Shown: positions 1-64,000 of the stretch, piece by piece | How the letters are laid out: the number at the start of each line of letters is the position of its first letter | Numbering within the stretch: the first letter of the stretch is position 1 | Source of the DNA: Pseudomonadota bacterium | GTDB taxonomy: Bacteria; Pseudomonadota; Alphaproteobacteria; Acetobacterales; Acetobacteraceae | NCBI GenBank assembly: GCA_021826225.1 | Contig: JAKBAV010000002.1 | Coordinates: 1-64,000, forward strand | Direction: 5' to 3' | DNA: 64,000 nucleotides | Position numbers and translations under genes: made by a program | The notes under the pieces: model-generated | Told to the model about the DNA's origin: nothing | The model's input: only the letters and a program-made list of their open reading frames with translations | The model's database searches: none

Positions 1-187
1 CGAAGTAGCGGCTGGAGATTTTCCCCTGCTCGTAAATATCCACAAGCCCGCCGCGCAAGCCGGTGATGAGCTTGGAATGCCCCGGCAGCACGCCGATATC
101 GCCATCCGTGCCGGGAATCACCACCATATCGACATTGCGCGTCAGCAGCAGTTTCTCAGGGCTGATGATTTCCAGGACGATCGTCAT
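1..187 (-). CDS. atpC: F1 ATP synthase epsilon subunit, 3' end missing
   Basis: This is the N-terminal part (62 residues) of the epsilon subunit, the small central-stalk protein that couples the c-ring to the F1 head and can inhibit ATP hydrolysis. The start is the ATG at 187-185. The protein begins MTIVLEIISPEK and contains VVIPGTDGDIGVLPGHSKLITGL, split here as VVIPGTDGDIGV then LPGHSKLITGL, which is the family signature of the N-terminal beta-sandwich. It starts four bases after the atpD stop, as the last gene of the operon. The C-terminal helical hairpin lies beyond the window, so its inhibitory part cannot be judged. The identification is safe from motif and position. Confidence 0.95.
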   Translation of the reverse strand, partial: MTIVLEIISPEKLLLTRNVDMVVIPGTDGDIGVLPGHSKLITGLRGGLVDIYEQGKISSRYF

Positions 188-191
188 GCAC

Positions 192-2521
<2,330 letters not shown>

Positions 2522-2525
2522 TGCT

Positions 2526-4058
2526 TCACCCGAACGTGCGCAGCAGGGTCTCGATGAAGGCGATCAGGCTCTTCTCCGTCTCCGGCTTGATCTGCCCATC
2601 CTTCTCGATCGCGCCGATAATTTCAGGCGCGCTCGCCTTGATGCTGGAGAGCAGTGCGGCCTCGAAAGCCTGCACCTGGTCGACCGCCAGCTTGTCGAGA
2701 TAGCCGCGCGTGCCGGCGAACACCGAAATCACCTGCTCGGTGGTCGAAAGCGGGGCGAATTGCGGCTGCTTCAGCAGCTCGGTCAGCCGCGCTCCGCGCG
2801 CCAGGAGCTGCTGCGTGGCGGGGTCGAGGTCGGAGGAGAACTGCGCGAAGGCCGCCATCTCGCGATACTGCGCGAGATCCAGCTTGATCTTGCCGGCAAC
2901 CTGCTTCATCGCCTTGATCTGCGCAGCGGAACCGACGCGGGAAACCGAGAGACCGACATTGATCGCCGGGCGGATGCCCTTGAAGAACAATTCGGTCTCA
3001 AGGAAAATCTGACCATCGGTAATGGAGATCACATTGGTCGGAATATAGGCGGATACGTCCCCGGCCTGGGTCTCGATAACCGGCAAAGCGGTAAGCGAAC
3101 CGGCGCCGCATGCATCGGACATTTTGGCGGCGCGCTCAAGCAGGCGCGAATGCAGGTAGAACACGTCACCCGGATAGGCCTCGCGGCCCGGCGGACGGCG
3201 CAGCAGCAGCGACATCTGGCGGTACGCGACAGCCTGCTTCGACAGATCATCATAAGCGATCAGCGCATGCATGCCGTTATCGCGGAAATATTCGCCCATG
3301 GCGCAGCCGGTATAGGGGGCGAGATACTGCATCGGCGCCGGGTCGGAGGCGGTGGCGGCAACGACGATGGAGTATTCCATCACGCCGTATTCCTCCAGCG
3401 TGCGCACGAGCTGCGCCACCGTGGAGCGCTTCTGGCCGATGGCGACATAGATGCAATAGAGCTTCTTGCTCTCATCCGTGCCAGCGTTCACCGTCTTCTG
3501 GTTGATGATGCTGTCGATGATCAGCGCGGTCTTGCCGGTCTGGCGGTCACCGATGATCAGCTCACGCTGGCCACGGCCGATGGGGACCAGCACGTCGATT
3601 GCCTTGATGCCGGTCGACATCGGCTCATGCACGGATTTACGCGGGATGATGCCCGGCGCCTTGGTCTCGACCAGGCGGCGCTCGGTGCTTTCAATGGCGC
3701 CCTTGCCGTCGATCGGGTTGCCCAGCGCATCCACGACGCGGCCCAGCAGCCCCTTGCCCACCGGCACGTCGACGATCTGGCCGGTGCGGGTCACGGTGTC
3801 ACCCTCGCGGATCGCCTTGTCGTCACCGAAGATCACGACGCCGACATTATCGGCTTCGAGATTCAGCGCCATGCCCTTCACGCCGGCGCCGGGGAAATCC
3901 ACCAGCTCGCCGGCCTGCACATTGGCAAGGCCGAACACGCGGGCAATGCCGTCACCCACGGAGAGAACCTGGCCGGTCTCGGCGACATTGGCTTCGGTGT
4001 CGAAATCCGCGATCTGACGCTTCAGAATCTCGGAGATTTCGGCTGGGCGGATCTCCAT
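2526..4058 (-). CDS. atpA: F1 ATP synthase alpha subunit
   Basis: Non-catalytic nucleotide-binding subunit of the F1 hexamer (510 residues). It begins [16 protein letters not shown] and carries the Walker A loop GDRQTGKTA near residue 170. The [20 protein letters not shown] stretch and the [10 protein letters not shown] motif, which contains the arginine that reaches the neighbouring beta site, are both present. Start ATG at 4058 lies one base from the atpH stop, so translation is probably coupled. Length and motifs are normal. Confidence 0.98.
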
Positions 4059-4059
4059 A

Positions 4060-4623
4060 TCAGGCAGCTCCCTTGAGAGAATAATTGAGCCGGTTAAGGC
4101 GTGACTTCAAACTCGTATCGTAGATTTTCGCACCCGCCTGCAGCACCATGCCACCGAGCAGCCCGGCATCGACGCGCTCGGTGAGCATGACATTGCCGTA
4201 CCCGGCCTCGGTGAGACGGGCGCGTAGCTGCGTGCGCTGCAGATCGGTCAGTTCATGCGCGGTGGTAACCTTCACCGGCAGTTCGCCGCGCTTGGCGGCG
4301 GCATAGGAAGCGAAGCCGGCAACCAGGGCCGGCAGGTCGCGCAGCCGCCGGTTGGCGGCCACGACGCCGATGAAATTGCACACCAGCTCGCCCACGCCCT
4401 GGGCGGAAAGCGCCTCGTTCAAGGCCGGTCCGGCCTTGGCGATATCGGTCAGCGGGTTGGCCAGCAGCGCCTTCAGCGCCGGGGATTCGGCAATGAGACG
4501 GCCGAGCGCCGCCATCTGGCCGACCACATCATTAAGGGCATTGCGCTCGAAAGCCAGCGCATACAAAGCCGCCGCGTAACGCGCGGTAAGTCCGGTCTCG
4601 CCTGTGCCTGTGATTTCGGCCAA
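4060..4623 (-). CDS. atpH: F1 ATP synthase delta subunit (probable TTG start)
   Basis: Peripheral-stalk subunit that ties the F1 head to the b subunits. The recognisable family part starts at [14 protein letters not shown] and ends in the conserved C-terminal [20 protein letters not shown] segment. There is no ATG close to the expected N-terminus. A TTG at 4623 gives [16 protein letters not shown] (187 residues), the length usual for delta. An ATG at 4695 would add 24 residues running through a terminator-like hairpin and a run of nine A, which I think unlikely. The TTG directly follows that A9 run, with GGGA upstream as a weak ribosome site. First gene of the operon, so the TTG start may set expression. 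Confidence 0.9.
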
Positions 4624-4660
4624 TTTTTTTTTCCCGTATCTGCCGTGGTCGTATACAAAA

Positions 4661-4688
4661 TGCCCCGCCAGGAGGCCCGGGCGGGGCA
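4661..4688 (-). terminator. Hairpin terminator after the DUF2889 gene / before atpH
   Basis: A perfect 9-bp GC-rich stem (4661-4669 with 4680-4688, arm TGCCCCGCC) with a 10-base loop. On the minus strand it is followed by TTTTGTAT. It lies between the DUF2889 stop and atpH, so it probably ends the upstream transcript. It could also act as an attenuator of the atp operon if a promoter lies further upstream. The T run is short. Confidence 0.6.
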
Positions 4689-4759
4689 GTAACATAGGGG
4701 ATAGGGGACAGCAAGGCCGGAAGTGTATGTAACTCTTCCGCTTAACAATAGTTTTAGCG

Positions 4760-5314
4760 TTACTCCTGAACCGCGCCCTGAACCGCGCCCTGAACCAGCG
4801 CCATCACCGGGCTGTGGTCGGAATAGCTGTAGCAGCTGTTCCGCCCACGCGCATCCGGCTCGGCGGGGCCTTGCGTGGCCGCCTTGGCCTGGCCGCGGAT
4901 CATGGTCTGGAACGCCACGGTGGCCATGGGCTGCAGCAGCTCGCGCAGATGCGTGCAGCCCTCCCCGCCGCCGAGCCGCGCCAGCGCCTCCTTCATGAAG
5001 CCCTTGCCGATACGCAGCCCGACGATGCGCTGCATGTTGGGCGCCGCGCCGAGGCAGTAGCTGTAAGGGGTTTTGTCCATATTCGTGTCGCAGGCGCGGA
5101 TTTCCATGTCCGGCGCCAGGGTCAGGCGCAGCCACATGTCATGGACCGGCTCGCCCGCCGCGAAGCCGGGACGCTCCACCGTGCCGAGCGAGTAGGTCTT
5201 GGCATCGGTCATGTGCCCTTCAATGTCGAAGAGCCCGTCCTCGCGCTCATAGCCGCGCAGCGTGATATCGCGCAGATGCAGCATTTGGCGTGGCGCCGAG
5301 CGTGGTAATGGCAT
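4760..5314 (-). CDS. DUF2889 family protein
   Basis: A soluble protein of 184 residues with no signal peptide. The sequence matches the DUF2889 pattern: LRDITLRGYEREDGLFDIEG near the start, then an MTDAKTY segment, then HDMWLRLTLAPDMEIRAC, and a later CTHLRELLQPMATVAFQT stretch with conserved Cys and His. Function is unknown; I know of no reaction to assign. The start at 5314 has a good GGAGG site upstream. The C-terminus carries a short degenerate repeat (VQGAVQGAVQE). It lies between the ATP-grasp gene and the ATP synthase operon, all on the same strand, but this does not say what it does. Confidence 0.8.
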   Translation of the reverse strand: MPLPRSAPRQMLHLRDITLRGYEREDGLFDIEGHMTDAKTYSLGTVERPGFAAGEPVHDMWLRLTLAPDMEIRACDTNMDKTPYSYCLGAAPNMQRIVGLRIGKGFMKEALARLGGGEGCTHLRELLQPMATVAFQTMIRGQAKAATQGPAEPDARGRNSCYSYSDHSPVMALVQGAVQGAVQE

Positions 5315-5449
5315 GGTCTGGTCCTCCCTCGTCTCCGCAAGCGATTCGCGGAGGCCCCGGATGCGGGGCTCATGCGCCAAATTGGAGCGAAAGCGGCAGA
5401 CCGGCAACAACCGCCAAGCGCGGCACCCATGCGCCAACCGGGCAGAGCC

Positions 5450-6547
5450 TCAGTCGTTCGCGGGATAGACCGCCATCAGGCGTTTCTGCTGCCGCCACAG
5501 CCCGGCCAGCGCCACCAACCCCACGGGCTTCAGCCCGCGCGCGCGCATTGCAGCACCTATTTTGAACGACTCGCCATAATGGAAAAACTGTTCACGATAC
5601 GCGCGGCCCAAGGTCATCTCCGGATCCCAGATATTGGTCGCCTCGGAGGCCGCGCCGTTGAACTCGATAATCTTGAAGTTCCGCCCCTCGCGCAGCGCCT
5701 CCAGCGACTCGTAACGCAGGTCGATGCGGGAGAAATACACATCGCGCACATCATGCATGATCTCATCGATTCGCGCCTCCAGCGCCGGGGTGACGATGTT
5801 GAGCCCATCCTTGAAGGTGGAGCCGCGGCAGTGATTGCCAACAAATACCAGCGTCACGCGCTCGCCCGGCGCCGGTACGGCATCGGCCCTGGCGCCGAGC
5901 TTGGGCAGCAGCAGATGTGACACCGCATTGAGCCGTTCATCCGCCGCGACCAGCGCCCGCACGGCGCGCCGGCCATCGCCCGTGACGACAGGGGGGTATT
6001 TCAACGTGACGGAGGTAATGCGCCCGCGCGCCGCATCGGGATGGCGGATATAGAAAATCCCGGCTTCGCCCTCATGCGTCACCAGCTCCTGCAACTGCAG
6101 CGCGGTGGCGCGGGGAAACGCGGCGAGATAGGCGGCCAGTTCCGCCTCATCACGCACCACGCGCACGCCGACGCCATTGCAGCTCATATCCGGCTTGGCG
6201 ACCACGGGAAAAGCAAGGCCCGCACCAGCCATGGCAGCCAGGGCCACGGGCAGGTCGGCTGCATCGGCGTGGCCCTGGGTTACCATGGCGGCATAGGGCG
6301 CAATCCATGGCCGTGCCACCGTGCCGGCCAGATCCAGTATGTCGTTTTTCGATTCACCGCAGATTCCCCCGGCGGCGATTCGCGGGTTGCTCAGCGAGGG
6401 CAAAGTCACGCTGCCGTAGCGCAGGGCTTGCAGCACCCAGAAGAATACGACCGGTATATAGAACAGCCAGCCGGGCCAGAATTCGAAGAACGAGACCGGA
6501 CTGCGCCGGGACCTTGCGGTCCGTGCGGGAAGGGCCAGGTCGCTCAT
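5450..6547 (-). CDS. Membrane-anchored ATP-grasp ligase (D-Ala-D-Ala ligase-like)
   Basis: 365 residues. A hydrophobic segment at about residues 20-45 (FFEFWPGWLFYIPVVFFWVL) should anchor it in the inner membrane. The rest has ATP-grasp features: VVAKPDMSCNGVGVRVV for nucleotide binding, a glutamate/leucine hinge at LQLQELV, RGSTFKDG, and the metal site IIEFNGAASEATNIWDPE. ATP-grasp enzymes join a carboxylate to an amine or thiol through an acyl phosphate; the partner here is unknown. The start overlaps the DedA stop by four bases, so the two are made together. A role in envelope or lipid modification is inference from the membrane anchor, DedA partner and the nearby D-Ala-D-Ala carboxypeptidase. 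Confidence 0.75.
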   Translation of the reverse strand: MSDLALPARTARSRRSPVSFFEFWPGWLFYIPVVFFWVLQALRYGSVTLPSLSNPRIAAGGICGESKNDILDLAGTVARPWIAPYAAMVTQGHADAADLPVALAAMAGAGLAFPVVAKPDMSCNGVGVRVVRDEAELAAYLAAFPRATALQLQELVTHEGEAGIFYIRHPDAARGRITSVTLKYPPVVTGDGRRAVRALVAADERLNAVSHLLLPKLGARADAVPAPGERVTLVFVGNHCRGSTFKDGLNIVTPALEARIDEIMHDVRDVYFSRIDLRYESLEALREGRNFKIIEFNGAASEATNIWDPEMTLGRAYREQFFHYGESFKIGAAMRARGLKPVGLVALAGLWRQQKRLMAVYPAND

Positions 6548-7140
6548 GGCTTTGTCCTCTTATTATAGGCACGCGCGGCGAGACGCCCGACAGCGATGAT
6601 CATGAGCAAAAATACACCAAGCCCGGCCCAGCGCCAAATCCCGAGATAATGCATCATCAGCACGCCGAGTTTCAGCGAGACGAAAAACAGCGCGGTGGTC
6701 CAGACGAAGGTGGCGGCGATGGCGGCCAGCGCGAACTGCCCAAGCGGCGCGTGCAGAAAGCCGAGCGTGGTATAGGTGGGCAACCGCAGCCCGGGAATGA
6801 AGCGGCTGACCACGACGATGGGGAACACGCGCTGCCTCACCCATTTATGCCCGAGATCGCGCCGCTGCGCCGGCACCAGCCGCCGCGCCCAGGCATTCGT
6901 GGCCGAAAGCCGGCCCAGCCCGTACAGCCCGATATCGCCCAGCACGATGCCGGCATAAAGTGCCGCCAGGGCCAGTTCGACCGAAAGCGCGCCGCTGGCC
7001 ACCTGCATCGCTGCCAGCAATGTCGCGGCGTCCTCCAAAATGAAGGTGCCGCCAATGATGATAGCCGCCTGCAGCGGCCAGGAGGCTCCGGCATCGGCGA
7101 GCAGGCTGGTGAAACTAGGGATAAGTCCGGCGAGCAGCAT
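6544..7140 (-). CDS. DedA family membrane protein (VTT domain)
   Basis: 198 residues with several hydrophobic segments and the VTT-domain layout. GTFILEDAATLLA has the acidic residues typical of DedA re-entrant helices, and YAGIVLGDIGLYGLGRL and SRFIPGLRLPTYTTLGFL carry the conserved Gly and Arg-Pro-Gly motif. DedA proteins are linked to undecaprenyl phosphate or phospholipid translocation and to proton-motive-force homeostasis. Here it is translated together with the ATP-grasp gene (ATGA overlap). That pairing hints that the ATP-grasp enzyme acts on a lipid-linked or envelope substrate, which is inference. Confidence 0.88.
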   Translation of the reverse strand: MLLAGLIPSFTSLLADAGASWPLQAAIIIGGTFILEDAATLLAAMQVASGALSVELALAALYAGIVLGDIGLYGLGRLSATNAWARRLVPAQRRDLGHKWVRQRVFPIVVVSRFIPGLRLPTYTTLGFLHAPLGQFALAAIAATFVWTTALFFVSLKLGVLMMHYLGIWRWAGLGVFLLMIIAVGRLAARAYNKRTKP

Positions 7141-7236
7141 GAACCCCGCTCATAGAACCGGATTTCAATTCCACCAAATCCACCCTTTCGCCCCGCGAAA
7201 ACGGTACAGATATCAACAACCAGTTTCCATCCCGGA

Positions 7237-7379
7237 AAATGCCGTTCGAAAATTCGCTCTGGTGAGTCAGTTGGCGGTGGCGGGGGAGCACCGGCGCGGA
7301 GCGTACGCAAGTACGTGAGCACCGGAGCGCAGCCCGCCGCCGCCAAATGGCCGCCAGAGCGAATTTGCGAATGGCATTT
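7237..7379. repeat. 143-bp near-perfect hairpin
   Basis: The outer arms 7237-7262 and 7354-7379 match at 24 of 26 positions when one is reversed and complemented. Inside them a second pair, 7271-7285 and 7332-7346, matches at about 13 of 15. The core between has repeated GAGCACCGG/CACCGGAGCG words around GCGTACGCAAGTACGT. It begins at the stop codon of the carboxypeptidase gene on the minus strand. It could be a mobile palindromic repeat, an mRNA-stabilising structure or a terminator; there is no T run. Confidence 0.75.
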
Positions 7380-8778
7380 AGGTGCCGGCGTCGGCGGTTA
7401 GCATGGCCAGGTGGTCGGTATAGGGGCCGAGCACGAGGCAGGATCGGCCGTGTGCGGAGAGCACGTCGCAGGTTTCGTGGGCGGCGTGGTAACTCAGGCC
7501 GGCAAGCTGCGCCGACCATAGCGTGCGGCCATCGTGATCGAGCGGGGCAATCCGGGCGACGCCGATGCCGCGCATCTGGCGCGCGGCAACCGCCTCTGTC
7601 CGCGCCACGGTCTTGTGGGAATACACGCCGAGCTGGGCGACCCAGCCGCCCGGCATCGCGCCATGGCCACCCATGGCCACGCGCTGCACCGGCGCGCGCA
7701 TTGCCCGGTGATGCGGCTCTTCAAATACGGCGGGGCGCTGCCTGTCCAGCGCGGCGATCTGTGCGGGTGAGATGACCTGCGCTGGCCGCGCGCGTGGCGC
7801 CGCGTTGCTGGCCAGGGCGGTACCGGGCGCCATAGTGCCCCCGGCAAAGCCGGTATTCAGCATGGCGGTCATCTGCGCGTAGCTGGCGTCCCAGCTCGGC
7901 TCGTGCAGTTCCACGCCGATCAGCTCGCGGCCATTACGCATGGCGCTGGTCACCAGATTATGCCGGGCGAGGTCGGTATAGCCGGTTTTCATGCCCGTGG
8001 CACCGGCATAGCTGCGCAGCATCTGGTTGTTGCTGTAAACCGGCCGGCCCTGGTAGTAGAACGAGGTTACCTCGAAAAAGCTCTGGAATTGCGGATAGTT
8101 CAGCACGATGTCGCGGGCCAGGATCGCAAGATCGCGCGCCGTGGTCACCTGCGCCGGGTTGGGCAGGCCGGAGGCGTTGGCGAACTGCGTCTGCGCCATG
8201 CCGAGCGCATGGGCGCGCGCCGTCATCATCTCGGCGCATCGCAGCTCGGAGCCGCCGCCCAGATATTCACCCAGCGCAGTCGCCGCATCATTGGCCGACA
8301 TGGTGGTCATGGCCAGAATCGCGTCATGGATGGAAATGGTCTGCCCCGCCACCAGGCCGAGCTTCACCGGCTCGACGGATTGCGCGTGCCAGGAAACCGG
8401 GATCTGCGTATCGAGCGACATGCGCCCCTGGGCCAGAGCCTGGAAGGCGAGATCGAGTGTCATCAGCTTGGTCAGCGAGGCCGGGTAGCGCGGCACGTCC
8501 TCGCCACGGCCGGATATCACGGCACCGGACCGGGCATCGATGAGAATGCTGCTCACCCCCGGCGAGGTCGGGCCAAAGCCGGCCGAAGGCTGCCACGTGG
8601 ATGAAACCGGGGCATAGGACGGCGTGTAATGATGCACATAGTGATGCGTGTAATGGCGCATATAGTGATGATCACTGCGGGCGGCACCGGGGGAAGCGGC
8701 CAGCAGCGAGAGGCATAGCCCCGCTACGGACGTCATGATCACCGGCAAAAACCGTCCCTGCCCCAACCTCTTCACCAT
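7378..8778 (-). CDS. D-Ala-D-Ala carboxypeptidase (penicillin-binding protein 5/6 type) with SPOR-like C-terminus
   Basis: Periplasmic serine peptidase that trims the terminal D-Ala of peptidoglycan stem peptides. The catalytic motifs are all visible: SLTK (Ser and Lys), SAN and KTG. The N-terminus MVKRLGQGRF followed by a hydrophobic run ending near SPGAARS is a signal peptide. A His/Tyr-rich stretch (HHYMRHYTHHYVHHYTPSY) follows. The last 90 residues (from GGWVAQLGVYSHKTVA) resemble a SPOR domain, which binds denuded glycan at division sites. I chose the ATG at 8778, which puts the signal peptide first; an ATG at 8814 would add 12 residues. A 143-bp hairpin starts at its stop codon. Confidence 0.88.
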   Translation of the reverse strand: MVKRLGQGRFLPVIMTSVAGLCLSLLAASPGAARSDHHYMRHYTHHYVHHYTPSYAPVSSTWQPSAGFGPTSPGVSSILIDARSGAVISGRGEDVPRYPASLTKLMTLDLAFQALAQGRMSLDTQIPVSWHAQSVEPVKLGLVAGQTISIHDAILAMTTMSANDAATALGEYLGGGSELRCAEMMTARAHALGMAQTQFANASGLPNPAQVTTARDLAILARDIVLNYPQFQSFFEVTSFYYQGRPVYSNNQMLRSYAGATGMKTGYTDLARHNLVTSAMRNGRELIGVELHEPSWDASYAQMTAMLNTGFAGGTMAPGTALASNAAPRARPAQVISPAQIAALDRQRPAVFEEPHHRAMRAPVQRVAMGGHGAMPGGWVAQLGVYSHKTVARTEAVAARQMRGIGVARIAPLDHDGRTLWSAQLAGLSYHAAHETCDVLSAHGRSCLVLGPYTDHLAMLTADAGT

Positions 8779-8957
8779 GCGGCGCGCCCCTGCTCGACTA
8801 TGTCCATCTGGCATCTAATCCACGGCCCCGCGTTTTGTCGAGGACAAAACGCCCGCAAAATTACGAAATTTATGTAAAGCCAAGGCGTTACCGAAGGACA
8901 CTCACGTTTTTGGTCGGACCGCCTCAACATGAAGACATTTTCACCCGCGTGACAATA

Positions 8958-8972
8958 TTGTGCAATGCACAA
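8958..8972. promoter_or_regulatory. Palindrome upstream of the phasin gene (possible PhaR site)
   Basis: TTGTGCA-A-TGCACAA is a perfect 7-bp inverted repeat lying eight bases upstream of the phasin promoter -35 box. TGC-rich palindromes near phasin promoters bind the PHA-responsive repressor PhaR in other alphaproteobacteria. The assignment here is inference; no phaR gene is in the window. Confidence 0.45.
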
Positions 8973-8979
8973 AAAATGA

Positions 8980-9008
8980 TTGACGCCGTTTAAAGCATTG
9001 ACCTATAA
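8980..9008 (+). promoter_or_regulatory. Sigma-70 type promoter of the phasin gene
   Basis: TTGACG (8980-8985) and CTATAA (9003-9008) are separated by exactly 17 bases, with a start expected near 9015. The whole gap 8779-9097 holds no gene; besides this promoter and the adjacent palindrome I see nothing else in it except the upstream region of the minus-strand carboxypeptidase gene. Confidence 0.65.
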
Positions 9009-9097
9009 CCACGCTGCTGCACTGCGGTATCGCCGTAATCGCTCGCCTGGTTGGAGCCTTGTGCAGTTATTCTTGTTCCAGCGGGAGACATCAGATT

Positions 9098-9631
9098 ATG
9101 AGCGCCACGAAATCCAAAGCCGCCGCCGCCACCGAGGCCGCGTCCGCCACCATCGAAACCGCGAACGACGCAACTGTGAAGAATTTCGAGAAATCCATCT
9201 CCGCCGTGCGCGAGGGGATTGAGAAAGCGACCAAAGGGCTTGAGACATCTCAGGCCAAGCTCAAGGAAGGCGTCGAGAAAGCCGTGAAAACATCCGAGGA
9301 AATGCTGGCCTTCAGCAAGGGCAACATGGAAGCCTTCGTCAAGGCGACCCAGATTTACGCCACCGGGTTCCAGGACCTGTCCAAGCACATCGCCGCCTCC
9401 TCCAAGGCCTCGATCGAGGAATCCGTCGCGTTCAGCAAGTCGCTGATGGGTGTGAAATCCGTCAAGGAAGCCGTCGATCTGCAGACCGGCTTCGCCAAAT
9501 CCTCCATCGAAAAGGCGGTTGCCGAGAGCAACAAGCTGACCGATGCCACCGTGAAGCTGACCGAGCAGGCGATCGCCCCGATCACCGCCCGCATCTCGCT
9601 CGCCGTGGAAACCTTCGGCAAGTCCCACTAA
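9098..9631 (+). CDS. Phasin family protein
   Basis: 177 residues, strongly helical and amphipathic, rich in Ala, Lys, Glu and Ser, beginning MSATKSKAAAATEAASA. The middle (FSKGNMEAFVKATQIYATGFQDL, shown here as FSKGNMEAFVKATQI plus YATGFQDL) and the C-terminal TEQAIAPITARISLAVETF segment are typical of the alphaproteobacterial phasin family. Phasins coat polyhydroxyalkanoate granules and control their number and size. The ATG at 9098 follows a GGGAG site; an upstream in-frame ATG would add 13 residues unlike the family. A strong promoter, an upstream palindrome and a terminator downstream mark it as a single, well-expressed gene. PHA synthesis genes are not in the window. Confidence 0.88.
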   Translation: MSATKSKAAAATEAASATIETANDATVKNFEKSISAVREGIEKATKGLETSQAKLKEGVEKAVKTSEEMLAFSKGNMEAFVKATQIYATGFQDLSKHIAASSKASIEESVAFSKSLMGVKSVKEAVDLQTGFAKSSIEKAVAESNKLTDATVKLTEQAIAPITARISLAVETFGKSH

Positions 9632-9654
9632 TCTGAGGCTTGTCTCCCACCTTC

Positions 9655-9681
9655 CGCCTGGTGCCCACGCGGCACCAGGCG
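9655..9681 (+). other. Perfect 11-bp hairpin after the phasin gene
   Basis: Arms 9655-9665 (CGCCTGGTGCC) and 9671-9681 are perfectly complementary around a 5-base loop. It stands just before the intrinsic terminator and may protect the 3' end of the phasin mRNA. No T run follows. Confidence 0.6.
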
Positions 9682-9691
9682 CCTGGACGAA

Positions 9692-9729
9692 ATAAAAAAG
9701 CCGGCCCGGCTATGGGCCGGCTTTTTTAT
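9692..9729 (+). terminator. Intrinsic terminator of the phasin gene
   Basis: Stem GCCGGCCC (9700-9707) with GGGCCGGC (9714-9721) followed by TTTTTTATT. The A-rich 5' flank would let it work in both directions. The remaining 225 bases up to clpS hold no gene that I can support. Confidence 0.88.
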
Positions 9730-9953
9730 TGGGAAAACTGGCGTTGGGAGGATTTTCCTGTTTGCCACCTTTTCATGCTAATATCGGGTGAACACGTACA
9801 CGCTCTCTTCACGAAGTCATGTTTTTGTCACTGGCGAAGAAAAACCCTCTTTCAATCATGGCACGCCATTCGATATGCTGAAGATCAAGGCGGCTGAAGA
9901 CGCGGCGTGGCGTAGATATGGAACCCGCGGATTGGTGCAGGATGTTGAGTGGC

Positions 9954-10283
9954 ATGAGTGACAACGATAAACGCAAGGGTACCGAGGGCCCGAATACCGG
10001 CGTGGTGGTGAAGCCGCGGCCGAAGACTCGCAAGCCCACCATGTACAAGGTACTGATGCTGAACGATGACTACACGCCGATGGAGTTCGTCGTGCATGTG
10101 CTGGAGCGCTTCTTCCAGAAGTCCCGCGACCAGGCGACGCAGATCATGCTGCATGTGCATCGCCGCGGCGTGGGGGTGTGCGGTGTTTATACTTATGAGG
10201 TGGCGGAGACCAAGGTGACCCAGGTGATGGATCTGGCGCGCCAGAACCAGCATCCGCTGCAATGCACGATTGAGAAAGAATGA
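9954..10283 (+). CDS. clpS: ClpS, N-end rule adaptor of ClpA
   Basis: Small adaptor (109 residues) that binds N-degron substrates and hands them to ClpAP. The conserved core [19 protein letters not shown], with the acidic NDD binding pocket, and the [22 protein letters not shown] segment are both intact. The first 30 residues are charged and flexible as usual. I chose the ATG at 9954 (MSDNDKRKG); an ATG at 9918 would add 12 residues. clpA follows on the same strand 128-134 bases on, with an 18-bp hairpin between them, the standard arrangement. Confidence 0.95.
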
Positions 10284-10320
10284 GACTCTATTTTATCCAA
10301 GCGTCACTATGTATTCAGAA

Positions 10321-10338
10321 ACTCCGGCGTGCCGGAGT
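10321..10338 (+). other. Perfect 8-bp hairpin between clpS and clpA
   Basis: ACTCCGGC-GT-GCCGGAGT is a perfect inverted repeat with a two-base loop and no T run. It may adjust the clpS to clpA mRNA ratio through processing, but that is only inference. Confidence 0.4.
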
Positions 10339-10411
10339 CGCAAGGTAAAGCCGGCCGGGCAGGCTGTTTTCCGCCCGGAACTCAAAGCGCCGGCCTCCGG
10401 CGTGAAAGAAT

Positions 10412-12763
10412 ATGGTCATGCTATCGCGCAATCTTGAACAGACACTGCACCGGGCGCTGCAACTCGCGGCCGACCGCAAGCACGAATACGCCACGCTGGA
10501 GCATCTCCTGCTTGGCCTGGTGGATGACGCCGACGCGCTCACCGTGTTGCGCGCCTGCGGCGTGGATATTGAAAAGATCAAAAAAGACCTGACTGAATTC
10601 CTCGACAAGGATCTCGCGGGTCTGGCAACCGACCGTGCCGGCGACCCCAAGCCCACCGCCGGCTTCCAGCGCGTGGTGCAGCGCGCCGCCATCCACGTGC
10701 AATCCTCCGGGAGAGATGAGGTTTCCGGAGCAAATGTGCTGGTTGCCTTGTTCTCCGAGCGCGAGAGCCATGCCGTGTATTTCCTGCAGTTACAGGACAT
10801 GACCCGGCTGGATGCCGTCAACTTCATCAGCCATGGCATCGCCAAGAGCCCCGGCAAATCCGCGCCGCGCACGCCCACCGGCTCCTCGGAACCTGTGGAG
10901 CCGAATGAGCGCGAGGAAAAAGGCAGCGCCAAGCGCGGCCAGGACGCGCTCTCCACCTACTGCGTCAATCTCAACAAGCGCGCCAAGGAGGGCAAGATCG
11001 ACCCGCTGATCGGGCGCGAGCACGAGATTGAGCGCACCATCCAGATCCTGTGCCGCCGCACCAAGAACAACCCGCTCTACGTGGGCGATCCCGGCGTCGG
11101 CAAAACCGCCATCGCCGAGGGGCTGGCCAAGCGCATCATTGATGGCGACGTGCCGGAAGTGCTGCTCAACTGCACCATCTTCGCGCTCGACATGGGCTCG
11201 TTGCTGGCCGGCACGCGCTATCGTGGCGATTTTGAGGAGCGGCTGAAGGCAGTCGTCACCGAGATGGAAAATTCGCCCGGCGCGATCTTGTTCATCGACG
11301 AGATCCATACCGTTATCGGCGCCGGAGCGACCTCCGGTGGCGCCATGGATGCCTCAAACCTGCTGAAGCCCGCTCTGGCCCAGGGCTCCCTGCGCTGCAT
11401 CGGCTCGACCACCTACAAGGAATTCCGCAACTATTTCGAGAAGGACCGCGCCCTGGTGCGGCGATTCCAGAAAATAGATGTGAACGAGCCCTCGATCGAG
11501 GATACCGTGAAAATTCTCAAAGGCCTTAAAACCGCCTACGAGAAGCACCACAAGGTCCGCTACACTGACGATGCGATCCGCGCCGCCGTGGAGCTTTCGG
11601 CCAAATACATCAACGACCGCAAGCTGCCGGACAAAGCCATCGACGTGATCGACGAGGCCGGGGCCGCGCGCATGCTGCAACCCGAGAGCAAGCGGCGCAA
11701 AACCGTGACGCTCAAGGATGTCGAGGAGATGGTCGCCAAAATCGCGCGCATCCCGCCAAAATCGATCTCCACCGACGACAAGGAAGTGCTACGTAATCTC
11801 GAGCGCGACCTGAAATCGATGGTGTTCGGGCAGAATGCCGCCATCGAGGCGCTGTCCGCGGCCATGAAGCTCTCCCGCGCCGGGCTGCGCGACCCCGAGA
11901 AACCGATCGGCAACTACCTGTTCTCCGGCCCCACCGGCGTCGGCAAGACTGAGGTGGCGCGGCAACTCGCCTCGACCTTAGGGATCGAGCTGACCCGCTT
12001 CGACATGTCCGAATACATGGAACGGCATTCCGTCTCACGCCTCATCGGCGCGCCGCCGGGCTATGTCGGGTTCGACCAAGGTGGCCTGCTGACCGATGCG
12101 ATCGACCAGCACCCACATTGCGTGCTGCTGCTCGACGAGATCGAAAAAGCCCATCCCGACCTGTTCAACATCCTTCTGCAGATCATGGACCATGGCAAAC
12201 TCACGGACCATAACGGCAAGAAGATCGACTTCCGCAACGTGATCCTGATCATGACCACGAATGCGGGCGCCTCCGACATGGCGAAAGCCGGCATCGGCTT
12301 TGGCCGCGCGGTACGCGTGGGCGAGGATGAAGAGGCCGTCAAACGCCTGTTCACGCCGGAATTCCGCAACCGGCTGGATGCGATCATCCCCTTCGCCTCG
12401 CTGACGCCGGAAATCGTCGGTCGTGTCGTCGAGAAGTTCGTGATGCAGCTCGAAGCCCAGCTCGCGGACCGCAATGTCACCATCGAGCTGTCCTCGGCCG
12501 CCAAGGAGTTCCTGGCCGAACGCGGTTTCGAGCCGCTATACGGCGCAAGGCCGCTGGCCCGCGTCATCCAGGAGCTCATCAAAAAGCCGCTGGCCGAAGA
12601 GCTGCTGTTCGGCAAGCTGGTGAAAGGTGGGGCGGTGAAGGTGACCGTGAAGGACAACAAGCTGGCCTTCGAAGTCGCCGAAGCCCCTACCCTCGCTCTG
12701 CCCAAGCCCGAGCCGGAAGAGGGCGACGAAGGCGGCGAGAAAGCCCCCGAGGAAGTGACCTGA
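10412..12763 (+). CDS. clpA: ClpA, ATP-dependent Clp protease ATP-binding subunit
   Basis: AAA+ unfoldase (783 residues) feeding ClpP. The N-terminal Clp-N double repeat runs from about 1 to 145 ([27 protein letters not shown]). The first AAA module has Walker [14 protein letters not shown] near residue 227 and Walker [15 protein letters not shown]. The second has Walker [15 protein letters not shown] near 506 and the pore loop region [15 protein letters not shown]. The C-terminal D2-small domain ends in an acidic Glu/Gly tail. ATG at 10412 or 10418 are both possible. Preceded by clpS; a terminator follows directly. Confidence 0.97.
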
Positions 12764-12789
12764 AACGTAAAGCGAGCTGAAACATAAAA

Positions 12790-12818
12790 GGCCAGGGTTC
12801 CGCCCCTGGCCTTTTTTT
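12790..12818. terminator. Bidirectional terminator (GGCCAGGG family) between clpA and the TSUP gene
   Basis: Stem GGCCAGGG (12790-12797) with CCCTGGCC (12804-12811), followed by seven T. The last T's overlap the stop codon of the convergent permease gene. The same stem recurs after priA and asd. Confidence 0.88.
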
Positions 12819-13614
12819 ACTTCAGGAGCATGCGGCCGCCCACGACCGCCAGTATCGCACCGAGGCAGGTTTTCAAAATGCGGTCATTCGCGAAGCGCGC
12901 CAGATAGCTGCCGGCGATGATGCCGGGAATGGAGCCGACCAGCAGCGATTCGAGCAGCGGGAAATTAATATTGCCGAGATACCAATGGCCCAGACCGGCC
13001 AGAAGCGTCAGCGGCACGGCATGGGCGATGTCGGAACCGACGATTCGGACCACGGGCAGGCGCGGGTAGAGGATGACCAGCGCCACAGTGCCCAGCGCCC
13101 CGGCGCCGACCGATGACAGCGAGACCAACACCCCGAGAATGGCACCGACCAATACGGTGAGCCAGGCCGGGCTATTGAGCCCGGCCTCGGGAAAGCGGCC
13201 ATTGATCCATGTGATGATGATATCCCGGAACAGCAGCGCGATGGCGCTCAGCAGCAGGGCCACACCGAGGGTGAGAGAGACCATGCTAGTCACGGATTTG
13301 CTGGCGATGCCGAAATGCGCGATCAGGATAAGACATAGAATAGTGGCGGGGACCGAGCCCACGGCGAGGCGGCGCACGATTCGCCATTCCACGGTTTTGC
13401 CGGCGCTGTGGATGGTGGTGCCAACCGTTTTGGTCGCCGCGGCGAAAAGCAGGTCGGTACCGACAGCGGTGGTGGGGTGAAAGCCGAACACCATGATGAG
13501 CAGAGGCGTCATCAGCGAGCCGCCACCCACGCCGGTCATGCCGACCAGAAAGCCGACGAGCAGACCCGAGAGGGCATAGCCGGGGATGATGGCCAAATGA
13601 TCCACTAAGTTCAT
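12817..13614 (-). CDS. TauE/SafE (TSUP) family permease
   Basis: 265 residues with about eight hydrophobic segments and the duplicated TSUP signature. The first copy has GFLVGMTGVGGGSLMTPLL, with the glycine-rich loop; the second has ILGVLVSLSSVGAGALGTVAL. TSUP proteins export or import sulfite, organosulfonates or similar anions across the inner membrane. The substrate cannot be told from the sequence. The ATG at 13614 is preceded by AGGAAAG; an ATG at 13638 would add eight residues without a site. It converges on clpA with a shared terminator. Confidence 0.88.
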   Translation of the reverse strand: MNLVDHLAIIPGYALSGLLVGFLVGMTGVGGGSLMTPLLIMVFGFHPTTAVGTDLLFAAATKTVGTTIHSAGKTVEWRIVRRLAVGSVPATILCLILIAHFGIASKSVTSMVSLTLGVALLLSAIALLFRDIIITWINGRFPEAGLNSPAWLTVLVGAILGVLVSLSSVGAGALGTVALVILYPRLPVVRIVGSDIAHAVPLTLLAGLGHWYLGNINFPLLESLLVGSIPGIIAGSYLARFANDRILKTCLGAILAVVGGRMLLK

Positions 13615-13668
13615 AGGCTTTCCTAACATACCGCTCATCCGGCGGGCAATCCTTATCGGCGCGCCGGT

Positions 13669-14571
13669 TCAGGCGCGCGGATGCGCCCGGCGCCAGACAT
13701 CCATGAGCTGCGCGGTATCGACATCGGTATAGCTTTGCGTGGTGGAAAGGCTGGCATGGCCGAGCAGCTCCTGGATGGAACGCAGATCCGCCCCGCCGGC
13801 TAGGAGATGCGTGGCAAAAGAATGCCGCAGCGCATGCGGCGTGGCATGTTCCGGCAGGTTTTCGAGGCGGCGGAAATCGCGCAGCGCCTTCTGCGCCACC
13901 CCGGCATTGAGCCGGCCGCCGCGCGCGCCCGTGAAAAGCGGTTCGGCGCGGCCGGGATGGGGGTGCAGCTTGAGCCAGGCGGCGATGGCCTGGCGCACCA
14001 CGGGCAGCAGCGGTACGATGCGCTGTTTATTACCCTTGCCGGTCACGCGCAGCGCGTCATCGGCGGCCGGCATATCCCCCACATTCAACTGCAGCGCCTC
14101 GTTGATGCGCAGGCCGGCGCCATAAAGCAGCGTCATCAGCGCCGAGTCGCGGGCCTGAATGGCGACCGAGTCGCTGGCATCGCCGATATCGAATGCCACT
14201 ATCCTGGCGGCTTCCGGTGTCAGGGCCTTCGGCAAGGGGCGTTTCGGGCGCGGCCGGGTAATCAGCAACAGCGCGGTGCTCTCCAGCCCGTGCCGGGCCT
14301 TGAGGAAGCGGAAAAAGGTTCGCAAGGCCGAGAGCTTGCGCGCCCGCGTCGCGTTGATGTCGCCCTGCTGGGCGGCGCGGGCCAGGAAGGCGCGGAAATC
14401 GGCCGCTGTCAGCCCGGCAAGCGTGACAAGGCCGGGTGTCTCCCCGGTATGCTCGCCGATAAAGCCGAGAAATGCCCGCACATCGCGGGCATAGGTCTCG
14501 ACGGTCTTTTCCCCGGCCCGGCGTTCACCGCCGAGCCAGGCGCAGAATTCAAGGCATAAATCGTCAGACAA
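13669..14571 (-). CDS. xerC: Tyrosine recombinase XerC (TTG start)
   Basis: Site-specific recombinase that resolves chromosome dimers at dif together with XerD. 300 residues: an N-terminal SAM-like core-binding domain to about 105 and a catalytic domain with Arg155 ([10 protein letters not shown]), Lys near 179 (TGKGNKQR), His246 and Arg249 (HALRHSF), His272 ([11 protein letters not shown]) and the nucleophile Tyr281. The start codon is TTG at 14571, overlapping the end of the transaldolase gene by eight bases; no ATG is available near the expected N-terminus. The genomic neighbourhood favours chromosomal XerC over a phage integrase. Confidence 0.93.
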
Positions 14572-15220
14572 TGCTCTGCCCGGTGGCCGCCCAATCCTTC
14601 AGGAAGGCGGCGAGGCCCTTATCCGTCAGCGGGTGGTGGTAGAGCTGCCTGATCACGGCGGGCGGGATGGTCGCGACATCCGCACCCATCTTGGCCGCCT
14701 CGATCAGATGGATCGGGTTGCGGATGGAGGCGACCAGCACCTCGGTTTTGATGGCGGGGTAATTGGCGTAAATCTGCACGATATCGGCGATCAGCTCCAT
14801 GCCGTTCTGGCCGATATCATCGAGCCGCCCGACAAACGGGGAGATGAACGCGGCGCCGGCCTTGGCCGCCAGCAGTGCCTGGGCGGCGGAGAAGCACAAG
14901 GTCACATTCACCATGGTGCCCTCCTGCGCCAGCGCGTAGCAGGCTTTCAGCCCGTCCTGGGTCAGCGGCACTTTTATCGTCACGTTGCTGGCGATCTTTT
15001 TCAGCACGGCGGCCTCGGCCAGCATCGCCTTATACTCGGTCGCCGCCACCTCGGCGCTCACCGGCCCCTGCACCAGCTCGCATATCTCGGCGATGACCTC
15101 GAGAATATTGCGCCCGGATTTGGCGATGAGGGAGGGGTTTGTGGTCACGCCATCCAGCAGGCCGGTGGCGGCCAGCTCGCGGATCTCGGCGATTTCGGCG
15201 GTGTCGACAAAGAATTTCAT
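14564..15220 (-). CDS. fsa: Transaldolase / fructose-6-phosphate aldolase family protein
   Basis: 218 residues, the size of the short FSA/TalC subgroup. It begins [16 protein letters not shown] and has the [14 protein letters not shown] phosphate/active-site loop. The Schiff-base lysine lies in NVTIKVPLT and a later [12 protein letters not shown] segment is conserved. Enzymes of this group either transfer dihydroxyacetone units between sugar phosphates (transaldolase) or cleave fructose 6-phosphate; the sequence alone does not separate these. The gene is divergent from priA with only 43 bases between the starts and overlaps xerC at its 3' end. Confidence 0.92.
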
Positions 15221-15263
15221 GGGTCTCTTTCAGGTGAACATGTTCTGGCCGTAAGCATACAGC

Positions 15264-17246
15264 ATGACCCGCCTCAGTCGAACCCCCCGCGTCAGCGTTC
15301 TGCTCCCCTTTAAGTTCGACACGGCCTTCACCTACGAGGCCGAGGCCATGCTGGCCCCGGGCACGCTGGTGCGCGTGCCGCTGGGCAGCCGCATGGTGGT
15401 GGGCGCGGTGTGGGACGAGCCAGCCGACGCGGCCGTGAAGGCCAAGCCCGTGGCCGAGCTGCTGGATTTTCCGCCCCTGCCCGAAACCCTTATGAAGTTC
15501 ATCGACTGGGTGGCCGGCTACACTTTGGCCAGGCGCGGCGATGTGCTGGCCCTGGGCCTGAAAGAAGCGCTGCTGGCGGCGCCCCCCAAACGCGCCAAGC
15601 ATTTCGCCTTTGGCGGCGCCGATCCCGCCTTGCCCGGCCCTGCCCTCTCCCACAGCCAGAGCCTGGCGGCCGATGCCCTGCGCGCCGCGGTCGCGGTGCA
15701 GACATTCAGCGTCACCTTACTCGATGGCGTCACCGGCTCAGGCAAGACGGAAGTGTACATGGAAGCCGTGGCGGAAGCGTTGCGGCAGGGGCGCCAGGTG
15801 CTGGTGCTGCTGCCGGAAATCGCCCTCTCCATCCAATTCCTGGAGCGTTTTCTCGCGCGTTTCGGCGCCCGCCCCGCCGCCTGGCATTCCGAGCTCACCC
15901 CGGCCCAGCGCCGCGAGACCTATCGCGCCGTCGCACAGGGCCGTGCCGATGTGGTGGTCGGCGCGCGCTCGGCGCTGTTCCTGCCCTTTCCCGCCCTCGG
16001 CCTCATCGTGGTGGATGAGGAGCATGAAAGCGCCTTCAAGCAGGAAGACGGCGTGATGTACCATGCCCGCGACATGGCGGTGGTGCGGGCCAAATTCTGC
16101 AGCAGCCCCGCCGTGCTGGTCAGCGCCACGCCGAGTCTTGAAAGCGTCGAGAACGCCGCTGCCGGGCGCTACAAAAAACTCGACCTGCCGGCCCGGCACG
16201 GCGGCGCCACAATGCCCGCGGTGCATGCCATAGACCTGCGCGCCGACCCGCCGGAGCGCGGCAAGTTCCTCTCACCCAGGCTTGTGGCGGCAATGCGCGA
16301 GACCCTCCAGCGCGGCGAGCAGGCCATGCTGTTCCTCAACCGCCGCGGCTATGCGCCCCTCACCCTGTGCCGGACCTGCGGGCACCGTATCTCTTGCCCG
16401 CATTGCTCGGCCTGGCTGGTCGAGCACCGCGCGCACGCGCGCCTCATCTGCCACCATTGCGGCCATACCGTGCAAAAACCCGCGCGCTGCCCCTCCTGCG
16501 AGGCCGAGAATTCCTTTGTGCCCATAGGCCCCGGGGTGGAGCGCATCGCCGAGGAGGTCGCCGAACTCTTCCCCGAGACTGAGGCGCTTGTCATGGCCTC
16601 CGACATCATCACCGGCCCGGCCCAGGCGCAGGACGCCGCCAGCCGGATCGAGCGGCGCGAGGTCGGCATCATCATCGGCACGCAAATGGTCGCCAAAGGC
16701 TGGCATTTTCCGCATCTCACCTTGGTCGGGGTGGTCGATGCCGATCTCGGCCTCGCCGGCGGCGATCTGCGCGCCGGCGAACATACGGTGCAGATGCTCC
16801 ACCAGGTGGCCGGGCGCGCCGGCCGCGCCGAAGCACCAGGCACCGTGCTGCTGCAAAGTTTTGCCCCGGAGCATCCCGTCATCGCCGCTTTGCTCTCTGG
16901 CGACCTGCCGGAATTTCTCGCCCAGGAAGCCGCCTTGCGCCGCCCCGGCCATTGGCCCCCTTTCGGCCGGCTCGCCGCGCTCATCATCAGCGCCGCCGAA
17001 GAACGCCTCGCCGACCAGATCGCCCGCGACCTCGCCCGCGCCGCACCGCGCGGCCCCGGCATCGAAGTGCTCGGCCCGGCCCCGGCCCCCATCTCGCTCC
17101 TGCGCGGCAAATTCCGCCGTCGCCTGCTGCTTAAAACCAGCCGCGACATCGCCGTCCAGCCCCTGCTCCGCACCTGGCTCGCCCAGCTCGACATACCGCG
17201 CGCGGTCCGCGTCGATATCGACATCGATCCGGTTTCGTTCATGTAA
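15264..17246 (+). CDS. priA: Primosomal protein N' (replication restart helicase PriA)
   Basis: Superfamily 2 DNA helicase that reloads the replisome at stalled forks. 660 residues, short as usual in alphaproteobacteria. The N-terminal fork-binding domain begins VSVLLPFKFDTAFTY. Helicase motif I is GVTGSGKTEVY, motif II VVDEEHESAFKQEDG, and motif III SATPSLES. Zinc-binding cysteine pairs follow in CRTCGH, CPHCSAW, CHHCGH and CPSCEAEN, then the motif V/VI region IIGTQMVAKGWHFP and HQVAGRAGRAE. The stop codon is at the edge of the large inverted repeat. Confidence 0.96.
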   Translation: MTRLSRTPRVSVLLPFKFDTAFTYEAEAMLAPGTLVRVPLGSRMVVGAVWDEPADAAVKAKPVAELLDFPPLPETLMKFIDWVAGYTLARRGDVLALGLKEALLAAPPKRAKHFAFGGADPALPGPALSHSQSLAADALRAAVAVQTFSVTLLDGVTGSGKTEVYMEAVAEALRQGRQVLVLLPEIALSIQFLERFLARFGARPAAWHSELTPAQRRETYRAVAQGRADVVVGARSALFLPFPALGLIVVDEEHESAFKQEDGVMYHARDMAVVRAKFCSSPAVLVSATPSLESVENAAAGRYKKLDLPARHGGATMPAVHAIDLRADPPERGKFLSPRLVAAMRETLQRGEQAMLFLNRRGYAPLTLCRTCGHRISCPHCSAWLVEHRAHARLICHHCGHTVQKPARCPSCEAENSFVPIGPGVERIAEEVAELFPETEALVMASDIITGPAQAQDAASRIERREVGIIIGTQMVAKGWHFPHLTLVGVVDADLGLAGGDLRAGEHTVQMLHQVAGRAGRAEAPGTVLLQSFAPEHPVIAALLSGDLPEFLAQEAALRRPGHWPPFGRLAALIISAAEERLADQIARDLARAAPRGPGIEVLGPAPAPISLLRGKFRRRLLLKTSRDIAVQPLLRTWLAQLDIPRAVRVDIDIDPVSFM

Positions 17247-17435
17247 AAGGCCAGGGCTCCGCCCTGGACCCGCCGGGGCCTGAGGCCCCGGACCCCCGCT
17301 ACTTAAGACTTAAAAAAGAGGCCTGCCTCCGTGCTGTTTCAAACAGCTAAGTGGCAGGCCTCTTTTTTAAGTCTTGACTAATGGGGTCTGGGCCTCAGGC
17401 CCAGCGGGGTCCAGGGGCGGAGCCCTGGCCTTTTT
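17245..17435. repeat. Giant 190-bp inverted repeat with nested terminators
   Basis: The sequence folds back on itself along its whole length. The inner arms 17305-17327 and 17353-17375 are a perfect 23-bp match with A6/T6 runs, so they form a bidirectional intrinsic terminator. The 25-base centre has its own GCTGTTT-C-AAACAGC hairpin. The outer arms (17245-17304 and 17376-17435) match closely with a few single-base gaps and each has its own small palindromes around GGCCTGAGGCC. The outer ends are the GGCCAGGG terminator family seen after clpA and asd. It lies exactly between convergent priA and the NCS1 permease. Confidence 0.9.
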
Positions 17436-18786
17436 ACACGGCCGGAACCCGGGCCGTTGCCGCTGCGGGCCGGGACAGGAGCAGGTACAGCGCGCCGGCG
17501 ACCACGAAGGAGACGATGAAGGTGGCGTCGCCGAATTGTGGGAATTTTGTTGCGAAAGGGCCAGTATACAGGGCCTGGTTATAGAAGGGCCAGCTTACCG
17601 CGATGGTGGCGACCCAGGCGCAGAACGCCGCGCTGACCGGGAGGCGCGAGGTACGGGTGGTGAGGTGGCAGAGCAGGGTTATGGCGATCCAGGGCACCGT
17701 CCAGTAGCCGAGCACGAGCAGGAAGTTTTCGTAATTGGTGATGAAATTGGCGGCCGCGAGAACGGAGACCACCGTGCCGATGGCGCCGGTGATCAGCGCC
17801 GCGACATGCTGTTTGAGCTTGATGCCGATGGCGAGAACCGAGAGGGTGGCGGAGTAGATATTGATGATATTGGCGGCGATGGTCCCGAGGATGACGGCGA
17901 TGAGGAAGGGGATTTTGAACCAGTCCGGCATCCAGGCAGTGAACAGGTCCGAGGGCTTGGAGAATGAAACGGAGGCACCGATGAGCGCGCCGAGCGCTTC
18001 GATCCACACGCAGGAGATGAGCGCGCCCGCGAAAGCGTGGGTGAACACGGTTTTTTTCACACCGGCGGCGTTGGTTTCGGTACGCAGGTAGCGGGTGTAA
18101 TCGGAGGAATAGGGAATCCAGCCCACGACATAGCCCACCATGATGGACATTGTGAGCATGAAGGCGCCGGAAAAACCGCCCACCGCGGCCTCGGCCTTCA
18201 CATTCGCGGGCACGGAGAGACCGAGATGCTTCACGGCCACCACGGTGAGGGCGAGGAAGGCGAGGGTCAGAACGTAGACGAGGTATTTTTCGGCGGTCTG
18301 GATGATGTCATGCCCGAAGAAGGCGATGGCGATCTGCACGGCCGAGAGCAGCACGACCGAGACGATGAGGTTGCCGCCGAAGAAATATTGCAGCGCATAG
18401 GCCCCGGCGATGGTGTTGACCGCGAACCAGGAGAAGCCGCCGAAGAAATTGAGCAGCGAGGGCAGCTTGTTGCCGATCCGGCCGAACCAGTTGGCGCCCT
18501 GGATCATCTGCGGCAAGCCGTAATCGACGCCGAAGGTGGCAAAGAACGCCAGTATGAGGCAGCCCAGCACATTGGCGAGGACGATGGCGGTGAGTGCCGC
18601 CGAGAAGGACAGGCCGAGCCAGCCCGTGGCCAGGGCGCCGGTGGTCAGCGTGGCGAACTCTATATTGGCGGCCATCCACAGGCCGAATACGGCCTTCGGG
18701 CTGCCATGAGTCTCTTTCAGCGAGACCTCCGCGATGCCTTTTTCTTCAATAATATTAAACAGCTCGGGGGTTGCTTCAGCGGTCAT
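17434..18786 (-). CDS. NCS1 family permease (purine/cytosine permease type)
   Basis: About 450 residues with roughly twelve hydrophobic segments. The NCS1 pattern is clear: WMAANIEFATLTTGALATGWLG is split as WMAANIEFATL and TTGALATGWLG, followed by FGVDYGLPQMIQGANWFG and the substrate-site region GGFSWFAVNTIAGAYAL. Further on, VGYVVGWIPYSSDYTRYLR is conserved. NCS1 proteins import nucleobases, hydantoins or related compounds with sodium or protons. No pathway gene sits beside it, so the substrate is open. The ATG at 18786 (MTAEATPELF) follows a CGGAG site. It is followed by the giant inverted repeat. Confidence 0.9.
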   Translation of the reverse strand: MTAEATPELFNIIEEKGIAEVSLKETHGSPKAVFGLWMAANIEFATLTTGALATGWLGLSFSAALTAIVLANVLGCLILAFFATFGVDYGLPQMIQGANWFGRIGNKLPSLLNFFGGFSWFAVNTIAGAYALQYFFGGNLIVSVVLLSAVQIAIAFFGHDIIQTAEKYLVYVLTLAFLALTVVAVKHLGLSVPANVKAEAAVGGFSGAFMLTMSIMVGYVVGWIPYSSDYTRYLRTETNAAGVKKTVFTHAFAGALISCVWIEALGALIGASVSFSKPSDLFTAWMPDWFKIPFLIAVILGTIAANIINIYSATLSVLAIGIKLKQHVAALITGAIGTVVSVLAAANFITNYENFLLVLGYWTVPWIAITLLCHLTTRTSRLPVSAAFCAWVATIAVSWPFYNQALYTGPFATKFPQFGDATFIVSFVVAGALYLLLSRPAAATARVPAV

Positions 18787-18912
18787 ATTCGCTCCGTACG
18801 GCACCGGGCCGGGCTAAGGATAATTCCCCGCACATGGCGCAGAGCAGCTATGCCATTTAGGGATACAGCCGGAATCTGCCCATTTATATGCTTAACGTCA
18901 ATGTAATATTCC

Positions 18913-19221
18913 TCAGAGCGCGCCCTGAAATTGTGCCGCAACGGGCAGGCCTGGCGCGGTGAGCGACGGCACCGTGCGGTGCATCAGCAGCAATACGGCG
19001 AAGAACAACATGGCCCAGCCGAGCATGCCGCCCACGGAGCGCAGCGCCAGCACGACATAGAAGGCGGTGAGGCCGAGCAGCACGCAAAGTTGCCAATGCG
19101 GGCTGAAAACGCCGAGATAGCGCATCGCCGCGCTGAACTGGTCATCAACGACACCGACTCCGCGCATCACCATCACGCAGATCATCACGACGCCCACGGC
19201 AAATTGTTCAACCGCCTTCAT
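18913..19221 (-). CDS. Small membrane protein, unknown function
   Basis: 102 residues with three hydrophobic segments: FAVGVVMICVMVM, WQLCVLLGLTAFYVVLAL and MLGWAMLFFAVLLLMH. I do not recognise a family. The start ATG at 19221 has an excellent GGGAGGT site seven bases upstream, and a strong TATAAT promoter lies just before it, so I believe it is a real gene with its own transcript. It is the leftward neighbour of an MFS exporter gene on the same strand. Confidence 0.7.
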   Translation of the reverse strand: MKAVEQFAVGVVMICVMVMRGVGVVDDQFSAAMRYLGVFSPHWQLCVLLGLTAFYVVLALRSVGGMLGWAMLFFAVLLLMHRTVPSLTAPGLPVAAQFQGAL

Positions 19222-19246
19222 GAACACCTCCCTAACCAGATGCTTT

Positions 19247-19275
19247 ATTATAGGAAATATCGCGGCTCAGCCCAA
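19247..19275 (-). promoter_or_regulatory. Sigma-70 promoter of the small membrane protein gene
   Basis: Reading the minus strand, TTGGGC (19275-19270) and a perfect TATAAT (19252-19247) are exactly 17 bases apart. The transcript would start near 19240, about 20 bases before the ribosome site. Confidence 0.7.
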
Positions 19276-19278
19276 GCA

Positions 19279-20514
19279 TTATTCCAGTGTTTCAACATCC
19301 CGCAGAGCGGGAAACAGCCGCATCCACAACAAGGCGACCGCCACGGTGCCGATTCCGCCCAGAATCACGGCCGGCACGGCGCCGAACAGGGCGGCGGTGA
19401 AGCCACTCTCGAATTCACCCAGCTGGTTGGAGGCATTGATGAACAGGAAGTTCACCGCGCCGACCCGGCCGCGCATGTCATCGGGCGTGCGGAGCTGGAC
19501 CAGTGAGAGGCGGATGACGACGCTGATCATATCCGCCCCGCCCATGACCACAAGGGCAATGACCGAAAGGGCGATGGAGCGCGACAGGCCGAACACGATG
19601 GTGGCCAGGCCGAACAGGATGACACCCTGAAACATGCGCAGGCCGACCCGACCTTCGAGCGGACGGCGCGCCAGCCAAGCCGAGACCACCAGCGCCCCGA
19701 TGGCCGGCGCCCCGCGCAACAGGCCGAGCCCCCAGGGGCCGGTATGCAATATGTCCCTGGCATAGATGGGCAGCAGCGCCGTGGCCCCGCCCAGCAGCAC
19801 CGCGAAGAGGTCGAGCGAGATGGTGCCGAGAATCGCCGGATTGCGCCGCACGAAGCCAACCCCGGCGAACAGCTCCCTGAAACCCGGCGGGGCATTCGGC
19901 GCCACCGGACGCTCGACACGGGTAAAGCCGAGCAGCAGGGTTGAAAGCCCCCAGCCCACCGCCATCACGGCATAAGGCAGACCGGGCGAAATGGCGTATA
20001 CCACGCCGCCCAGAGCCGGACCGATGAAGGTTGCCGCCTGGAACACGCTGGAAGTGATCGCCGTGGCTTTCTGCAGCATGCCCTCGGGCACCACGCCGGG
20101 CAGCAGCGCGCTTATGGCCGGGCGTTCGAAGGCCCGCGATGCGCCCATGACCATCACCGCCGCGAAAATCTCCGGCACGGTGAGCCAGTGCATGAAGGTG
20201 CCGCAGGCGAAGATCACGGAAACCGCGCTCTCGGCCGCTTGGCATATCTGCACCACCCGGCGGCGCTCGTAACGGTCGGCCGCATGGCCGGCGAAAAAGG
20301 TGAGCCCCGCAACCGGGAGGAATTGCATGAGCCCGATCAGCCCGAGATCGAACGCGCTATGCGTAAGAGCATAGACCTGCCAGCCGATGGCGACCGCCGC
20401 AATCTGATAGGCGAAGCTGGAAATCCCGCGCACCGCGAAGAATAACGCGAAACCACGATAACGAAACAGCGCCCCGGCGCCTGGAGAGGAAGTTGCGATT
20501 GCGCCAGAACCCAT
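19279..20514 (-). CDS. MFS transporter (EntS-like exporter family)
   Basis: 411 residues with about twelve membrane segments. The first half has the MFS motif A-like loop GHAADRYERRRVVQ between helices 2 and 3; the N-terminus FRYRGFALFFAVRGISSFAYQ resembles the MFS_3 subgroup, which includes the enterobactin exporter EntS. The family pumps small molecules outward using the proton gradient. No siderophore or antibiotic genes are near, so the substrate is unknown. ATG at 20514. The -35 box of the next gene's promoter lies just after its stop. Confidence 0.87.
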   Translation of the reverse strand: MGSGAIATSSPGAGALFRYRGFALFFAVRGISSFAYQIAAVAIGWQVYALTHSAFDLGLIGLMQFLPVAGLTFFAGHAADRYERRRVVQICQAAESAVSVIFACGTFMHWLTVPEIFAAVMVMGASRAFERPAISALLPGVVPEGMLQKATAITSSVFQAATFIGPALGGVVYAISPGLPYAVMAVGWGLSTLLLGFTRVERPVAPNAPPGFRELFAGVGFVRRNPAILGTISLDLFAVLLGGATALLPIYARDILHTGPWGLGLLRGAPAIGALVVSAWLARRPLEGRVGLRMFQGVILFGLATIVFGLSRSIALSVIALVVMGGADMISVVIRLSLVQLRTPDDMRGRVGAVNFLFINASNQLGEFESGFTAALFGAVPAVILGGIGTVAVALLWMRLFPALRDVETLE

Positions 20515-20631
20515 GACCTTGTTTTATGCGTCCCGGCAACATCGCACCATAGCCATTCCCGCATGGCGCTTGCGCGGCCCCGGCTTTGGTCCTAGCAACC
20601 TGCCACTTTTGGTCTTTTTCGGGAGCTTGTC

Positions 20632-21666
20632 ATGTCTTACAGGGTTGCGGTTGTCGGTGCCACCGGGGCGGTCGGGCGCGAGATCCTCAAAACCCTGGAC
20701 GAGCGCAATTTCCCGATCCGCGACATCGTCGCCCTCGCCTCACCGCGCTCAGCCGGCCAGCAGGTCTCGTTCGGCGAGGATAAGGTGCTGACCGTGAAAA
20801 ACCTCGAAACCTTCGATTTTACGGGCTGGGATATCGCCCTGTTCTCGCCCGGCGCGGCCGTCTCGGCCATCCACGCGCCGCGCGCCGGGGCGCAAGGCTG
20901 CGTTGTCATCGACAACACATCGCAATTCCGCATGGATCCGCTTGTGCCCCTGGTCGTGCCGGAGGTTAATCCCCAGGATATCGCCAAATTCGCGGCGAAA
21001 AACATTATCGCCAACCCGAATTGCTCGACCATCCAGATGGTCGTGGCGTTGAAGCCCCTGCATGATAAATTCAAGGTCAAGCGCGTGGTGGTGAGCACCT
21101 ACCAATCGGTCTCCGGCGCCGGCAAGGAGGGCATGGACGAGCTCTACAACAACACCAAGGCGCATTACGGCATCGATTCCAAGAGCATCCGCCCGGAAGT
21201 GTTCCAGAAGGATATTTCCTTTAATTGCATCCCGCAGATCGACATCTTCATGGATGACGGCGCCACCAAGGAAGAGTGGAAGATGGCGGTCGAGACCAAG
21301 AAAATCCTCGACCCGAAGATCGAGGTTATCGCCATGTGCGTGCGCGTGCCGGTGTTCATCTCCCATTCCGAATCGGTGTTCGTGGAGTTCGAAAATCCGG
21401 TGAGTGTCACCGAAGCCCGCGCCGCCCTGCGCCACGCGCCGGGTGTGGTGGTGCAGGATGAGCGCACCGAAGGCGGCTACGCCACCCCCACCGAATGCAA
21501 GGGTGAGGACGCCGTGTTCGTCTCGCGCATCCGCAAAGACCCCACCGTGCCCAACGGGCTGGTGTTCTGGTGCGTGTCGGACAATTTGCGCAAGGGGGCG
21601 GCGCTGAATGCGGTTCAAATAGCCGAAGTGCTCGTCGCGCAAGGGTTGTTGCGCAAGGCCGCGTAA
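20632..21666 (+). CDS. asd: Aspartate-semialdehyde dehydrogenase
   Basis: Reduces aspartyl phosphate to aspartate semialdehyde in the lysine, methionine, threonine and diaminopimelate pathway. 344 residues. The NADP-binding start VAVVGATGAVGREILKTL, the catalytic cysteine in IIANPNCSTIQMV, and the later QIDIFMDDGATKEEWKM and RVPVFISHSES segments are all present. The ATG at 20632 has GGGAGC upstream. A GGCCAGGG-type terminator follows closely, so it is a single-gene unit. Confidence 0.96.
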   Translation: MSYRVAVVGATGAVGREILKTLDERNFPIRDIVALASPRSAGQQVSFGEDKVLTVKNLETFDFTGWDIALFSPGAAVSAIHAPRAGAQGCVVIDNTSQFRMDPLVPLVVPEVNPQDIAKFAAKNIIANPNCSTIQMVVALKPLHDKFKVKRVVVSTYQSVSGAGKEGMDELYNNTKAHYGIDSKSIRPEVFQKDISFNCIPQIDIFMDDGATKEEWKMAVETKKILDPKIEVIAMCVRVPVFISHSESVFVEFENPVSVTEARAALRHAPGVVVQDERTEGGYATPTECKGEDAVFVSRIRKDPTVPNGLVFWCVSDNLRKGAALNAVQIAEVLVAQGLLRKAA

Positions 21667-21670
21667 GGAA

Positions 21671-21699
21671 GGCCAGGGCTCTGCCCCTGGCCTTTTCTT
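21671..21699 (+). terminator. Intrinsic terminator of asd (GGCCAGGG family)
   Basis: Stem GGCCAGGG (21671-21678) with CCCTGGCC (21685-21692), followed by TTTTCTT. Same arms and loop style as after clpA and in the outer arms of the repeat after priA. Confidence 0.85.
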
Positions 21700-21756
21700 A
21701 CTCCACCCGGCGCAACAGCCCATGACACGGCTGGCATTTCTGCGTATGTCACGGGC

Positions 21757-23562
21757 ATGACTGGTACACCGCTTGAGCTGATCCGCAATTTTTCGATTAT
21801 CGCGCATATTGACCATGGCAAGTCCACCTTGGCGGATCGTTTGATCCAGCATTGCGGCGGGCTCACCGCGCGTGAGATGACCGAGCAGGTGCTCGATAAC
21901 ATGGATATCGAGAAGGAGCGCGGCATCACCATCAAGGCGCAGACGGTGCGGCTGGAATACCCCGCCCACGACGGCAAAACCTATGTGCTGAACCTCATGG
22001 ACACGCCCGGCCATGTCGACTTCGCCTATGAGGTTTCGCGCTCCCTGGCCGCCTGCGAGGGCTCGCTGCTGGTGGTGGATGCCTCACAAGGTGTGGAAGC
22101 CCAGACCCTGGCCAATGTGTACCAGGCGATCGATGCGCATCACGAGATTGTGCCGGTGCTCAACAAGATCGACCTGCCGGCCGCCGATGTGCCGCGCGTA
22201 AAACAGCAGATCGAGGATGTCATCGGCATCGACGCCTCGGAGGCGGTGGAAATCTCGGCGAAAACCGGCATCAACATCGAGGGCGTGCTGGAAGCCCTGG
22301 TCACCCGCCTGCCGCCGCCCCAGGGTGAGCGCGACGCCCCGCTTTCCGCCCTGCTGGTGGATTCCTGGTACGACCAGTATCTCGGCGTGGTGATCCTGGT
22401 CCGCATTAAAAACGGCGTGCTGAAACGTGGCCAGAAAATCCGCATGATGTCGAACAACGCCGCCCACCCGGTGGAGCAGCTCGGCGTGTTCACGCCCAAA
22501 ATGCGCCCTGTGGACCAGCTCGGCCCGGGCGAGATGGGCTATATCACCGCCGCCATCAAGACCGTCGCCGATTGCAACGTGGGTGACACCATCACCGATG
22601 ACCGCAACCCGGTGGCCGAGGCGCTGCCCGGGTTCAAGCCTTCCGTGCCGGTGGTGTGGTGCGGGCTGTTCCCGGTCGATGCCGATGATTTCGAGAAATT
22701 GCGCGACAGCCTCTCCAAGCTGCGCCTCAACGATGCCAGCTTCCATTATGAGGCCGAGACCTCGGCGGCTCTGGGCTTCGGTTTCCGCTGCGGGTTTCTG
22801 GGGCTGCTGCATCTGGAGATCATCCAGGAGCGGCTTTCGAGAGAATTCGACCTCAATCTGATCGCCACCGCCCCCTCGGTGGTCTATCATGTGTTCAAAA
22901 CCAATGGCGAGATGGAGCCGCTGCACAACCCGGCCGACATGCCGGACGGCTCGATCATCGACCATATCGAGGAGCCCTGGATCAAGGCCACCATCATGGT
23001 GCCGGACGAATATCTCGGCGCCATCCTCACCCTCTGCTCCGAACGCCGCGGCCAGCAGGCGGACCTCACCTATGTCGGCAACCGCGCCATGGCGGTGTAC
23101 CGCCTGCCGCTGAACGAGGTCGTGTTCGATTTCTACGACCGTTTGAAATCGGTGAGCCGCGGCTATGCCAGTTTCGACTATCAGATCGAGGATTACGCCG
23201 AGGCCGACCTCGTGAAAATCTCCATACTGGTGAACCAGGAGCCGGTGGACGCGCTCTCCTTCATCGCCCATCGCAGCCAGGCCGAAAGCCGGGGCCGCTC
23301 GATCTGCGGCAAGCTCAAGGAGCTGATCCCCAAGCAGCTCTTCAAGATCGCCATTCAGGCGGCCATCGGCGGCCGGGTGATCGCGCGCGAGACCATCTCA
23401 GCGCTTTCCAAGGACGTGACGGCGAAATGCTACGGCGGCGATATCAGCCGCAAGCGCAAGCTGCTGGACAAGCAGAAAGAGGGCAAAAAGCGCATGCGCC
23501 AGTTTGGCAAGGTGGAAATCCCGCAAAGCGCTTTCCTCGCCGCCCTGAAAATGGACGCCTGA
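21757..23562 (+). CDS. lepA: Elongation factor 4 (LepA) GTPase
   Basis: Ribosome-associated translational GTPase (601 residues) that acts in initiation and stalled-ribosome rescue. The G motifs are clear: [14 protein letters not shown] (G1), DTPGHVDF (G3) and NKIDLP (G4). The LepA-specific C-terminal domain is recognisable in [20 protein letters not shown], split here as [12 protein letters not shown] and [13 protein letters not shown] at 21757 gives [19 protein letters not shown], as expected. It stands alone between the asd terminator and tRNA-Ser. Confidence 0.97.
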
Positions 23563-23620
23563 ATTTATCCCCCTGCCCTTGTTATGGGGCGGCAGTTTGG
23601 CTACAGAGGCCGCCTGCGCT

Positions 23621-23710
23621 GGAGAGATGGCCGAGCGGCTTAAGGCGCACGCTTGGAAAGCGTGTGTGCGTGAAAGCGTACCCAGGGTTCGAATCCCTGT
23701 CTCTCCGCCA
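23621..23710 (+). tRNA. tRNA-Ser (anticodon GGA)
   Basis: 90 bases including an encoded CCA end. The acceptor stem GGAGAGA pairs with TCTCTCC, followed by the G discriminator. The anticodon loop TTGGAAA has GGA at 23655-23657, reading UCC. A long variable arm (GTGTGCGTGAAAGCGTACC region) and the T-loop GGTTCGAATCC confirm serine. No integrase or duplicated 3' end is seen beside it. Confidence 0.96.
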
Positions 23711-23816
23711 GCGCCCCATTCCTCCTTGAAAATCAACTAGGTAGCTGAATTCACCGGCGCGCTGCCCGGCTTCAACCGGCGGCGTCGGGCTCCTCCTCAA
23801 AAACCGGGGGGTTGAT

Positions 23817-25292
23817 TCATGTGCCGCAGAACGTCCGGTAGATACCACCGCCGGGCGGTGGCGGCGCGGCATAGGCGGCATGGGCGGGCTGGTCGCCATA
23901 CGGCGTGGCGAGGATGGCCAGCAGCTTCTCAAATTCCGAGAAATCCCCCGCCAGCGCCGCTGCGATGACAGCTTCGACACGGTGGTTGCGGGGGATGAAG
24001 GCGGGATTCACGCGCTGCATGGCGGCGCGGCGAGCAACATCGTCCCCCGGTTCACGCGCCAGCCTGGCGCGCCAGCCGGGCGCCCATTCATCATAGCCGG
24101 CAGGTACGGTGAACAGCTCCCGCATTGCGGCATCGGCAGCAGGGCTTACGGCGGCATCGCACAGGCGGCGGAAGCTCAGCGTGAAATCCGCCCGGGCGGC
24201 GGCCATGCGGCGCAGAAAATCCTCCGCCAGCGCGGTATCGCCTTCCTGCGCCGTGAACAGGCCGAGCTTGCGCCGCAGCCCGCCATGATAGGCGGCGTTG
24301 AACAGCCCGGCAAAACTGTCGAGCGCCGCATTCGCCTCGGCCAACGCCGCATCCTCCGTTTCGGCCAAAAGCGGCAGCAGGCATTCGGCCAGGCGGCACA
24401 GATTCCAGCGCGCGATGCCCGGCTGCCGCCCATAGGCGTAGCGGCCCGCGGCGTCGATCGAGCTGAACACGGTGGCGGGGTCATAGGCATCCATGAAGGC
24501 ACAGGGGCCATAATCGATGGTCTCGCCCGAGATCGACATGTTATCGGTGTTCATCACGCCATGGATGAAGCCGACCAGCAGCCATTGCGCCACCAGCTCC
24601 GCCTGCCGCGCGACCACCCCTTCAAGAAAAGCACGGTACGGCGAAGCCGCGGCGGCGGCATCGGGGTAGTGCCGGGCGATGGCGTAATCCGCCAGCCGCC
24701 GCAGCCCCGCCGTATCGCCCCGCGCGGCAAAAAACTGGAAAGTGCCGATGCGGATATGGCTTTGCGCCACCCGGGTGAGCACGGCGCCGGGCGGCATCCC
24801 CTCCCGCGCCACAACCTCGCCCGTGGCGGCGGCGGCGAGAGCGCGGGTGGTGGGAATGCCGAGCGCGGCCATCGCCTCGCTGACCAGATACTCGCGCAGC
24901 ACCGGGCCGAGAGCCGCCCTTCCATCACCCCGGCGTGAGAACGGCGTGGGGCCCGAACCCTTCAACTGGATGTCGCGGCGGATGCCGTCACGCCCGACCA
25001 CCTCGCCCAGCAATATCGCCCTTCCATCGCCGAGCTGCGGCACGAAATTGCCGAACTGGTGCCCGGCATAGGCCAGGGCAATGGGCGTGGCGCCCTCTGG
25101 AATGGTCTGGCCCGTGAATATTTCAGCACCTTCCGGCCCGGCCAGCCTCTCGGCATCCAGCCCCAGCTGGCGCGCCAGCTTGGTGTTGAAGCTGATGAGC
25201 CGCGGCGCCGGCACCGGCGTGGGCAAGGTGTGGGTGAAGAAGCCCTCGGGCAGGCGGGCATAGCTGTTATCGAAGGGGATCGGCCCGGTCAT
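23817..25292 (-). CDS. selO: Protein adenylyltransferase SelO (YdiU family)
   Basis: Pseudokinase-fold enzyme that transfers AMP from ATP to Ser, Thr or Tyr of target proteins, linked to redox stress. 491 residues. Visible hallmarks: YAGHQFGNFVPQLGDGRA, QLKGSGPTPFSRRGDGRA with the nucleotide-binding loop, and HGVMNTDNMSISGETIDYGP with the metal-binding Asn and Asp. It ends FCGT: the antepenultimate residue is Cys, the place taken by selenocysteine in the human protein. The ATG overlaps the stop of the upstream TetR gene (ATGA), so the two are translated together. Confidence 0.95.
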   Translation of the reverse strand: MTGPIPFDNSYARLPEGFFTHTLPTPVPAPRLISFNTKLARQLGLDAERLAGPEGAEIFTGQTIPEGATPIALAYAGHQFGNFVPQLGDGRAILLGEVVGRDGIRRDIQLKGSGPTPFSRRGDGRAALGPVLREYLVSEAMAALGIPTTRALAAAATGEVVAREGMPPGAVLTRVAQSHIRIGTFQFFAARGDTAGLRRLADYAIARHYPDAAAAASPYRAFLEGVVARQAELVAQWLLVGFIHGVMNTDNMSISGETIDYGPCAFMDAYDPATVFSSIDAAGRYAYGRQPGIARWNLCRLAECLLPLLAETEDAALAEANAALDSFAGLFNAAYHGGLRRKLGLFTAQEGDTALAEDFLRRMAAARADFTLSFRRLCDAAVSPAADAAMRELFTVPAGYDEWAPGWRARLAREPGDDVARRAAMQRVNPAFIPRNHRVEAVIAAALAGDFSEFEKLLAILATPYGDQPAHAAYAAPPPPGGGIYRTFCGT

Positions 25293-25912
25293 GGCGCCGG
25301 CCTGGCTGGAGCCGCGCCCGGCCAGCTCTGCAGCGCGACATCGACCAGCGCGAACAGCTCCGCGGCTGTGGCGCCGTCATGCGCCTGGATGGCGATGCCC
25401 TGGGCCAGCGCCATCACGAACCGGCCGATGGCCTTGGTATCGGTATCCGGCGGCAGCTCGCCCGCGCGCACGGCATCGCGCACATGCCCGGCAATCTGCT
25501 CACAGCGCGCGGTCCGCAACCCGGCGATACTATCCGCCAGCCCCTCATGCTCGGCGCGGCAGGTCAGCATGCCGGCCGTGACCATGCAGCCGGCGGGGAA
25601 ATCCGGGTCGGTCGCGGCGCGCACGGTATCATGGAGCAGCTTGCGTATCTGGTCACGGACCGGGCCGGTACAGGCCAGATGCGGCAGGTCCGGGCGTTGC
25701 AGATAGAGCGCCAGCGCCTCGCGAAACAGCGCCTCCTTGCTCCCGAAAGCGGCATACAGGCTGGGTGGCGCTATGTTCATGGCGGCGGTGAGGTCGGCGA
25801 TCGACACGCCCTCATAGCCATGCTTGCTGAACAGCTTCATGGCGATGCGCAGCGCCTCATCGCGATCAAACGCGCGCGGCCGCCCGGCTGTCAGGTTTGG
25901 TTTGTGCTTCAT
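25289..25912 (-). CDS. TetR family regulator
   Basis: 207 residues. The N-terminal helix-turn-helix domain runs from about 10 to 60: RPRAFDRDEALRIAMKLFSK, then YEGVSIADLTAAMNIAPPSLYAAFGSKE. The C-terminal part has three scattered cysteines (GCMVTAGMLTCRAEHE and RCEQ) and resembles the DUF1956-like ligand domain of regulators near oxidoreductase genes. It overlaps selO by four bases and precedes it in transcription, so it may control selO together with itself. The ligand is unknown. Confidence 0.9.
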   Translation of the reverse strand: MKHKPNLTAGRPRAFDRDEALRIAMKLFSKHGYEGVSIADLTAAMNIAPPSLYAAFGSKEALFREALALYLQRPDLPHLACTGPVRDQIRKLLHDTVRAATDPDFPAGCMVTAGMLTCRAEHEGLADSIAGLRTARCEQIAGHVRDAVRAGELPPDTDTKAIGRFVMALAQGIAIQAHDGATAAELFALVDVALQSWPGAAPARPAP

Positions 25913-26038
25913 GGTCCCTAGATTGGTCGCGTCCTCATGCCGTCAATCTCTCCCCTGCCCCGCCTCTGCCCCACCTCTGGCCCGCGCCAGGCTCATGCCG
26001 GCGCGGCATTATTATTCGCCGCTTGTCATGCCCGCTTG

Positions 26039-29000
26039 TCATACACGCGCGCGGAACAGCTTGCGCACGACTATATAAAACACCGGCGTAAACAGCAAAC
26101 CGAACAGGGTAACGCCGAACATGCCGGCGAACACCGCCGTGCCGAGCGATTGCCGCATCTCGGCACCCGCCCCCGTGGCGGTCACCAGCGGCAGCACGCC
26201 GAACAGGAAGGCGAGCGAGGTCATGAGGATCGGGCGCAGCCGGGTCGAAGCGGCCTGGATGGCGGCCGCGCGCGGCGTCGCCCCCGCCTCCTCGCCCTGG
26301 CGCGCGAACTCCACGATCAGGATCGCGTTCTTGGCGGCCAGGCCGATCAGCACGATGAAGCCGATCTGCGTCAGGATATCCACATCAAGCCCGCGTATAT
26401 CCAGCCCGGTCACGGCCGCGAGCAGGCACATCGGCATGATCAGCACGATGGAAAAAGGCAGGCGCCAGCTCTCGTAATTCGCCGCCAGAACAAGAAACAC
26501 GAACAGCACCGAGGCGGCGAAAATCCACATCGCGGTATTGCCCGCGAGCTTCTCCTGGAAGGCAAGCTCCGTCCATTCATAGCCAAAACCCGGCGGCAGC
26601 ACCTGCGCCGCCAGTTTTTCCATGGCGGCAAGCGCGTAGGATGACGAAACCCCGGGCAGCGTGCTGCCTTCCAGCTCCGCCGTCGGGAACAGGTTGTACA
26701 ACGGCACGCGATACGGCGCCGTAACAGTGCTGAATGTCGCCACCGAGCCGATCGGCACCATCTGCCCCTGATCGTTGCGTGTCTCCAGCCGCGAAATATC
26801 CTGGATATTATCGCGGAACTGGCCATCGGCCTGCGCCGTCACCTGATAGGTGCGGCCGAGATAATTGAAGTCGTTGATATAGGCGGAGCCTAGATAAACC
26901 TGCATCGTATCGAAAATCTGCGCCGGCGGCACACCGAGCATCTCGGCCTTCGCGCGGTCGATATCGACATAGACATCAGGCGAGTTCGCGTTGAAGGCGG
27001 TGAACACGCCGGTCAACCCCGGCACCTTGTTGGCCGCCGCCATCAGCGCGTGCACGGCATTGCTGAGCGCGACATAGCCCTGATTCTGCCGGTCCTCGAT
27101 TTCCATTTTGAATCCACCGGCATCGCCGATGCCAGGCACCGGCGCCGGCGGCACGGTCACGACGAAGGCATCCTGAACCCCGGCCAGCCGCTTGCGCAAC
27201 TGCGCCAGCACCTCATCGGCTGTCTCGCCCTTGGCATCGCGCACCGCGAAAGGCTCCAGCCCGGTGAAGATGGCGCCGGAATTGGAAGCGTTGGTGAAGG
27301 TGAAAGGATCGAGCCCGCCGAATGACACGGTATGCGCCACACCGGGGGTTTTGAGCATGATGGCCGAGACCTCGCGCACCACCGCATCGGTCCGCTCCAG
27401 CGACGAACCCGGCGGCAGGATAACGGCGGTTTTCAAATATCCCTGGTCCTGGTTGGGAATAAAGCCCGTTGGCGTGGCGTGGAACTGGAACACGGTCAAC
27501 GCTACCAGCCCGGCATAGACGGCCAGCACGATGCCGGTGGTGCGCGCAAGGCGCGCCGTGACGACACCGTAACGGTACGAAAGCCACCCGAAGGCGATAT
27601 TGAAGCCCGCGAAAAAGCCGAATACCGGGCGGAGCAGGCCATGATGCCTTTTGCCATGCTCCTCCGCCGCATGCGCCTTGAACAATATGGCGCATAAAGC
27701 CGGGCTCAGCGTGAGCGAGACGAAGCAGGAGAGAATGGTCGAGGCGGAAATCGTCGCGGCGAACTGGCGGAAGAACTGCCCCGGCAGGCCGGAGATGAAG
27801 GCGGACGGCACGAATACCGCGCAGAGTGTGAGCGCGATGGCGATCAGCGCGCCGCCGACCTCATCCATGGTTTTATGCGCGGCGGCTTTCGGGCTCATCC
27901 CGAGGCTGAGGTTACGCTCGATATTCTCGACCACGACGATGGCATCATCCACCACGATGCCGACCGCCAGCACCAGCCCGAACAGCGAGAGCGAGTTGAG
28001 CGAAAACCCGAGCAGCGCCATGACCCCGAACGTGCCGATAAGCGAGACCGGAATGGCGATGATGGGGATGATGGATGCGCGCCAAGTCTGCAGGAACACG
28101 ATGACGACGAGCACCACGAGGCCGATGGCGATGAGAATGGTCTTGAAGACATCATGCACAGATTCGGCAACGAAGCGCGAGGTGTCGTACACGATCTCGT
28201 ATTTCAGATCGGGCGGAAAGCTTTGCGCGAGCTGCGCCATGGCGGCGCGCACGTTCTGCGCCGTGGCCAGCGCGTTGGAGCCCGGCTGCTGGAAGATCAG
28301 GATCGGCACGGCATCCCGGTTGTCGAGATAGCCGGTGGCGCCGTAATCCTGGCTGCCCAGCGCCACCCTGCCGACATCGCGCACCCGCGTGACCCGGCCG
28401 TTGCCATCGCTCTTGATGATGACATTGGCGAATTGCGCCGGGGTGGTGAGCCGGCCCATGGTCTGCACGTTGAGCTGGAAGGCGTCATGCCCCGGATCCG
28501 GCGGCGCGCCGAGCACGCCGGCGGAAACCTGGGTGTTCTGCGCGCGCAGGGCGTTCACCACATCATCCGCGGTCAGCCCGCGCGCGGCGACCTTGTTGGG
28601 GTCGAGCCATATGCGCATGGCATAATCGCGCGCGCCGAACACCTGCACATCGCCCACGCCCGGCTGGCGCAACAGCGTATCGCGCACGCTCAACGTCGCG
28701 TAATTGGAAAGATACAGCAGATCACGCGAGTTTTTCGGCGAGATCAGATGGATCACCATCAGCAGGTCGGGCGACTGCTTCTGCACCGTCACCCCCAGGC
28801 GCTGCACCGCATCGGGCAGCCGGGCCAGCGCGGCGGATACACGGTTCTGCGTCAGCACCTGATCGGTATTCACATCCGAACCCTGGCGGAAGGTGACCGT
28901 GATGGTGAGCTTGCCGTCGCCCGTGGATTGCGCGCTCATATACAGCATGTTTTCCACGCCGTTGATCTGCTGCTCCAAAGGTGTGGCCACCGTCTGGCTC

Positions 29001-29176
29001 ACGACATCAGCCGAGGCGCCGGGATAGGAGGTCGTCACCGCGATGGTCGGCGGCACGATCTCCGGATATTGCGCGACGGAGAGCGTGAAATACGCGACCG
29101 CTCCGGCAATGGTGATGAACAGGCTGACAACGGCCGCGAAAATCGGCCGCTCGATGAAAAAATGGGAGAGCTTCAT
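26039..29176 (-). CDS. RND efflux pump, AcrB/MexB-type inner-membrane transporter
   Basis: 1045 residues, normal for the hydrophobe/amphiphile efflux-1 family. It begins MKLSHFFIERPIFAAVVSLF. Twelve membrane helices in two halves flank large periplasmic loops. The helix 4 region VLAVGIVVDDAIVVVENIER has the paired aspartates of the proton relay. ALCAILFKA and the C-terminal GLAAKNAILIVEFARQGEE are also conserved. The pump extrudes drugs, solvents or metabolites using the proton gradient. The membrane fusion gene lies directly upstream (10 bases); no outer-membrane channel gene follows, so a TolC-like partner must be elsewhere. Confidence 0.95.
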   Translation of the reverse strand: MKLSHFFIERPIFAAVVSLFITIAGAVAYFTLSVAQYPEIVPPTIAVTTSYPGASADVVSQTVATPLEQQINGVENMLYMSAQSTGDGKLTITVTFRQGSDVNTDQVLTQNRVSAALARLPDAVQRLGVTVQKQSPDLLMVIHLISPKNSRDLLYLSNYATLSVRDTLLRQPGVGDVQVFGARDYAMRIWLDPNKVAARGLTADDVVNALRAQNTQVSAGVLGAPPDPGHDAFQLNVQTMGRLTTPAQFANVIIKSDGNGRVTRVRDVGRVALGSQDYGATGYLDNRDAVPILIFQQPGSNALATAQNVRAAMAQLAQSFPPDLKYEIVYDTSRFVAESVHDVFKTILIAIGLVVLVVIVFLQTWRASIIPIIAIPVSLIGTFGVMALLGFSLNSLSLFGLVLAVGIVVDDAIVVVENIERNLSLGMSPKAAAHKTMDEVGGALIAIALTLCAVFVPSAFISGLPGQFFRQFAATISASTILSCFVSLTLSPALCAILFKAHAAEEHGKRHHGLLRPVFGFFAGFNIAFGWLSYRYGVVTARLARTTGIVLAVYAGLVALTVFQFHATPTGFIPNQDQGYLKTAVILPPGSSLERTDAVVREVSAIMLKTPGVAHTVSFGGLDPFTFTNASNSGAIFTGLEPFAVRDAKGETADEVLAQLRKRLAGVQDAFVVTVPPAPVPGIGDAGGFKMEIEDRQNQGYVALSNAVHALMAAANKVPGLTGVFTAFNANSPDVYVDIDRAKAEMLGVPPAQIFDTMQVYLGSAYINDFNYLGRTYQVTAQADGQFRDNIQDISRLETRNDQGQMVPIGSVATFSTVTAPYRVPLYNLFPTAELEGSTLPGVSSSYALAAMEKLAAQVLPPGFGYEWTELAFQEKLAGNTAMWIFAASVLFVFLVLAANYESWRLPFSIVLIMPMCLLAAVTGLDIRGLDVDILTQIGFIVLIGLAAKNAILIVEFARQGEEAGATPRAAAIQAASTRLRPILMTSLAFLFGVLPLVTATGAGAEMRQSLGTAVFAGMFGVTLFGLLFTPVFYIVVRKLFRARV

Positions 29177-29186
29177 GGGCGGAGCC

Positions 29187-30398
29187 TTAATCGGCGCTGG
29201 AGTTCGCGGTAATTATGCCGGTTTCAGGCGTCACCTTGGCGCCGGGCCAGGCGCGCATCAGCCCGTTGATGACGATTTTGTCGCCCGGGCCGATGCCGCT
29301 ATCGATCTCGCGCAACCCGTTCACCAGTGCGCCCGTGGTCACGATTTTCGGCACCACAGTGCCATCCGGCGCCACCGTCATCAGCTCCTGGTTGGACTGA
29401 TCGGCCTGCAGCGCGCTATCGGGCACCAGCAGCACCTGGCGCGGTGCCGCGATGGGCAGGCGGAGCTGCGCGAACGCCCCCGGGGTGATGAACAGATCCG
29501 GATTGGCGAAGGTGGCGCGCGCATGGATCGTGCCACTGCCTGGGTCGATCTCGTTATCGATGAAATTCAGCGTGCCCTGGCGCGGAAACCCGCTCTCATC
29601 GCTCAAGCCCGCCTGCACGGTATCGTTCACGGGGGCGCCCGGCGTCGCGCCGTGTACGTAATGTTCATAGGCCAGGTAATCATCCTCGCTCATCTGGAAA
29701 TCGAGATAGATGGGATCGAGCGAGACCAGCGTGGTGAGCAGCGTGGAGCTGGCGGCATTCGGCCCGCCCATCACCAGCCCGCCTATGGACATGAGATGCG
29801 TGCTGATGCGCCCGGTAAAGGGCGCGGTTACATGGCAGAATTGCAGGTTGAGCTCGGCCGCCGCCACCTGCGCCTGCGCCTGGTCCAGCGCCGCCTGCGC
29901 CGCGGCAAGCTGCTGCACGCCCTGGTCGAACTGCTCCACCGTGCCGGCGCCATTATTCTTCAGCACACTGAAGCGGTGCGTCTGCTTCGCTGCATAGGCA
30001 AGCTGCGCCTGGGCCGACAGCATGGCCGCCTTGGCCTCTTCGAGCTGAATCTGATACGGACGCGGATCGATAACGAAGAGCAGATCACCCTTGTGCACGA
30101 TCTGGCCGTCGGTGAAATCGATCGCCGTGAGATAGCCGCTCACCTGGGCGCGGATCTGCACGCTGTCCACCGGCGAAAACTGCCCGGTGAAGCGCGCCCA
30201 GTCGGCCGTGCGGGTGGTCAGCGCCGTGCTCACGGTAACGGCGGGCGGCAGCGGTGGCGGCAGGCTCGCCTGCGCCCCGGGCCAGAAGCGGGTGGAAACA
30301 GCGGCCAGCAGCCCGGCCGCGGCGAGGCCGCCGAGCACGAGCCAGATGCCGCGCCGGTGGGAGCGGGAAACAGAAAAGCGCGACGTGATATCGGACAT
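29187..30398 (-). CDS. RND efflux pump periplasmic adaptor (AcrA/MexA type)
   Basis: 403 residues. One N-terminal membrane segment (GIWLVLGGLAAAGLLAAVST) is followed by the lipoyl/barrel-sandwich half SVQIRAQVSGYLTAIDFTDG, a helical hairpin rich in Ala and Gln (about 110-170), and the second half CHVTAPFTGRISTHLMSIGG. The order is that of membrane fusion proteins that join the RND transporter to an outer-membrane channel. First gene of the two-gene pump operon, divergent from a TetR gene; the intervening 349 bases carry palindromic operator candidates. Confidence 0.94.
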   Translation of the reverse strand: MSDITSRFSVSRSHRRGIWLVLGGLAAAGLLAAVSTRFWPGAQASLPPPLPPAVTVSTALTTRTADWARFTGQFSPVDSVQIRAQVSGYLTAIDFTDGQIVHKGDLLFVIDPRPYQIQLEEAKAAMLSAQAQLAYAAKQTHRFSVLKNNGAGTVEQFDQGVQQLAAAQAALDQAQAQVAAAELNLQFCHVTAPFTGRISTHLMSIGGLVMGGPNAASSTLLTTLVSLDPIYLDFQMSEDDYLAYEHYVHGATPGAPVNDTVQAGLSDESGFPRQGTLNFIDNEIDPGSGTIHARATFANPDLFITPGAFAQLRLPIAAPRQVLLVPDSALQADQSNQELMTVAPDGTVVPKIVTTGALVNGLREIDSGIGPGDKIVINGLMRAWPGAKVTPETGIITANSSAD

Positions 30399-30493
30399 AT
30401 GGTCAACCCAGACAGGCGGTTACGACAAAACCAGAACGGCAGCTCGGCACACGCCGCCGCTTCCGCGCATGCAACGCCGGCGGCACAGCGCAA

Positions 30494-30515
30494 TTATGTA
30501 TCGGACACTACATAA
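30494..30515. promoter_or_regulatory. AcrR-like operator candidate upstream of the RND operon
   Basis: TTATGTA (30494-30500) and TACATAA (30509-30515) are perfect inverted arms around eight bases, about 95 bases upstream of the adaptor gene. The TACAT arms recall the E. coli AcrR operator upstream of acrAB. Binding by the divergent TetR protein is inference. The gap 30399-30747 holds no gene. Confidence 0.5.
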
Positions 30516-30654
30516 ATAACGCGATCATCCCGCCCTGCAAGGGGGTGGCGGGGCAGAGCACCGATATTTTTGCTGGGCTGCACAAAAACCGGCATTATCC
30601 CGGTATTGAATCCGCCGCGCGTCCGCGCCCGGAAGTTTGCCGCCACGCGAGAAT

Positions 30655-30700
30655 TTGACTATAAGGAGGATGTCTCCGTTTTTATACGGAGGATTTCTCC
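30655..30700 (+). promoter_or_regulatory. tetR promoter region with two palindromic repeats
   Basis: TTGACT (30655-30660) could be a -35 box. Two copies of a palindrome-like word follow: GGAGGATGTCTCC (30665-30677) and GGAGGATTTCTCC (30688-30700), 23 bases apart, one on each side of the AT-rich TTTTTATA that may serve as the -10. The spacing from -35 to -10 is long (19-20). The layout suits autorepression by the TetR protein. Confidence 0.45.
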
Positions 30701-30747
30701 GCTTAGCAAGGGGCGTTTATCAGGCGTTTCGCAAAAGGGCACTGCTC

Positions 30748-31350
30748 ATGGCCGGCCAAGCCTTACCCTCCGCCGCCCACCCACCGCGCAAACCGCGCGC
30801 CGATGCCACGCGCAACCATGAGCGGCTGCTGGAAACGGCCAAAACCGTGTTCGCCGAAAAAGGCCCGGCCGCCAGCCTGGATGAAATCGCCAAGGCCGCC
30901 GGGGTTGGCATCGGCACGCTGTACCGGCATTTCCCGACGCGCGATGCCCTGGTGGAGCAAGTCTACCGCCATGAGACCACGCAGCTGGCTGAGGCGGCGG
31001 AGCGGCTTCGCGCCAGCCATCCGCCGGTCGAGGCGCTGCGGCAATGGCTGTTCCTGTTCGTCGAGTATTTCACCACCAAGCAGATCATGGCCCAGGCGCT
31101 GAGCGCGACGGCCGGCGGCACGGCAACACTTTATGCCATTTCCTCGGTGCTGCTCAACAATGCTGTCAGCACCTTGGCGGAGCAGGCGGTGGCGCGCGGC
31201 GAAATCCGCCTGACGTTGGAGCCGATGGATCTGCTCCGCGCCATTGCCGGGGTCGGCAATGTTAGCCCGGGGCGGGACTGGGAGGAACGCGCCAAGCGGC
31301 TGGTGGATATTCTCATCGCCGGGCTGCGCGTGCCCCAGGCGGGCGGGTAA
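30748..31350 (+). CDS. TetR family regulator, probable repressor of the RND pump
   Basis: 200 residues. The helix-turn-helix domain is at about 20-65: RNHERLLETAKTVFAEKGPA, then ASLDEIAKAAGVGIGTLYRHFPTRDALVE given here as SLDEIAKAAGVGIGTLYRHF. The C-terminal half is the ligand-binding helical domain. The start ATG at 30748 follows AAAAGGG at eight bases; an upstream ATG at 30637 would run through the operator-like repeats and is unlikely. It is divergent from the pump operon, the usual place of a local repressor. It converges on the decarboxylase gene. Confidence 0.9.
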   Translation: MAGQALPSAAHPPRKPRADATRNHERLLETAKTVFAEKGPAASLDEIAKAAGVGIGTLYRHFPTRDALVEQVYRHETTQLAEAAERLRASHPPVEALRQWLFLFVEYFTTKQIMAQALSATAGGTATLYAISSVLLNNAVSTLAEQAVARGEIRLTLEPMDLLRAIAGVGNVSPGRDWEERAKRLVDILIAGLRVPQAGG

Positions 31351-31356
31351 GCGGCT

Positions 31357-33639
31357 TCAGAACCGCAGGCCGTGATACGCGCCATCGACCAGCTCGATGC
31401 CATGCGTGTCCGGCGCGAAGGCCGGGAAGCGCTTGCCGAATTCCTGCAACGCCGCGAGATAGGTGAGCATGGGCCCATCCGCCGGCCCGAATCCCTCGCC
31501 GGGCATGATGAGCGGAATGCCCGGCGGATAGGGCACGATGGCGGTGGCCGCACAGCCATCGCCCAATTCCGCCAGCCCCGCCGCCACGCCCTGGCCGCGC
31601 ACCAGCATGTCATGCGCGGCGGCCGGGATCATTTCCGGCTGGGGCAGAAAATTATAGGCCTGCTGTAGCAATTCAGGGATTCGCGCATCCCGCATGGCGT
31701 CGAACATCGCCTGCGCCAGCTCACGCAGGCCGAGCCCGCCGAATGCCGCCGGGTCTTTCTGCACCAGGGCCGGCATGGTGCGGGCCAGGGCGGCGTTACC
31801 ATCGTAATCACGCTTGAAATCGAGCAGCGCGTTGACCAGCGAGCCCCATTTCACCCGCGTCACGCCGATGGAGAACAGGAACAGCACCGAAAAATTCGTG
31901 GTTTTTTCGGCGATGACGCCGTGCTCGGCGAGGTAGGCGGTGAGCAGCGGCGCCGGAATTCCGGTTTGTGCCAGCCCGCCGGTGCGGTTGATGCCGGGTG
32001 TGGCGATCGTCACCTTCAGCGGGTCGAGCATGCAATAGCCCGGCTCCAGCGCGGGAAAGCCATGCCATGCCGCGCCGGGCTCCAGCATCCAGCATTTTTG
32101 GTCCGCCGCCAGCAAGGCGGGGGGCGCCTCGGCGAAATCCAGGATGGTGCCGCCATCGGCCACCGCATCCGGCTGCCACACGGTAAAAAACCAGTCGTCG
32201 CGCGCGGAAAAATCCGCTTGCAGCCGCGCCATGGTCTGACGGAAGGAAATCGCCTCCGCAATGGCCTCCCCGGTGAGCCGCCGCCCACCCGCCCCTTCCA
32301 TCATCGCCGCGCTTACATCATTGGAAGCAATGATGGCGTATTGCGGCGAGGTCGAGGCGTGCATCATGTAGGATTCGTTGAAGCGCGCATGCTCGGTTTT
32401 CGCGCGCCCCTCGCGCAGATGGATCATCGAGGCCTGGCTGAGGGCAGCAAGCAGCTTATGCGTGGACTGGGTCGCGAACACCGTGGGGGCATCAGCGCGC
32501 GGCGCCACCGGATCACCGCGCATCGCGAAGCGGCCGGCATAGAGCGGGTTGAACCTGGCATGACCGAACCAGGCTTCGTCAAACAGCAGACGGTCGACGG
32601 AAGCGCCGAGCCAGTCCTCGGCCTGGGCGGCGTTGATGCACAGCCCGTCATAGGTCGCGTTGGTGATGATGGCGAGCGCCGGTTTCTCCCGGTTGCCGGC
32701 GGCAAGCGGCGATTGCGCGATCGCCGCGGCAATGGCCTCGGGCCGCAAGGCCGCCGGGGGAATCGGGCCGATGAGCCCCAGATGATTGCGGTGCGCCCGC
32801 AGATATACTGGCACGGCGCCGGTCAGGCACAGCCCATGCTCGACCGATTTATGGCAGTTGCGATCCGCCAGCACGATCTGCCCGCGCGCCACGCAGGCAT
32901 TCATCACCACGCGGTTGGATGTGGACGTACCATTGGTCACATAATAGGTGCGGTCGGCGCCGAATACATGCGCGGCATAGCGCTCGCTGGCGCCGATCGG
33001 CCCGCTATGGTCGAGCAGCGAGCCGAGCGCGCCGACCGAAATGGAAAGATCGGCGCCGAAGACCGGGGCGCCGAAATAATCATGGAACATCCGCCCGACC
33101 GGTGAGCGCAGAAAGCCGGCCCCGCCCATATGCCCCGGCGTGTGCCAGGAATAGGCGGCCTCACGCGTGAATTTTTCCAGCGCGGCGAAAAGCGGCGGCA
33201 ACAGCGCCTCGCGGTAGCGGCACATCGCGGCGCGGATGCGCCCGCTCGCGGCGGCCGTCGTTTCCTCAAGCAGCCAGATGAAGCCCTCGGCATCGCGCAG
33301 CACCGCAACCGGCACCGGCGCGCCGTCATGCCGTTTAGCGAGCAGAAACACCGGCATGCCGGCATTCCGGGCGCGAATCGCCTCGGCCAAAGCGATGGCG
33401 GGGGCATGCCCGGCATCCTCGTCCATATCCCAGTCGACCAGTATGGCCTGCAGATGCGGCTCGGACTCGACCACCGCCAGGGCCTCTACCGCACCCGCCG
33501 CCGTTACCAGCTCGATATACTGACGCTTGAGCTCCTGCAGCAGGTCGCGCGCCGCGCGGGCGGAGTCGGCATCCTCATGCAGCCGGCCGCTCACCACCAG
33601 AATGCGCGTGCCAGGCGGCACCGGCTTTTGCTCCTGCAT
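31357..33639 (-). CDS. Orn/Lys/Arg decarboxylase (PLP-dependent, biodegradative type)
   Basis: 760 residues, the size of the large acid-inducible arginine, lysine and ornithine decarboxylases. It has an N-terminal response-receiver-like wing domain (RILVVSGRLHEDADSARAAR), the PLP domain with YYVTNGTSTSNRVVM and SWHTPGHMGGAGFL, and the PLP lysine in ATQSTHKLLAALSQASM. The reaction consumes a proton and yields a polyamine plus CO2, which raises cytoplasmic pH, so a role in acid resistance fits an acidophile. The amino acid substrate cannot be read from the sequence, and no antiporter gene is next to it. ATG at 33639. Confidence 0.92.
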   Translation of the reverse strand: MQEQKPVPPGTRILVVSGRLHEDADSARAARDLLQELKRQYIELVTAAGAVEALAVVESEPHLQAILVDWDMDEDAGHAPAIALAEAIRARNAGMPVFLLAKRHDGAPVPVAVLRDAEGFIWLLEETTAAASGRIRAAMCRYREALLPPLFAALEKFTREAAYSWHTPGHMGGAGFLRSPVGRMFHDYFGAPVFGADLSISVGALGSLLDHSGPIGASERYAAHVFGADRTYYVTNGTSTSNRVVMNACVARGQIVLADRNCHKSVEHGLCLTGAVPVYLRAHRNHLGLIGPIPPAALRPEAIAAAIAQSPLAAGNREKPALAIITNATYDGLCINAAQAEDWLGASVDRLLFDEAWFGHARFNPLYAGRFAMRGDPVAPRADAPTVFATQSTHKLLAALSQASMIHLREGRAKTEHARFNESYMMHASTSPQYAIIASNDVSAAMMEGAGGRRLTGEAIAEAISFRQTMARLQADFSARDDWFFTVWQPDAVADGGTILDFAEAPPALLAADQKCWMLEPGAAWHGFPALEPGYCMLDPLKVTIATPGINRTGGLAQTGIPAPLLTAYLAEHGVIAEKTTNFSVLFLFSIGVTRVKWGSLVNALLDFKRDYDGNAALARTMPALVQKDPAAFGGLGLRELAQAMFDAMRDARIPELLQQAYNFLPQPEMIPAAAHDMLVRGQGVAAGLAELGDGCAATAIVPYPPGIPLIMPGEGFGPADGPMLTYLAALQEFGKRFPAFAPDTHGIELVDGAYHGLRF

Positions 33640-33706
33640 TACAGTGTCCTTAACACGAGCCGGCCGCCCTTCTCAACCAAGGGAGGAGCGGCCAGTTTTA
33701 CGCCAG

Positions 33707-33734
33707 CCGGTCCCGCATCCGCATGCGGGACCGG
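33707..33734. other. Perfect 12-bp hairpin in a divergent promoter region
   Basis: CCGGTCCCGCAT (33707-33718), a 4-base loop, and the exact complement (33723-33734). It lies between the decarboxylase start and the ABC-phosphatase fusion start, which diverge. It may be an operator or an mRNA leader structure for either gene. Confidence 0.5.
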
Positions 33735-33815
33735 CCCCGGCGCTTTAATCGGTGATTTGCCTGTATCGCGGCGTGTTTACGGTTGCTTAGACGCAGATTT
33801 TAACGGCAAAATAGC

Positions 33816-36437
33816 TTGATGTTCACTATTTTCGGGGCGCACAATACCTTGACCCAAGAGATTATGTTTTTGTTTGCCGCCCTGGCCGTCTTCATGCTGG
33901 GCATCGTAGCCCTCGCGGTCGATGTGGTCCGCCGCAACCAGCGCCGGAGAGAGGCCGAGAACCGGCCGATCGACACATCCATCTTCCAGCAGAGCGCCAA
34001 GGAGAGCTTTGACCCGCCGGAACCGGGTGACGCCGAGGCAAAAACCATGGAGGATGCCGCAGCCGAGCCCGCGGAAATTGAGGAAGTCGTAGCCGAAGAA
34101 GCTGGAGCAGAGGAAGCTGGAGCAGAGCCAGCCGCGCGGGAGCCCGCGCCGGAAGCGACGGAAGCCATGCCGGATGACGAGGCACCCGCTTTGCCGATCG
34201 AGGCGGATGCCTTTGCAGTGCTCACGGTTGAAGCCCCTGCGTTTGAAGTACACGAGTTAGAAATATACGCGTTAGAAGCGCATGCGTTTGAGGAGCAGCC
34301 GTCTGACGTAGCACCTGTGGAAGAACAGGGCACGGAACCGGCGCCCGTGGCCGCGGAAGACGCGGCTTATGAGGAAAACGCGGCTTGTGACCCGGAAATC
34401 ATCGCCCATGAACAGCCTTTGCCCGCCGCGCCGGAACCTCTGCCCGAAGCCGTGGCACTTCCGGCGGACGTGGCTGAAGCGGATCTTCGCGCGCCGCCCG
34501 CCGTGCAGGACGAGGCCCTGATCCCCGAAGCCCTGATTCCCGAAGCCCTGGTCCTCGAAGCCCTGGTCCTCGAAGCCATGCAGGCCGAGGAGACGCCGGA
34601 ATGGGCGGCCGAGGCCACATTTGAAGCCATGCCGGCGGCTGCCACGGAAGCGGTGGCGGCGCCCGGCACGGCGGATGAGGTTTTTGCCCAGGAGCCCGCC
34701 ACCGCATGGGAGCAGCCCGCGCCGGAACCCGTGCCGGTGCTCATCTGCACCCGGTTTGGCGCCGGTTTCGGCGACAAGACCGTGCTGTCCGGCGTCGATT
34801 TCACGGTGCTCGACCAGGGCATCACCACGATCATGGGCCCCGTCGGCACTGGCAAATCGACCCTGCTGCGCGCCCTGGCCGGCATGCTGCACCAAAGTGG
34901 ATTGTTCAAAAGCTGGGGCGATGCCTGGTTCAACGGCGCGCCGCTGGGCGCGGATAACCGCCCGCTTCTGGTCGCCCAGCGCATCCAGCTTATCCGGCGT
35001 TCCGCGCTCGACAATCTCGCTTTCCATCTGCAGACGGCCAGCCTCTCCCCCGCCGCCTTGTCCGACTGGGCGGCCCAGTGGCTGAGCCAGGCCGGCGCGG
35101 CGCAAATTATACCCCAGCTCGACCGCCCCTTCCTGGAGCTGGACCAGCTCTCCCAGCGCATCGTCACCATTCTGCGCGAGGCCGCGGCCGAACCGGCGCT
35201 GCTGATGATCGACGAGCCGACCCACGGCCTGCCGGAGGCAGATGCCACCGTGCTGCTGAACCTGCTGCAGCGCCTGGCCAGCTTCACGCCCCTGCTGGTG
35301 GTGCTGCAGAACCATAAACATGCCATGCGGATTTCCCACCAGGTCATCCTGCTGGCCGGAGGCCAGGTCCTGGCTTCCTGCGACGCCGGAGCGTTTTTCA
35401 ACAACCCGCCCAATGCCATGGTGGCGCAGTTTATCGCCACCGGCGCCTGCGCCGTGCCCGCGGCTGATGCCGCCATGGAGCCAGCGGCGGAGGCCGCCAT
35501 GGGACCAGCGGCGGATGCCGCCAGCGAAGCAGCGGCGGATGTCACTACCCCTGAGGCAACGCCGGAGGCCGCCATCGAACCACCCCCGGAGGCCGAGCCT
35601 CCTGCCCTCACGGCCGATTCGCTGGCCGCGATCAAGGATGAAATCCGCAACAGGCTGGCCGCCGAAATAGAGCCCGCGCCCGAGATGCAGTTCGCCGGAC
35701 CGGAGCTGATCGAGCTGGAGCCCGTCAACGCCTCGGAGGTGGTGCTGAACCTGTCGCCGGCCATGCCTGATTTCATCGAAGCCGATACCGGGGACGAAAT
35801 CACCCTGAGCCGGCATATGGTCATATCGGCCCCGCTGCCGCCGCGCGCCGCCGCCGCGCAGATGGCCTCACTGGCCCCGGCTACCCAGCAAAACAGCGAG
35901 CAGGAAGCCGCCATCCGCTACCCCGCCGGCACCGGCCCGCGCGGCTTTGTCTGGATCGAGGATGGCCGGCTGGCGGCCACACCGATGCCGGGCATCGCCG
36001 GCCCGGCCGATGACGATCTCGAACTGCTGAAAAACACTGGCGTGACCGTGCTCATCACCCTGACCGAGCAGGATTTCTCGCAGGATGTACTGGCCCGGCA
36101 CGGGCTGCGTAACCTGCATTTCCCCATTGCCGACCGCACCGCCCCGACCACGGGCGAGACCGACATGCTGGTGAACCAGATGCGCGACATGCTTGATAAT
36201 GGCGAGGTTCTCGCCGTGCATTGCCTGGCCGGGCTCGGCCGCACCGGCACCATCCTCGCCGCCTATATGGTGAAGGAAAAAGGCGTCTCGGCCCAGGTGG
36301 CGCTGAACCAGATCCGCCGCTTCAACCGGCAATTCGTGCAGACCGACGACCAGGAGGATTTCCTCATGGAATACGAAGTGCAGCAGGAGCAGACCGTGCT
36401 GCGCAACCGCGCCGCCGGCGGCGGCAACCCGGCCTGA
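33816..36437 (+). CDS. Fusion protein: membrane anchor, degenerate ABC ATPase and dual-specificity phosphatase
   Basis: 873 residues. A single hydrophobic helix lies at about 14-38 (IMFLFAALAVFMLGIVALAV), followed by a 260-residue Glu/Ala/Pro-rich linker with short repeats. An ABC ATPase domain spans about 308-525: Walker A GPVGTGKST near 341, a Q-loop-like VAQRIQLIRR, Walker B LLMIDEP near 462 and an H-loop histidine in LQNHKHAM. The signature LSGGQ is not there; the aligned place reads LDQLSQR. A second Ala/Pro-rich linker leads to a protein phosphatase domain (about 700-860) with the P-loop HCLAGLGRTGT near 801 and a likely general acid in FPIADRTAP. This combination is not one I know. ATG at 33816. 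Confidence 0.85.
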   Translation: MMFTIFGAHNTLTQEIMFLFAALAVFMLGIVALAVDVVRRNQRRREAENRPIDTSIFQQSAKESFDPPEPGDAEAKTMEDAAAEPAEIEEVVAEEAGAEEAGAEPAAREPAPEATEAMPDDEAPALPIEADAFAVLTVEAPAFEVHELEIYALEAHAFEEQPSDVAPVEEQGTEPAPVAAEDAAYEENAACDPEIIAHEQPLPAAPEPLPEAVALPADVAEADLRAPPAVQDEALIPEALIPEALVLEALVLEAMQAEETPEWAAEATFEAMPAAATEAVAAPGTADEVFAQEPATAWEQPAPEPVPVLICTRFGAGFGDKTVLSGVDFTVLDQGITTIMGPVGTGKSTLLRALAGMLHQSGLFKSWGDAWFNGAPLGADNRPLLVAQRIQLIRRSALDNLAFHLQTASLSPAALSDWAAQWLSQAGAAQIIPQLDRPFLELDQLSQRIVTILREAAAEPALLMIDEPTHGLPEADATVLLNLLQRLASFTPLLVVLQNHKHAMRISHQVILLAGGQVLASCDAGAFFNNPPNAMVAQFIATGACAVPAADAAMEPAAEAAMGPAADAASEAAADVTTPEATPEAAIEPPPEAEPPALTADSLAAIKDEIRNRLAAEIEPAPEMQFAGPELIELEPVNASEVVLNLSPAMPDFIEADTGDEITLSRHMVISAPLPPRAAAAQMASLAPATQQNSEQEAAIRYPAGTGPRGFVWIEDGRLAATPMPGIAGPADDDLELLKNTGVTVLITLTEQDFSQDVLARHGLRNLHFPIADRTAPTTGETDMLVNQMRDMLDNGEVLAVHCLAGLGRTGTILAAYMVKEKGVSAQVALNQIRRFNRQFVQTDDQEDFLMEYEVQQEQTVLRNRAAGGGNPA
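34515..34574 (+). repeat. Four in-frame 15-bp tandem repeats
   Basis: Units of the form GCCCTG(A/G)T(C/T)C(C/T)CGAA encode EALIP/EALVL in the linker of the fusion protein. Copies 3 and 4 are identical, so the array is recent or unstable and may vary in length between strains. Confidence 0.75.
35466..35537 (+). repeat. Three in-frame 24-bp tandem repeats
   Basis: Units starting at 35466, 35490 and 35514 encode D/E-A-A-x-x-x-A-A in the second linker of the fusion protein, just after the ABC domain. The copies have diverged at several positions. Confidence 0.7.
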
Positions 36438-36449
36438 ACCGCGCGTTCC

Positions 36450-36737
36450 TCAGGGCATATTCCTGACGGCCAGAATGGTCACTTTATGCCGCAGCGAGAG
36501 GTTGGTGATGCGGTCGACACTGCCGCCGTAATGGCAGACCAGCAGGCGCTGGAGCGGCAGCCAGGTTTCCGCGGCTACGGTGTAGCGCCCCGGATAGACG
36601 CGGTAGACATACCCCGCCGTGATGGTCAGAATCGCCCCCGAACTGTCCCGCACCTGGCTCATGAAACACGGCCCCGCAAGAGCCGGCGGCGCGGCAAAAA
36701 GGGCCAGCAAGGCGGCCAGACCAAAATATTTTCTCAT
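36450..36737 (-). CDS. Small secreted protein, unknown function
   Basis: 95 residues with a clear signal peptide (MRKYFGLAALLALFAAPPALA, written as MRKYFGLAALLALF then AAPPALA), so the mature part is about 74 residues and periplasmic. It has two cysteines (GPCFM and LVCHYGG) that may form a disulfide. I do not recognise the family. The ATG at 36737 has a GGGAG site seven bases upstream. It converges on the ABC-phosphatase fusion gene, with only 12 bases between stops, and shares no obvious context with the FUSC operon to its other side. Confidence 0.65.
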   Translation of the reverse strand: MRKYFGLAALLALFAAPPALAGPCFMSQVRDSSGAILTITAGYVYRVYPGRYTVAAETWLPLQRLLVCHYGGSVDRITNLSLRHKVTILAVRNMP

Positions 36738-36854
36738 CTCCGTTCTCCCTTGAGCGCAACCCAACGCCGGACAAGACACTCCCGCCGGGCCTGGGGTTGA
36801 GCTTATATAGGATGCGCCGCCTATGGCGCGGGCGCCATATGGCGCGGCTTATGC

Positions 36855-36921
36855 GGGAGCCGTCCGGCTTAGGTTGCTTGGGAGCCGTCCGGCTCCGGTT
36901 GCTTGGGAGCCGTCCGGCTCC
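36855..36921. repeat. Tandem hairpin-forming repeats upstream of the FUSC operon
   Basis: Two 25-bp units (36855-36879, 36880-36904) and a third partial one (36905-36921). Each contains GGAGCC-GTCC-GGCTCC, an inverted repeat (the first copy ends GGCTTA instead). They could be operator sites or leader hairpins of the FUSC gene. Confidence 0.7.
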
Positions 36922-36985
36922 GGGGCAATTCAGGCATGACAAAATCCGTCTGGCGCGGCGGGGCATATTTCTGCTTTGCAGTATC

Positions 36986-38989
36986 ATGATCGCTGCCATG
37001 CCCAAGCCGGATGAGTGGCTGTTCGCGCTGAAAACCTTCGCGGGTGCGATGGCGGCGCTCTACATCGCGCTCTGGCTCGGGCTCGACAACCCGTACTGGG
37101 CCATGGCCACCGCTTTCATCGTGGCGCAGCCTTTCGCGGGCGCGATGCGCTCGAAAGCCCTGTACCGCTTCTGCGGCACGCTCATCGGCGGTATCGCGGC
37201 GGTGGTGATGGTGCCTAATCTGGTCAACGCGCCGGTGCTGCTGAGTCTCGCCATGGCGCTGTGGATCGGGCTCTGTCTCTACATCGCCCTGCTCGACCGC
37301 AGCCCGCGCTCCTACACCTTCATGCTGGCGGGCTATACCGCCGGCATTATCGGCTTTCCCTCGGTCGCCAATCCGGGTGACATCTTCAACACGGCTTTAA
37401 CCCGCGTCGAGGAAATCTCCATCGGCATCGCCTGCACCACGATGGTCGGCACGCTCATCTTCCCGCGCCCGCTCGGCCCGGTCCTGGCGGCGCGCATCGG
37501 CACCTGGGTGGCGCCCGCGCGGGACTGGGCAGTGGCCGCCCTGGCGGGCGAGGAGGAATCGGCCCAGGCCCAGGCGGCACGGCGTCGCCTCGCCTTCGAG
37601 GCAACGGATGCGGCGATGATGATCTCACAACTGGCCTATGACACCTCGCATCTGCAAATGGCGGTGCCCTTCCTCACGCGGCTGCGCGTCTATGTCATCA
37701 GCCTGATGCCGGTGCTGAGCTCCATCGGCGACCGCGTGATGCAGTTGCGGCGCCTGGGCGGCATAACCACGGATCTGCAATCCGTCCTCACCGACATCGC
37801 GGCCTGGATGCATGAAGGCGGGCCGGAGGATGCCGGACCGCTGCTCGGCCGGATCGCCGCCATCGAGGAGCGGGAACATGGCTGGGCCGGGCTGCTGCGC
37901 GCCTCGCTTTGCGTGCGGCTGGAGGAGCTGGTGCGCATCGTACAACATTCGCGCGCCATCCGCCGGCATGTGGTGGATGGCGACCGGCCGCCGGCGAGCC
38001 CGCTGCGGGAGGCCGAATTCGTCGCGGTGATGGCCGAAACGCATGACCATAAGCTGGCCTTGCTCTCCGCGCTCTCGGCCGGAATCGCGCTGCTGGTATT
38101 ATGCGTGTTCTGGATCGAAGCCGGCTGGTCCTACGGCGCGGGAGCTGCCGTCATCGCCGCCGTCGCCTGCTCGTTTTTCGCAGCACAGGACGATCCGGCC
38201 CCGGCGATCGCGCTCATGCTGCGCAATGCGCTCATCGTCACCGTCGGGGTCGGGGTGTATGATTTCGCGGTGTTGCCCCTGGTGACGGGTTTCGACGAAT
38301 TATGCCTGGTGCTGCTGCCGGCCGGGCTCATCATCGGCGTGCTCATCTCGCGCCCCGCCACTTTCGGCACTGGCATGCTGCTGGGTGCCATCGGCTCTAC
38401 TCAGCTCGGGCTCGACAACGTGTACCGCGCCAGTTTCAGCGCTTTCGCCAATGGCACCGTGGCGCTCATCATCGGGCTTGGCAGCGCGCTGGTGGTGACG
38501 AAAATGATCCGCTCCGTGGGCGCCGCCTGGAGTGCCGAGCGCCTGCAGCGCGCCAACTGGCGGGATGTGGCGCTGGCGGCGGGCGCCGCGCATGATCGCG
38601 CGACGCTGACCGGGCTGATGATGGACCGGCTGGGGCTGATGATGCCGCGCATGGCGGCGGTGGCGCGCGGGGCGGATGAAGCGGCCGCCGGCGCCTTGCA
38701 GGATTTGCGCGTGGGGTTGAACATGGTGGCGCTGCACCGCGAGCAATCGCTCCTGCCGCCGGCGGCGCGCCACGCCAATGAGGCGGTGTTCGCTGGGGTG
38801 GCGGCGCATTATGGCGGCAATGCAAGGGCGCCCGCACCGGAAACGCTGCGCGGCGCGATCGATGCCGCCATCGCCACGCTCATCGCCAACCCACGCGCCT
38901 ATAAGGAGACCCTCATGGTGCTGTCCGGCCTACGCCTCGTGCTGTTTCCGGCCTGCCAGCCGCCCGCATATTTCGGCGAGGCGGCATGA
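36986..38989 (+). CDS. FUSC family inner-membrane efflux protein (AaeB-like)
   Basis: About 667 residues with two blocks of hydrophobic helices (about 10-170 and 365-520) around cytoplasmic helical parts, the FUSC/AaeB layout. The start contains WLFALKTFAGAMAALYIALW and NPYWAMATAFIVAQPFAG, family signatures. Such proteins export aromatic carboxylic acids or similar weak acids together with a HlyD-type adaptor. ATG at 36986 or 36998; no strong ribosome site is visible, so the start is uncertain. It overlaps the DUF1656 gene by four bases. The nearby catabolic island suggests that aromatic or hydrophobic acids could be the cargo, which is inference. Confidence 0.9.
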   Translation: MIAAMPKPDEWLFALKTFAGAMAALYIALWLGLDNPYWAMATAFIVAQPFAGAMRSKALYRFCGTLIGGIAAVVMVPNLVNAPVLLSLAMALWIGLCLYIALLDRSPRSYTFMLAGYTAGIIGFPSVANPGDIFNTALTRVEEISIGIACTTMVGTLIFPRPLGPVLAARIGTWVAPARDWAVAALAGEEESAQAQAARRRLAFEATDAAMMISQLAYDTSHLQMAVPFLTRLRVYVISLMPVLSSIGDRVMQLRRLGGITTDLQSVLTDIAAWMHEGGPEDAGPLLGRIAAIEEREHGWAGLLRASLCVRLEELVRIVQHSRAIRRHVVDGDRPPASPLREAEFVAVMAETHDHKLALLSALSAGIALLVLCVFWIEAGWSYGAGAAVIAAVACSFFAAQDDPAPAIALMLRNALIVTVGVGVYDFAVLPLVTGFDELCLVLLPAGLIIGVLISRPATFGTGMLLGAIGSTQLGLDNVYRASFSAFANGTVALIIGLGSALVVTKMIRSVGAAWSAERLQRANWRDVALAAGAAHDRATLTGLMMDRLGLMMPRMAAVARGADEAAAGALQDLRVGLNMVALHREQSLLPPAARHANEAVFAGVAAHYGGNARAPAPETLRGAIDAAIATLIANPRAYKETLMVLSGLRLVLFPACQPPAYFGEAA

Positions 38990-39192
38990 TCGGCGAGGTC
39001 AATCTGTTCGGCGTGCTGCTGCCGCCGCTGCTGGTATGGGCCGGGCTGGCGCTGCTGCTCTCGGCCGGTCTGCGCCGGGTTTTCGCCCGCGCCGGGCTTT
39101 ACCGCTATATCTGGCACCGCCCACTTTTCGATTTTTCGCTGCTCATCATTCTCACCGGGCTGGTCAGCCTGGTCATGACGCGGCTTTTCTGA
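38986..39192 (+). CDS. DUF1656 small membrane protein (AaeX-like)
   Basis: 68 residues with two membrane segments: LFGVLLPPLLVWAGLALLLS and LFDFSLLIILTGLVSLVM. It has the family start MIGEVNLFGVLLPP and an RYIWHRPLF motif. DUF1656 proteins are the small third partner in AaeXAB-type aromatic acid exporters; their job is unknown. It overlaps the FUSC gene (ATGA) and precedes the adaptor gene by seven bases. Confidence 0.92.
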   Translation: MIGEVNLFGVLLPPLLVWAGLALLLSAGLRRVFARAGLYRYIWHRPLFDFSLLIILTGLVSLVMTRLF

Positions 39193-39199
39193 GGACTTC

Positions 39200-40072
39200 A
39201 TGAACAACGCATCCTTCATCACCCGTTTCCTGGCGACCCTGGCGGCTCTCGCCGTCGCCGCCATCGTCGCCTGGCAGCTCTGGGATTACTACATGGAGGC
39301 GCCCTGGACCCGCGACGGCCGGGTGCGCGCCGATATCGTGGCGCTGGCGCCTGATGTCAGCGGCCCGGTGGTGCAGGTTTTCGTGCATGACAACGAGCCG
39401 GTGAAAGCCGGCGATGCGCTGTTCCAGATCGACCCGGCGCGCTTCACCCTGGCCCAGGCCCAGGCCCTGGCCGCGGCGGCCAGCGCGCATGCCGCCATGG
39501 AGGATGCCAAGCATACCGCCGCGCGCTATGCCGCGCTCTCCACCAGTGCCGCCTCGGCGCAGACGCGCGAAACCTCCTCGGCCCAGGCGCTGGAAGCCGA
39601 GGCACAGTACCAGAAGGCGCAGGCCGATCTCGGCGTGGCTCAATTGAACCTGGCGCGCAGCACGGTGCGGGCGACGGTGAACGGGGTGGTCACGAATTTC
39701 TCGATGCAGCCCGGCGATTATGTGAATGCCGGGACCGCCGTGGTGGCGATCGTGGATACCGATTCGATGTATGTGGATGGCTATTTCGAGGAGACCAAGC
39801 TGCGCGGCATCGCCCCGGGTGATGCCGCGACGGTGACGCTGCTGCAAGGCGGCCCGGCGATCAAGGGCCATGTCACGGGGCTGGCGGCGGGCATCGCCGA
39901 TGCCGAGCGCCTCGCCGCCCCGACGCTGCTGGCCGATGTGACGCCGACCTTCACCTGGGTGCGCCTCGCGGCGCGCGTGCCGGTGCGGATCGCGCTCGAT
40001 CATGTGCCGCCGGGCGTGAAGCTGGTGGCCGGGATGACCTGCACGGTCTCGATCAGGCCGAACACCCGATGA
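39200..40072 (+). CDS. HlyD/AaeA-type efflux adaptor
   Basis: 290 residues. One N-terminal membrane helix (LATLAALAVAAIVAWQLWDYY) is followed by the short barrel-sandwich motif DGRVRADIVALAPDVSGPV and VFVHDNEPVKAGDALFQIDP, then an Ala-rich helical hairpin and the second half VRATVNGVVTNFSMQPGDYV. This is the periplasmic adaptor of a FUSC exporter. The start ATG at 39200 follows GAGGAC. Its stop overlaps the DoxX-like gene (ATGA). Confidence 0.92.
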   Translation: MNNASFITRFLATLAALAVAAIVAWQLWDYYMEAPWTRDGRVRADIVALAPDVSGPVVQVFVHDNEPVKAGDALFQIDPARFTLAQAQALAAAASAHAAMEDAKHTAARYAALSTSAASAQTRETSSAQALEAEAQYQKAQADLGVAQLNLARSTVRATVNGVVTNFSMQPGDYVNAGTAVVAIVDTDSMYVDGYFEETKLRGIAPGDAATVTLLQGGPAIKGHVTGLAAGIADAERLAAPTLLADVTPTFTWVRLAARVPVRIALDHVPPGVKLVAGMTCTVSIRPNTR

Positions 40073-40443
40073 ACCAGATGCTCCGGCGTCTGACCCTCGG
40101 CTTTGTCTTCCTGTGGTTTTTCATCGGCGGCATCGCGCATTTCGCCTTCACCGGAACCGAAATGAGCATCGTGCCGCCCTATCTGCCGCATCACCGCGCG
40201 CTGGTGCTGCTCAGCGGCGTGTTTGAACTGTTCGGCGCCGCCGGAATTCTGTTCCGGCCGACGCGCGCAATGGCGGGGTGGGGCCTGGTACTCCTGACCA
40301 TAGCCGTCACCCCCGCCAATATATTCATGTGGCAGCACGCGGCGGATTACCCCCACATCCCCTATTGGGCACTCACCCTGCGCCTGCCGGCCCAAGCCGT
40401 GCTGCTGCTCGGCATCTGGTGGTCGACACGGCCGGCGGATTAA
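40069..40443 (+). CDS. DoxX family membrane protein
   Basis: 124 residues with four hydrophobic segments, for instance LGFVFLWFFIGGIAHFAF and ALVLLSGVFELFGAAGILF, the DoxX pattern. DoxX proteins are small integral membrane proteins of unclear role, linked to redox and quinone chemistry in some bacteria. It is the last gene of the FUSC operon by overlap. Its stop overlaps that of the convergent reductase gene by three bases. Confidence 0.8.
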   Translation: MNQMLRRLTLGFVFLWFFIGGIAHFAFTGTEMSIVPPYLPHHRALVLLSGVFELFGAAGILFRPTRAMAGWGLVLLTIAVTPANIFMWQHAADYPHIPYWALTLRLPAQAVLLLGIWWSTRPAD

Positions 40444-41498
40444 CCCCGCCGCACCAAACCGTGCGGCTGCACGACGCCCAGATCCAGATGGGTAACCACG
40501 CCCGGTTTCGCGTCGCAGACCTGCGGCACCACCGTGGCCCCGACAATGCCGGTCCAGGGCAGGCCATGGAAGGGGTTGCGGCCATCCGCGTCCGGCGCCC
40601 CCATGAGATGGCAGACGAGCGGCGGCTCGCCCTTGATATTCACGCTGTAGCGCGCATCGCCGATTTCCCAGAGCGGGTCGAGATCGGTGCCGAGCTGCCA
40701 GTAGAAATGATACACGATCAGCGGCGCGCCCTCGACCCAGGCGGTCCATTCATAATGCTGGCCGCCCACCATGCCCTTTTTCACCACGCCATGCGGATGC
40801 ACGATGTCGTTTTTGGCGCGTGAGACCTCAAGCCGGCTGGTGACGTTTTCGATCTCCTTGCCGAGGCCATGCGCGATCATCTCCATGGAGGAGTAGAAAT
40901 ACTTCCACGTATCCGGCGCGCGCCGCGGATTGGCGAGCAGCTCCTCGGGGTCGGCGCCGAAACCCATGATTTCAGTGTAGATCATCGGGTTACGCAGCTT
41001 GTCGATGACCTCGGTGACCTCGATACAGTCGATCCGCGTCATCAGCCGCGCCAGGGTGAGCGGCAGAATATCGCCCGCGAAGCCCGGATGGATGCCGCAG
41101 CCATGATAGGAAACGCCGCCCGCCTTGCATGCCGCCTCGATCCGCGCGGCCTGTTCGGGGAAATATTTGTTCGGCAGGAACGGGCCGGCCGGCGAGATCA
41201 CGTTCTTGCCCGATTCCAGCAGGCGGCAGACGAGGTCCAGCGTGGAGGCCGCCATGTTGAGCGGGGCGAACAGCACGCAATCCGCCTCAAGCGCCATGAT
41301 CGCCTCGACATCATCGGTCGCGAACACGCCGGTTTTTGGCAGGCCCGCGATATCGCCCGCATCCTTGCCGACCTTTTCCGGGTTTGTGACGTAGACGCCG
41401 ACGAGTTCAAGCTCCGGATTTTGGATGAAATGCCGCAGCGCCGCCTTGCCGACAGTGCCGGTGGCCCATTGGATTACTCGATAGTTTTTTGTTGTCAT
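40440..41498 (-). CDS. DapB-fold NAD(P)H-dependent reductase (amine dehydrogenase-like family)
   Basis: 352 residues. It starts YRVIQWATGTVGKAALRHFI, a dinucleotide-binding loop (GTVG) of the dihydrodipicolinate-reductase/2,4-diaminopentanoate dehydrogenase group. A catalytic-domain stretch GVSYHGCGIHPGFAGDILPL is typical of this group, which is often found in lipid and steroid catabolic regions. The true substrate is unknown; it is not the housekeeping DapB, which is shorter. It lies downstream of an SDR gene on the same strand, 31 bases apart, so the two are probably one operon. Confidence 0.8.
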   Translation of the reverse strand: MTTKNYRVIQWATGTVGKAALRHFIQNPELELVGVYVTNPEKVGKDAGDIAGLPKTGVFATDDVEAIMALEADCVLFAPLNMAASTLDLVCRLLESGKNVISPAGPFLPNKYFPEQAARIEAACKAGGVSYHGCGIHPGFAGDILPLTLARLMTRIDCIEVTEVIDKLRNPMIYTEIMGFGADPEELLANPRRAPDTWKYFYSSMEMIAHGLGKEIENVTSRLEVSRAKNDIVHPHGVVKKGMVGGQHYEWTAWVEGAPLIVYHFYWQLGTDLDPLWEIGDARYSVNIKGEPPLVCHLMGAPDADGRNPFHGLPWTGIVGATVVPQVCDAKPGVVTHLDLGVVQPHGLVRRG

Positions 41499-41529
41499 AA
41501 GGCGTTATCCCATAAAAAATTCTTGTTGA

Positions 41530-42336
41530 TTAATTGACGCCGCGAACCTGCCCGCCATCGACGCGGTAATTCGCCCCGGTGACAAAGCCGGAGCGCGGGC
41601 TCGCCAGGGTGCAGATGACCAGAGCCAGGTCCTCGGGCAAGCCGAGCCGGCCGGCGGGGGGGAGATCGAAGGCTTTTTCCTCGACCAGGCGGCGCGTGAT
41701 TTCCTCGAAGCTCATCGTCTCGTCGTTATATTTCTTGCGGCCGAAGCGGATCAGCCCGTCCACCATGATGACGCCGGGGGAGACGGTGTTGACCGTGACA
41801 CCCACGCCTTTGAGGGCGCCGGCCAGGCTGACGGTGAAATTATTGAGTGCCGCCTTGGCACCGGAATAATCCGCACCGAGATTGTTCGGCTGCACGGCGA
41901 CGGCGCTGGAGACATTGATGACGCGGCCGAATTTCTGCGCCACCATGCCCGGTACGGCGAGGCGGGTGAGGCGCACGGCCGCAAGCATGTTGGAATGGTA
42001 GTTGGAAACATAGTCTTCCGGGGTGATTTCGATGGGGTTCCGCGTGGTGTTGCCCGTCGAGCTGCCGCCGGCATTATTGATGAGGATTTCGACATTGCCG
42101 CCCAGAGCCGCCACGGCTTCGGCATGCACGGCGGCGGCGCCGTCATCGGTCGAGAGATCGCCGATGGCGACGCCGGCTGCATTGATTTCATGGGCGATTT
42201 TGGTGGCGCGCTCGCGGTTGCGGCCATGCACCACGACGGCGGCACCCTCCTCGGCGAGCATACGGGCGATGCCCTCGCCAATGCCGCTGCTGCTGCCCGT
42301 GACGAGCACGCGCCGGCCCTTCAGTTGTAGATCCAT
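41530..42336 (-). CDS. Short-chain dehydrogenase/reductase (SDR)
   Basis: 268 residues, classical SDR. It has the cofactor loop TGSSSGIGEGIAR, the NNAGG motif, the catalytic Ser in INVSSAVAV and YSGAK with Tyr and Lys. The C-terminus ends FVTGANYRVDGGQ as usual. NAD(P) preference and substrate cannot be settled. It is the first gene of the pair with the DapB-fold reductase. The ATG at 42336 follows GGGGCGGAG. A 16-bp hairpin separates it from katG. Confidence 0.92.
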   Translation of the reverse strand: MDLQLKGRRVLVTGSSSGIGEGIARMLAEEGAAVVVHGRNRERATKIAHEINAAGVAIGDLSTDDGAAAVHAEAVAALGGNVEILINNAGGSSTGNTTRNPIEITPEDYVSNYHSNMLAAVRLTRLAVPGMVAQKFGRVINVSSAVAVQPNNLGADYSGAKAALNNFTVSLAGALKGVGVTVNTVSPGVIMVDGLIRFGRKKYNDETMSFEEITRRLVEEKAFDLPPAGRLGLPEDLALVICTLASPRSGFVTGANYRVDGGQVRGVN

Positions 42337-42395
42337 TTTGCTCCGCCCCTTATGATTGCGTGACTATTGACCAGCCAATCATCCTCTGGGCGAAG

Positions 42396-42431
42396 GGCCG
42401 GACATACTCCCCTATGGGAGTATGTCCGGCC
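42396..42431 (-). terminator. Strong hairpin after katG
   Basis: A perfect 16-bp stem (42396-42411 with 42416-42431, arm GGCCGGACATACTCCC) with a 4-base loop. It follows the katG stop on the minus strand. No T run follows, so it may protect the mRNA end or act with Rho rather than terminate alone. Confidence 0.55.
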
Positions 42432-42443
42432 GGCATGGCCTTA

Positions 42444-44759
<2,316 letters not shown>

Positions 44760-44772
44760 TTATCATCTCAAG

Positions 44773-44791
44773 CCATCGATATTATCGATGG
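44773..44791. promoter_or_regulatory. Palindrome upstream of katG
   Basis: CCATCGAT-ATT-ATCGATGG is a perfect 8-bp inverted repeat about 120 bases upstream of the katG start and downstream of the TetR gene. It may be an operator (for instance for a peroxide or TetR regulator); the owner is unknown. Confidence 0.45.
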
Positions 44792-44853
44792 AATCAGACT
44801 CACGCTTCATGGGCCGGATGATCGCGGGCCGCCGGGCATGGCCGGATTGCCGC

Positions 44854-45495
44854 CTACCAACTGCCCCGGGCCTCGATAAGCAGACGCACGGCGCCATCGA
44901 CCCAGGCCCGGCGGGTGGCGGGGGGGATTTTGCTCTTCGTCATCATGGCGATGACGTATCGGCCAAGCATGAGGTAGATACAGGCCTCGGCGACGGCGAC
45001 AGGATCGCGGCAGGCGATGCCATCGATGACGGCACGCTCGCCGATGAAGGCGGCAAGCTGGGCGATGCCGAGCTGGCTGCGTTCCGTGGCGGCCCGGCCG
45101 AGCTCGGGAAAGCGATGCGACTCGCTGTAGATGAGCCGGTTCACCTCCAGCAGCTCGCCGGTGAGGCTGACATCAAGCCCTTGGTTCAAATAGGCTTTCA
45201 GCCCGGATTCGAGATCGTAATGGTGCAGTGGCATGGAGGCGGGCAAACGCTCCATATGCATGTACATGACAGCACGGAACAGCGCCTCCTTGGAGGCGTA
45301 GCGCGAGTAGAGCGTGGTCTTGGAGGCGCCGGCTGCCTTCACGATACGGGTAAGCGAGGCGCCGCCATAGCCATGCTGCAGAAATTCCTTCAACGCCGCC
45401 GCGAGCAGCTCCGCCTCCACGGCGGCGGCCTCGTCCAGTTTCGGGCGCCCGCGGGAACGCCCCGCCATGGCCGGCCTATCCCGCGCCGTCGCCAT
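44854..45495 (-). CDS. TetR family regulator
   Basis: 213 residues. The DNA-binding domain lies at about 28-75: VEAELLAAALKEFLQHGYGG, then ASLTRIVKAAGASKTTLYSR. A C-terminal helical domain of the AcrR/TetR_C type follows (DLESGLKAYLNQGLDV). The ATG at 45495 has AGGTG at nine bases. It sits 37 bases after the crotonase stop on the same strand, so it is probably co-transcribed and may regulate the left arm of the island. Ligand unknown. Confidence 0.9.
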   Translation of the reverse strand: MATARDRPAMAGRSRGRPKLDEAAAVEAELLAAALKEFLQHGYGGASLTRIVKAAGASKTTLYSRYASKEALFRAVMYMHMERLPASMPLHHYDLESGLKAYLNQGLDVSLTGELLEVNRLIYSESHRFPELGRAATERSQLGIAQLAAFIGERAVIDGIACRDPVAVAEACIYLMLGRYVIAMMTKSKIPPATRRAWVDGAVRLLIEARGSW

Positions 45496-45532
45496 TATCG
45501 CATCACCTCATGAGCTTTCACGGTCATTTGCT

Positions 45533-46504
45533 TTATATGTTTCGTGCGCGCCCCTTATAGCTCAAGCGCCACTCGGGGGGGTAGAGGCTGTCATTATCCT
45601 TGACCGCGGCGGCGAGCCCTTTTTCGAATGTAGCGGCGTCGACGTTCAGTTCGCCGCCATCGGGCTTGACCATCGGCAGCATCGCCTCCAGCCAGCCGGC
45701 CAGCATACTGCCCATATATTCCCCCTGGCTCTGCTTGAATACTTCAAAAAATGTCTTCTGCATAACAATCGTATCGGTCGGGCGGTTACGGGCGCAGGCA
45801 AGGGCGAATTTCATCGTTTCGTCTTCCAGCCTGTCGCGCGGCACCACGCTGTTGACGAAGTTGCATTCCTGCATTTCGCGCGCCGTGAAGGGGCGGCCGG
45901 TGAACACCATTTCCTGGAATTTTCGCAGGCCCATCGTCTGCGCCCATTGCCACATGCGCGCCGCCCAGCCGACATAGCGGAAGGCGGAATGACCGAACAG
46001 GGCATCATCCGAGGCGATGACCATATCGGCATCGGCGGCCTGGTAGAAATGCCAGCCATAGCAATAGCCCTTGGCCTCGACGATGCTGATTTTTTTGAAA
46101 TCCTGCAGGCTACGCAGGCCGAAATTTGAATTGGCGTAAAGATTGGTGACGCCGGCGAGATAGCGGTAGGAGCCTTTCGGTGGATAGTTCACGCCCTCAT
46201 CCGCGCCGATCTTGAATTCCGGCAGCACCGAATAATCGGGATCGTCCGAGAACATGCCGGCCATTTCGGGCAGGTCGGCGCCGCTGCCGAAATGCTCGCC
46301 GCTGCCGCGGATGATGAGCACCTTGACGTCGTCATCGACATTGGCGCGCAGCACGAGATCGGCGAAGCGGTGCCGGGCGGCTATGGTGGGGGCGTTGAGA
46401 GCCTCGGGGCGATGGAGGGTTATGGTGGCGATTTTTGTCGCGCCATCCTTCTCATACAGGACAATGTCCTCCGGCGCGGGCCGGCCGGATTCGCTTTTGC
46501 TCAT
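45533..46504 (-). CDS. Enoyl-CoA hydratase/isomerase (crotonase) family protein
   Basis: 323 residues. The crotonase fold is shown by TITLHRPEALNAPT near the start, the oxyanion-hole loop HFGSGADLPEM and the second one IVEAKGYCYGWHF, and the FGHSAFRYVGWA helix. The usual catalytic Glu pair is not obvious, so the reaction may be hydration, isomerisation or ring cleavage of a CoA ester. It is longer than the 260-residue norm, with an extra loop near 90-130. It is divergent from a second TetR gene across a region with an 18-bp palindrome. Confidence 0.87.
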   Translation of the reverse strand: MSKSESGRPAPEDIVLYEKDGATKIATITLHRPEALNAPTIAARHRFADLVLRANVDDDVKVLIIRGSGEHFGSGADLPEMAGMFSDDPDYSVLPEFKIGADEGVNYPPKGSYRYLAGVTNLYANSNFGLRSLQDFKKISIVEAKGYCYGWHFYQAADADMVIASDDALFGHSAFRYVGWAARMWQWAQTMGLRKFQEMVFTGRPFTAREMQECNFVNSVVPRDRLEDETMKFALACARNRPTDTIVMQKTFFEVFKQSQGEYMGSMLAGWLEAMLPMVKPDGGELNVDAATFEKGLAAAVKDNDSLYPPEWRLSYKGRARNI

Positions 46505-46590
46505 ATGCCCCTCCCCTTTGCGCCGCCATGCCGGGCGGCGCCAAAAGCGTAGGGTGATAGTCTGAGCATGACCATCGCATATCCTGGAAC

Positions 46591-46608
46591 AGAACGGCTT
46601 GCCGTTCT
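46591..46608. promoter_or_regulatory. 18-bp palindromic operator candidate
   Basis: AGAACGGC-TT-GCCGTTCT is a perfect inverted repeat between the divergent crotonase and TetR genes. Its length fits a TetR-family operator, and the position allows control of both directions. Confidence 0.6.
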
Positions 46609-46697
46609 AGGGTGCAATCCCTGGCCCTTCATGATATGAAGCTCCACCCGCGATCGAAAATAAATAAAATCAAGGGATGAGGAGTGGAGGTCAGATG

Positions 46698-47408
46698 ATG
46701 ACTGTAAACGCCATGGCGTTGAGGCCCGCCGGCATGGCGCCGCCGATGATGGTTTTCGACCCGACTCTGCCGATCCCCCGCCTGGGTGGAGCCGTGCCGG
46801 GAGGGGATGCATTCGGGCAGAATCAGCGCAACCGGCGCTCCATGATCCTGGCCGCGATACGCCGCCTGCTGGTGAATGAAGGCCTTGCCGGGGTGACCGT
46901 GCGGCGGATAGCGGAATGCTCCGGCCATGCCGTGCAGACCATCTATAACCTCGTCGGCCCGCGCGATCTCGCCATTACCGAGGCGGTGACCGAATACTCG
47001 CAATATGTCTGCCTGACCGCGAACCCCAACCCGGCGGACCCGCATGCGGCGGTGCGGATGATCGACCGGGAATTACGCTCGATCGAGGTCCATCCGGAAT
47101 TCTGCCGCAATGTATGCCAGATCTATTTTAGTGAATCGCGTGGCATATTCTATGATTTCCGTGCGCGGCAGACCAGGATGCTGCATGGTTTCCTGGTGCA
47201 GCAGCAGAAATCCGGGGTAATCCGCCCCGGCGCCGACACACGCGGCATGGCCGAGAATTTCATGCTGTTCATGGGTGCGGTGTTTGTTGAATGGTCGGAT
47301 TCCTGCCTGCCGCGCGAACAATTGCGCCAGCGGCTATACGCCGGGTATCACGGCATCATGGCCGATGCGATCCAGCCCGCGGCGCGGTGGGGCCAGACCG
47401 GCGACTAA
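46698..47408 (+). CDS. TetR family regulator of the catabolic island
   Basis: 236 residues. The helix-turn-helix domain is at about 45-90: RRSMILAAIRRLLVNEGLAG, then VTVRRIAECSGHAVQTIYNL. An unusual 45-residue leader precedes it. The ATG at 46698 is seven bases from the GGAGG site; an ATG at 46695 is also possible. It is divergent from the crotonase gene and followed by the first P450, so it is well placed to control both operons in response to the pathway substrate, which is inference. Confidence 0.87.
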   Translation: MTVNAMALRPAGMAPPMMVFDPTLPIPRLGGAVPGGDAFGQNQRNRRSMILAAIRRLLVNEGLAGVTVRRIAECSGHAVQTIYNLVGPRDLAITEAVTEYSQYVCLTANPNPADPHAAVRMIDRELRSIEVHPEFCRNVCQIYFSESRGIFYDFRARQTRMLHGFLVQQQKSGVIRPGADTRGMAENFMLFMGAVFVEWSDSCLPREQLRQRLYAGYHGIMADAIQPAARWGQTGD

Positions 47409-47533
47409 AATGCCAAGCCTGGAACAAGCCCGCCGCGTGTTCTCGCATTTGGGCATGGGGCTGGTTCAAGCTGATTGTTCCGCCAGCACGGCGGCGATAG
47501 TTTCGCCTGCCTAAGCGCAGGAGAACGCTCACC

Positions 47534-48832
47534 ATGGCTGCTGGCTGCCCCCATGATATTGCAGGGATGACATTGCAGGGCAACGAGACGCGGCTTGACC
47601 CGTTGATCCGCAACAACCCGTTTGCCTTCTATGAAGCGATGCGCGCGCAGCGGCCAGTCTATTACGATCCTGGTCTCGATGTGTATCTCGTGAGCCGCTA
47701 CGATGATGCGAGCACCGTGCTGCGCGATGCCGTGACCTATTCGCTCGAACATGGCTATCAGGATCGCTACGCCAACGGCCATGTCGAGGAGTTCGCCGCG
47801 ATCATGGCGCGCGAGGGTGGCGGCTTCATCCGCGACCTGGCGATTGACCCGCCTGGCCATACGCGGCTGCGCAAGCTGACCGAGCAGGCGTTCACCGCGC
47901 ATCGCGTAAGGGAGTTGGAGCCGCGGATCGCGCAGATCGCCGCGGCGCTGATCGAGCCGCTGGCCGAACGCGGCCATGCCGATGGCATGAAGAATATCGC
48001 GGCACCGTTGACCGCGCGGATTATATGCGAGCAGATGGGTTTTGATTTTGATAAGCTGGGGGCTGAGAAGATCGCGCTGTGGACGACCGCCGTTCTGGCG
48101 CAGATAGGGCGGATGCAGACGCGCGATGAAATGCTCGCCAATGCCACGGTGATGTGCGAGCTGCAGCATTATGTTATGGCGCGCATCCGGGAACGCGAAG
48201 CTGTGCCGCGCGAGGATCTGGTCTCCGATCTCATCCATGCGCGCATCGCCGGAGATACGAGTCCGGCGCTGTCCTTCGAGGAGCAGGTATCCACCGTGCG
48301 TGGCTTTCTGATAGCCGGGAATGATACCACGGCGGCGGCGATTGCCAATTTGTTTCTCGTGCTGGCGACGCAGGAGGGGCTGGCGGACTGGCTGTATGCG
48401 CGGATCGATGATGACCGCATCATGGCGCGTTTCGTCGAAGAGGTGTTGCGGCTGCGGCCGCCAGTGCATGGGCTGTTTCGTACGGCGATGCGGGATGTGG
48501 AACTGGGCGGCACGTTCATTCCCGCCGGGGCGCAGCTCTGCATCATGTTCGCCTCGGCGAATTACGATACTGCGAAATTTGCCTGCCCGGAACGGCTTGA
48601 CCTTGAGCGCGCCAATGTCGGCTCCAATCTCACATTCGGGGCGGGTATTCACCGCTGCGTCGGTGCCGCGCTGGCGCGCATGGAAATCCGGGTGGCGGCG
48701 CGCGAGATTATCAGGCGGCTGGATGACATAAGGCTGGCGGTGCCGGTGGAGCAGCTCAGCTATCTGCCGACGCTGGCGACGCATACGCTGGAGCGTCTGC
48801 CATTGCTGTTCAGAAGGCGGAAAGCGGCATGA
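47534..48832 (+). CDS. Cytochrome P450 (first)
   Basis: 432 residues, soluble bacterial class. The I-helix has GFLIAGNDTTAAA with the oxygen-activating acid-Thr pair, the K-helix EEVLRLRPP (ExxR), and the haem loop FGAGIHRCVGAALAR with the Cys ligand. It hydroxylates a hydrophobic compound using ferredoxin-supplied electrons; no ferredoxin or reductase gene is in the window. The ATG at 47534 follows AGGAG. Its stop overlaps the ABM gene, the start of a long co-directional operon. Confidence 0.94.
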   Translation: MAAGCPHDIAGMTLQGNETRLDPLIRNNPFAFYEAMRAQRPVYYDPGLDVYLVSRYDDASTVLRDAVTYSLEHGYQDRYANGHVEEFAAIMAREGGGFIRDLAIDPPGHTRLRKLTEQAFTAHRVRELEPRIAQIAAALIEPLAERGHADGMKNIAAPLTARIICEQMGFDFDKLGAEKIALWTTAVLAQIGRMQTRDEMLANATVMCELQHYVMARIREREAVPREDLVSDLIHARIAGDTSPALSFEEQVSTVRGFLIAGNDTTAAAIANLFLVLATQEGLADWLYARIDDDRIMARFVEEVLRLRPPVHGLFRTAMRDVELGGTFIPAGAQLCIMFASANYDTAKFACPERLDLERANVGSNLTFGAGIHRCVGAALARMEIRVAAREIIRRLDDIRLAVPVEQLSYLPTLATHTLERLPLLFRRRKAA

Positions 48833-49137
48833 GCGATGGCGTCATCATCACCATCGACATGGTCATCAAGCCGGAGCTGGCGGAGGCGGTATGTGCAGGT
48901 ATCCCCGGCATGTTCACCCTGACCGTCACGTTCAAGGGCTTCCGCTCCATTCGCGTGGTGCGGCACAAGGATGCGGCCAATCATCTGCTGATCGTCGAAC
49001 ACTGGGATGCGGAGGAGGATTACCGGGCCTATGAGGCCTGGCGCAACCGCGATGGCGAAATGGACCGGGCGCGGGAGCATCTGCTTTCACTGAAGGCGGA
49101 GGTATGGCCAGGGCTGATCGGCTTTGCCGCGCGGTGA
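48829..49137 (+). CDS. Antibiotic biosynthesis monooxygenase (ABM) family protein
   Basis: 102 residues, a ferredoxin-like fold of the ABM superfamily: ITIDMVIKPELAEAVCAGIPG, a strand-helix start shown as ITIDMVIKPELAEAVCAG, then HLLIVEHWDAEEDYRAYEAW with the conserved Trp. Members are cofactor-free monooxygenases or small ligand-binding proteins; the role here is unknown. It overlaps the P450 stop by four bases (ATGA), so its product may act on the P450 product. Confidence 0.78.
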   Translation: MSDGVIITIDMVIKPELAEAVCAGIPGMFTLTVTFKGFRSIRVVRHKDAANHLLIVEHWDAEEDYRAYEAWRNRDGEMDRAREHLLSLKAEVWPGLIGFAAR

Positions 49138-49219
49138 ACGGGAATATTGGGACAGGCGGAGGCGATGTTCTAACCTGCGCCGCGGCATTGCCGTCGGCTG
49201 ATGCTAGGGATTTACCCGT

Positions 49220-50500
49220 ATGATCAGTTTTACCAATGCCCGGATTTTTGATGGCACCGCGATGCGCCCGGAACGCGGCACGGTGACGCTGGATGGCGCG
49301 CGGATTGCCGCCGTGACGGGGGCTGACGCGCCAGCGCCGGATGGGGCGATCGACCTTGGTGGCATGGTGCTGATGCCGGGGCTCATCACCTGCCACTATC
49401 ATGCCGATTTTTATAAATTCACTCTCGCGCAGGGGCTGGCCGGCGATCCGCTGGGCAAAGAGCTGCCGCCGGGGGTGCTGATGGCGATTGCCGTGCGCAA
49501 CGCCGGCGTGCTGCTGGAAAGCGGTTTTACCGGGTATGTGGGCGCCGCGTGCGGGCATGACATCGATGCCCAGCTCAAGCTCGCCATCGCCGAGGGCATC
49601 GTGCCTGGCCCGCGCCTGAGGGCGTGCAGCCCGCATGTGGGGACCACGGCGGATTTGAACGACAGCCGGAAATGGTGGCGGCGCATGCAGACTCCGGGGA
49701 CCGATGTGTTCGGCGACGGGCCCGATGAGTTGCGCAGGATGGTACGCGAGTTCATCCGCCGCGGGGCGCAGACGATAAAGATATTCGCCAGCCGTGGGCA
49801 TGGCTTTCCGGGCCCGTGCGCGCGCAACATGGACCGCGATGAGATCGCGACGATTGTGCGCGCGGCGCATGGGCGCGGCGCCAAGGTGCGCGCTCATGTC
49901 GCGGACAAGGCGATGATCATGGAGTGCATCGCGCTTGGCGTGGATATCATCGACCATGGCGATGAGGTGGATGACGAGGTGATCGGGGCGATGGCGGCGG
50001 CGGGAAGTTTCTGGGTGCCGAGCCTGATCTATCCGCAATGCCTGATGCAACTGGGCTGGGATGAGCCGGGCATGCGCGCGTTATATGAGAACGTGCGGGC
50101 GCATCTGCCACTGGCGCAAAAAGCCGGCGTGAGGATATTGCCCGGTGATGATTACAGCGGCGTGTTCCGTGATGTTTTGGCGGATGATCCGCTGGACCAT
50201 CAGGTAGGATGTTACGGGCGCGAATTCGCGTATTACGGCGCCATCGCGGGGCTCCGGGCGGAAGATGTGCTCGGCTGGGGCACGAAAAACGCCGGTGCGG
50301 CGCTGCTCGACGGCGAGGATGTTCTGGGCGTTATCGCGCCCGGGGCGCTGGCCGATCTCATCGTCATCGATGGCGATCCGCTGGCGGATCTTTCGCTTCT
50401 CGCGCGGCCGCGCGAGGCGCTGAAAGCCGTGATCCGCGATGGGGTGTTTGTCATCGACCGCTTAACCCGGGCCACGGCCCCGAGGAGCATTGCCGCATGA
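49220..50500 (+). CDS. Amidohydrolase (imidazolonepropionase-like family)
   Basis: 426 residues, a metal-dependent TIM-barrel hydrolase. The metal-binding HxH is in LITCHYHADFY, the bridging Lys in QTIKIFASRGHG, histidines in VRAHVADKA and VDIIDHGDEV, and an Asp in LPGDDYSGVF. The C-terminal small beta domain ends GALADLIVIDGDPLADLSLL, a family feature. It hydrolyses a C-N or C-O bond in a ring or ester; the substrate is unknown. Start ATG at 49220 with AGGG upstream. Overlaps the VOC gene at its stop. Confidence 0.9.
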   Translation: MISFTNARIFDGTAMRPERGTVTLDGARIAAVTGADAPAPDGAIDLGGMVLMPGLITCHYHADFYKFTLAQGLAGDPLGKELPPGVLMAIAVRNAGVLLESGFTGYVGAACGHDIDAQLKLAIAEGIVPGPRLRACSPHVGTTADLNDSRKWWRRMQTPGTDVFGDGPDELRRMVREFIRRGAQTIKIFASRGHGFPGPCARNMDRDEIATIVRAAHGRGAKVRAHVADKAMIMECIALGVDIIDHGDEVDDEVIGAMAAAGSFWVPSLIYPQCLMQLGWDEPGMRALYENVRAHLPLAQKAGVRILPGDDYSGVFRDVLADDPLDHQVGCYGREFAYYGAIAGLRAEDVLGWGTKNAGAALLDGEDVLGVIAPGALADLIVIDGDPLADLSLLARPREALKAVIRDGVFVIDRLTRATAPRSIAA

Positions 50501-51030
50501 TGTTGCCCGCACAGCGAAACAGGAACTTCATGCAGCTTTGCTGGGTGGTGCCTGCGCTTGAAGCCGCGATCGAGCATTGGGTGAAATTTTCCGGCGCGGG
50601 GCCCTTCTTCGTGTTCGAGAGCCTGCATTTCGAGGATGGCATCTATCGCGGCGCGCCCGCCGATATCGCCCCTTGCCGTGCCGCCATCGGGCAGTTTGGC
50701 GATATGCAGATCGAGCTTGTGGAACAGACCGGCGATGGCACGGGGCTGTGGGGCGAGATGGTGCCGAAGGGGCGGCTCGGGTTTCACCATGCCGGGCTCT
50801 ATTGCACCGATTATGCGGCGGAGCGCGCGGCCTATCTCGATGCCGGGAATGCGATGGTGTTCGAGGGGCTGATGATGGGGGCGAAGACCTGCTATATCGA
50901 TACGGTGCAGACGCTGGGCTTCATGATCGAGCTGATCACGGCCAATCCGGTCGCGGCGCATGTGTTCCAGCAATTTCATGAGGCTTCCATAGGGTGGGAT
51001 GGGCGCGATCCCATTCGCACGCTGGGCTGA
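50497..51030 (+). CDS. VOC (glyoxalase/dioxygenase superfamily) protein
   Basis: 177 residues. The pattern NRNFMQLCWVVPALEAAIEHW followed by GPFFVF and the later FHHAGLYCTDYAAERAAYLD is that of the VOC group often seen beside P450 and Rieske genes of steroid and terpenoid clusters. Members are isomerases, lyases or extradiol-type dioxygenases; possible metal ligands are the His and Glu residues in these segments. The ATG at 50497 overlaps the amidohydrolase stop; longer in-frame sequence upstream is inside that gene. Confidence 0.82.
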   Translation: MMLPAQRNRNFMQLCWVVPALEAAIEHWVKFSGAGPFFVFESLHFEDGIYRGAPADIAPCRAAIGQFGDMQIELVEQTGDGTGLWGEMVPKGRLGFHHAGLYCTDYAAERAAYLDAGNAMVFEGLMMGAKTCYIDTVQTLGFMIELITANPVAAHVFQQFHEASIGWDGRDPIRTLG

Positions 51031-51397
51031 GGCGATGGGCGATATGCTCCTGCCCCCGGGCTTCGCGGCGCTTGAACCTTTTGTGGGCGAATGGGTGCTG
51101 CCCGATGCCGTGGCGCGCATGGCAAAACGACAGGCAAGTTCCATCGCGGCGATCCGGCTGTTTTATGACGCGATGCTGCCACGCGGTGCGGCGGCGCTGG
51201 AGCATCTGCGGCAATATGCGCTGGGAGAAGTGCCGCCGGATGCGGAACGGTTACTGAAGCTGATGCTGGCTCTGGCGGAGGTGGCGCCGGCGGTGGAATG
51301 GTACGGTACGCCCAGCGTGCCGGATGGTTTTCCCGTCCAGCGCATTCGTTATCTGCGGCAGATTGCCGATAATACCACCCAGGCGGGAGCGATATGA
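50999..51397 (+). CDS. Small protein of unknown family between VOC and Rieske genes
   Basis: Up to 132 residues, alpha-helical, no signal peptide and no membrane segment. It has MLLPPGFAALEPFVGEWVLP, then helices with MAKRQASSIAAIRLFYDAML and a C-terminal RIRYLRQIADNTTQAGAI. I do not recognise it. The ATG at 50999 would overlap the VOC gene by 32 bases; an ATG at 51035, just after the VOC stop at 51028-51030, is an alternative. The stop overlaps the Rieske start by four bases, so it is in the operon. It may be an accessory protein of the oxygenase. Confidence 0.65.
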   Translation: MGAIPFARWAEAMGDMLLPPGFAALEPFVGEWVLPDAVARMAKRQASSIAAIRLFYDAMLPRGAAALEHLRQYALGEVPPDAERLLKLMLALAEVAPAVEWYGTPSVPDGFPVQRIRYLRQIADNTTQAGAI

Positions 51398-52632
51398 TGG
51401 ATGATCTGCACGCACCGCCAGTGCCCGGCATAGGTTTGACCGCGAAATATCCCGAGATCGGCACCGGGCCTGTGGATACCACGATTTATCATGACCCCGC
51501 GATTTTCGCCCAGGAGATGGAGGCGATTTTCAAGCGGAGCTGGTATATGATCGGCCGGGTCGAGCAGATTCCCAAAGCCGGCGATTTTTTCACCTGTGAG
51601 CTGCCGTCTTTCCGCCAGGCCGTGCTGGTGTGCCGCGACCGCGAGGGGCGCGTAAACGCCTTTCATAATGTGTGCACGCATCGCGGCAATGTGGCGGAGC
51701 ACCGGGCGGAAGGGCATTGCAACGGGTTGTTCACCTGCCGTTTCCATGGCTGGTCGTTCGACCTCCAGGGAAGGCTTGCCCGGATGCGTGACGAGGAGGG
51801 GTTTTTCGGCGCCGATAGGGCCGGCATGGGCCTCAAGAAAATCCCCGTGGATATATGGGAGGGATTCATTTTCGTCTCTCCGGTGGATGAGCCGCATCAG
51901 ACTCTGGTTGAATATCTCGGTGAGCAGGGGCGTGATACGGCGGGGTATCCGTGGGGGGCCTGCACGCAGAGCTATCAGTTCGAGACAGAAATAGCCTGCA
52001 ACTGGAAGCTGGCGGTGGATTCGCCCTCCGAAGTCTACCATATTCCGGTGCTGCACCCGAATTCCGCGGCGCCGACGATGATGGCGGCGGGCAATCCGCA
52101 TGGCCGGCTGCTCGATGTGACGCTGAAGGGGCCGCACCGGACGAATTCACATTACAGCGTGCTGGCGGAGCCCAAGCCGGTGCAGAAGCTGGCCTATTTC
52201 CATGCCCAGGCGGCGCAGAACGTGGTTCAGGCGGAGCTGGACTATGAGCTTCCGAAAGGCATAAACCCGACACGCTCGCCATGGTGGACGGTCGATCTGA
52301 TCACGTTTTTCCCGGCATTATCTTTCACACTTTCAGCGCATATGTATACGGCGCATCAGGTCTGGCCGCTCTCGCCCAATCGCTGCCTTTACCAGCAGCG
52401 CGTTTTCGTGCGGCCCGCGCAGAACGCGGGGCAGCGTTTTGGTCAGGAAAACACCATGGTCGAATTCCGCGACGTGGTGATGGAGGATCTGAGTACGCTG
52501 GAGCGGATACAGCGCGCGCTGGATACCGGGCAGATCAGGAAATTCCACTATCATGACCATGAGCTGGCGCTGCGCCACCAGCATTATGTGGTGACGGATA
52601 TTCTGGCGGCGTATGAGCGCGAGCAGGGCTGA
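51394..52632 (+). CDS. Rieske non-haem iron oxygenase, alpha subunit
   Basis: 412 residues. The Rieske [2Fe-2S] ligands are in CTHRGN and CRFHGW (near 93 and 114). The mononuclear iron site is NWKLAVDSPSEVYHIPVLHP, with two His, and an Asp further on in the EFRDVVMEDL segment. Such enzymes add oxygen to aromatic or alicyclic rings or remove methyl groups. No beta subunit, ferredoxin or reductase gene lies in the window, so it is probably a homo-oligomer of the KshA/monooxygenase kind with partners elsewhere. ATG at 51394 after GGGAGC. Confidence 0.93.
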   Translation: MMDDLHAPPVPGIGLTAKYPEIGTGPVDTTIYHDPAIFAQEMEAIFKRSWYMIGRVEQIPKAGDFFTCELPSFRQAVLVCRDREGRVNAFHNVCTHRGNVAEHRAEGHCNGLFTCRFHGWSFDLQGRLARMRDEEGFFGADRAGMGLKKIPVDIWEGFIFVSPVDEPHQTLVEYLGEQGRDTAGYPWGACTQSYQFETEIACNWKLAVDSPSEVYHIPVLHPNSAAPTMMAAGNPHGRLLDVTLKGPHRTNSHYSVLAEPKPVQKLAYFHAQAAQNVVQAELDYELPKGINPTRSPWWTVDLITFFPALSFTLSAHMYTAHQVWPLSPNRCLYQQRVFVRPAQNAGQRFGQENTMVEFRDVVMEDLSTLERIQRALDTGQIRKFHYHDHELALRHQHYVVTDILAAYEREQG

Positions 52633-52644
52633 GGAGCGACGGAA

Positions 52645-53472
52645 ATGGATGTGACGATGGACCGTGAAGCTGTTGCGGAGACCTATCCCTGCCGGATGGT
52701 GACGGATGCCGAAGTTGCGCATTATCTGGAATTCGGCTGGGTGCAGTTGAGAAAATTCATCGATCCGGCGATGCTGCGCCTACTGCTCGGCAAGGCCATC
52801 GGAATTATGGGCGAAGATGGCGACAGCAATCCGAGCTACGGCATCGAGCAGCCTTATTTCAACGCCCAGGCGGCGGATGGGCTGGGCGATGCGGCGATCC
52901 GCCCACTGATCGAGAAAATCGGCCGGAACGCGAAAGCGCTGATGGCGCGCAAGGCCGATATCGCGGTGCGTTATTACAGTGATTTTTTCGCGCCCAAGCT
53001 GCCTTCGGCGAAGAAGACGAAAAACATGGGCAATGGGCCCACGAGTTTTCACCAGGATTACATCACCTTCGCGGTTGACCGTACGGGTGGGATGACATTC
53101 TGGATTCCGCTCGAAGCCTATGGGCCGGAGGCGGGCACCATGTCGTTTCTCAACAAGTCCCACCGACTGGGCGTGCTGGGCAATTATACCAGCTATGGCG
53201 GGCGCGATATTCGCGATGTGTTCCCGGAATTGCGCGACTGCACGGAGAGCCCGCAGATTGATTATGCGCTCGGCGATATTACCGTGCATAGCCATCTGAC
53301 CGTGCATGGCGCGGCGCGGAACCTGCTGGACCAGCCGCGCTGGGCGTATCTGGTGCTGCCGCAGCCAGCTGACGCGGTATGGAACGGCGCGCCGCCTGAA
53401 GCCTTCGACCCCAGGGGAATGACCGCTTATCAGCCTTTCCCGGATGACCGGTTTCCGATTATCGCTGCGTGA
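52645..53472 (+). CDS. Phytanoyl-CoA dioxygenase (PhyH) family protein
   Basis: 275 residues, Fe(II)/2-oxoglutarate oxygenase fold. The iron triad is visible: His and Asp in TSFHQDYITFAV (HxD) and the later His in LTVHGAARNLL. An Arg in the following RWAYLVL segment may bind 2-oxoglutarate. It hydroxylates an unactivated carbon of a substrate that may be CoA-linked. Third oxygenase chemistry in the same operon, following the Rieske gene by 12 bases. ATG at 52645 with a GAGGAG site a little far upstream. Confidence 0.88.
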   Translation: MDVTMDREAVAETYPCRMVTDAEVAHYLEFGWVQLRKFIDPAMLRLLLGKAIGIMGEDGDSNPSYGIEQPYFNAQAADGLGDAAIRPLIEKIGRNAKALMARKADIAVRYYSDFFAPKLPSAKKTKNMGNGPTSFHQDYITFAVDRTGGMTFWIPLEAYGPEAGTMSFLNKSHRLGVLGNYTSYGGRDIRDVFPELRDCTESPQIDYALGDITVHSHLTVHGAARNLLDQPRWAYLVLPQPADAVWNGAPPEAFDPRGMTAYQPFPDDRFPIIAA

Positions 53473-53496
53473 AACGATCCGGAATGAGGAAGATAA

Positions 53497-54255
53497 ATGA
53501 TGACCAATGGCGCTGAGCGCAGGATTGCTTTTGTAACCGGAGCGGGCTCTGGCCTGGGGCGGGCCACCGCCACGGCCTTTGCCGCACGCGGCTATGCCAC
53601 CGTGCTGGCGGACCGCGACGCGGCGAGTGGGCGCCAGGTGGAAGCGGCGCTGCGTCAGGCGGGCGGCGAAGCTCTGTTCGTGAGTTGTGATGTCGCGGAT
53701 GACGCATCGGTGCGGGCGGCGCTTGCCGAGACCGAGGCCGCGTATGGCCGGCTCGATGCCGTGTTCAATGCCGCCGGAATCGATGGCGAGCATGGCAGGA
53801 TGACGGCCGATTGCACGCTGGAGAACTGGAACCGGGTGCTGAGCGTCGACCTCACCGGGATGTTCCATTGCCTGCGGCATCAGATTCCGCTGATGCTGAA
53901 ATCGGGCGGCGGTTCGATTGTGAATTGCGCGTCCGTGGCGGGCATACGCGGCGCACCGAGTTTTGCCGCCTATACCGCGGCCAAGCACGGTGTGGTGGGG
54001 CTGACACGGGCGGCGGCGCTGGAATATGCGCGCCAGGATATTCGCGTGAATGCGATCTGCCCCGGCACGATCGATACGCCCATGAACCAGCAGCTCGACC
54101 CGGTTTTGCTGAAGAGCCTGCTCGATAGCAGCCCGGCGGGGCGGCTGGGCCGGCCGGAGGAAATTGCCGCGACCGTGCTTTGGCTGTGCGATGCGGGTGC
54201 TGCCTTTGTCAGCGGCCAGGCCATTGCCGTCGATGGCGCGTGGACCGCGCGGTGA
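53497..54255 (+). CDS. Short-chain dehydrogenase/reductase (SDR)
   Basis: 252 residues, classical SDR: cofactor loop TGAGSGLGRATATAF, FNAAGIDGE in the place of NNAG, catalytic Ser in IVNCASVAGIRG and YTAAKHG with Tyr and Lys. The C-terminus has the SGQAIAVDGAW motif. It probably oxidises an alcohol produced by one of the flanking oxygenases to a ketone. The DRD after the second strand suggests NAD preference. Start at 53497 with GAGGA upstream. Followed within 20 bases by the second P450. Confidence 0.93.
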   Translation: MMTNGAERRIAFVTGAGSGLGRATATAFAARGYATVLADRDAASGRQVEAALRQAGGEALFVSCDVADDASVRAALAETEAAYGRLDAVFNAAGIDGEHGRMTADCTLENWNRVLSVDLTGMFHCLRHQIPLMLKSGGGSIVNCASVAGIRGAPSFAAYTAAKHGVVGLTRAAALEYARQDIRVNAICPGTIDTPMNQQLDPVLLKSLLDSSPAGRLGRPEEIAATVLWLCDAGAAFVSGQAIAVDGAWTAR

Positions 54256-54274
54256 AACCCACGGAGCTGATGCC

Positions 54275-55510
54275 ATGATGCTGAGCGAGCTGGACCTGCC
54301 TTATCTGCCGATGGAAGATGCGGCTTTCGCGCGGGCGCCCTACCCTTATCTTGAAGCAGCACGCCAGAAGCATCCATGGCTGGCAAGAGGCGCGTTCGGC
54401 TATGTCGTGCACGGGTACAAGGCGATCCAGGACATATTACGCCAGGATGGGCCCTTGCAGTCGTCTTACGACGGCATTGTCGAAACCATGGGAGCCAGGG
54501 ATACGCCATGGGGCGATTGGACGCTGCGGCATCTACTTTCGGCGCGGCATGAGCAGCATGCGCGGATACGTAATGTTCTGGCGCCGAAATTCACGCCGCG
54601 CCAGGCGAATGAAAACCGCGCTTTGATGCGTCAGGTCATCGCCGATCTGCTCGATGAATGGGCCCCCAGGGGCGCATTCGATTTTGAGGAATTCGCCTCG
54701 TATTTTCCGATAACCGTGATGTGCACGATGATCGGGGCGCCGCCCGCGGCGATTCCTGCCTTGCGCGCTTCGCTGGAGGCACTCGGGCTCTCGGCCAGCA
54801 TGCAGCGGGAGCATGTGCCGGCGCTGCAGCGCGCATTCGTACATATTGACGGGTTTGCCCAGGAGCTGGTGGCGGCGCGGCGGGCAGGTGAAAGGTTGCG
54901 GCCGCAGCGCGATCTGCTCGATGATCTGCTTGAGGCTGTCGATGCCGGCGGGCTCACGGCGCGGGAGCTGTATGATCTGCTTGTGTTTCTGTTCGTGGCG
55001 GGGTTCGATACCTCGAAGAACATGCTCACCATCATCATGAGCCTGCTGCTCGACCATCCGGGGAACTATGCGCGCTGTGCCGAGGATCATGGCTATTGCC
55101 GCCTGGTGATGGAGGAGGCGCTGCGCTATTGCAGCCCGGCGACGATTCCCCGCACTGCCATGCAGGATATCATGTATCGCGGCGTGACCATTCCCCGGGG
55201 CACGACGCTGTTTTTCCCGGTGAGCATTGCCGGGCGGGATCCGGAATATGTATCTGATCCGGACCGTTTTGATCCGCAGCGCGCCAAGCGGGTACCCCAT
55301 ATGGCGTTCGGCATGGGTGAACATATCTGCCTTGGCCAGTTCATCGCCCGTGCGCAGATCCAGGAAGGTCTGCACCTCATCGCGCGGCGCCTGAAAGCGC
55401 CACGGCGGACGGGGGTATCGGCCTGGCGGCCGTTTTACGGGGTGTGGGGCATGCGGGGCCTGCCGATTGCCTTTACGCCGGCATATGACATGGCGAAGGA
55501 GACGGGGTGA
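54275..55510 (+). CDS. Cytochrome P450 (second)
   Basis: 411 residues. The I-helix reads FLFVAGFDTSKNML: Asp and Thr are kept. ExxR is in MEEALRYCSP, and the haem loop FGMGEHICLGQFIARAQ has the Cys ligand. It is not a close copy of the first P450; few stretches match beyond family motifs, so the two probably act at different positions. The ATG at 54275 has GGAG eight bases upstream. It shares one base with the start of the CMD-family gene, so translation is coupled. Confidence 0.94.
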   Translation: MMLSELDLPYLPMEDAAFARAPYPYLEAARQKHPWLARGAFGYVVHGYKAIQDILRQDGPLQSSYDGIVETMGARDTPWGDWTLRHLLSARHEQHARIRNVLAPKFTPRQANENRALMRQVIADLLDEWAPRGAFDFEEFASYFPITVMCTMIGAPPAAIPALRASLEALGLSASMQREHVPALQRAFVHIDGFAQELVAARRAGERLRPQRDLLDDLLEAVDAGGLTARELYDLLVFLFVAGFDTSKNMLTIIMSLLLDHPGNYARCAEDHGYCRLVMEEALRYCSPATIPRTAMQDIMYRGVTIPRGTTLFFPVSIAGRDPEYVSDPDRFDPQRAKRVPHMAFGMGEHICLGQFIARAQIQEGLHLIARRLKAPRRTGVSAWRPFYGVWGMRGLPIAFTPAYDMAKETG

Positions 55511-56073
55511 TGCAGACCGCCAGAATTCGCATACCGCCGCTGCCTGTCGAGGCATTCAGCCCGGAACAGGCGGAGCTCGTCGGGGATTGGAAGCATCTGG
55601 TGTTTTCGCGGGTCATCATCAACAGCCCGCGAATGTACCGGACCTTCGTGAAGCATCTGGAGGAGATGGTTGCCCGCACGGCTTTGCCGCCACGCGACCG
55701 TCAGCTCATATGCCTGCGCATGCTTGAGCTTTGCGGCGATGTGTATGAGGTGACGCATCATGTCACCATCTCGCGCAATGCCGGGTTGACGGAAGACGAA
55801 ATCGCCGCGATGCGGGCGGGCACCGGGAATTGCCTCACGGCATTCGACCGGACATTGCTGCAGGCGGTCGCGGCGTTGCAGCGGGAGCAATATGTCAGCG
55901 ATGACACCTGGCAGGCGCTGGCCGTGCGCTACACGACGGAGCAGTTGATGGAGGTGGTGTTTCTGGCCGGCTGCTATCTGACGATGGCGATGCTGACACG
56001 CAACTTCGGGATTGAGCTTGAACCCGGTAATGGAGAGTTTGAGCGTATCAACACGCTACGCAGCTACACCTGA
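55510..56073 (+). CDS. Carboxymuconolactone decarboxylase (CMD/AhpD-like) family protein
   Basis: 187 residues. The CMD core is LICLRMLELCGDVYEVTHHV followed by ISRNAGLTEDEIAAM. Only one Cys is in the motif (E-L-C-G-D-V-Y-E), so it is closer to the lactone decarboxylase/hydrolase side than to the AhpD peroxidase with its CxxC. Function here is unknown; it could open or isomerise a ring product. The last gene of the right-going operon; its stop overlaps the end of the convergent acyl-CoA synthetase gene by 10 bases. Confidence 0.85.
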   Translation: MQTARIRIPPLPVEAFSPEQAELVGDWKHLVFSRVIINSPRMYRTFVKHLEEMVARTALPPRDRQLICLRMLELCGDVYEVTHHVTISRNAGLTEDEIAAMRAGTGNCLTAFDRTLLQAVAALQREQYVSDDTWQALAVRYTTEQLMEVVFLAGCYLTMAMLTRNFGIELEPGNGEFERINTLRSYT

Positions 56074-57674
56074 GCCGTTCCGGCGAGCAGCACCGCCAGC
56101 TCGTGCAGTTTGAGCTTGCCGGTGGCCGTGCGGGGAATTTCCTCCTCCGTGACAAACACGAGCCGGCGCGGTACTTTATAGCTTGAGAGCGTGGCCCGCA
56201 GGGCTTCAAGCAGCGCCTCCGCGCGCGGTGTTGCGCCCGCCGCCGGCACCACCGCCGCCGCGACGATCTGGCCGAAAGCGGCATCCGGCAACCCCGTAAC
56301 GACCGCGAATTTTACGCCGGGCAGCGCGTTGAGGGCGGCTTCCACTTCCAGGCGCGAGACATTGGCGGCGCGGGTCTTGATCATGTCGCCCTTGCGCGCG
56401 ACGAAGGTGAGGTAGTCATCGGCATCGATGCGCACGAGATCGCCGGTGGGGTAGAAGCCATCGGGTGTGAAAACCTCGGCATGGGATTTTTTGTAGAGGC
56501 CGCGCATCAGCGCGCCGCCGCGCAGGTACAGCTCCCCGACATCGCCAGGCGGAACGACCAGGCCGGTTTCCGGGTTGACGACGCGGCGCTCGTAATGATT
56601 GACCGCGCGGCCGGAGGCGCCGGGCTTGTTATCCGGCAGCCGGATATTGATCGGCTCTGCGCTATGTGGCGCGAAGGTTTCCGACATGCCGAGCATGTTG
56701 GATTGCAGGTGCGGCGGGATGAGCACGCCGTCGGCATCACGGAATGGCCCGAGCCCGGTGATGGCATCGGTATCGACACCGCTGGATTGCGCGAGTTCGC
56801 GCAAGCGGGTGAGGCCATCGCCCCAGCCGTTCACCCGGTTCGCGCGGCAGGCTTGCAGGGTGGCGAGAACCGTTTCGATATCGGGAGAATATGGATAGAC
56901 CAGCGTGGCGCCCTGGGAGAGCACCTGCATCGCCATGGCGAGGCCGCCGAGCCAGAAGGCCGGCAGCATCGGCAGCATGCGGTCCTCGGGCGTGACCAGG
57001 AACAGCCTGGCGAGCGCGGGCGGGTGGCGGGTGAGGTTCCAATGCGTGTGGATCACGGCCTTAGGCAAGGCGGTGCTGCCGGAGGTGTAGACGATGACGG
57101 CATCATCACCCGGCGTCACCTCGGCTTCGATGGCGGGCAGCAGCCGGGCGTCCAGTTCCGCGCCGCACCGCAGCAGGGCGGCGATGCCGCCGGCCCAGTC
57201 CAGGCCTGAAGGGTCGTCGAGCCAGATTGAGCGGAGATAAGGCGCCGCAGGCAATTGCAGGGCGCCGGCGGGCTGGCCGGCCAGCGCGGGGAAGGCGGTG
57301 GCGAGGTGTTGGCCGTAATCATGGCGCAGGAAGCGGCGGGCGGCGAGCAGGATCTGCACATCGCTGTGCCGCAGCATGTAAGCGAGCTCGCGCGGCGTGC
57401 TGAGGGTGCTGACCAGCGTGACCACCGCACCGATGCGCAGGGCGCCGAGGAAGGCGGACATCCAGAAAATGCCGTCAGGGGCCAGTAGCGCGACATGCGT
57501 GCCCTTGCCGGCGCCAAGGGCGAGCAAGGCGCGGGCGAAACCGGCGGCGCGGCGGTCGAGCCCGGCATAATCCACGGTCTCGGTCATGGTCGCTATGGCA
57601 TCGTGCCCGGCGCGGGTGGCGGTAATGCGCGCGAGCAAGGCGGGCAATGTGGATGGCGGCGCGTCTTCTGACAT
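56064..57674 (-). CDS. Acyl-CoA synthetase (AMP-binding, class I adenylate-forming)
   Basis: 536 residues. The AMP-binding P-loop VIVYTSGSTALPKAVIHTH, the A8 hinge YPTGDLVRID and the catalytic Lys in PRTATGKLKLHEL are all seen. It activates a carboxylic acid with ATP to its CoA thioester, most likely an acid intermediate of the pathway that then meets the crotonase. The ATG at 57674 follows GGAAAG; a longer form from 57788 has a poor Arg-rich leader. It faces the oxygenase operon and is divergent from the second amidohydrolase gene. Confidence 0.93.
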   Translation of the reverse strand: MSEDAPPSTLPALLARITATRAGHDAIATMTETVDYAGLDRRAAGFARALLALGAGKGTHVALLAPDGIFWMSAFLGALRIGAVVTLVSTLSTPRELAYMLRHSDVQILLAARRFLRHDYGQHLATAFPALAGQPAGALQLPAAPYLRSIWLDDPSGLDWAGGIAALLRCGAELDARLLPAIEAEVTPGDDAVIVYTSGSTALPKAVIHTHWNLTRHPPALARLFLVTPEDRMLPMLPAFWLGGLAMAMQVLSQGATLVYPYSPDIETVLATLQACRANRVNGWGDGLTRLRELAQSSGVDTDAITGLGPFRDADGVLIPPHLQSNMLGMSETFAPHSAEPINIRLPDNKPGASGRAVNHYERRVVNPETGLVVPPGDVGELYLRGGALMRGLYKKSHAEVFTPDGFYPTGDLVRIDADDYLTFVARKGDMIKTRAANVSRLEVEAALNALPGVKFAVVTGLPDAAFGQIVAAAVVPAAGATPRAEALLEALRATLSSYKVPRRLVFVTEEEIPRTATGKLKLHELAVLLAGTAQV

Positions 57675-57851
57675 ATGTTTTCTTTCCGGCTCGGGGTGAA
57701 GTCTGGCGCCTGCGCCTGGCCTGTTCCAGCCCGCCCGGCGGCGGCGCGTGAGCATGGTTAGAACGCAGGCGCGTGGCGTTCTTGCCATGGCTTACAATCC
57801 CGGTCCCCCGGGCTTTATGGTGAAGGGGCCTGGCTAGACCAGCGGAGAGAG

Positions 57852-59027
57852 ATGATGCCCGATGATGTAACACGCACGGTTACCACCACCGCCGCCACGG
57901 CCGATGCCGGGCTCATGGTGGACCGCGCGGCGCAGCCGATTTCCGGCGCGAGGCTGCCGGCCGGACTCTCGCTCATATCAGCGGATAACCATATCGAGGT
58001 GACCGAGGATATTTTTTACGAGGCGTTCCCCCGGCACCTGCGCGATGCCGCGCCGCGCGTCTGGCGCGATGGCTACTGGCGGCTTGGCTATCGCGACAAT
58101 ATGCAGACCTACCCTGAAGGTGTCGATGTCGATGGCGCGCTGACCAAGGCCGTGCTGACCGATGGTTTCGACCTCGCGGTACGGGCGCGCCACCTGGAAA
58201 TTGAGGGCATCACCCAGGAAATCGTCTATCCGCAGAGCCTGCTGGCGTTCATCCGCCACCCTGACCAGGAGGTGCAGGAGCTGATCTACCGGACCTATAA
58301 TGAATATATCGCCGCGCTGGGCAAGCGGCAGGCGGGGCGGTTCCATGGCGTTGGCATATGCGGCAACTGGTGGGACCCGGCCAAGGCCGAGGCGGCGGTG
58401 CGGCAGATTGTGGATTTGGGCCTGAAGACCTTCATGCTGCCGCTGAGCCCTGGTGCGGATGCCGCCGGCAAGCCCATTGATTATGCCGGCAAGACCATGG
58501 ACCGGCTATGGGCGGTGGCGGCGGAGGCCGGGCTGCCGGTGAATTTCCATATCGGCGAGGTGCCCGGCAACAGCACGCGCGGTGGCTTTGGCACGTTTTT
58601 CATCGTTCAGGCGGCGCCGTTCCGTCGCGTGTTCGGCAACCTGATTTTCGGCGGTATTCTCGACCGCAATCCCGGCCTGCGAATCGTGTTCGCCGAGGGC
58701 GGCATAAACTGGGTAGCCGGGGCCTTGCAGGATGCGGAGCTGACCTACGGCACGCACCGGGAAATCTATGACATTGTGCCCAGACACCGGCCGGCGCATT
58801 ACTGGTACAATAACATGTATGCAACCTTCCAGACCGACTTGGTCGGGCTTCGGCTGCTCGATATCATCGGCGCGGACCGCGTGATGTGGGCGCAGGACTA
58901 CCCGCATGGCGAAGGCACGTTCGGCTATACCGCCGGGGCGGTGCGGCAGGTTATCGACGCCATGCCGGAGGCGGCGGCACGCATGATTCTGGGTGGCACC
59001 GCGGCCCGGCTCTACGGACTCGGGTGA
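57852..59027 (+). CDS. Amidohydrolase 2 (ACMSD-like) family protein
   Basis: 391 residues, TIM-barrel metal enzyme of the aminocarboxymuconate-semialdehyde decarboxylase group. It has SADNHIEVTEDIFYEAFP (metal-binding Asn/His/Glu region), NFHIGEVPGN, IVFAEGGINWVAG and a final WAQDYPHGEGTFG with the catalytic Asp. Family members decarboxylate or hydrate ring-cleavage products. It is often found in steroid and aromatic catabolic gene sets. ATG at 57852 or 57855 after GAGAGAG. Divergent from the acyl-CoA synthetase gene. Confidence 0.88.
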   Translation: MMPDDVTRTVTTTAATADAGLMVDRAAQPISGARLPAGLSLISADNHIEVTEDIFYEAFPRHLRDAAPRVWRDGYWRLGYRDNMQTYPEGVDVDGALTKAVLTDGFDLAVRARHLEIEGITQEIVYPQSLLAFIRHPDQEVQELIYRTYNEYIAALGKRQAGRFHGVGICGNWWDPAKAEAAVRQIVDLGLKTFMLPLSPGADAAGKPIDYAGKTMDRLWAVAAEAGLPVNFHIGEVPGNSTRGGFGTFFIVQAAPFRRVFGNLIFGGILDRNPGLRIVFAEGGINWVAGALQDAELTYGTHREIYDIVPRHRPAHYWYNNMYATFQTDLVGLRLLDIIGADRVMWAQDYPHGEGTFGYTAGAVRQVIDAMPEAAARMILGGTAARLYGLG

Positions 59028-59445
59028 TGCGGTTTGGCCGATGTTTGCCTAGCCACAAGCTGACGGGGCGGTGGGCACATCATGAGCATACGCATGGCTT
59101 GTTTCAATGTGCTGATTATTGGCGGTTTGGTTCACATTTTATGGAACGATTTAATTAATCATACAGTATTTTCTCTTGTATCGTGGAGATAGTTGATTAT
59201 GATACCTTCAGGTATAATAATAATGCTGGAAAACTCGAGGAAAGGCTGTCCACCGCCTTATAATAATTCTGCGGGAAGGCTGGCGGCAGCGATGCTTGCG
59301 GCGGCGTTGCAGGCGACCATGATCTGGCAAGGGGTGCAAATAAGCTTTCGTGACCGGACGCCAGAACAATCAGGGACGCAAAAATAGGACGACCTGAGTT
59401 AGCGACGGCCAAGAACAGGGACGACAAAACAGGGACGATGAAATA
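59028..59445. other. AT-rich intergenic region upstream of DUF1302
   Basis: 418 bases without a gene that I can support. The part around 59100-59250 is clearly more AT-rich than its surroundings and carries the promoter and palindrome listed next. From 59371 to 59445 the word AGGGACG recurs three times (59372, 59417, 59431), the last serving as the likely ribosome site of the DUF1302 gene. Confidence 0.6.
59190..59220 (+). promoter_or_regulatory. Promoter and overlapping palindromic operator of the DUF1302 operon
   Basis: A perfect TATAAT (59213-59218) lies 17 bases after TAGTTG (59190-59195), a weak -35. A 24-base inverted repeat (TTATGATACC 59197-59206, TTCA, GGTATAATAA 59211-59220; 9 of 10 arm pairs match) covers the -10 box. 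A repressor bound there would block transcription, so the operon is probably inducible. Confidence 0.6.
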
Positions 59446-61125
59446 ATGAACAACAAGGCAAAACATAAAACCATTCTGGCTGGTTCGACCGCTTTCAGAA
59501 CCAGGCTTTATACCGGGCGAATCGCAACCGGGTTGGCTTGCGGTGCGCTTGGCATTTTTCTGGCCGGCATCGCGCAGCCCGCCCATGCCATGAATTTGTA
59601 CGACGGCATAGCCGCCGGCAATGGCATCGAGGTCAACCTGAACGTTACGCTCTCTTATACCGGCATCGTGCGGACCAATAATCCCTCCGCCCGTCTGGCG
59701 GGCGGGTTCAATGCGAGCGGCACGAGCATCAACGCCAACGGCAATGACGGCGATTTGAACTTCAGACATGGTCTCGTTTCGGATATGTTCGAGGTTACGC
59801 CCGTCCTCGATATCAAAGACGGCAATTTTGGCGCGCATTTCAGCGGCGATGGCTATGTGAACACATCGTATCTGGGCACGAACCAGAACAACTCGCCATC
59901 GAGCAACAATCCGACCAGCATCGCGAAGAACAACGACTTCACCAGCGCCACGCGCAATGTTGAAGGGCTGAACGCGCAGGTTCTCGATGCCTTCGTCTAC
60001 GGCACCACGCATTTCGGCGCCGATCAGGATCAGTCATTCACCTTGAAGGTGGGGCGCCAGACCCTGCTTTGGGGGCAGAGCCTGTTCCTGTCGAATAACG
60101 GCATCGCCGCCGGTATGGCGCCTTTCGATGTGATCACGGCGGATAACAACCCCAATGCCGAGACGCAGCAGATTATCCTGCCGGTTGGCCAGGTTGTTGC
60201 GACCTACGCGCCTAATAATGTTCTGACCCTGCAGGGCTACTACCAGTTTGAATGGGAGCCGGATCTGCTTGAGGGCGCGGGCAGTTTTTTCAGCTCCGGC
60301 GATATTCTGGATAAAGGCGGACAGCGCCTGCTGCTGGCGCCCAATTTCGGCATACCGCGCGCCAAGAACATTACGCCACCGATCAATAATGGCCAGTTTG
60401 GCGTGTCCGCGCAGATGATGCTGGGCAATTACGACCTTGGCCTTTATGCGCTGCGTTACGATTCGAAAGCCCCGACGGTTTATCTGGGGCCGACTTTCAA
60501 CAACTACCGCGTTGTCTACCCGCGCGATATCTGGATCGAGGGCGTTGGTCTCTCGACCACCATCCTGAACGCCAATGTCGCCGGGGAGATGTCGTTCCGG
60601 CAGCACATGAACCTGGTGACCGGGGCGAATGTCTCCGCAACCAACGATGCCAACAGCAATCCCGCCTATCCCGTGGGCGATACCTGGGCTGGTCAGGTTT
60701 CGGCGATCTATGTGAGCGCCGGTGTGCCGCTCGATCCGGGTGGCATTACGTATACGGGGGAAATCGGTTTCAACCATGTGCTGAAGGTGACCAAGCACGC
60801 TGGGGCCATTTCCCAGGGCCGGACATCGACCGCGGCGGATATGGCCATGGTCATAACGCCAAATTATTACGATGTACTACCAAACCTGGCGCTCGGCTTT
60901 CCGATCGGCTTCACGTATAATCTGTATGGGCGCTCGGCCATCGACGCGACCGAGAACCACGGCACTGGCGACGTAACGGTGGGTGTTACCGCGACCTACA
61001 AGGTGACCTGGATCGCTTCTCTCACCTATTACGATAATATCGGGGCGGCGAATCCCAATCTGGTGGGCGAACCTTCGGTGGCCGACCGCAATTATGTAAT
61101 GCTCAACCTCCAGCACGCCTTTTAA
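59446..61125 (+). CDS. DUF1302 family outer-membrane protein
   Basis: 559 residues. A long signal peptide ends at QPAHA; the mature protein is rich in beta-strands and aromatic girdle residues and ends in YVMLNLQHAF, a C-terminal Phe signal of outer-membrane barrels. The conserved DUF1302 stretch VGRQTLLWGQSLFLSNNGIA is visible. DUF1302 proteins travel with DUF1329, YCF48-like and RND genes in bacteria that use hydrophobic compounds, and are thought to help move them across the outer membrane. First gene of the right-hand operon; an AGGGACG site precedes the ATG. Confidence 0.9.
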   Translation: MNNKAKHKTILAGSTAFRTRLYTGRIATGLACGALGIFLAGIAQPAHAMNLYDGIAAGNGIEVNLNVTLSYTGIVRTNNPSARLAGGFNASGTSINANGNDGDLNFRHGLVSDMFEVTPVLDIKDGNFGAHFSGDGYVNTSYLGTNQNNSPSSNNPTSIAKNNDFTSATRNVEGLNAQVLDAFVYGTTHFGADQDQSFTLKVGRQTLLWGQSLFLSNNGIAAGMAPFDVITADNNPNAETQQIILPVGQVVATYAPNNVLTLQGYYQFEWEPDLLEGAGSFFSSGDILDKGGQRLLLAPNFGIPRAKNITPPINNGQFGVSAQMMLGNYDLGLYALRYDSKAPTVYLGPTFNNYRVVYPRDIWIEGVGLSTTILNANVAGEMSFRQHMNLVTGANVSATNDANSNPAYPVGDTWAGQVSAIYVSAGVPLDPGGITYTGEIGFNHVLKVTKHAGAISQGRTSTAADMAMVITPNYYDVLPNLALGFPIGFTYNLYGRSAIDATENHGTGDVTVGVTATYKVTWIASLTYYDNIGAANPNLVGEPSVADRNYVMLNLQHAF

Positions 61126-61146
61126 AATAACGGGATTGGAAATAAC

Positions 61147-62538
61147 ATGAAAAGACGTACTTTAGGTCTATTGGCGGGCACCAGCATGCTTGCCTACATG
61201 GCCTCTCCCAAACGCAGCCTCGCCGCCACGGCGGATGCTTCCCTGCTCCAGACGACCTTGACGCCCATGGGGTCCGAGCGCGCCGGCAATGCCGCCGGCA
61301 CCATCCCCGCCTGGACCGGCGGCATGACGGAAATTCCCGCCGGCGTTAACTGGGACCCCAAGAGCAGCCTGCCGCCGGATTTTTTTGCGGCGGATGCCAT
61401 GCTGTACAAGGTGGATGCCTCGAACATGGCGCAATACGCGCATCTGCTTACCGATGGCGTGCAGGCGCTGATGAAGAACAAGGGCTTCTACATCAATGTG
61501 TACCCCACGCACCGAACCCAGGCGATGCCGCAATGGATATACGATAATACGGCTCTCAACGTCTCGCGTACCACGCCGCAGAATGGCGACTGGCGGCTGG
61601 GCTATAACGGTGCTTACGGCGGCTACCCCTTCCCCATTCCAGACAGCGATCCGCTCGCGGCGGGCTATCAGATTTGTTACAATAATGAAGCCCGCTGGAA
61701 CGGCCCCTATCAGCGGCTCACCACGGCGGCCTATACGAATGCCAATGGCCAGCCGGTTCTGACCGAAGGGGCGCGGCTGAATTACCGTTATGGCTTCTAC
61801 CAGCCCGGCGGCAGCCCCGCGACGTATCACGGTTATTTCTACGACGTGGCATTGACCGAGTTCGCCCCCGCAACGGCGGCGGGCGATGCGGCGGTTGGCC
61901 GGCAGTCAGGCAACCCGACCGTTTATCCGGATGAAAGCTGGGAGTTGCTGAATGGCCAGGGGCGCGTGCGTAAAACGCCGAACCTGCTCTATGACACCCC
62001 GACATCCTATACCGATGGTATCATCAATTACGATGAATATTTCGGCATGAGCGGCCCGCTGGACAGGTATGATTTCAGGCTGCTGGGCAAGCGGGAAATG
62101 TTGATCCCGTATAATAACAACAAGGTTTACACCGGCAAGAGCGCCGCCTTGCACACGGCCAATTTCTTCGACCCCGAATATGTCCGCTGGGAGCTCCACC
62201 GCGTATGGGTGGTCGAGGGTACGTTGCATCCCGGCAAGCGCAACGTGCTGGCGCGGCGCGTGCTGTATTTCGATGAGGATAACTGGCAATGCGCGATCGC
62301 CGATGCGTGGGATGCCGCCAATAACATGCTGCGCGTGCATTATACGCTATGCGCGAACTTCCCGACTCTTCCGGGAACGATCTTCATGACATCAATCGCC
62401 TATAATCTGCAGACGGGGCAATATGTCTCGACTGGCGGGTCTTATGCCGATGCGCCGTATAATGAGCCCTGGTCGTTCGACCCGGTGCCGGATTCGGTCT
62501 TTCAACCGCAATCGATGGCGGCATCGGCGTCATACTGA
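61147..62538 (+). CDS. DUF1329 family periplasmic protein
   Basis: 463 residues. An N-terminal signal sequence (MKRRTLGLLAGTSMLAYMAS then PKRSLAA) directs it to the periplasm. The start of the mature part, LTPMGSERAGNAAGTIPAWTGG, is the family hallmark (here shown as LTPMGSERAGNAAGTI). The C-terminus has WVVEGTLHPGKRNVLARRVLYF and the DNWQ motif. It has a LolA/LolB-like lipid-binding shape in the family, suggesting carriage of lipids or hydrophobic substrates between membranes. It follows DUF1302 by 21 bases and a hairpin comes after it. Confidence 0.92.
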   Translation: MKRRTLGLLAGTSMLAYMASPKRSLAATADASLLQTTLTPMGSERAGNAAGTIPAWTGGMTEIPAGVNWDPKSSLPPDFFAADAMLYKVDASNMAQYAHLLTDGVQALMKNKGFYINVYPTHRTQAMPQWIYDNTALNVSRTTPQNGDWRLGYNGAYGGYPFPIPDSDPLAAGYQICYNNEARWNGPYQRLTTAAYTNANGQPVLTEGARLNYRYGFYQPGGSPATYHGYFYDVALTEFAPATAAGDAAVGRQSGNPTVYPDESWELLNGQGRVRKTPNLLYDTPTSYTDGIINYDEYFGMSGPLDRYDFRLLGKREMLIPYNNNKVYTGKSAALHTANFFDPEYVRWELHRVWVVEGTLHPGKRNVLARRVLYFDEDNWQCAIADAWDAANNMLRVHYTLCANFPTLPGTIFMTSIAYNLQTGQYVSTGGSYADAPYNEPWSFDPVPDSVFQPQSMAASASY

Positions 62539-62569
62539 CGCGGATTGCGGTTCAGCGATTAAACCAACG

Positions 62570-62596
62570 AACTCCCCGGCGCCAAGCCGGGGAGTT
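62570..62596 (+). other. Perfect 11-bp hairpin between DUF1329 and YCF48-like genes
   Basis: AACTCCCCGGC (62570-62580) pairs with 62586-62596 around a 5-base loop, followed by TTATGG. It may be a weak terminator or a processing site lowering expression of the downstream genes relative to DUF1302 and DUF1329. Confidence 0.6.
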
Positions 62597-62655
62597 TATG
62601 GCTGCCAAGAGCGGCGAGGCCGTGAGAACTGCCCTGCGGCAATAAGGATTTTTGA

Positions 62656-63741
62656 ATGCGCAGCGTGATACGATTGACTTGTCTGGTATTTCTGCTGGCA
62701 TCTGGCCATGCCTTCGCCGATACGCTGCAAGGGCCGATGAGGCTGCCAGCCACGGTGGCGCGGCAACCGGCGCGGGCACTGCTCATTACCGTGATGCATG
62801 CCGGTGCCAGACTGCTGGCGGTAGGCGGACGCGGGATGATCATCTATTCCGATGATAACGGCCAAAGCTGGCATCAGGCCGCCGTGCCGACCAGCGAAAC
62901 CATTACCGATGCCGCCTTCGCCGATGCGAAGCATGGCTGGGCGGCCGGGGCCCAGGGCGTGGTGCTCCATACCGATGATGGCGGCGCCACCTGGCAACTG
63001 CAATTGACCGGGGACCAGGTTATCCCGCTCATGAACACGGCCGCGGCGCAGTATGCCGCCGCCAACCCGGGAACAGCCGCCAGCGCGCTCGCGGTGCGCC
63101 GCGCCGGCATTTTCACGCAGGCCGGACCAAACAAGCCGTTTTTGACGATTTTGCCGCTCAGCGCGCAATCAGCAATTATATTCGGCGCTTACCGGATGAC
63201 GGTGATGACGACGGATGGTGGAAAAACCTGGGAGGATTGGAGCCTGCATGTCGGCGACCCGGTCAGCCACGGTATTTTCGATGTCGCCCGCATGGGCAAT
63301 GCCATCTACCTTACCGGGGAGTCGGGCGTGGTGCTGCGCTCCACCGATCAGGGCCAGAGCTTCACCATGCTGGCAAGCCCGGACCCGAGCACGATGTTCG
63401 GCATTCTGGCGACTCCCAAAGGAACATTGCTGACATTTGGCGTCGCCGGTGAGGTGTTCCGCTCAACCGATAACGGGGCGAGCTGGGCGCAGGCCAGTAT
63501 CAGCTCGGATGCCGATCTAACGGCGGGCGTCGTGCTCAGCTCGGGTGAAATCCTCGTGGTCAGCGAGGATGGCGGGGTGTTCGCGAGCCAGGATGATGGC
63601 CAGAATTTCAAGAGTATCGGTCTGAACGAAGGCATGGCGCTTTATGGTGTCACTCAGGCACCGAATGGCGATGTGGTGTTTGCCGGGTCCAACGGGGTGC
63701 GGGTTGTTCCTGCTTCGGCGATCACGCAGGCCAAGTCGTGA
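62656..63741 (+). CDS. YCF48-like beta-propeller protein
   Basis: 361 residues with a signal peptide (MRSVIRLTCLVFLLASGHAF). Six BNR/Asp-box-like repeats are visible: SDDNGQSW, TDDGGATW, TTDGGKTW, STDQGQSF, STDNGASW and SQDDGQNF. The layout is that of the YCF48/Hcf136 propeller, best known from photosystem II assembly; in heterotrophs it accompanies DUF1302/DUF1329/RND genes. Here it probably assembles or scaffolds the transport complex in the periplasm, which is inference. AAGGATTTTTGA precedes the ATG. Confidence 0.9.
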   Translation: MRSVIRLTCLVFLLASGHAFADTLQGPMRLPATVARQPARALLITVMHAGARLLAVGGRGMIIYSDDNGQSWHQAAVPTSETITDAAFADAKHGWAAGAQGVVLHTDDGGATWQLQLTGDQVIPLMNTAAAQYAAANPGTAASALAVRRAGIFTQAGPNKPFLTILPLSAQSAIIFGAYRMTVMTTDGGKTWEDWSLHVGDPVSHGIFDVARMGNAIYLTGESGVVLRSTDQGQSFTMLASPDPSTMFGILATPKGTLLTFGVAGEVFRSTDNGASWAQASISSDADLTAGVVLSSGEILVVSEDGGVFASQDDGQNFKSIGLNEGMALYGVTQAPNGDVVFAGSNGVRVVPASAITQAKS

Positions 63742-63859
63742 ACCGCGGCCTGCCCAAAGCATTGCGGATTTTTATTTAACTATCAAAATAATCGTGCGAC
63801 GATGACGGCCCGGTTGATCGATTATTGCGGCATGACGGGTGCGTGAAACGAAGGAACGT

Positions 63860-64000
63860 ATGGCATTGGATAATAATCATCAAGACATGACCGTCCATGC
63901 TGATATCGATGATTTTGATAAAGGCAGCGGGTCTTTTTTCGAGCGGATGCTGTTCAACAATAGAGCCGTATTTCTGCTGATCTGCCTGGCGATCACGGTA
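63860..64000 (+). CDS. RND/MMPL-family exporter, 5' part only
   Basis: Forty-seven residues before the window ends: MALDNNHQDMTVHADIDDFD, then GSGSFFERMLFNNRAVFLLI and the start of a first membrane helix. The FFERMLFNNRAVFLL pattern and the position after DUF1302, DUF1329 and the YCF48-like gene match the large RND/MMPL-type exporter that closes this kind of gene set. AAGGA lies just upstream of the ATG. The rest of the gene must be read from the next sequence. Confidence 0.75.
   Translation, partial: MALDNNHQDMTVHADIDDFDKGSGSFFERMLFNNRAVFLLICLAITV

Follow-up and report, generated by a model that had tools for sequence, protein, structure and literature searches.

What does an ABC ATPase domain do when it shares one polypeptide with a dual-specificity phosphatase (DSP) domain? 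The question is raised by a gene in the window, by which we mean the whole 64,000-nucleotide stretch of DNA analysed here, taken from an Acidocella MAG of 2.59 Mb in 161 contigs (87% complete). Two things have to be settled before a role can be discussed: whether the pairing is real and kept by selection, and how much of each domain's active site is left.

Layout of the window protein

The protein is encoded by a single open frame that ends at 36437 and starts either at a TTG (33816; 873 residues) or at an ATG (33819; 872 residues). An ATG stands at the place equivalent to 33819 in three relatives (L041, L042 and L043); residues are counted here from this ATG, and the gene for the anchored ABC–DSP fusion is given as 33819..36437 (+ strand, as are all features of the protein below). 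Hydropathy predicts a single transmembrane helix at residues ~15–36 (33861..33926), with a 19-residue Kyte–Doolittle maximum of 2.81 from residue 15. Basic residues and a juxtamembrane motif, RPIDTSIF, come next, the RPID of which is kept in 9 of 11 alignment rows; since the basic stretch follows the helix, the C-terminal part is predicted to be cytosolic. Linker 1, rich in Ala, Pro and Glu, spans residues 57–305 (33987..34733) and is highly variable in length among relatives. The first-pass annotation of this DNA had described it as an acidic linker of 260 residues, and it is indeed acidic (net charge –60), but the length we measured is 249 residues.

A degenerate ABC domain (residues 306–542; 34734..35444) follows, recognised by PF00005, the PstB model and trees as kin of TupC-like and PstB-type ATPases. 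It is joined by an acidic linker 2 of about 158 residues (residues 543–700; 35445..35918; net charge –22) to the DSP domain (residues 701–872; 35919..36434), which was assigned from Pfam and structure matches. Inside linker 2 lies a conserved inter-domain segment, LTADSLAAIKDEIRNRLA (from residue 597; 35607..35660), recognisable in all 11 alignment rows, with an insertion in that of L047. This segment is probably helical, as it is drawn in a low-confidence model; the structure model of the window protein, built from a three-row alignment, has a mean pLDDT of 48.6.

That two genes were joined by an assembly or sequencing error is ruled out by the intact single frame found in 11 separate genomes. 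The same one-frame architecture in 11 genomes, together with dN/dS of 0.08–0.30 inside both domains (pairwise Nei–Gojobori estimates without a tree, for six pairs), makes the frame no chance occurrence. The fusion is thus genuine, and the single frame with one N-terminal membrane helix, as first described, is borne out.

In the C-terminal domain several DSP/PTP Pfam families score above cut-off, the best being PF22785, PF22784 and PF00782 (54.9 bits for the last, with a cut-off of 33.5). The phosphatase P-loop HCLAGLGRTGT that had been read from the sequence lies, by motif alignment, at residue 801 (36219..36251) with Cys802 and Arg808, and has the form HCX5R[ST]. Upstream of it, alignment points to Asp772 in IADRTAP as the candidate general acid, a role which we take from family knowledge. 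Among solved structures the best matches are 25xa and 2img, and DUSP23 is one of the solved DSPs matched. The CX5R loop and the general-acid Asp are shared with DUSP23-like, PTP-SAK and Tc-R-P DSPs (PF00782, PF22784, PF22785); unlike these, the window domain is the C-terminal part of a membrane-tethered ABC fusion. Seven other DSPs compared show 30–34% identity to the fusion DSP. We also noticed that long open frames in L191 and L079 (589 and 460 aa stop to stop) end in other DSP domains.

The ABC domain matches ABC_tran (PF00005) at 45 bits, with a cut-off of 25, and its best NCBIfam model is PstB (TIGR00972), at 90.2 bits and below the curated cut-off of 343.2. Its motifs were aligned with those of four TupC-like, three PstB-type and two amino-acid-type ABC ATPases, where "TupC-like" is our label (the permease beside two such rows matches the TupB model below cut-off), the GlnQ label for L002 is above its cut-off and the HisP label is our own. 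Walker A GPVGTGKST at residue 340 (34836..34862) and Walker B LLMIDEP at residue 461 (35199..35219) are intact, and LDQLSQR stands in place of an LSGGQ-type signature at residue 441 (35139..35159), all as the first-pass annotation had it; the Q-loop Gln is retained as well. The claim of an intact H-loop, however, does not agree with the alignment to the nine ABC ATPases: in VLQNHKHA (35301..35324) the position is taken by Gln497 in place of His, and window VVLQNHKHA aligns with IVTHNMQQA. The D-loop Asp is also gone, Walker B being followed by HGLP, not SALD. LSGGQ was found in no member compared (13 Acidocella and three outside); the signature reads LS[TP]VQQR in G890 and G993 and takes other forms in G896 and in Acidocella.

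Distribution and descent of the ABC–DSP fusions

Our surveys sampled part of each taxonomic rank, and the carrier counts are minima. At E ≤ 1e-20 the fusion matches 13 of 38 Acidocella genomes and has no match in the other 25. Eleven of the matches are complete one-frame fusions; in another, G163, contig ends interrupt the gene, and in G154 the ABC part stands alone, with no DSP-profile match at 1e-12 in its genome. The family-level sample gave 4 matching genomes among 150, the window's included: three Acidocella and G104, whose match is an ordinary ABC ATPase. The DSP profile alone matched 13 of 395 genomes in the order sample at E ≤ 1e-12 (eight Acidocella, five weak DSPs of other genera) and 7 of 385 in the class sample (the window's and six weak ones). 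With the full profile, at least 8 of 385 class genomes match at E ≤ 1e-27, the seven non-window matches being to the ABC part only, and at least 20 of 398 phylum genomes match (the window's, 16 with the ABC part only and three with ABC–DSP fusions); these two surveys scored the two best first-look candidates per genome, so fusions may be missed.

The idea that the fusion is restricted to Acidocella was dropped on finding these ABC–DSP fusions outside the class, in 3 of the 398 phylum genomes (G890, G993 and G896), which, from their neighbours, presumably belong to Burkholderiales and Lysobacterales. Initially the domain order had been thought to lack a described precedent. None was found in the open-licence literature searched on the protein or its domains, as far as that literature was accessible, but the order is not unique to this organism. 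The outside loci (L194, L195 and L196, from two other phylum genera) have the same ABC-then-DSP order and the same domain clades, with a small partner gene, described below, downstream in all three. They differ from the window in lacking both a strongly hydrophobic N-terminal helix and a long linker 1, and in keeping both the H-loop His and the partner. Their N-terminal hydropathy maximum is only 1.20–1.67; the helix is strong in all 11 complete Acidocella fusions (1.94–3.12).

Mobile elements were also searched. Five phage records gave weak DSP matches. The ABC–DSP part matches 4162 plasmid records, none above 80% of the query, and the match is to the ABC part only in 15 of 15 among the matches listed. 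The L194 fusion has no plasmid match at E 1e-30, and viral contigs, queried with this fusion only, gave 19 pattern matches and no relative.

A tree branch with support 100/99 separates the family's 15 ABC domains from 14 other ABC rows, and in one tree the family is sister to the TupC-like rows (95/87); scores against the family profile overlap between TupC-like (100–127 bits) and PstB-type rows (80–103 bits). The DSP domains of 14 fusions likewise group in a single clade (100/100), apart from seven other DSPs, those of ten tried that yielded a row. With each domain in a single clade, one fusion event is indicated. The window protein has ABC then DSP in one frame, with both domains inside the family clades. 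The ABC domain of G154 clusters with those of the Acidocella fusions (87/78); probably, then, this genome has lost its DSP. In a pstB tree of 30 Acidocella genomes (without eight genomes, among them the carriers G166 and G178, plus G154) the 10 fusion carriers cluster, 3 changes being needed versus 8.6 in shuffles. ABC–DSP fusions are apparently a conserved and undescribed family. From TupC-like and PstB-type importer ATPases, with which the window domain shares fold family, Walker A, Walker B and Q-loop, the family is set apart by its altered signature and D-loop, by the fused phosphatase and by a permease partner that was not found; the window clade has in addition lost the H-loop, and Acidocella fusions have a membrane helix of their own.

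The small partner gene and the H-loop histidine

Directly downstream of the fusion, on the same strand and ~35–125 bases away, nine loci (six Acidocella and all three outside) carry a gene for a protein of 133–137 residues, which we call the partner. It lies on the minus strand in L040:5989-6399, L045:6083-6493, L046:5967-6377, L194:7745-8146 and L195:8299-8700, and on the plus strand in L048:3889-4299, L049:6145-6555, L050:795-1205 and L196:9720-10124. Homologues occur in 7 of 38 Acidocella genomes, all seven of them fusion carriers, and in one (G167) they are non-adjacent to the fusion only. At E 0.001 no partner match was found in the window genome (G000) or in the four fusion carriers closest to it (G172, G173, G165 and G166), an absence to be read with the completeness of G000 (87%) and G166 (82%) in mind. 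The window gene has a different downstream neighbour, on the opposite strand, for a small predicted secreted protein without Pfam match (36450-36779, –). Relatives of this protein adjoin the fusion in L041 and L042, and similar genes were seen by eye in L047 and L014; neighbours in relatives were named partly by search and the rest by eye.

The partner family has eight invariant positions in 14 rows and no Pfam match. The residue pattern gave an impression of Roadblock/LC7, which is unsupported: there is no such Pfam match, and hhalign returned 0.09% and 0.15% against seven Acidocella Robl_LC7 rows. It gave 13.6% with one L195 sequence, which itself has no Pfam match above cut-off. The partner profile found nothing below E 0.14 in the PDB, and a single-sequence model has a pLDDT of 43. 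Homologues with 36–38% identity are found on five Ruegeria plasmids. In two megaplasmid stretches (L197:1705-12396 and L198:742-10396) the homologue sits amid four dynamin-family genes and two unknown genes, in a cluster that ends with a Ser/Thr protein kinase gene, and no ABC–DSP fusion was seen in the stretches viewed. This cluster hints at a phosphorylation context for the partner homologue; the open-licence literature searched holds no description of the partner context. In L061 a partner paralogue is flanked by genes for an Lrp/AsnC-type regulator and a pyridine nucleotide-disulphide oxidoreductase, and L060 looks alike by eye.

Presence of the partner coincides with the state of the H-loop. 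The position is His in 10/10 fusion genomes with a partner homologue (seven Acidocella, three outside) and Gln in 6/6 without one (G000, G172, G173, G165, G166 and G154). The split is perfect, yet it represents about two losses, in the window clade and in G154, and not 16 independent cases. Changes go further in G165 and G166, where Walker A Lys is replaced by Arg, the catalytic Cys by Ser and the general-acid Asp by Glu. In the double-pseudoenzyme fusions, L043:5080-7407 (–) and L044:6917-9313 (–), Walker A reads GPANSGRST and the phosphatase loop HSHASLGRTG. Comparison of the two gives a dN/dS of 0.13 for the ABC and 0.115 for the DSP domain, versus 0.34 and 0.26 for the linkers. Because both active sites are changed and dN/dS is nevertheless low, the function in L043 and L044 has to be non-catalytic in part, an argument for a scaffolding role in addition to catalysis.

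A series of this kind may also be read as decay, the window lineage having lost its partner and the ATPase cycle, with the gene heading to a pseudoenzyme and little phosphatase signalling left. Loss does look stepwise, from five genomes without partner and H-loop His to the three substitutions of G165 and G166; G154 has no DSP, and the 25 Acidocella genomes without a match could be counted on the same side. We nevertheless consider decay unlikely for the window protein. It has kept Cys802, Arg808, Asp772, Walker A and Walker B in an intact frame of 872 codons, and it is constrained, since dN/dS between window and L041 is 0.27 for the ABC and 0.13 for the DSP domain.

What the ABC domain may do for the phosphatase

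ABC domains with roles other than transport occur in DNA repair and translation. Our preferred reading, which we regard as an even call judging from sequence, is that the ABC domain here gives a membrane-tethered DSP a platform for nucleotide binding or docking and is not a transporter subunit. A single helix and a long, flexible, acidic tether would keep the DSP-type phosphatase at the inner membrane. Between anchor and enzyme would sit the ABC domain, which would have descended from importer ATPases of the TupC-like/PstB group and left transport. In the wider family this domain and the small downstream-encoded protein would probably make up a platform that responds to nucleotide and either positions the phosphatase or gates it, and hydrolysis may take part in the partner-bearing relatives. 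In the window lineage, where partner gene and H-loop His are both absent, it probably does not. There nucleotide binding by the ABC domain is possible, and the domain most likely combines predicted ATP binding (Walker A, Walker B and Q-loop Gln being kept) with little hydrolysis and most likely acts as a static module for docking or dimerisation. Since the window phosphatase has kept Cys, Arg and the candidate Asp, we expect it to act on phosphorylated proteins close to the membrane.

A more far-reaching version can be offered tentatively, as a possibility on the doubtful side. It supposes a two-gene phosphatase switch, in which an ABC ATPase domain outside transport and the partner would gate the fused phosphatase; Acidocella would have tethered the switch to the membrane, and in the window lineage partner and hydrolysis would have disappeared together, so that what is left would be a nucleotide sensor or a pseudo-ATPase. 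If true, it would define a class of ABC-controlled protein phosphatases. Nature provides a series, from fusions with partner and intact H-loop, through those with neither, to double pseudoenzymes that are apparently still constrained. This series makes it testable which part of the protein is the output and whether the ABC domain can regulate the phosphatase.

The platform reading has to be weighed against one in which an ABC permease of the tungstate or phosphate type is still the docking site of the ABC domain and the phosphatase regulates that importer, the whole protein being a regulatory transporter subunit. Descent suggests this, the nearest relatives of the domain being TupC-like and PstB-type ATPases, and so does the Q-loop with the residues next to it, VAQRIQLIRRSALDN in the fusion, which resembles VFQRPVLLRRSALAN of the TupC-like rows. 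A PstB above the curated cut-off is present in the window genome (G000:C83), and three relatives (G152, G068 and G177) have an ordinary ABC ATPase gene at a distance of 5.5–7 kb from the fusion, that of G152 being nearest to HisP, below its cut-off. Against these observations, no ABC permease was found among the nine neighbour proteins in window positions 29187–41498, which are an Orn/Lys/Arg decarboxylase, a TetR regulator, two HlyD-type adaptors, FUSC, DUF1656, a dehydrogenase-like gene product and two proteins without Pfam match. A TupB-like permease query of the genus gave weak matches only (8 of 38 genomes, best E 4.7e-9, 24–32% identity), and with nothing stronger than this an orphan tungstate importer using the fusion as its ATPase is unsupported. 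The PstB model matches 37 of 38 Acidocella genomes at E 1e-60, whether or not they carry the fusion, which is therefore dispensable for phosphate import. LSGGQ is absent, and H-loop and D-loop are lost in the window protein. Taken together, docking on a permease appears distinctly unlikely.

The first-pass annotation had proposed a regulatory switch in place of a transporter. Its non-transport part agrees with the platform reading, there being no LSGGQ and no permease nearby. A full nucleotide-driven cycle, in which ATP binding would close an ABC dimer that turns the tethered phosphatase on or off, with hydrolysis as part of the cycle, fits the kept Walker A, Walker B and Q-loop Gln and the H-loop His of partner-bearing relatives, but is improbable in the window protein because signature, D-loop Asp and H-loop His are all gone, and because ABC dN/dS is still 0.13 in two relatives with a changed Walker A Lys. 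A reading as a defence system was also set aside: the four PADLOC families that match all do so on the ABC domain, the best being mad8 (E 4.5e-8, residues 319–491).
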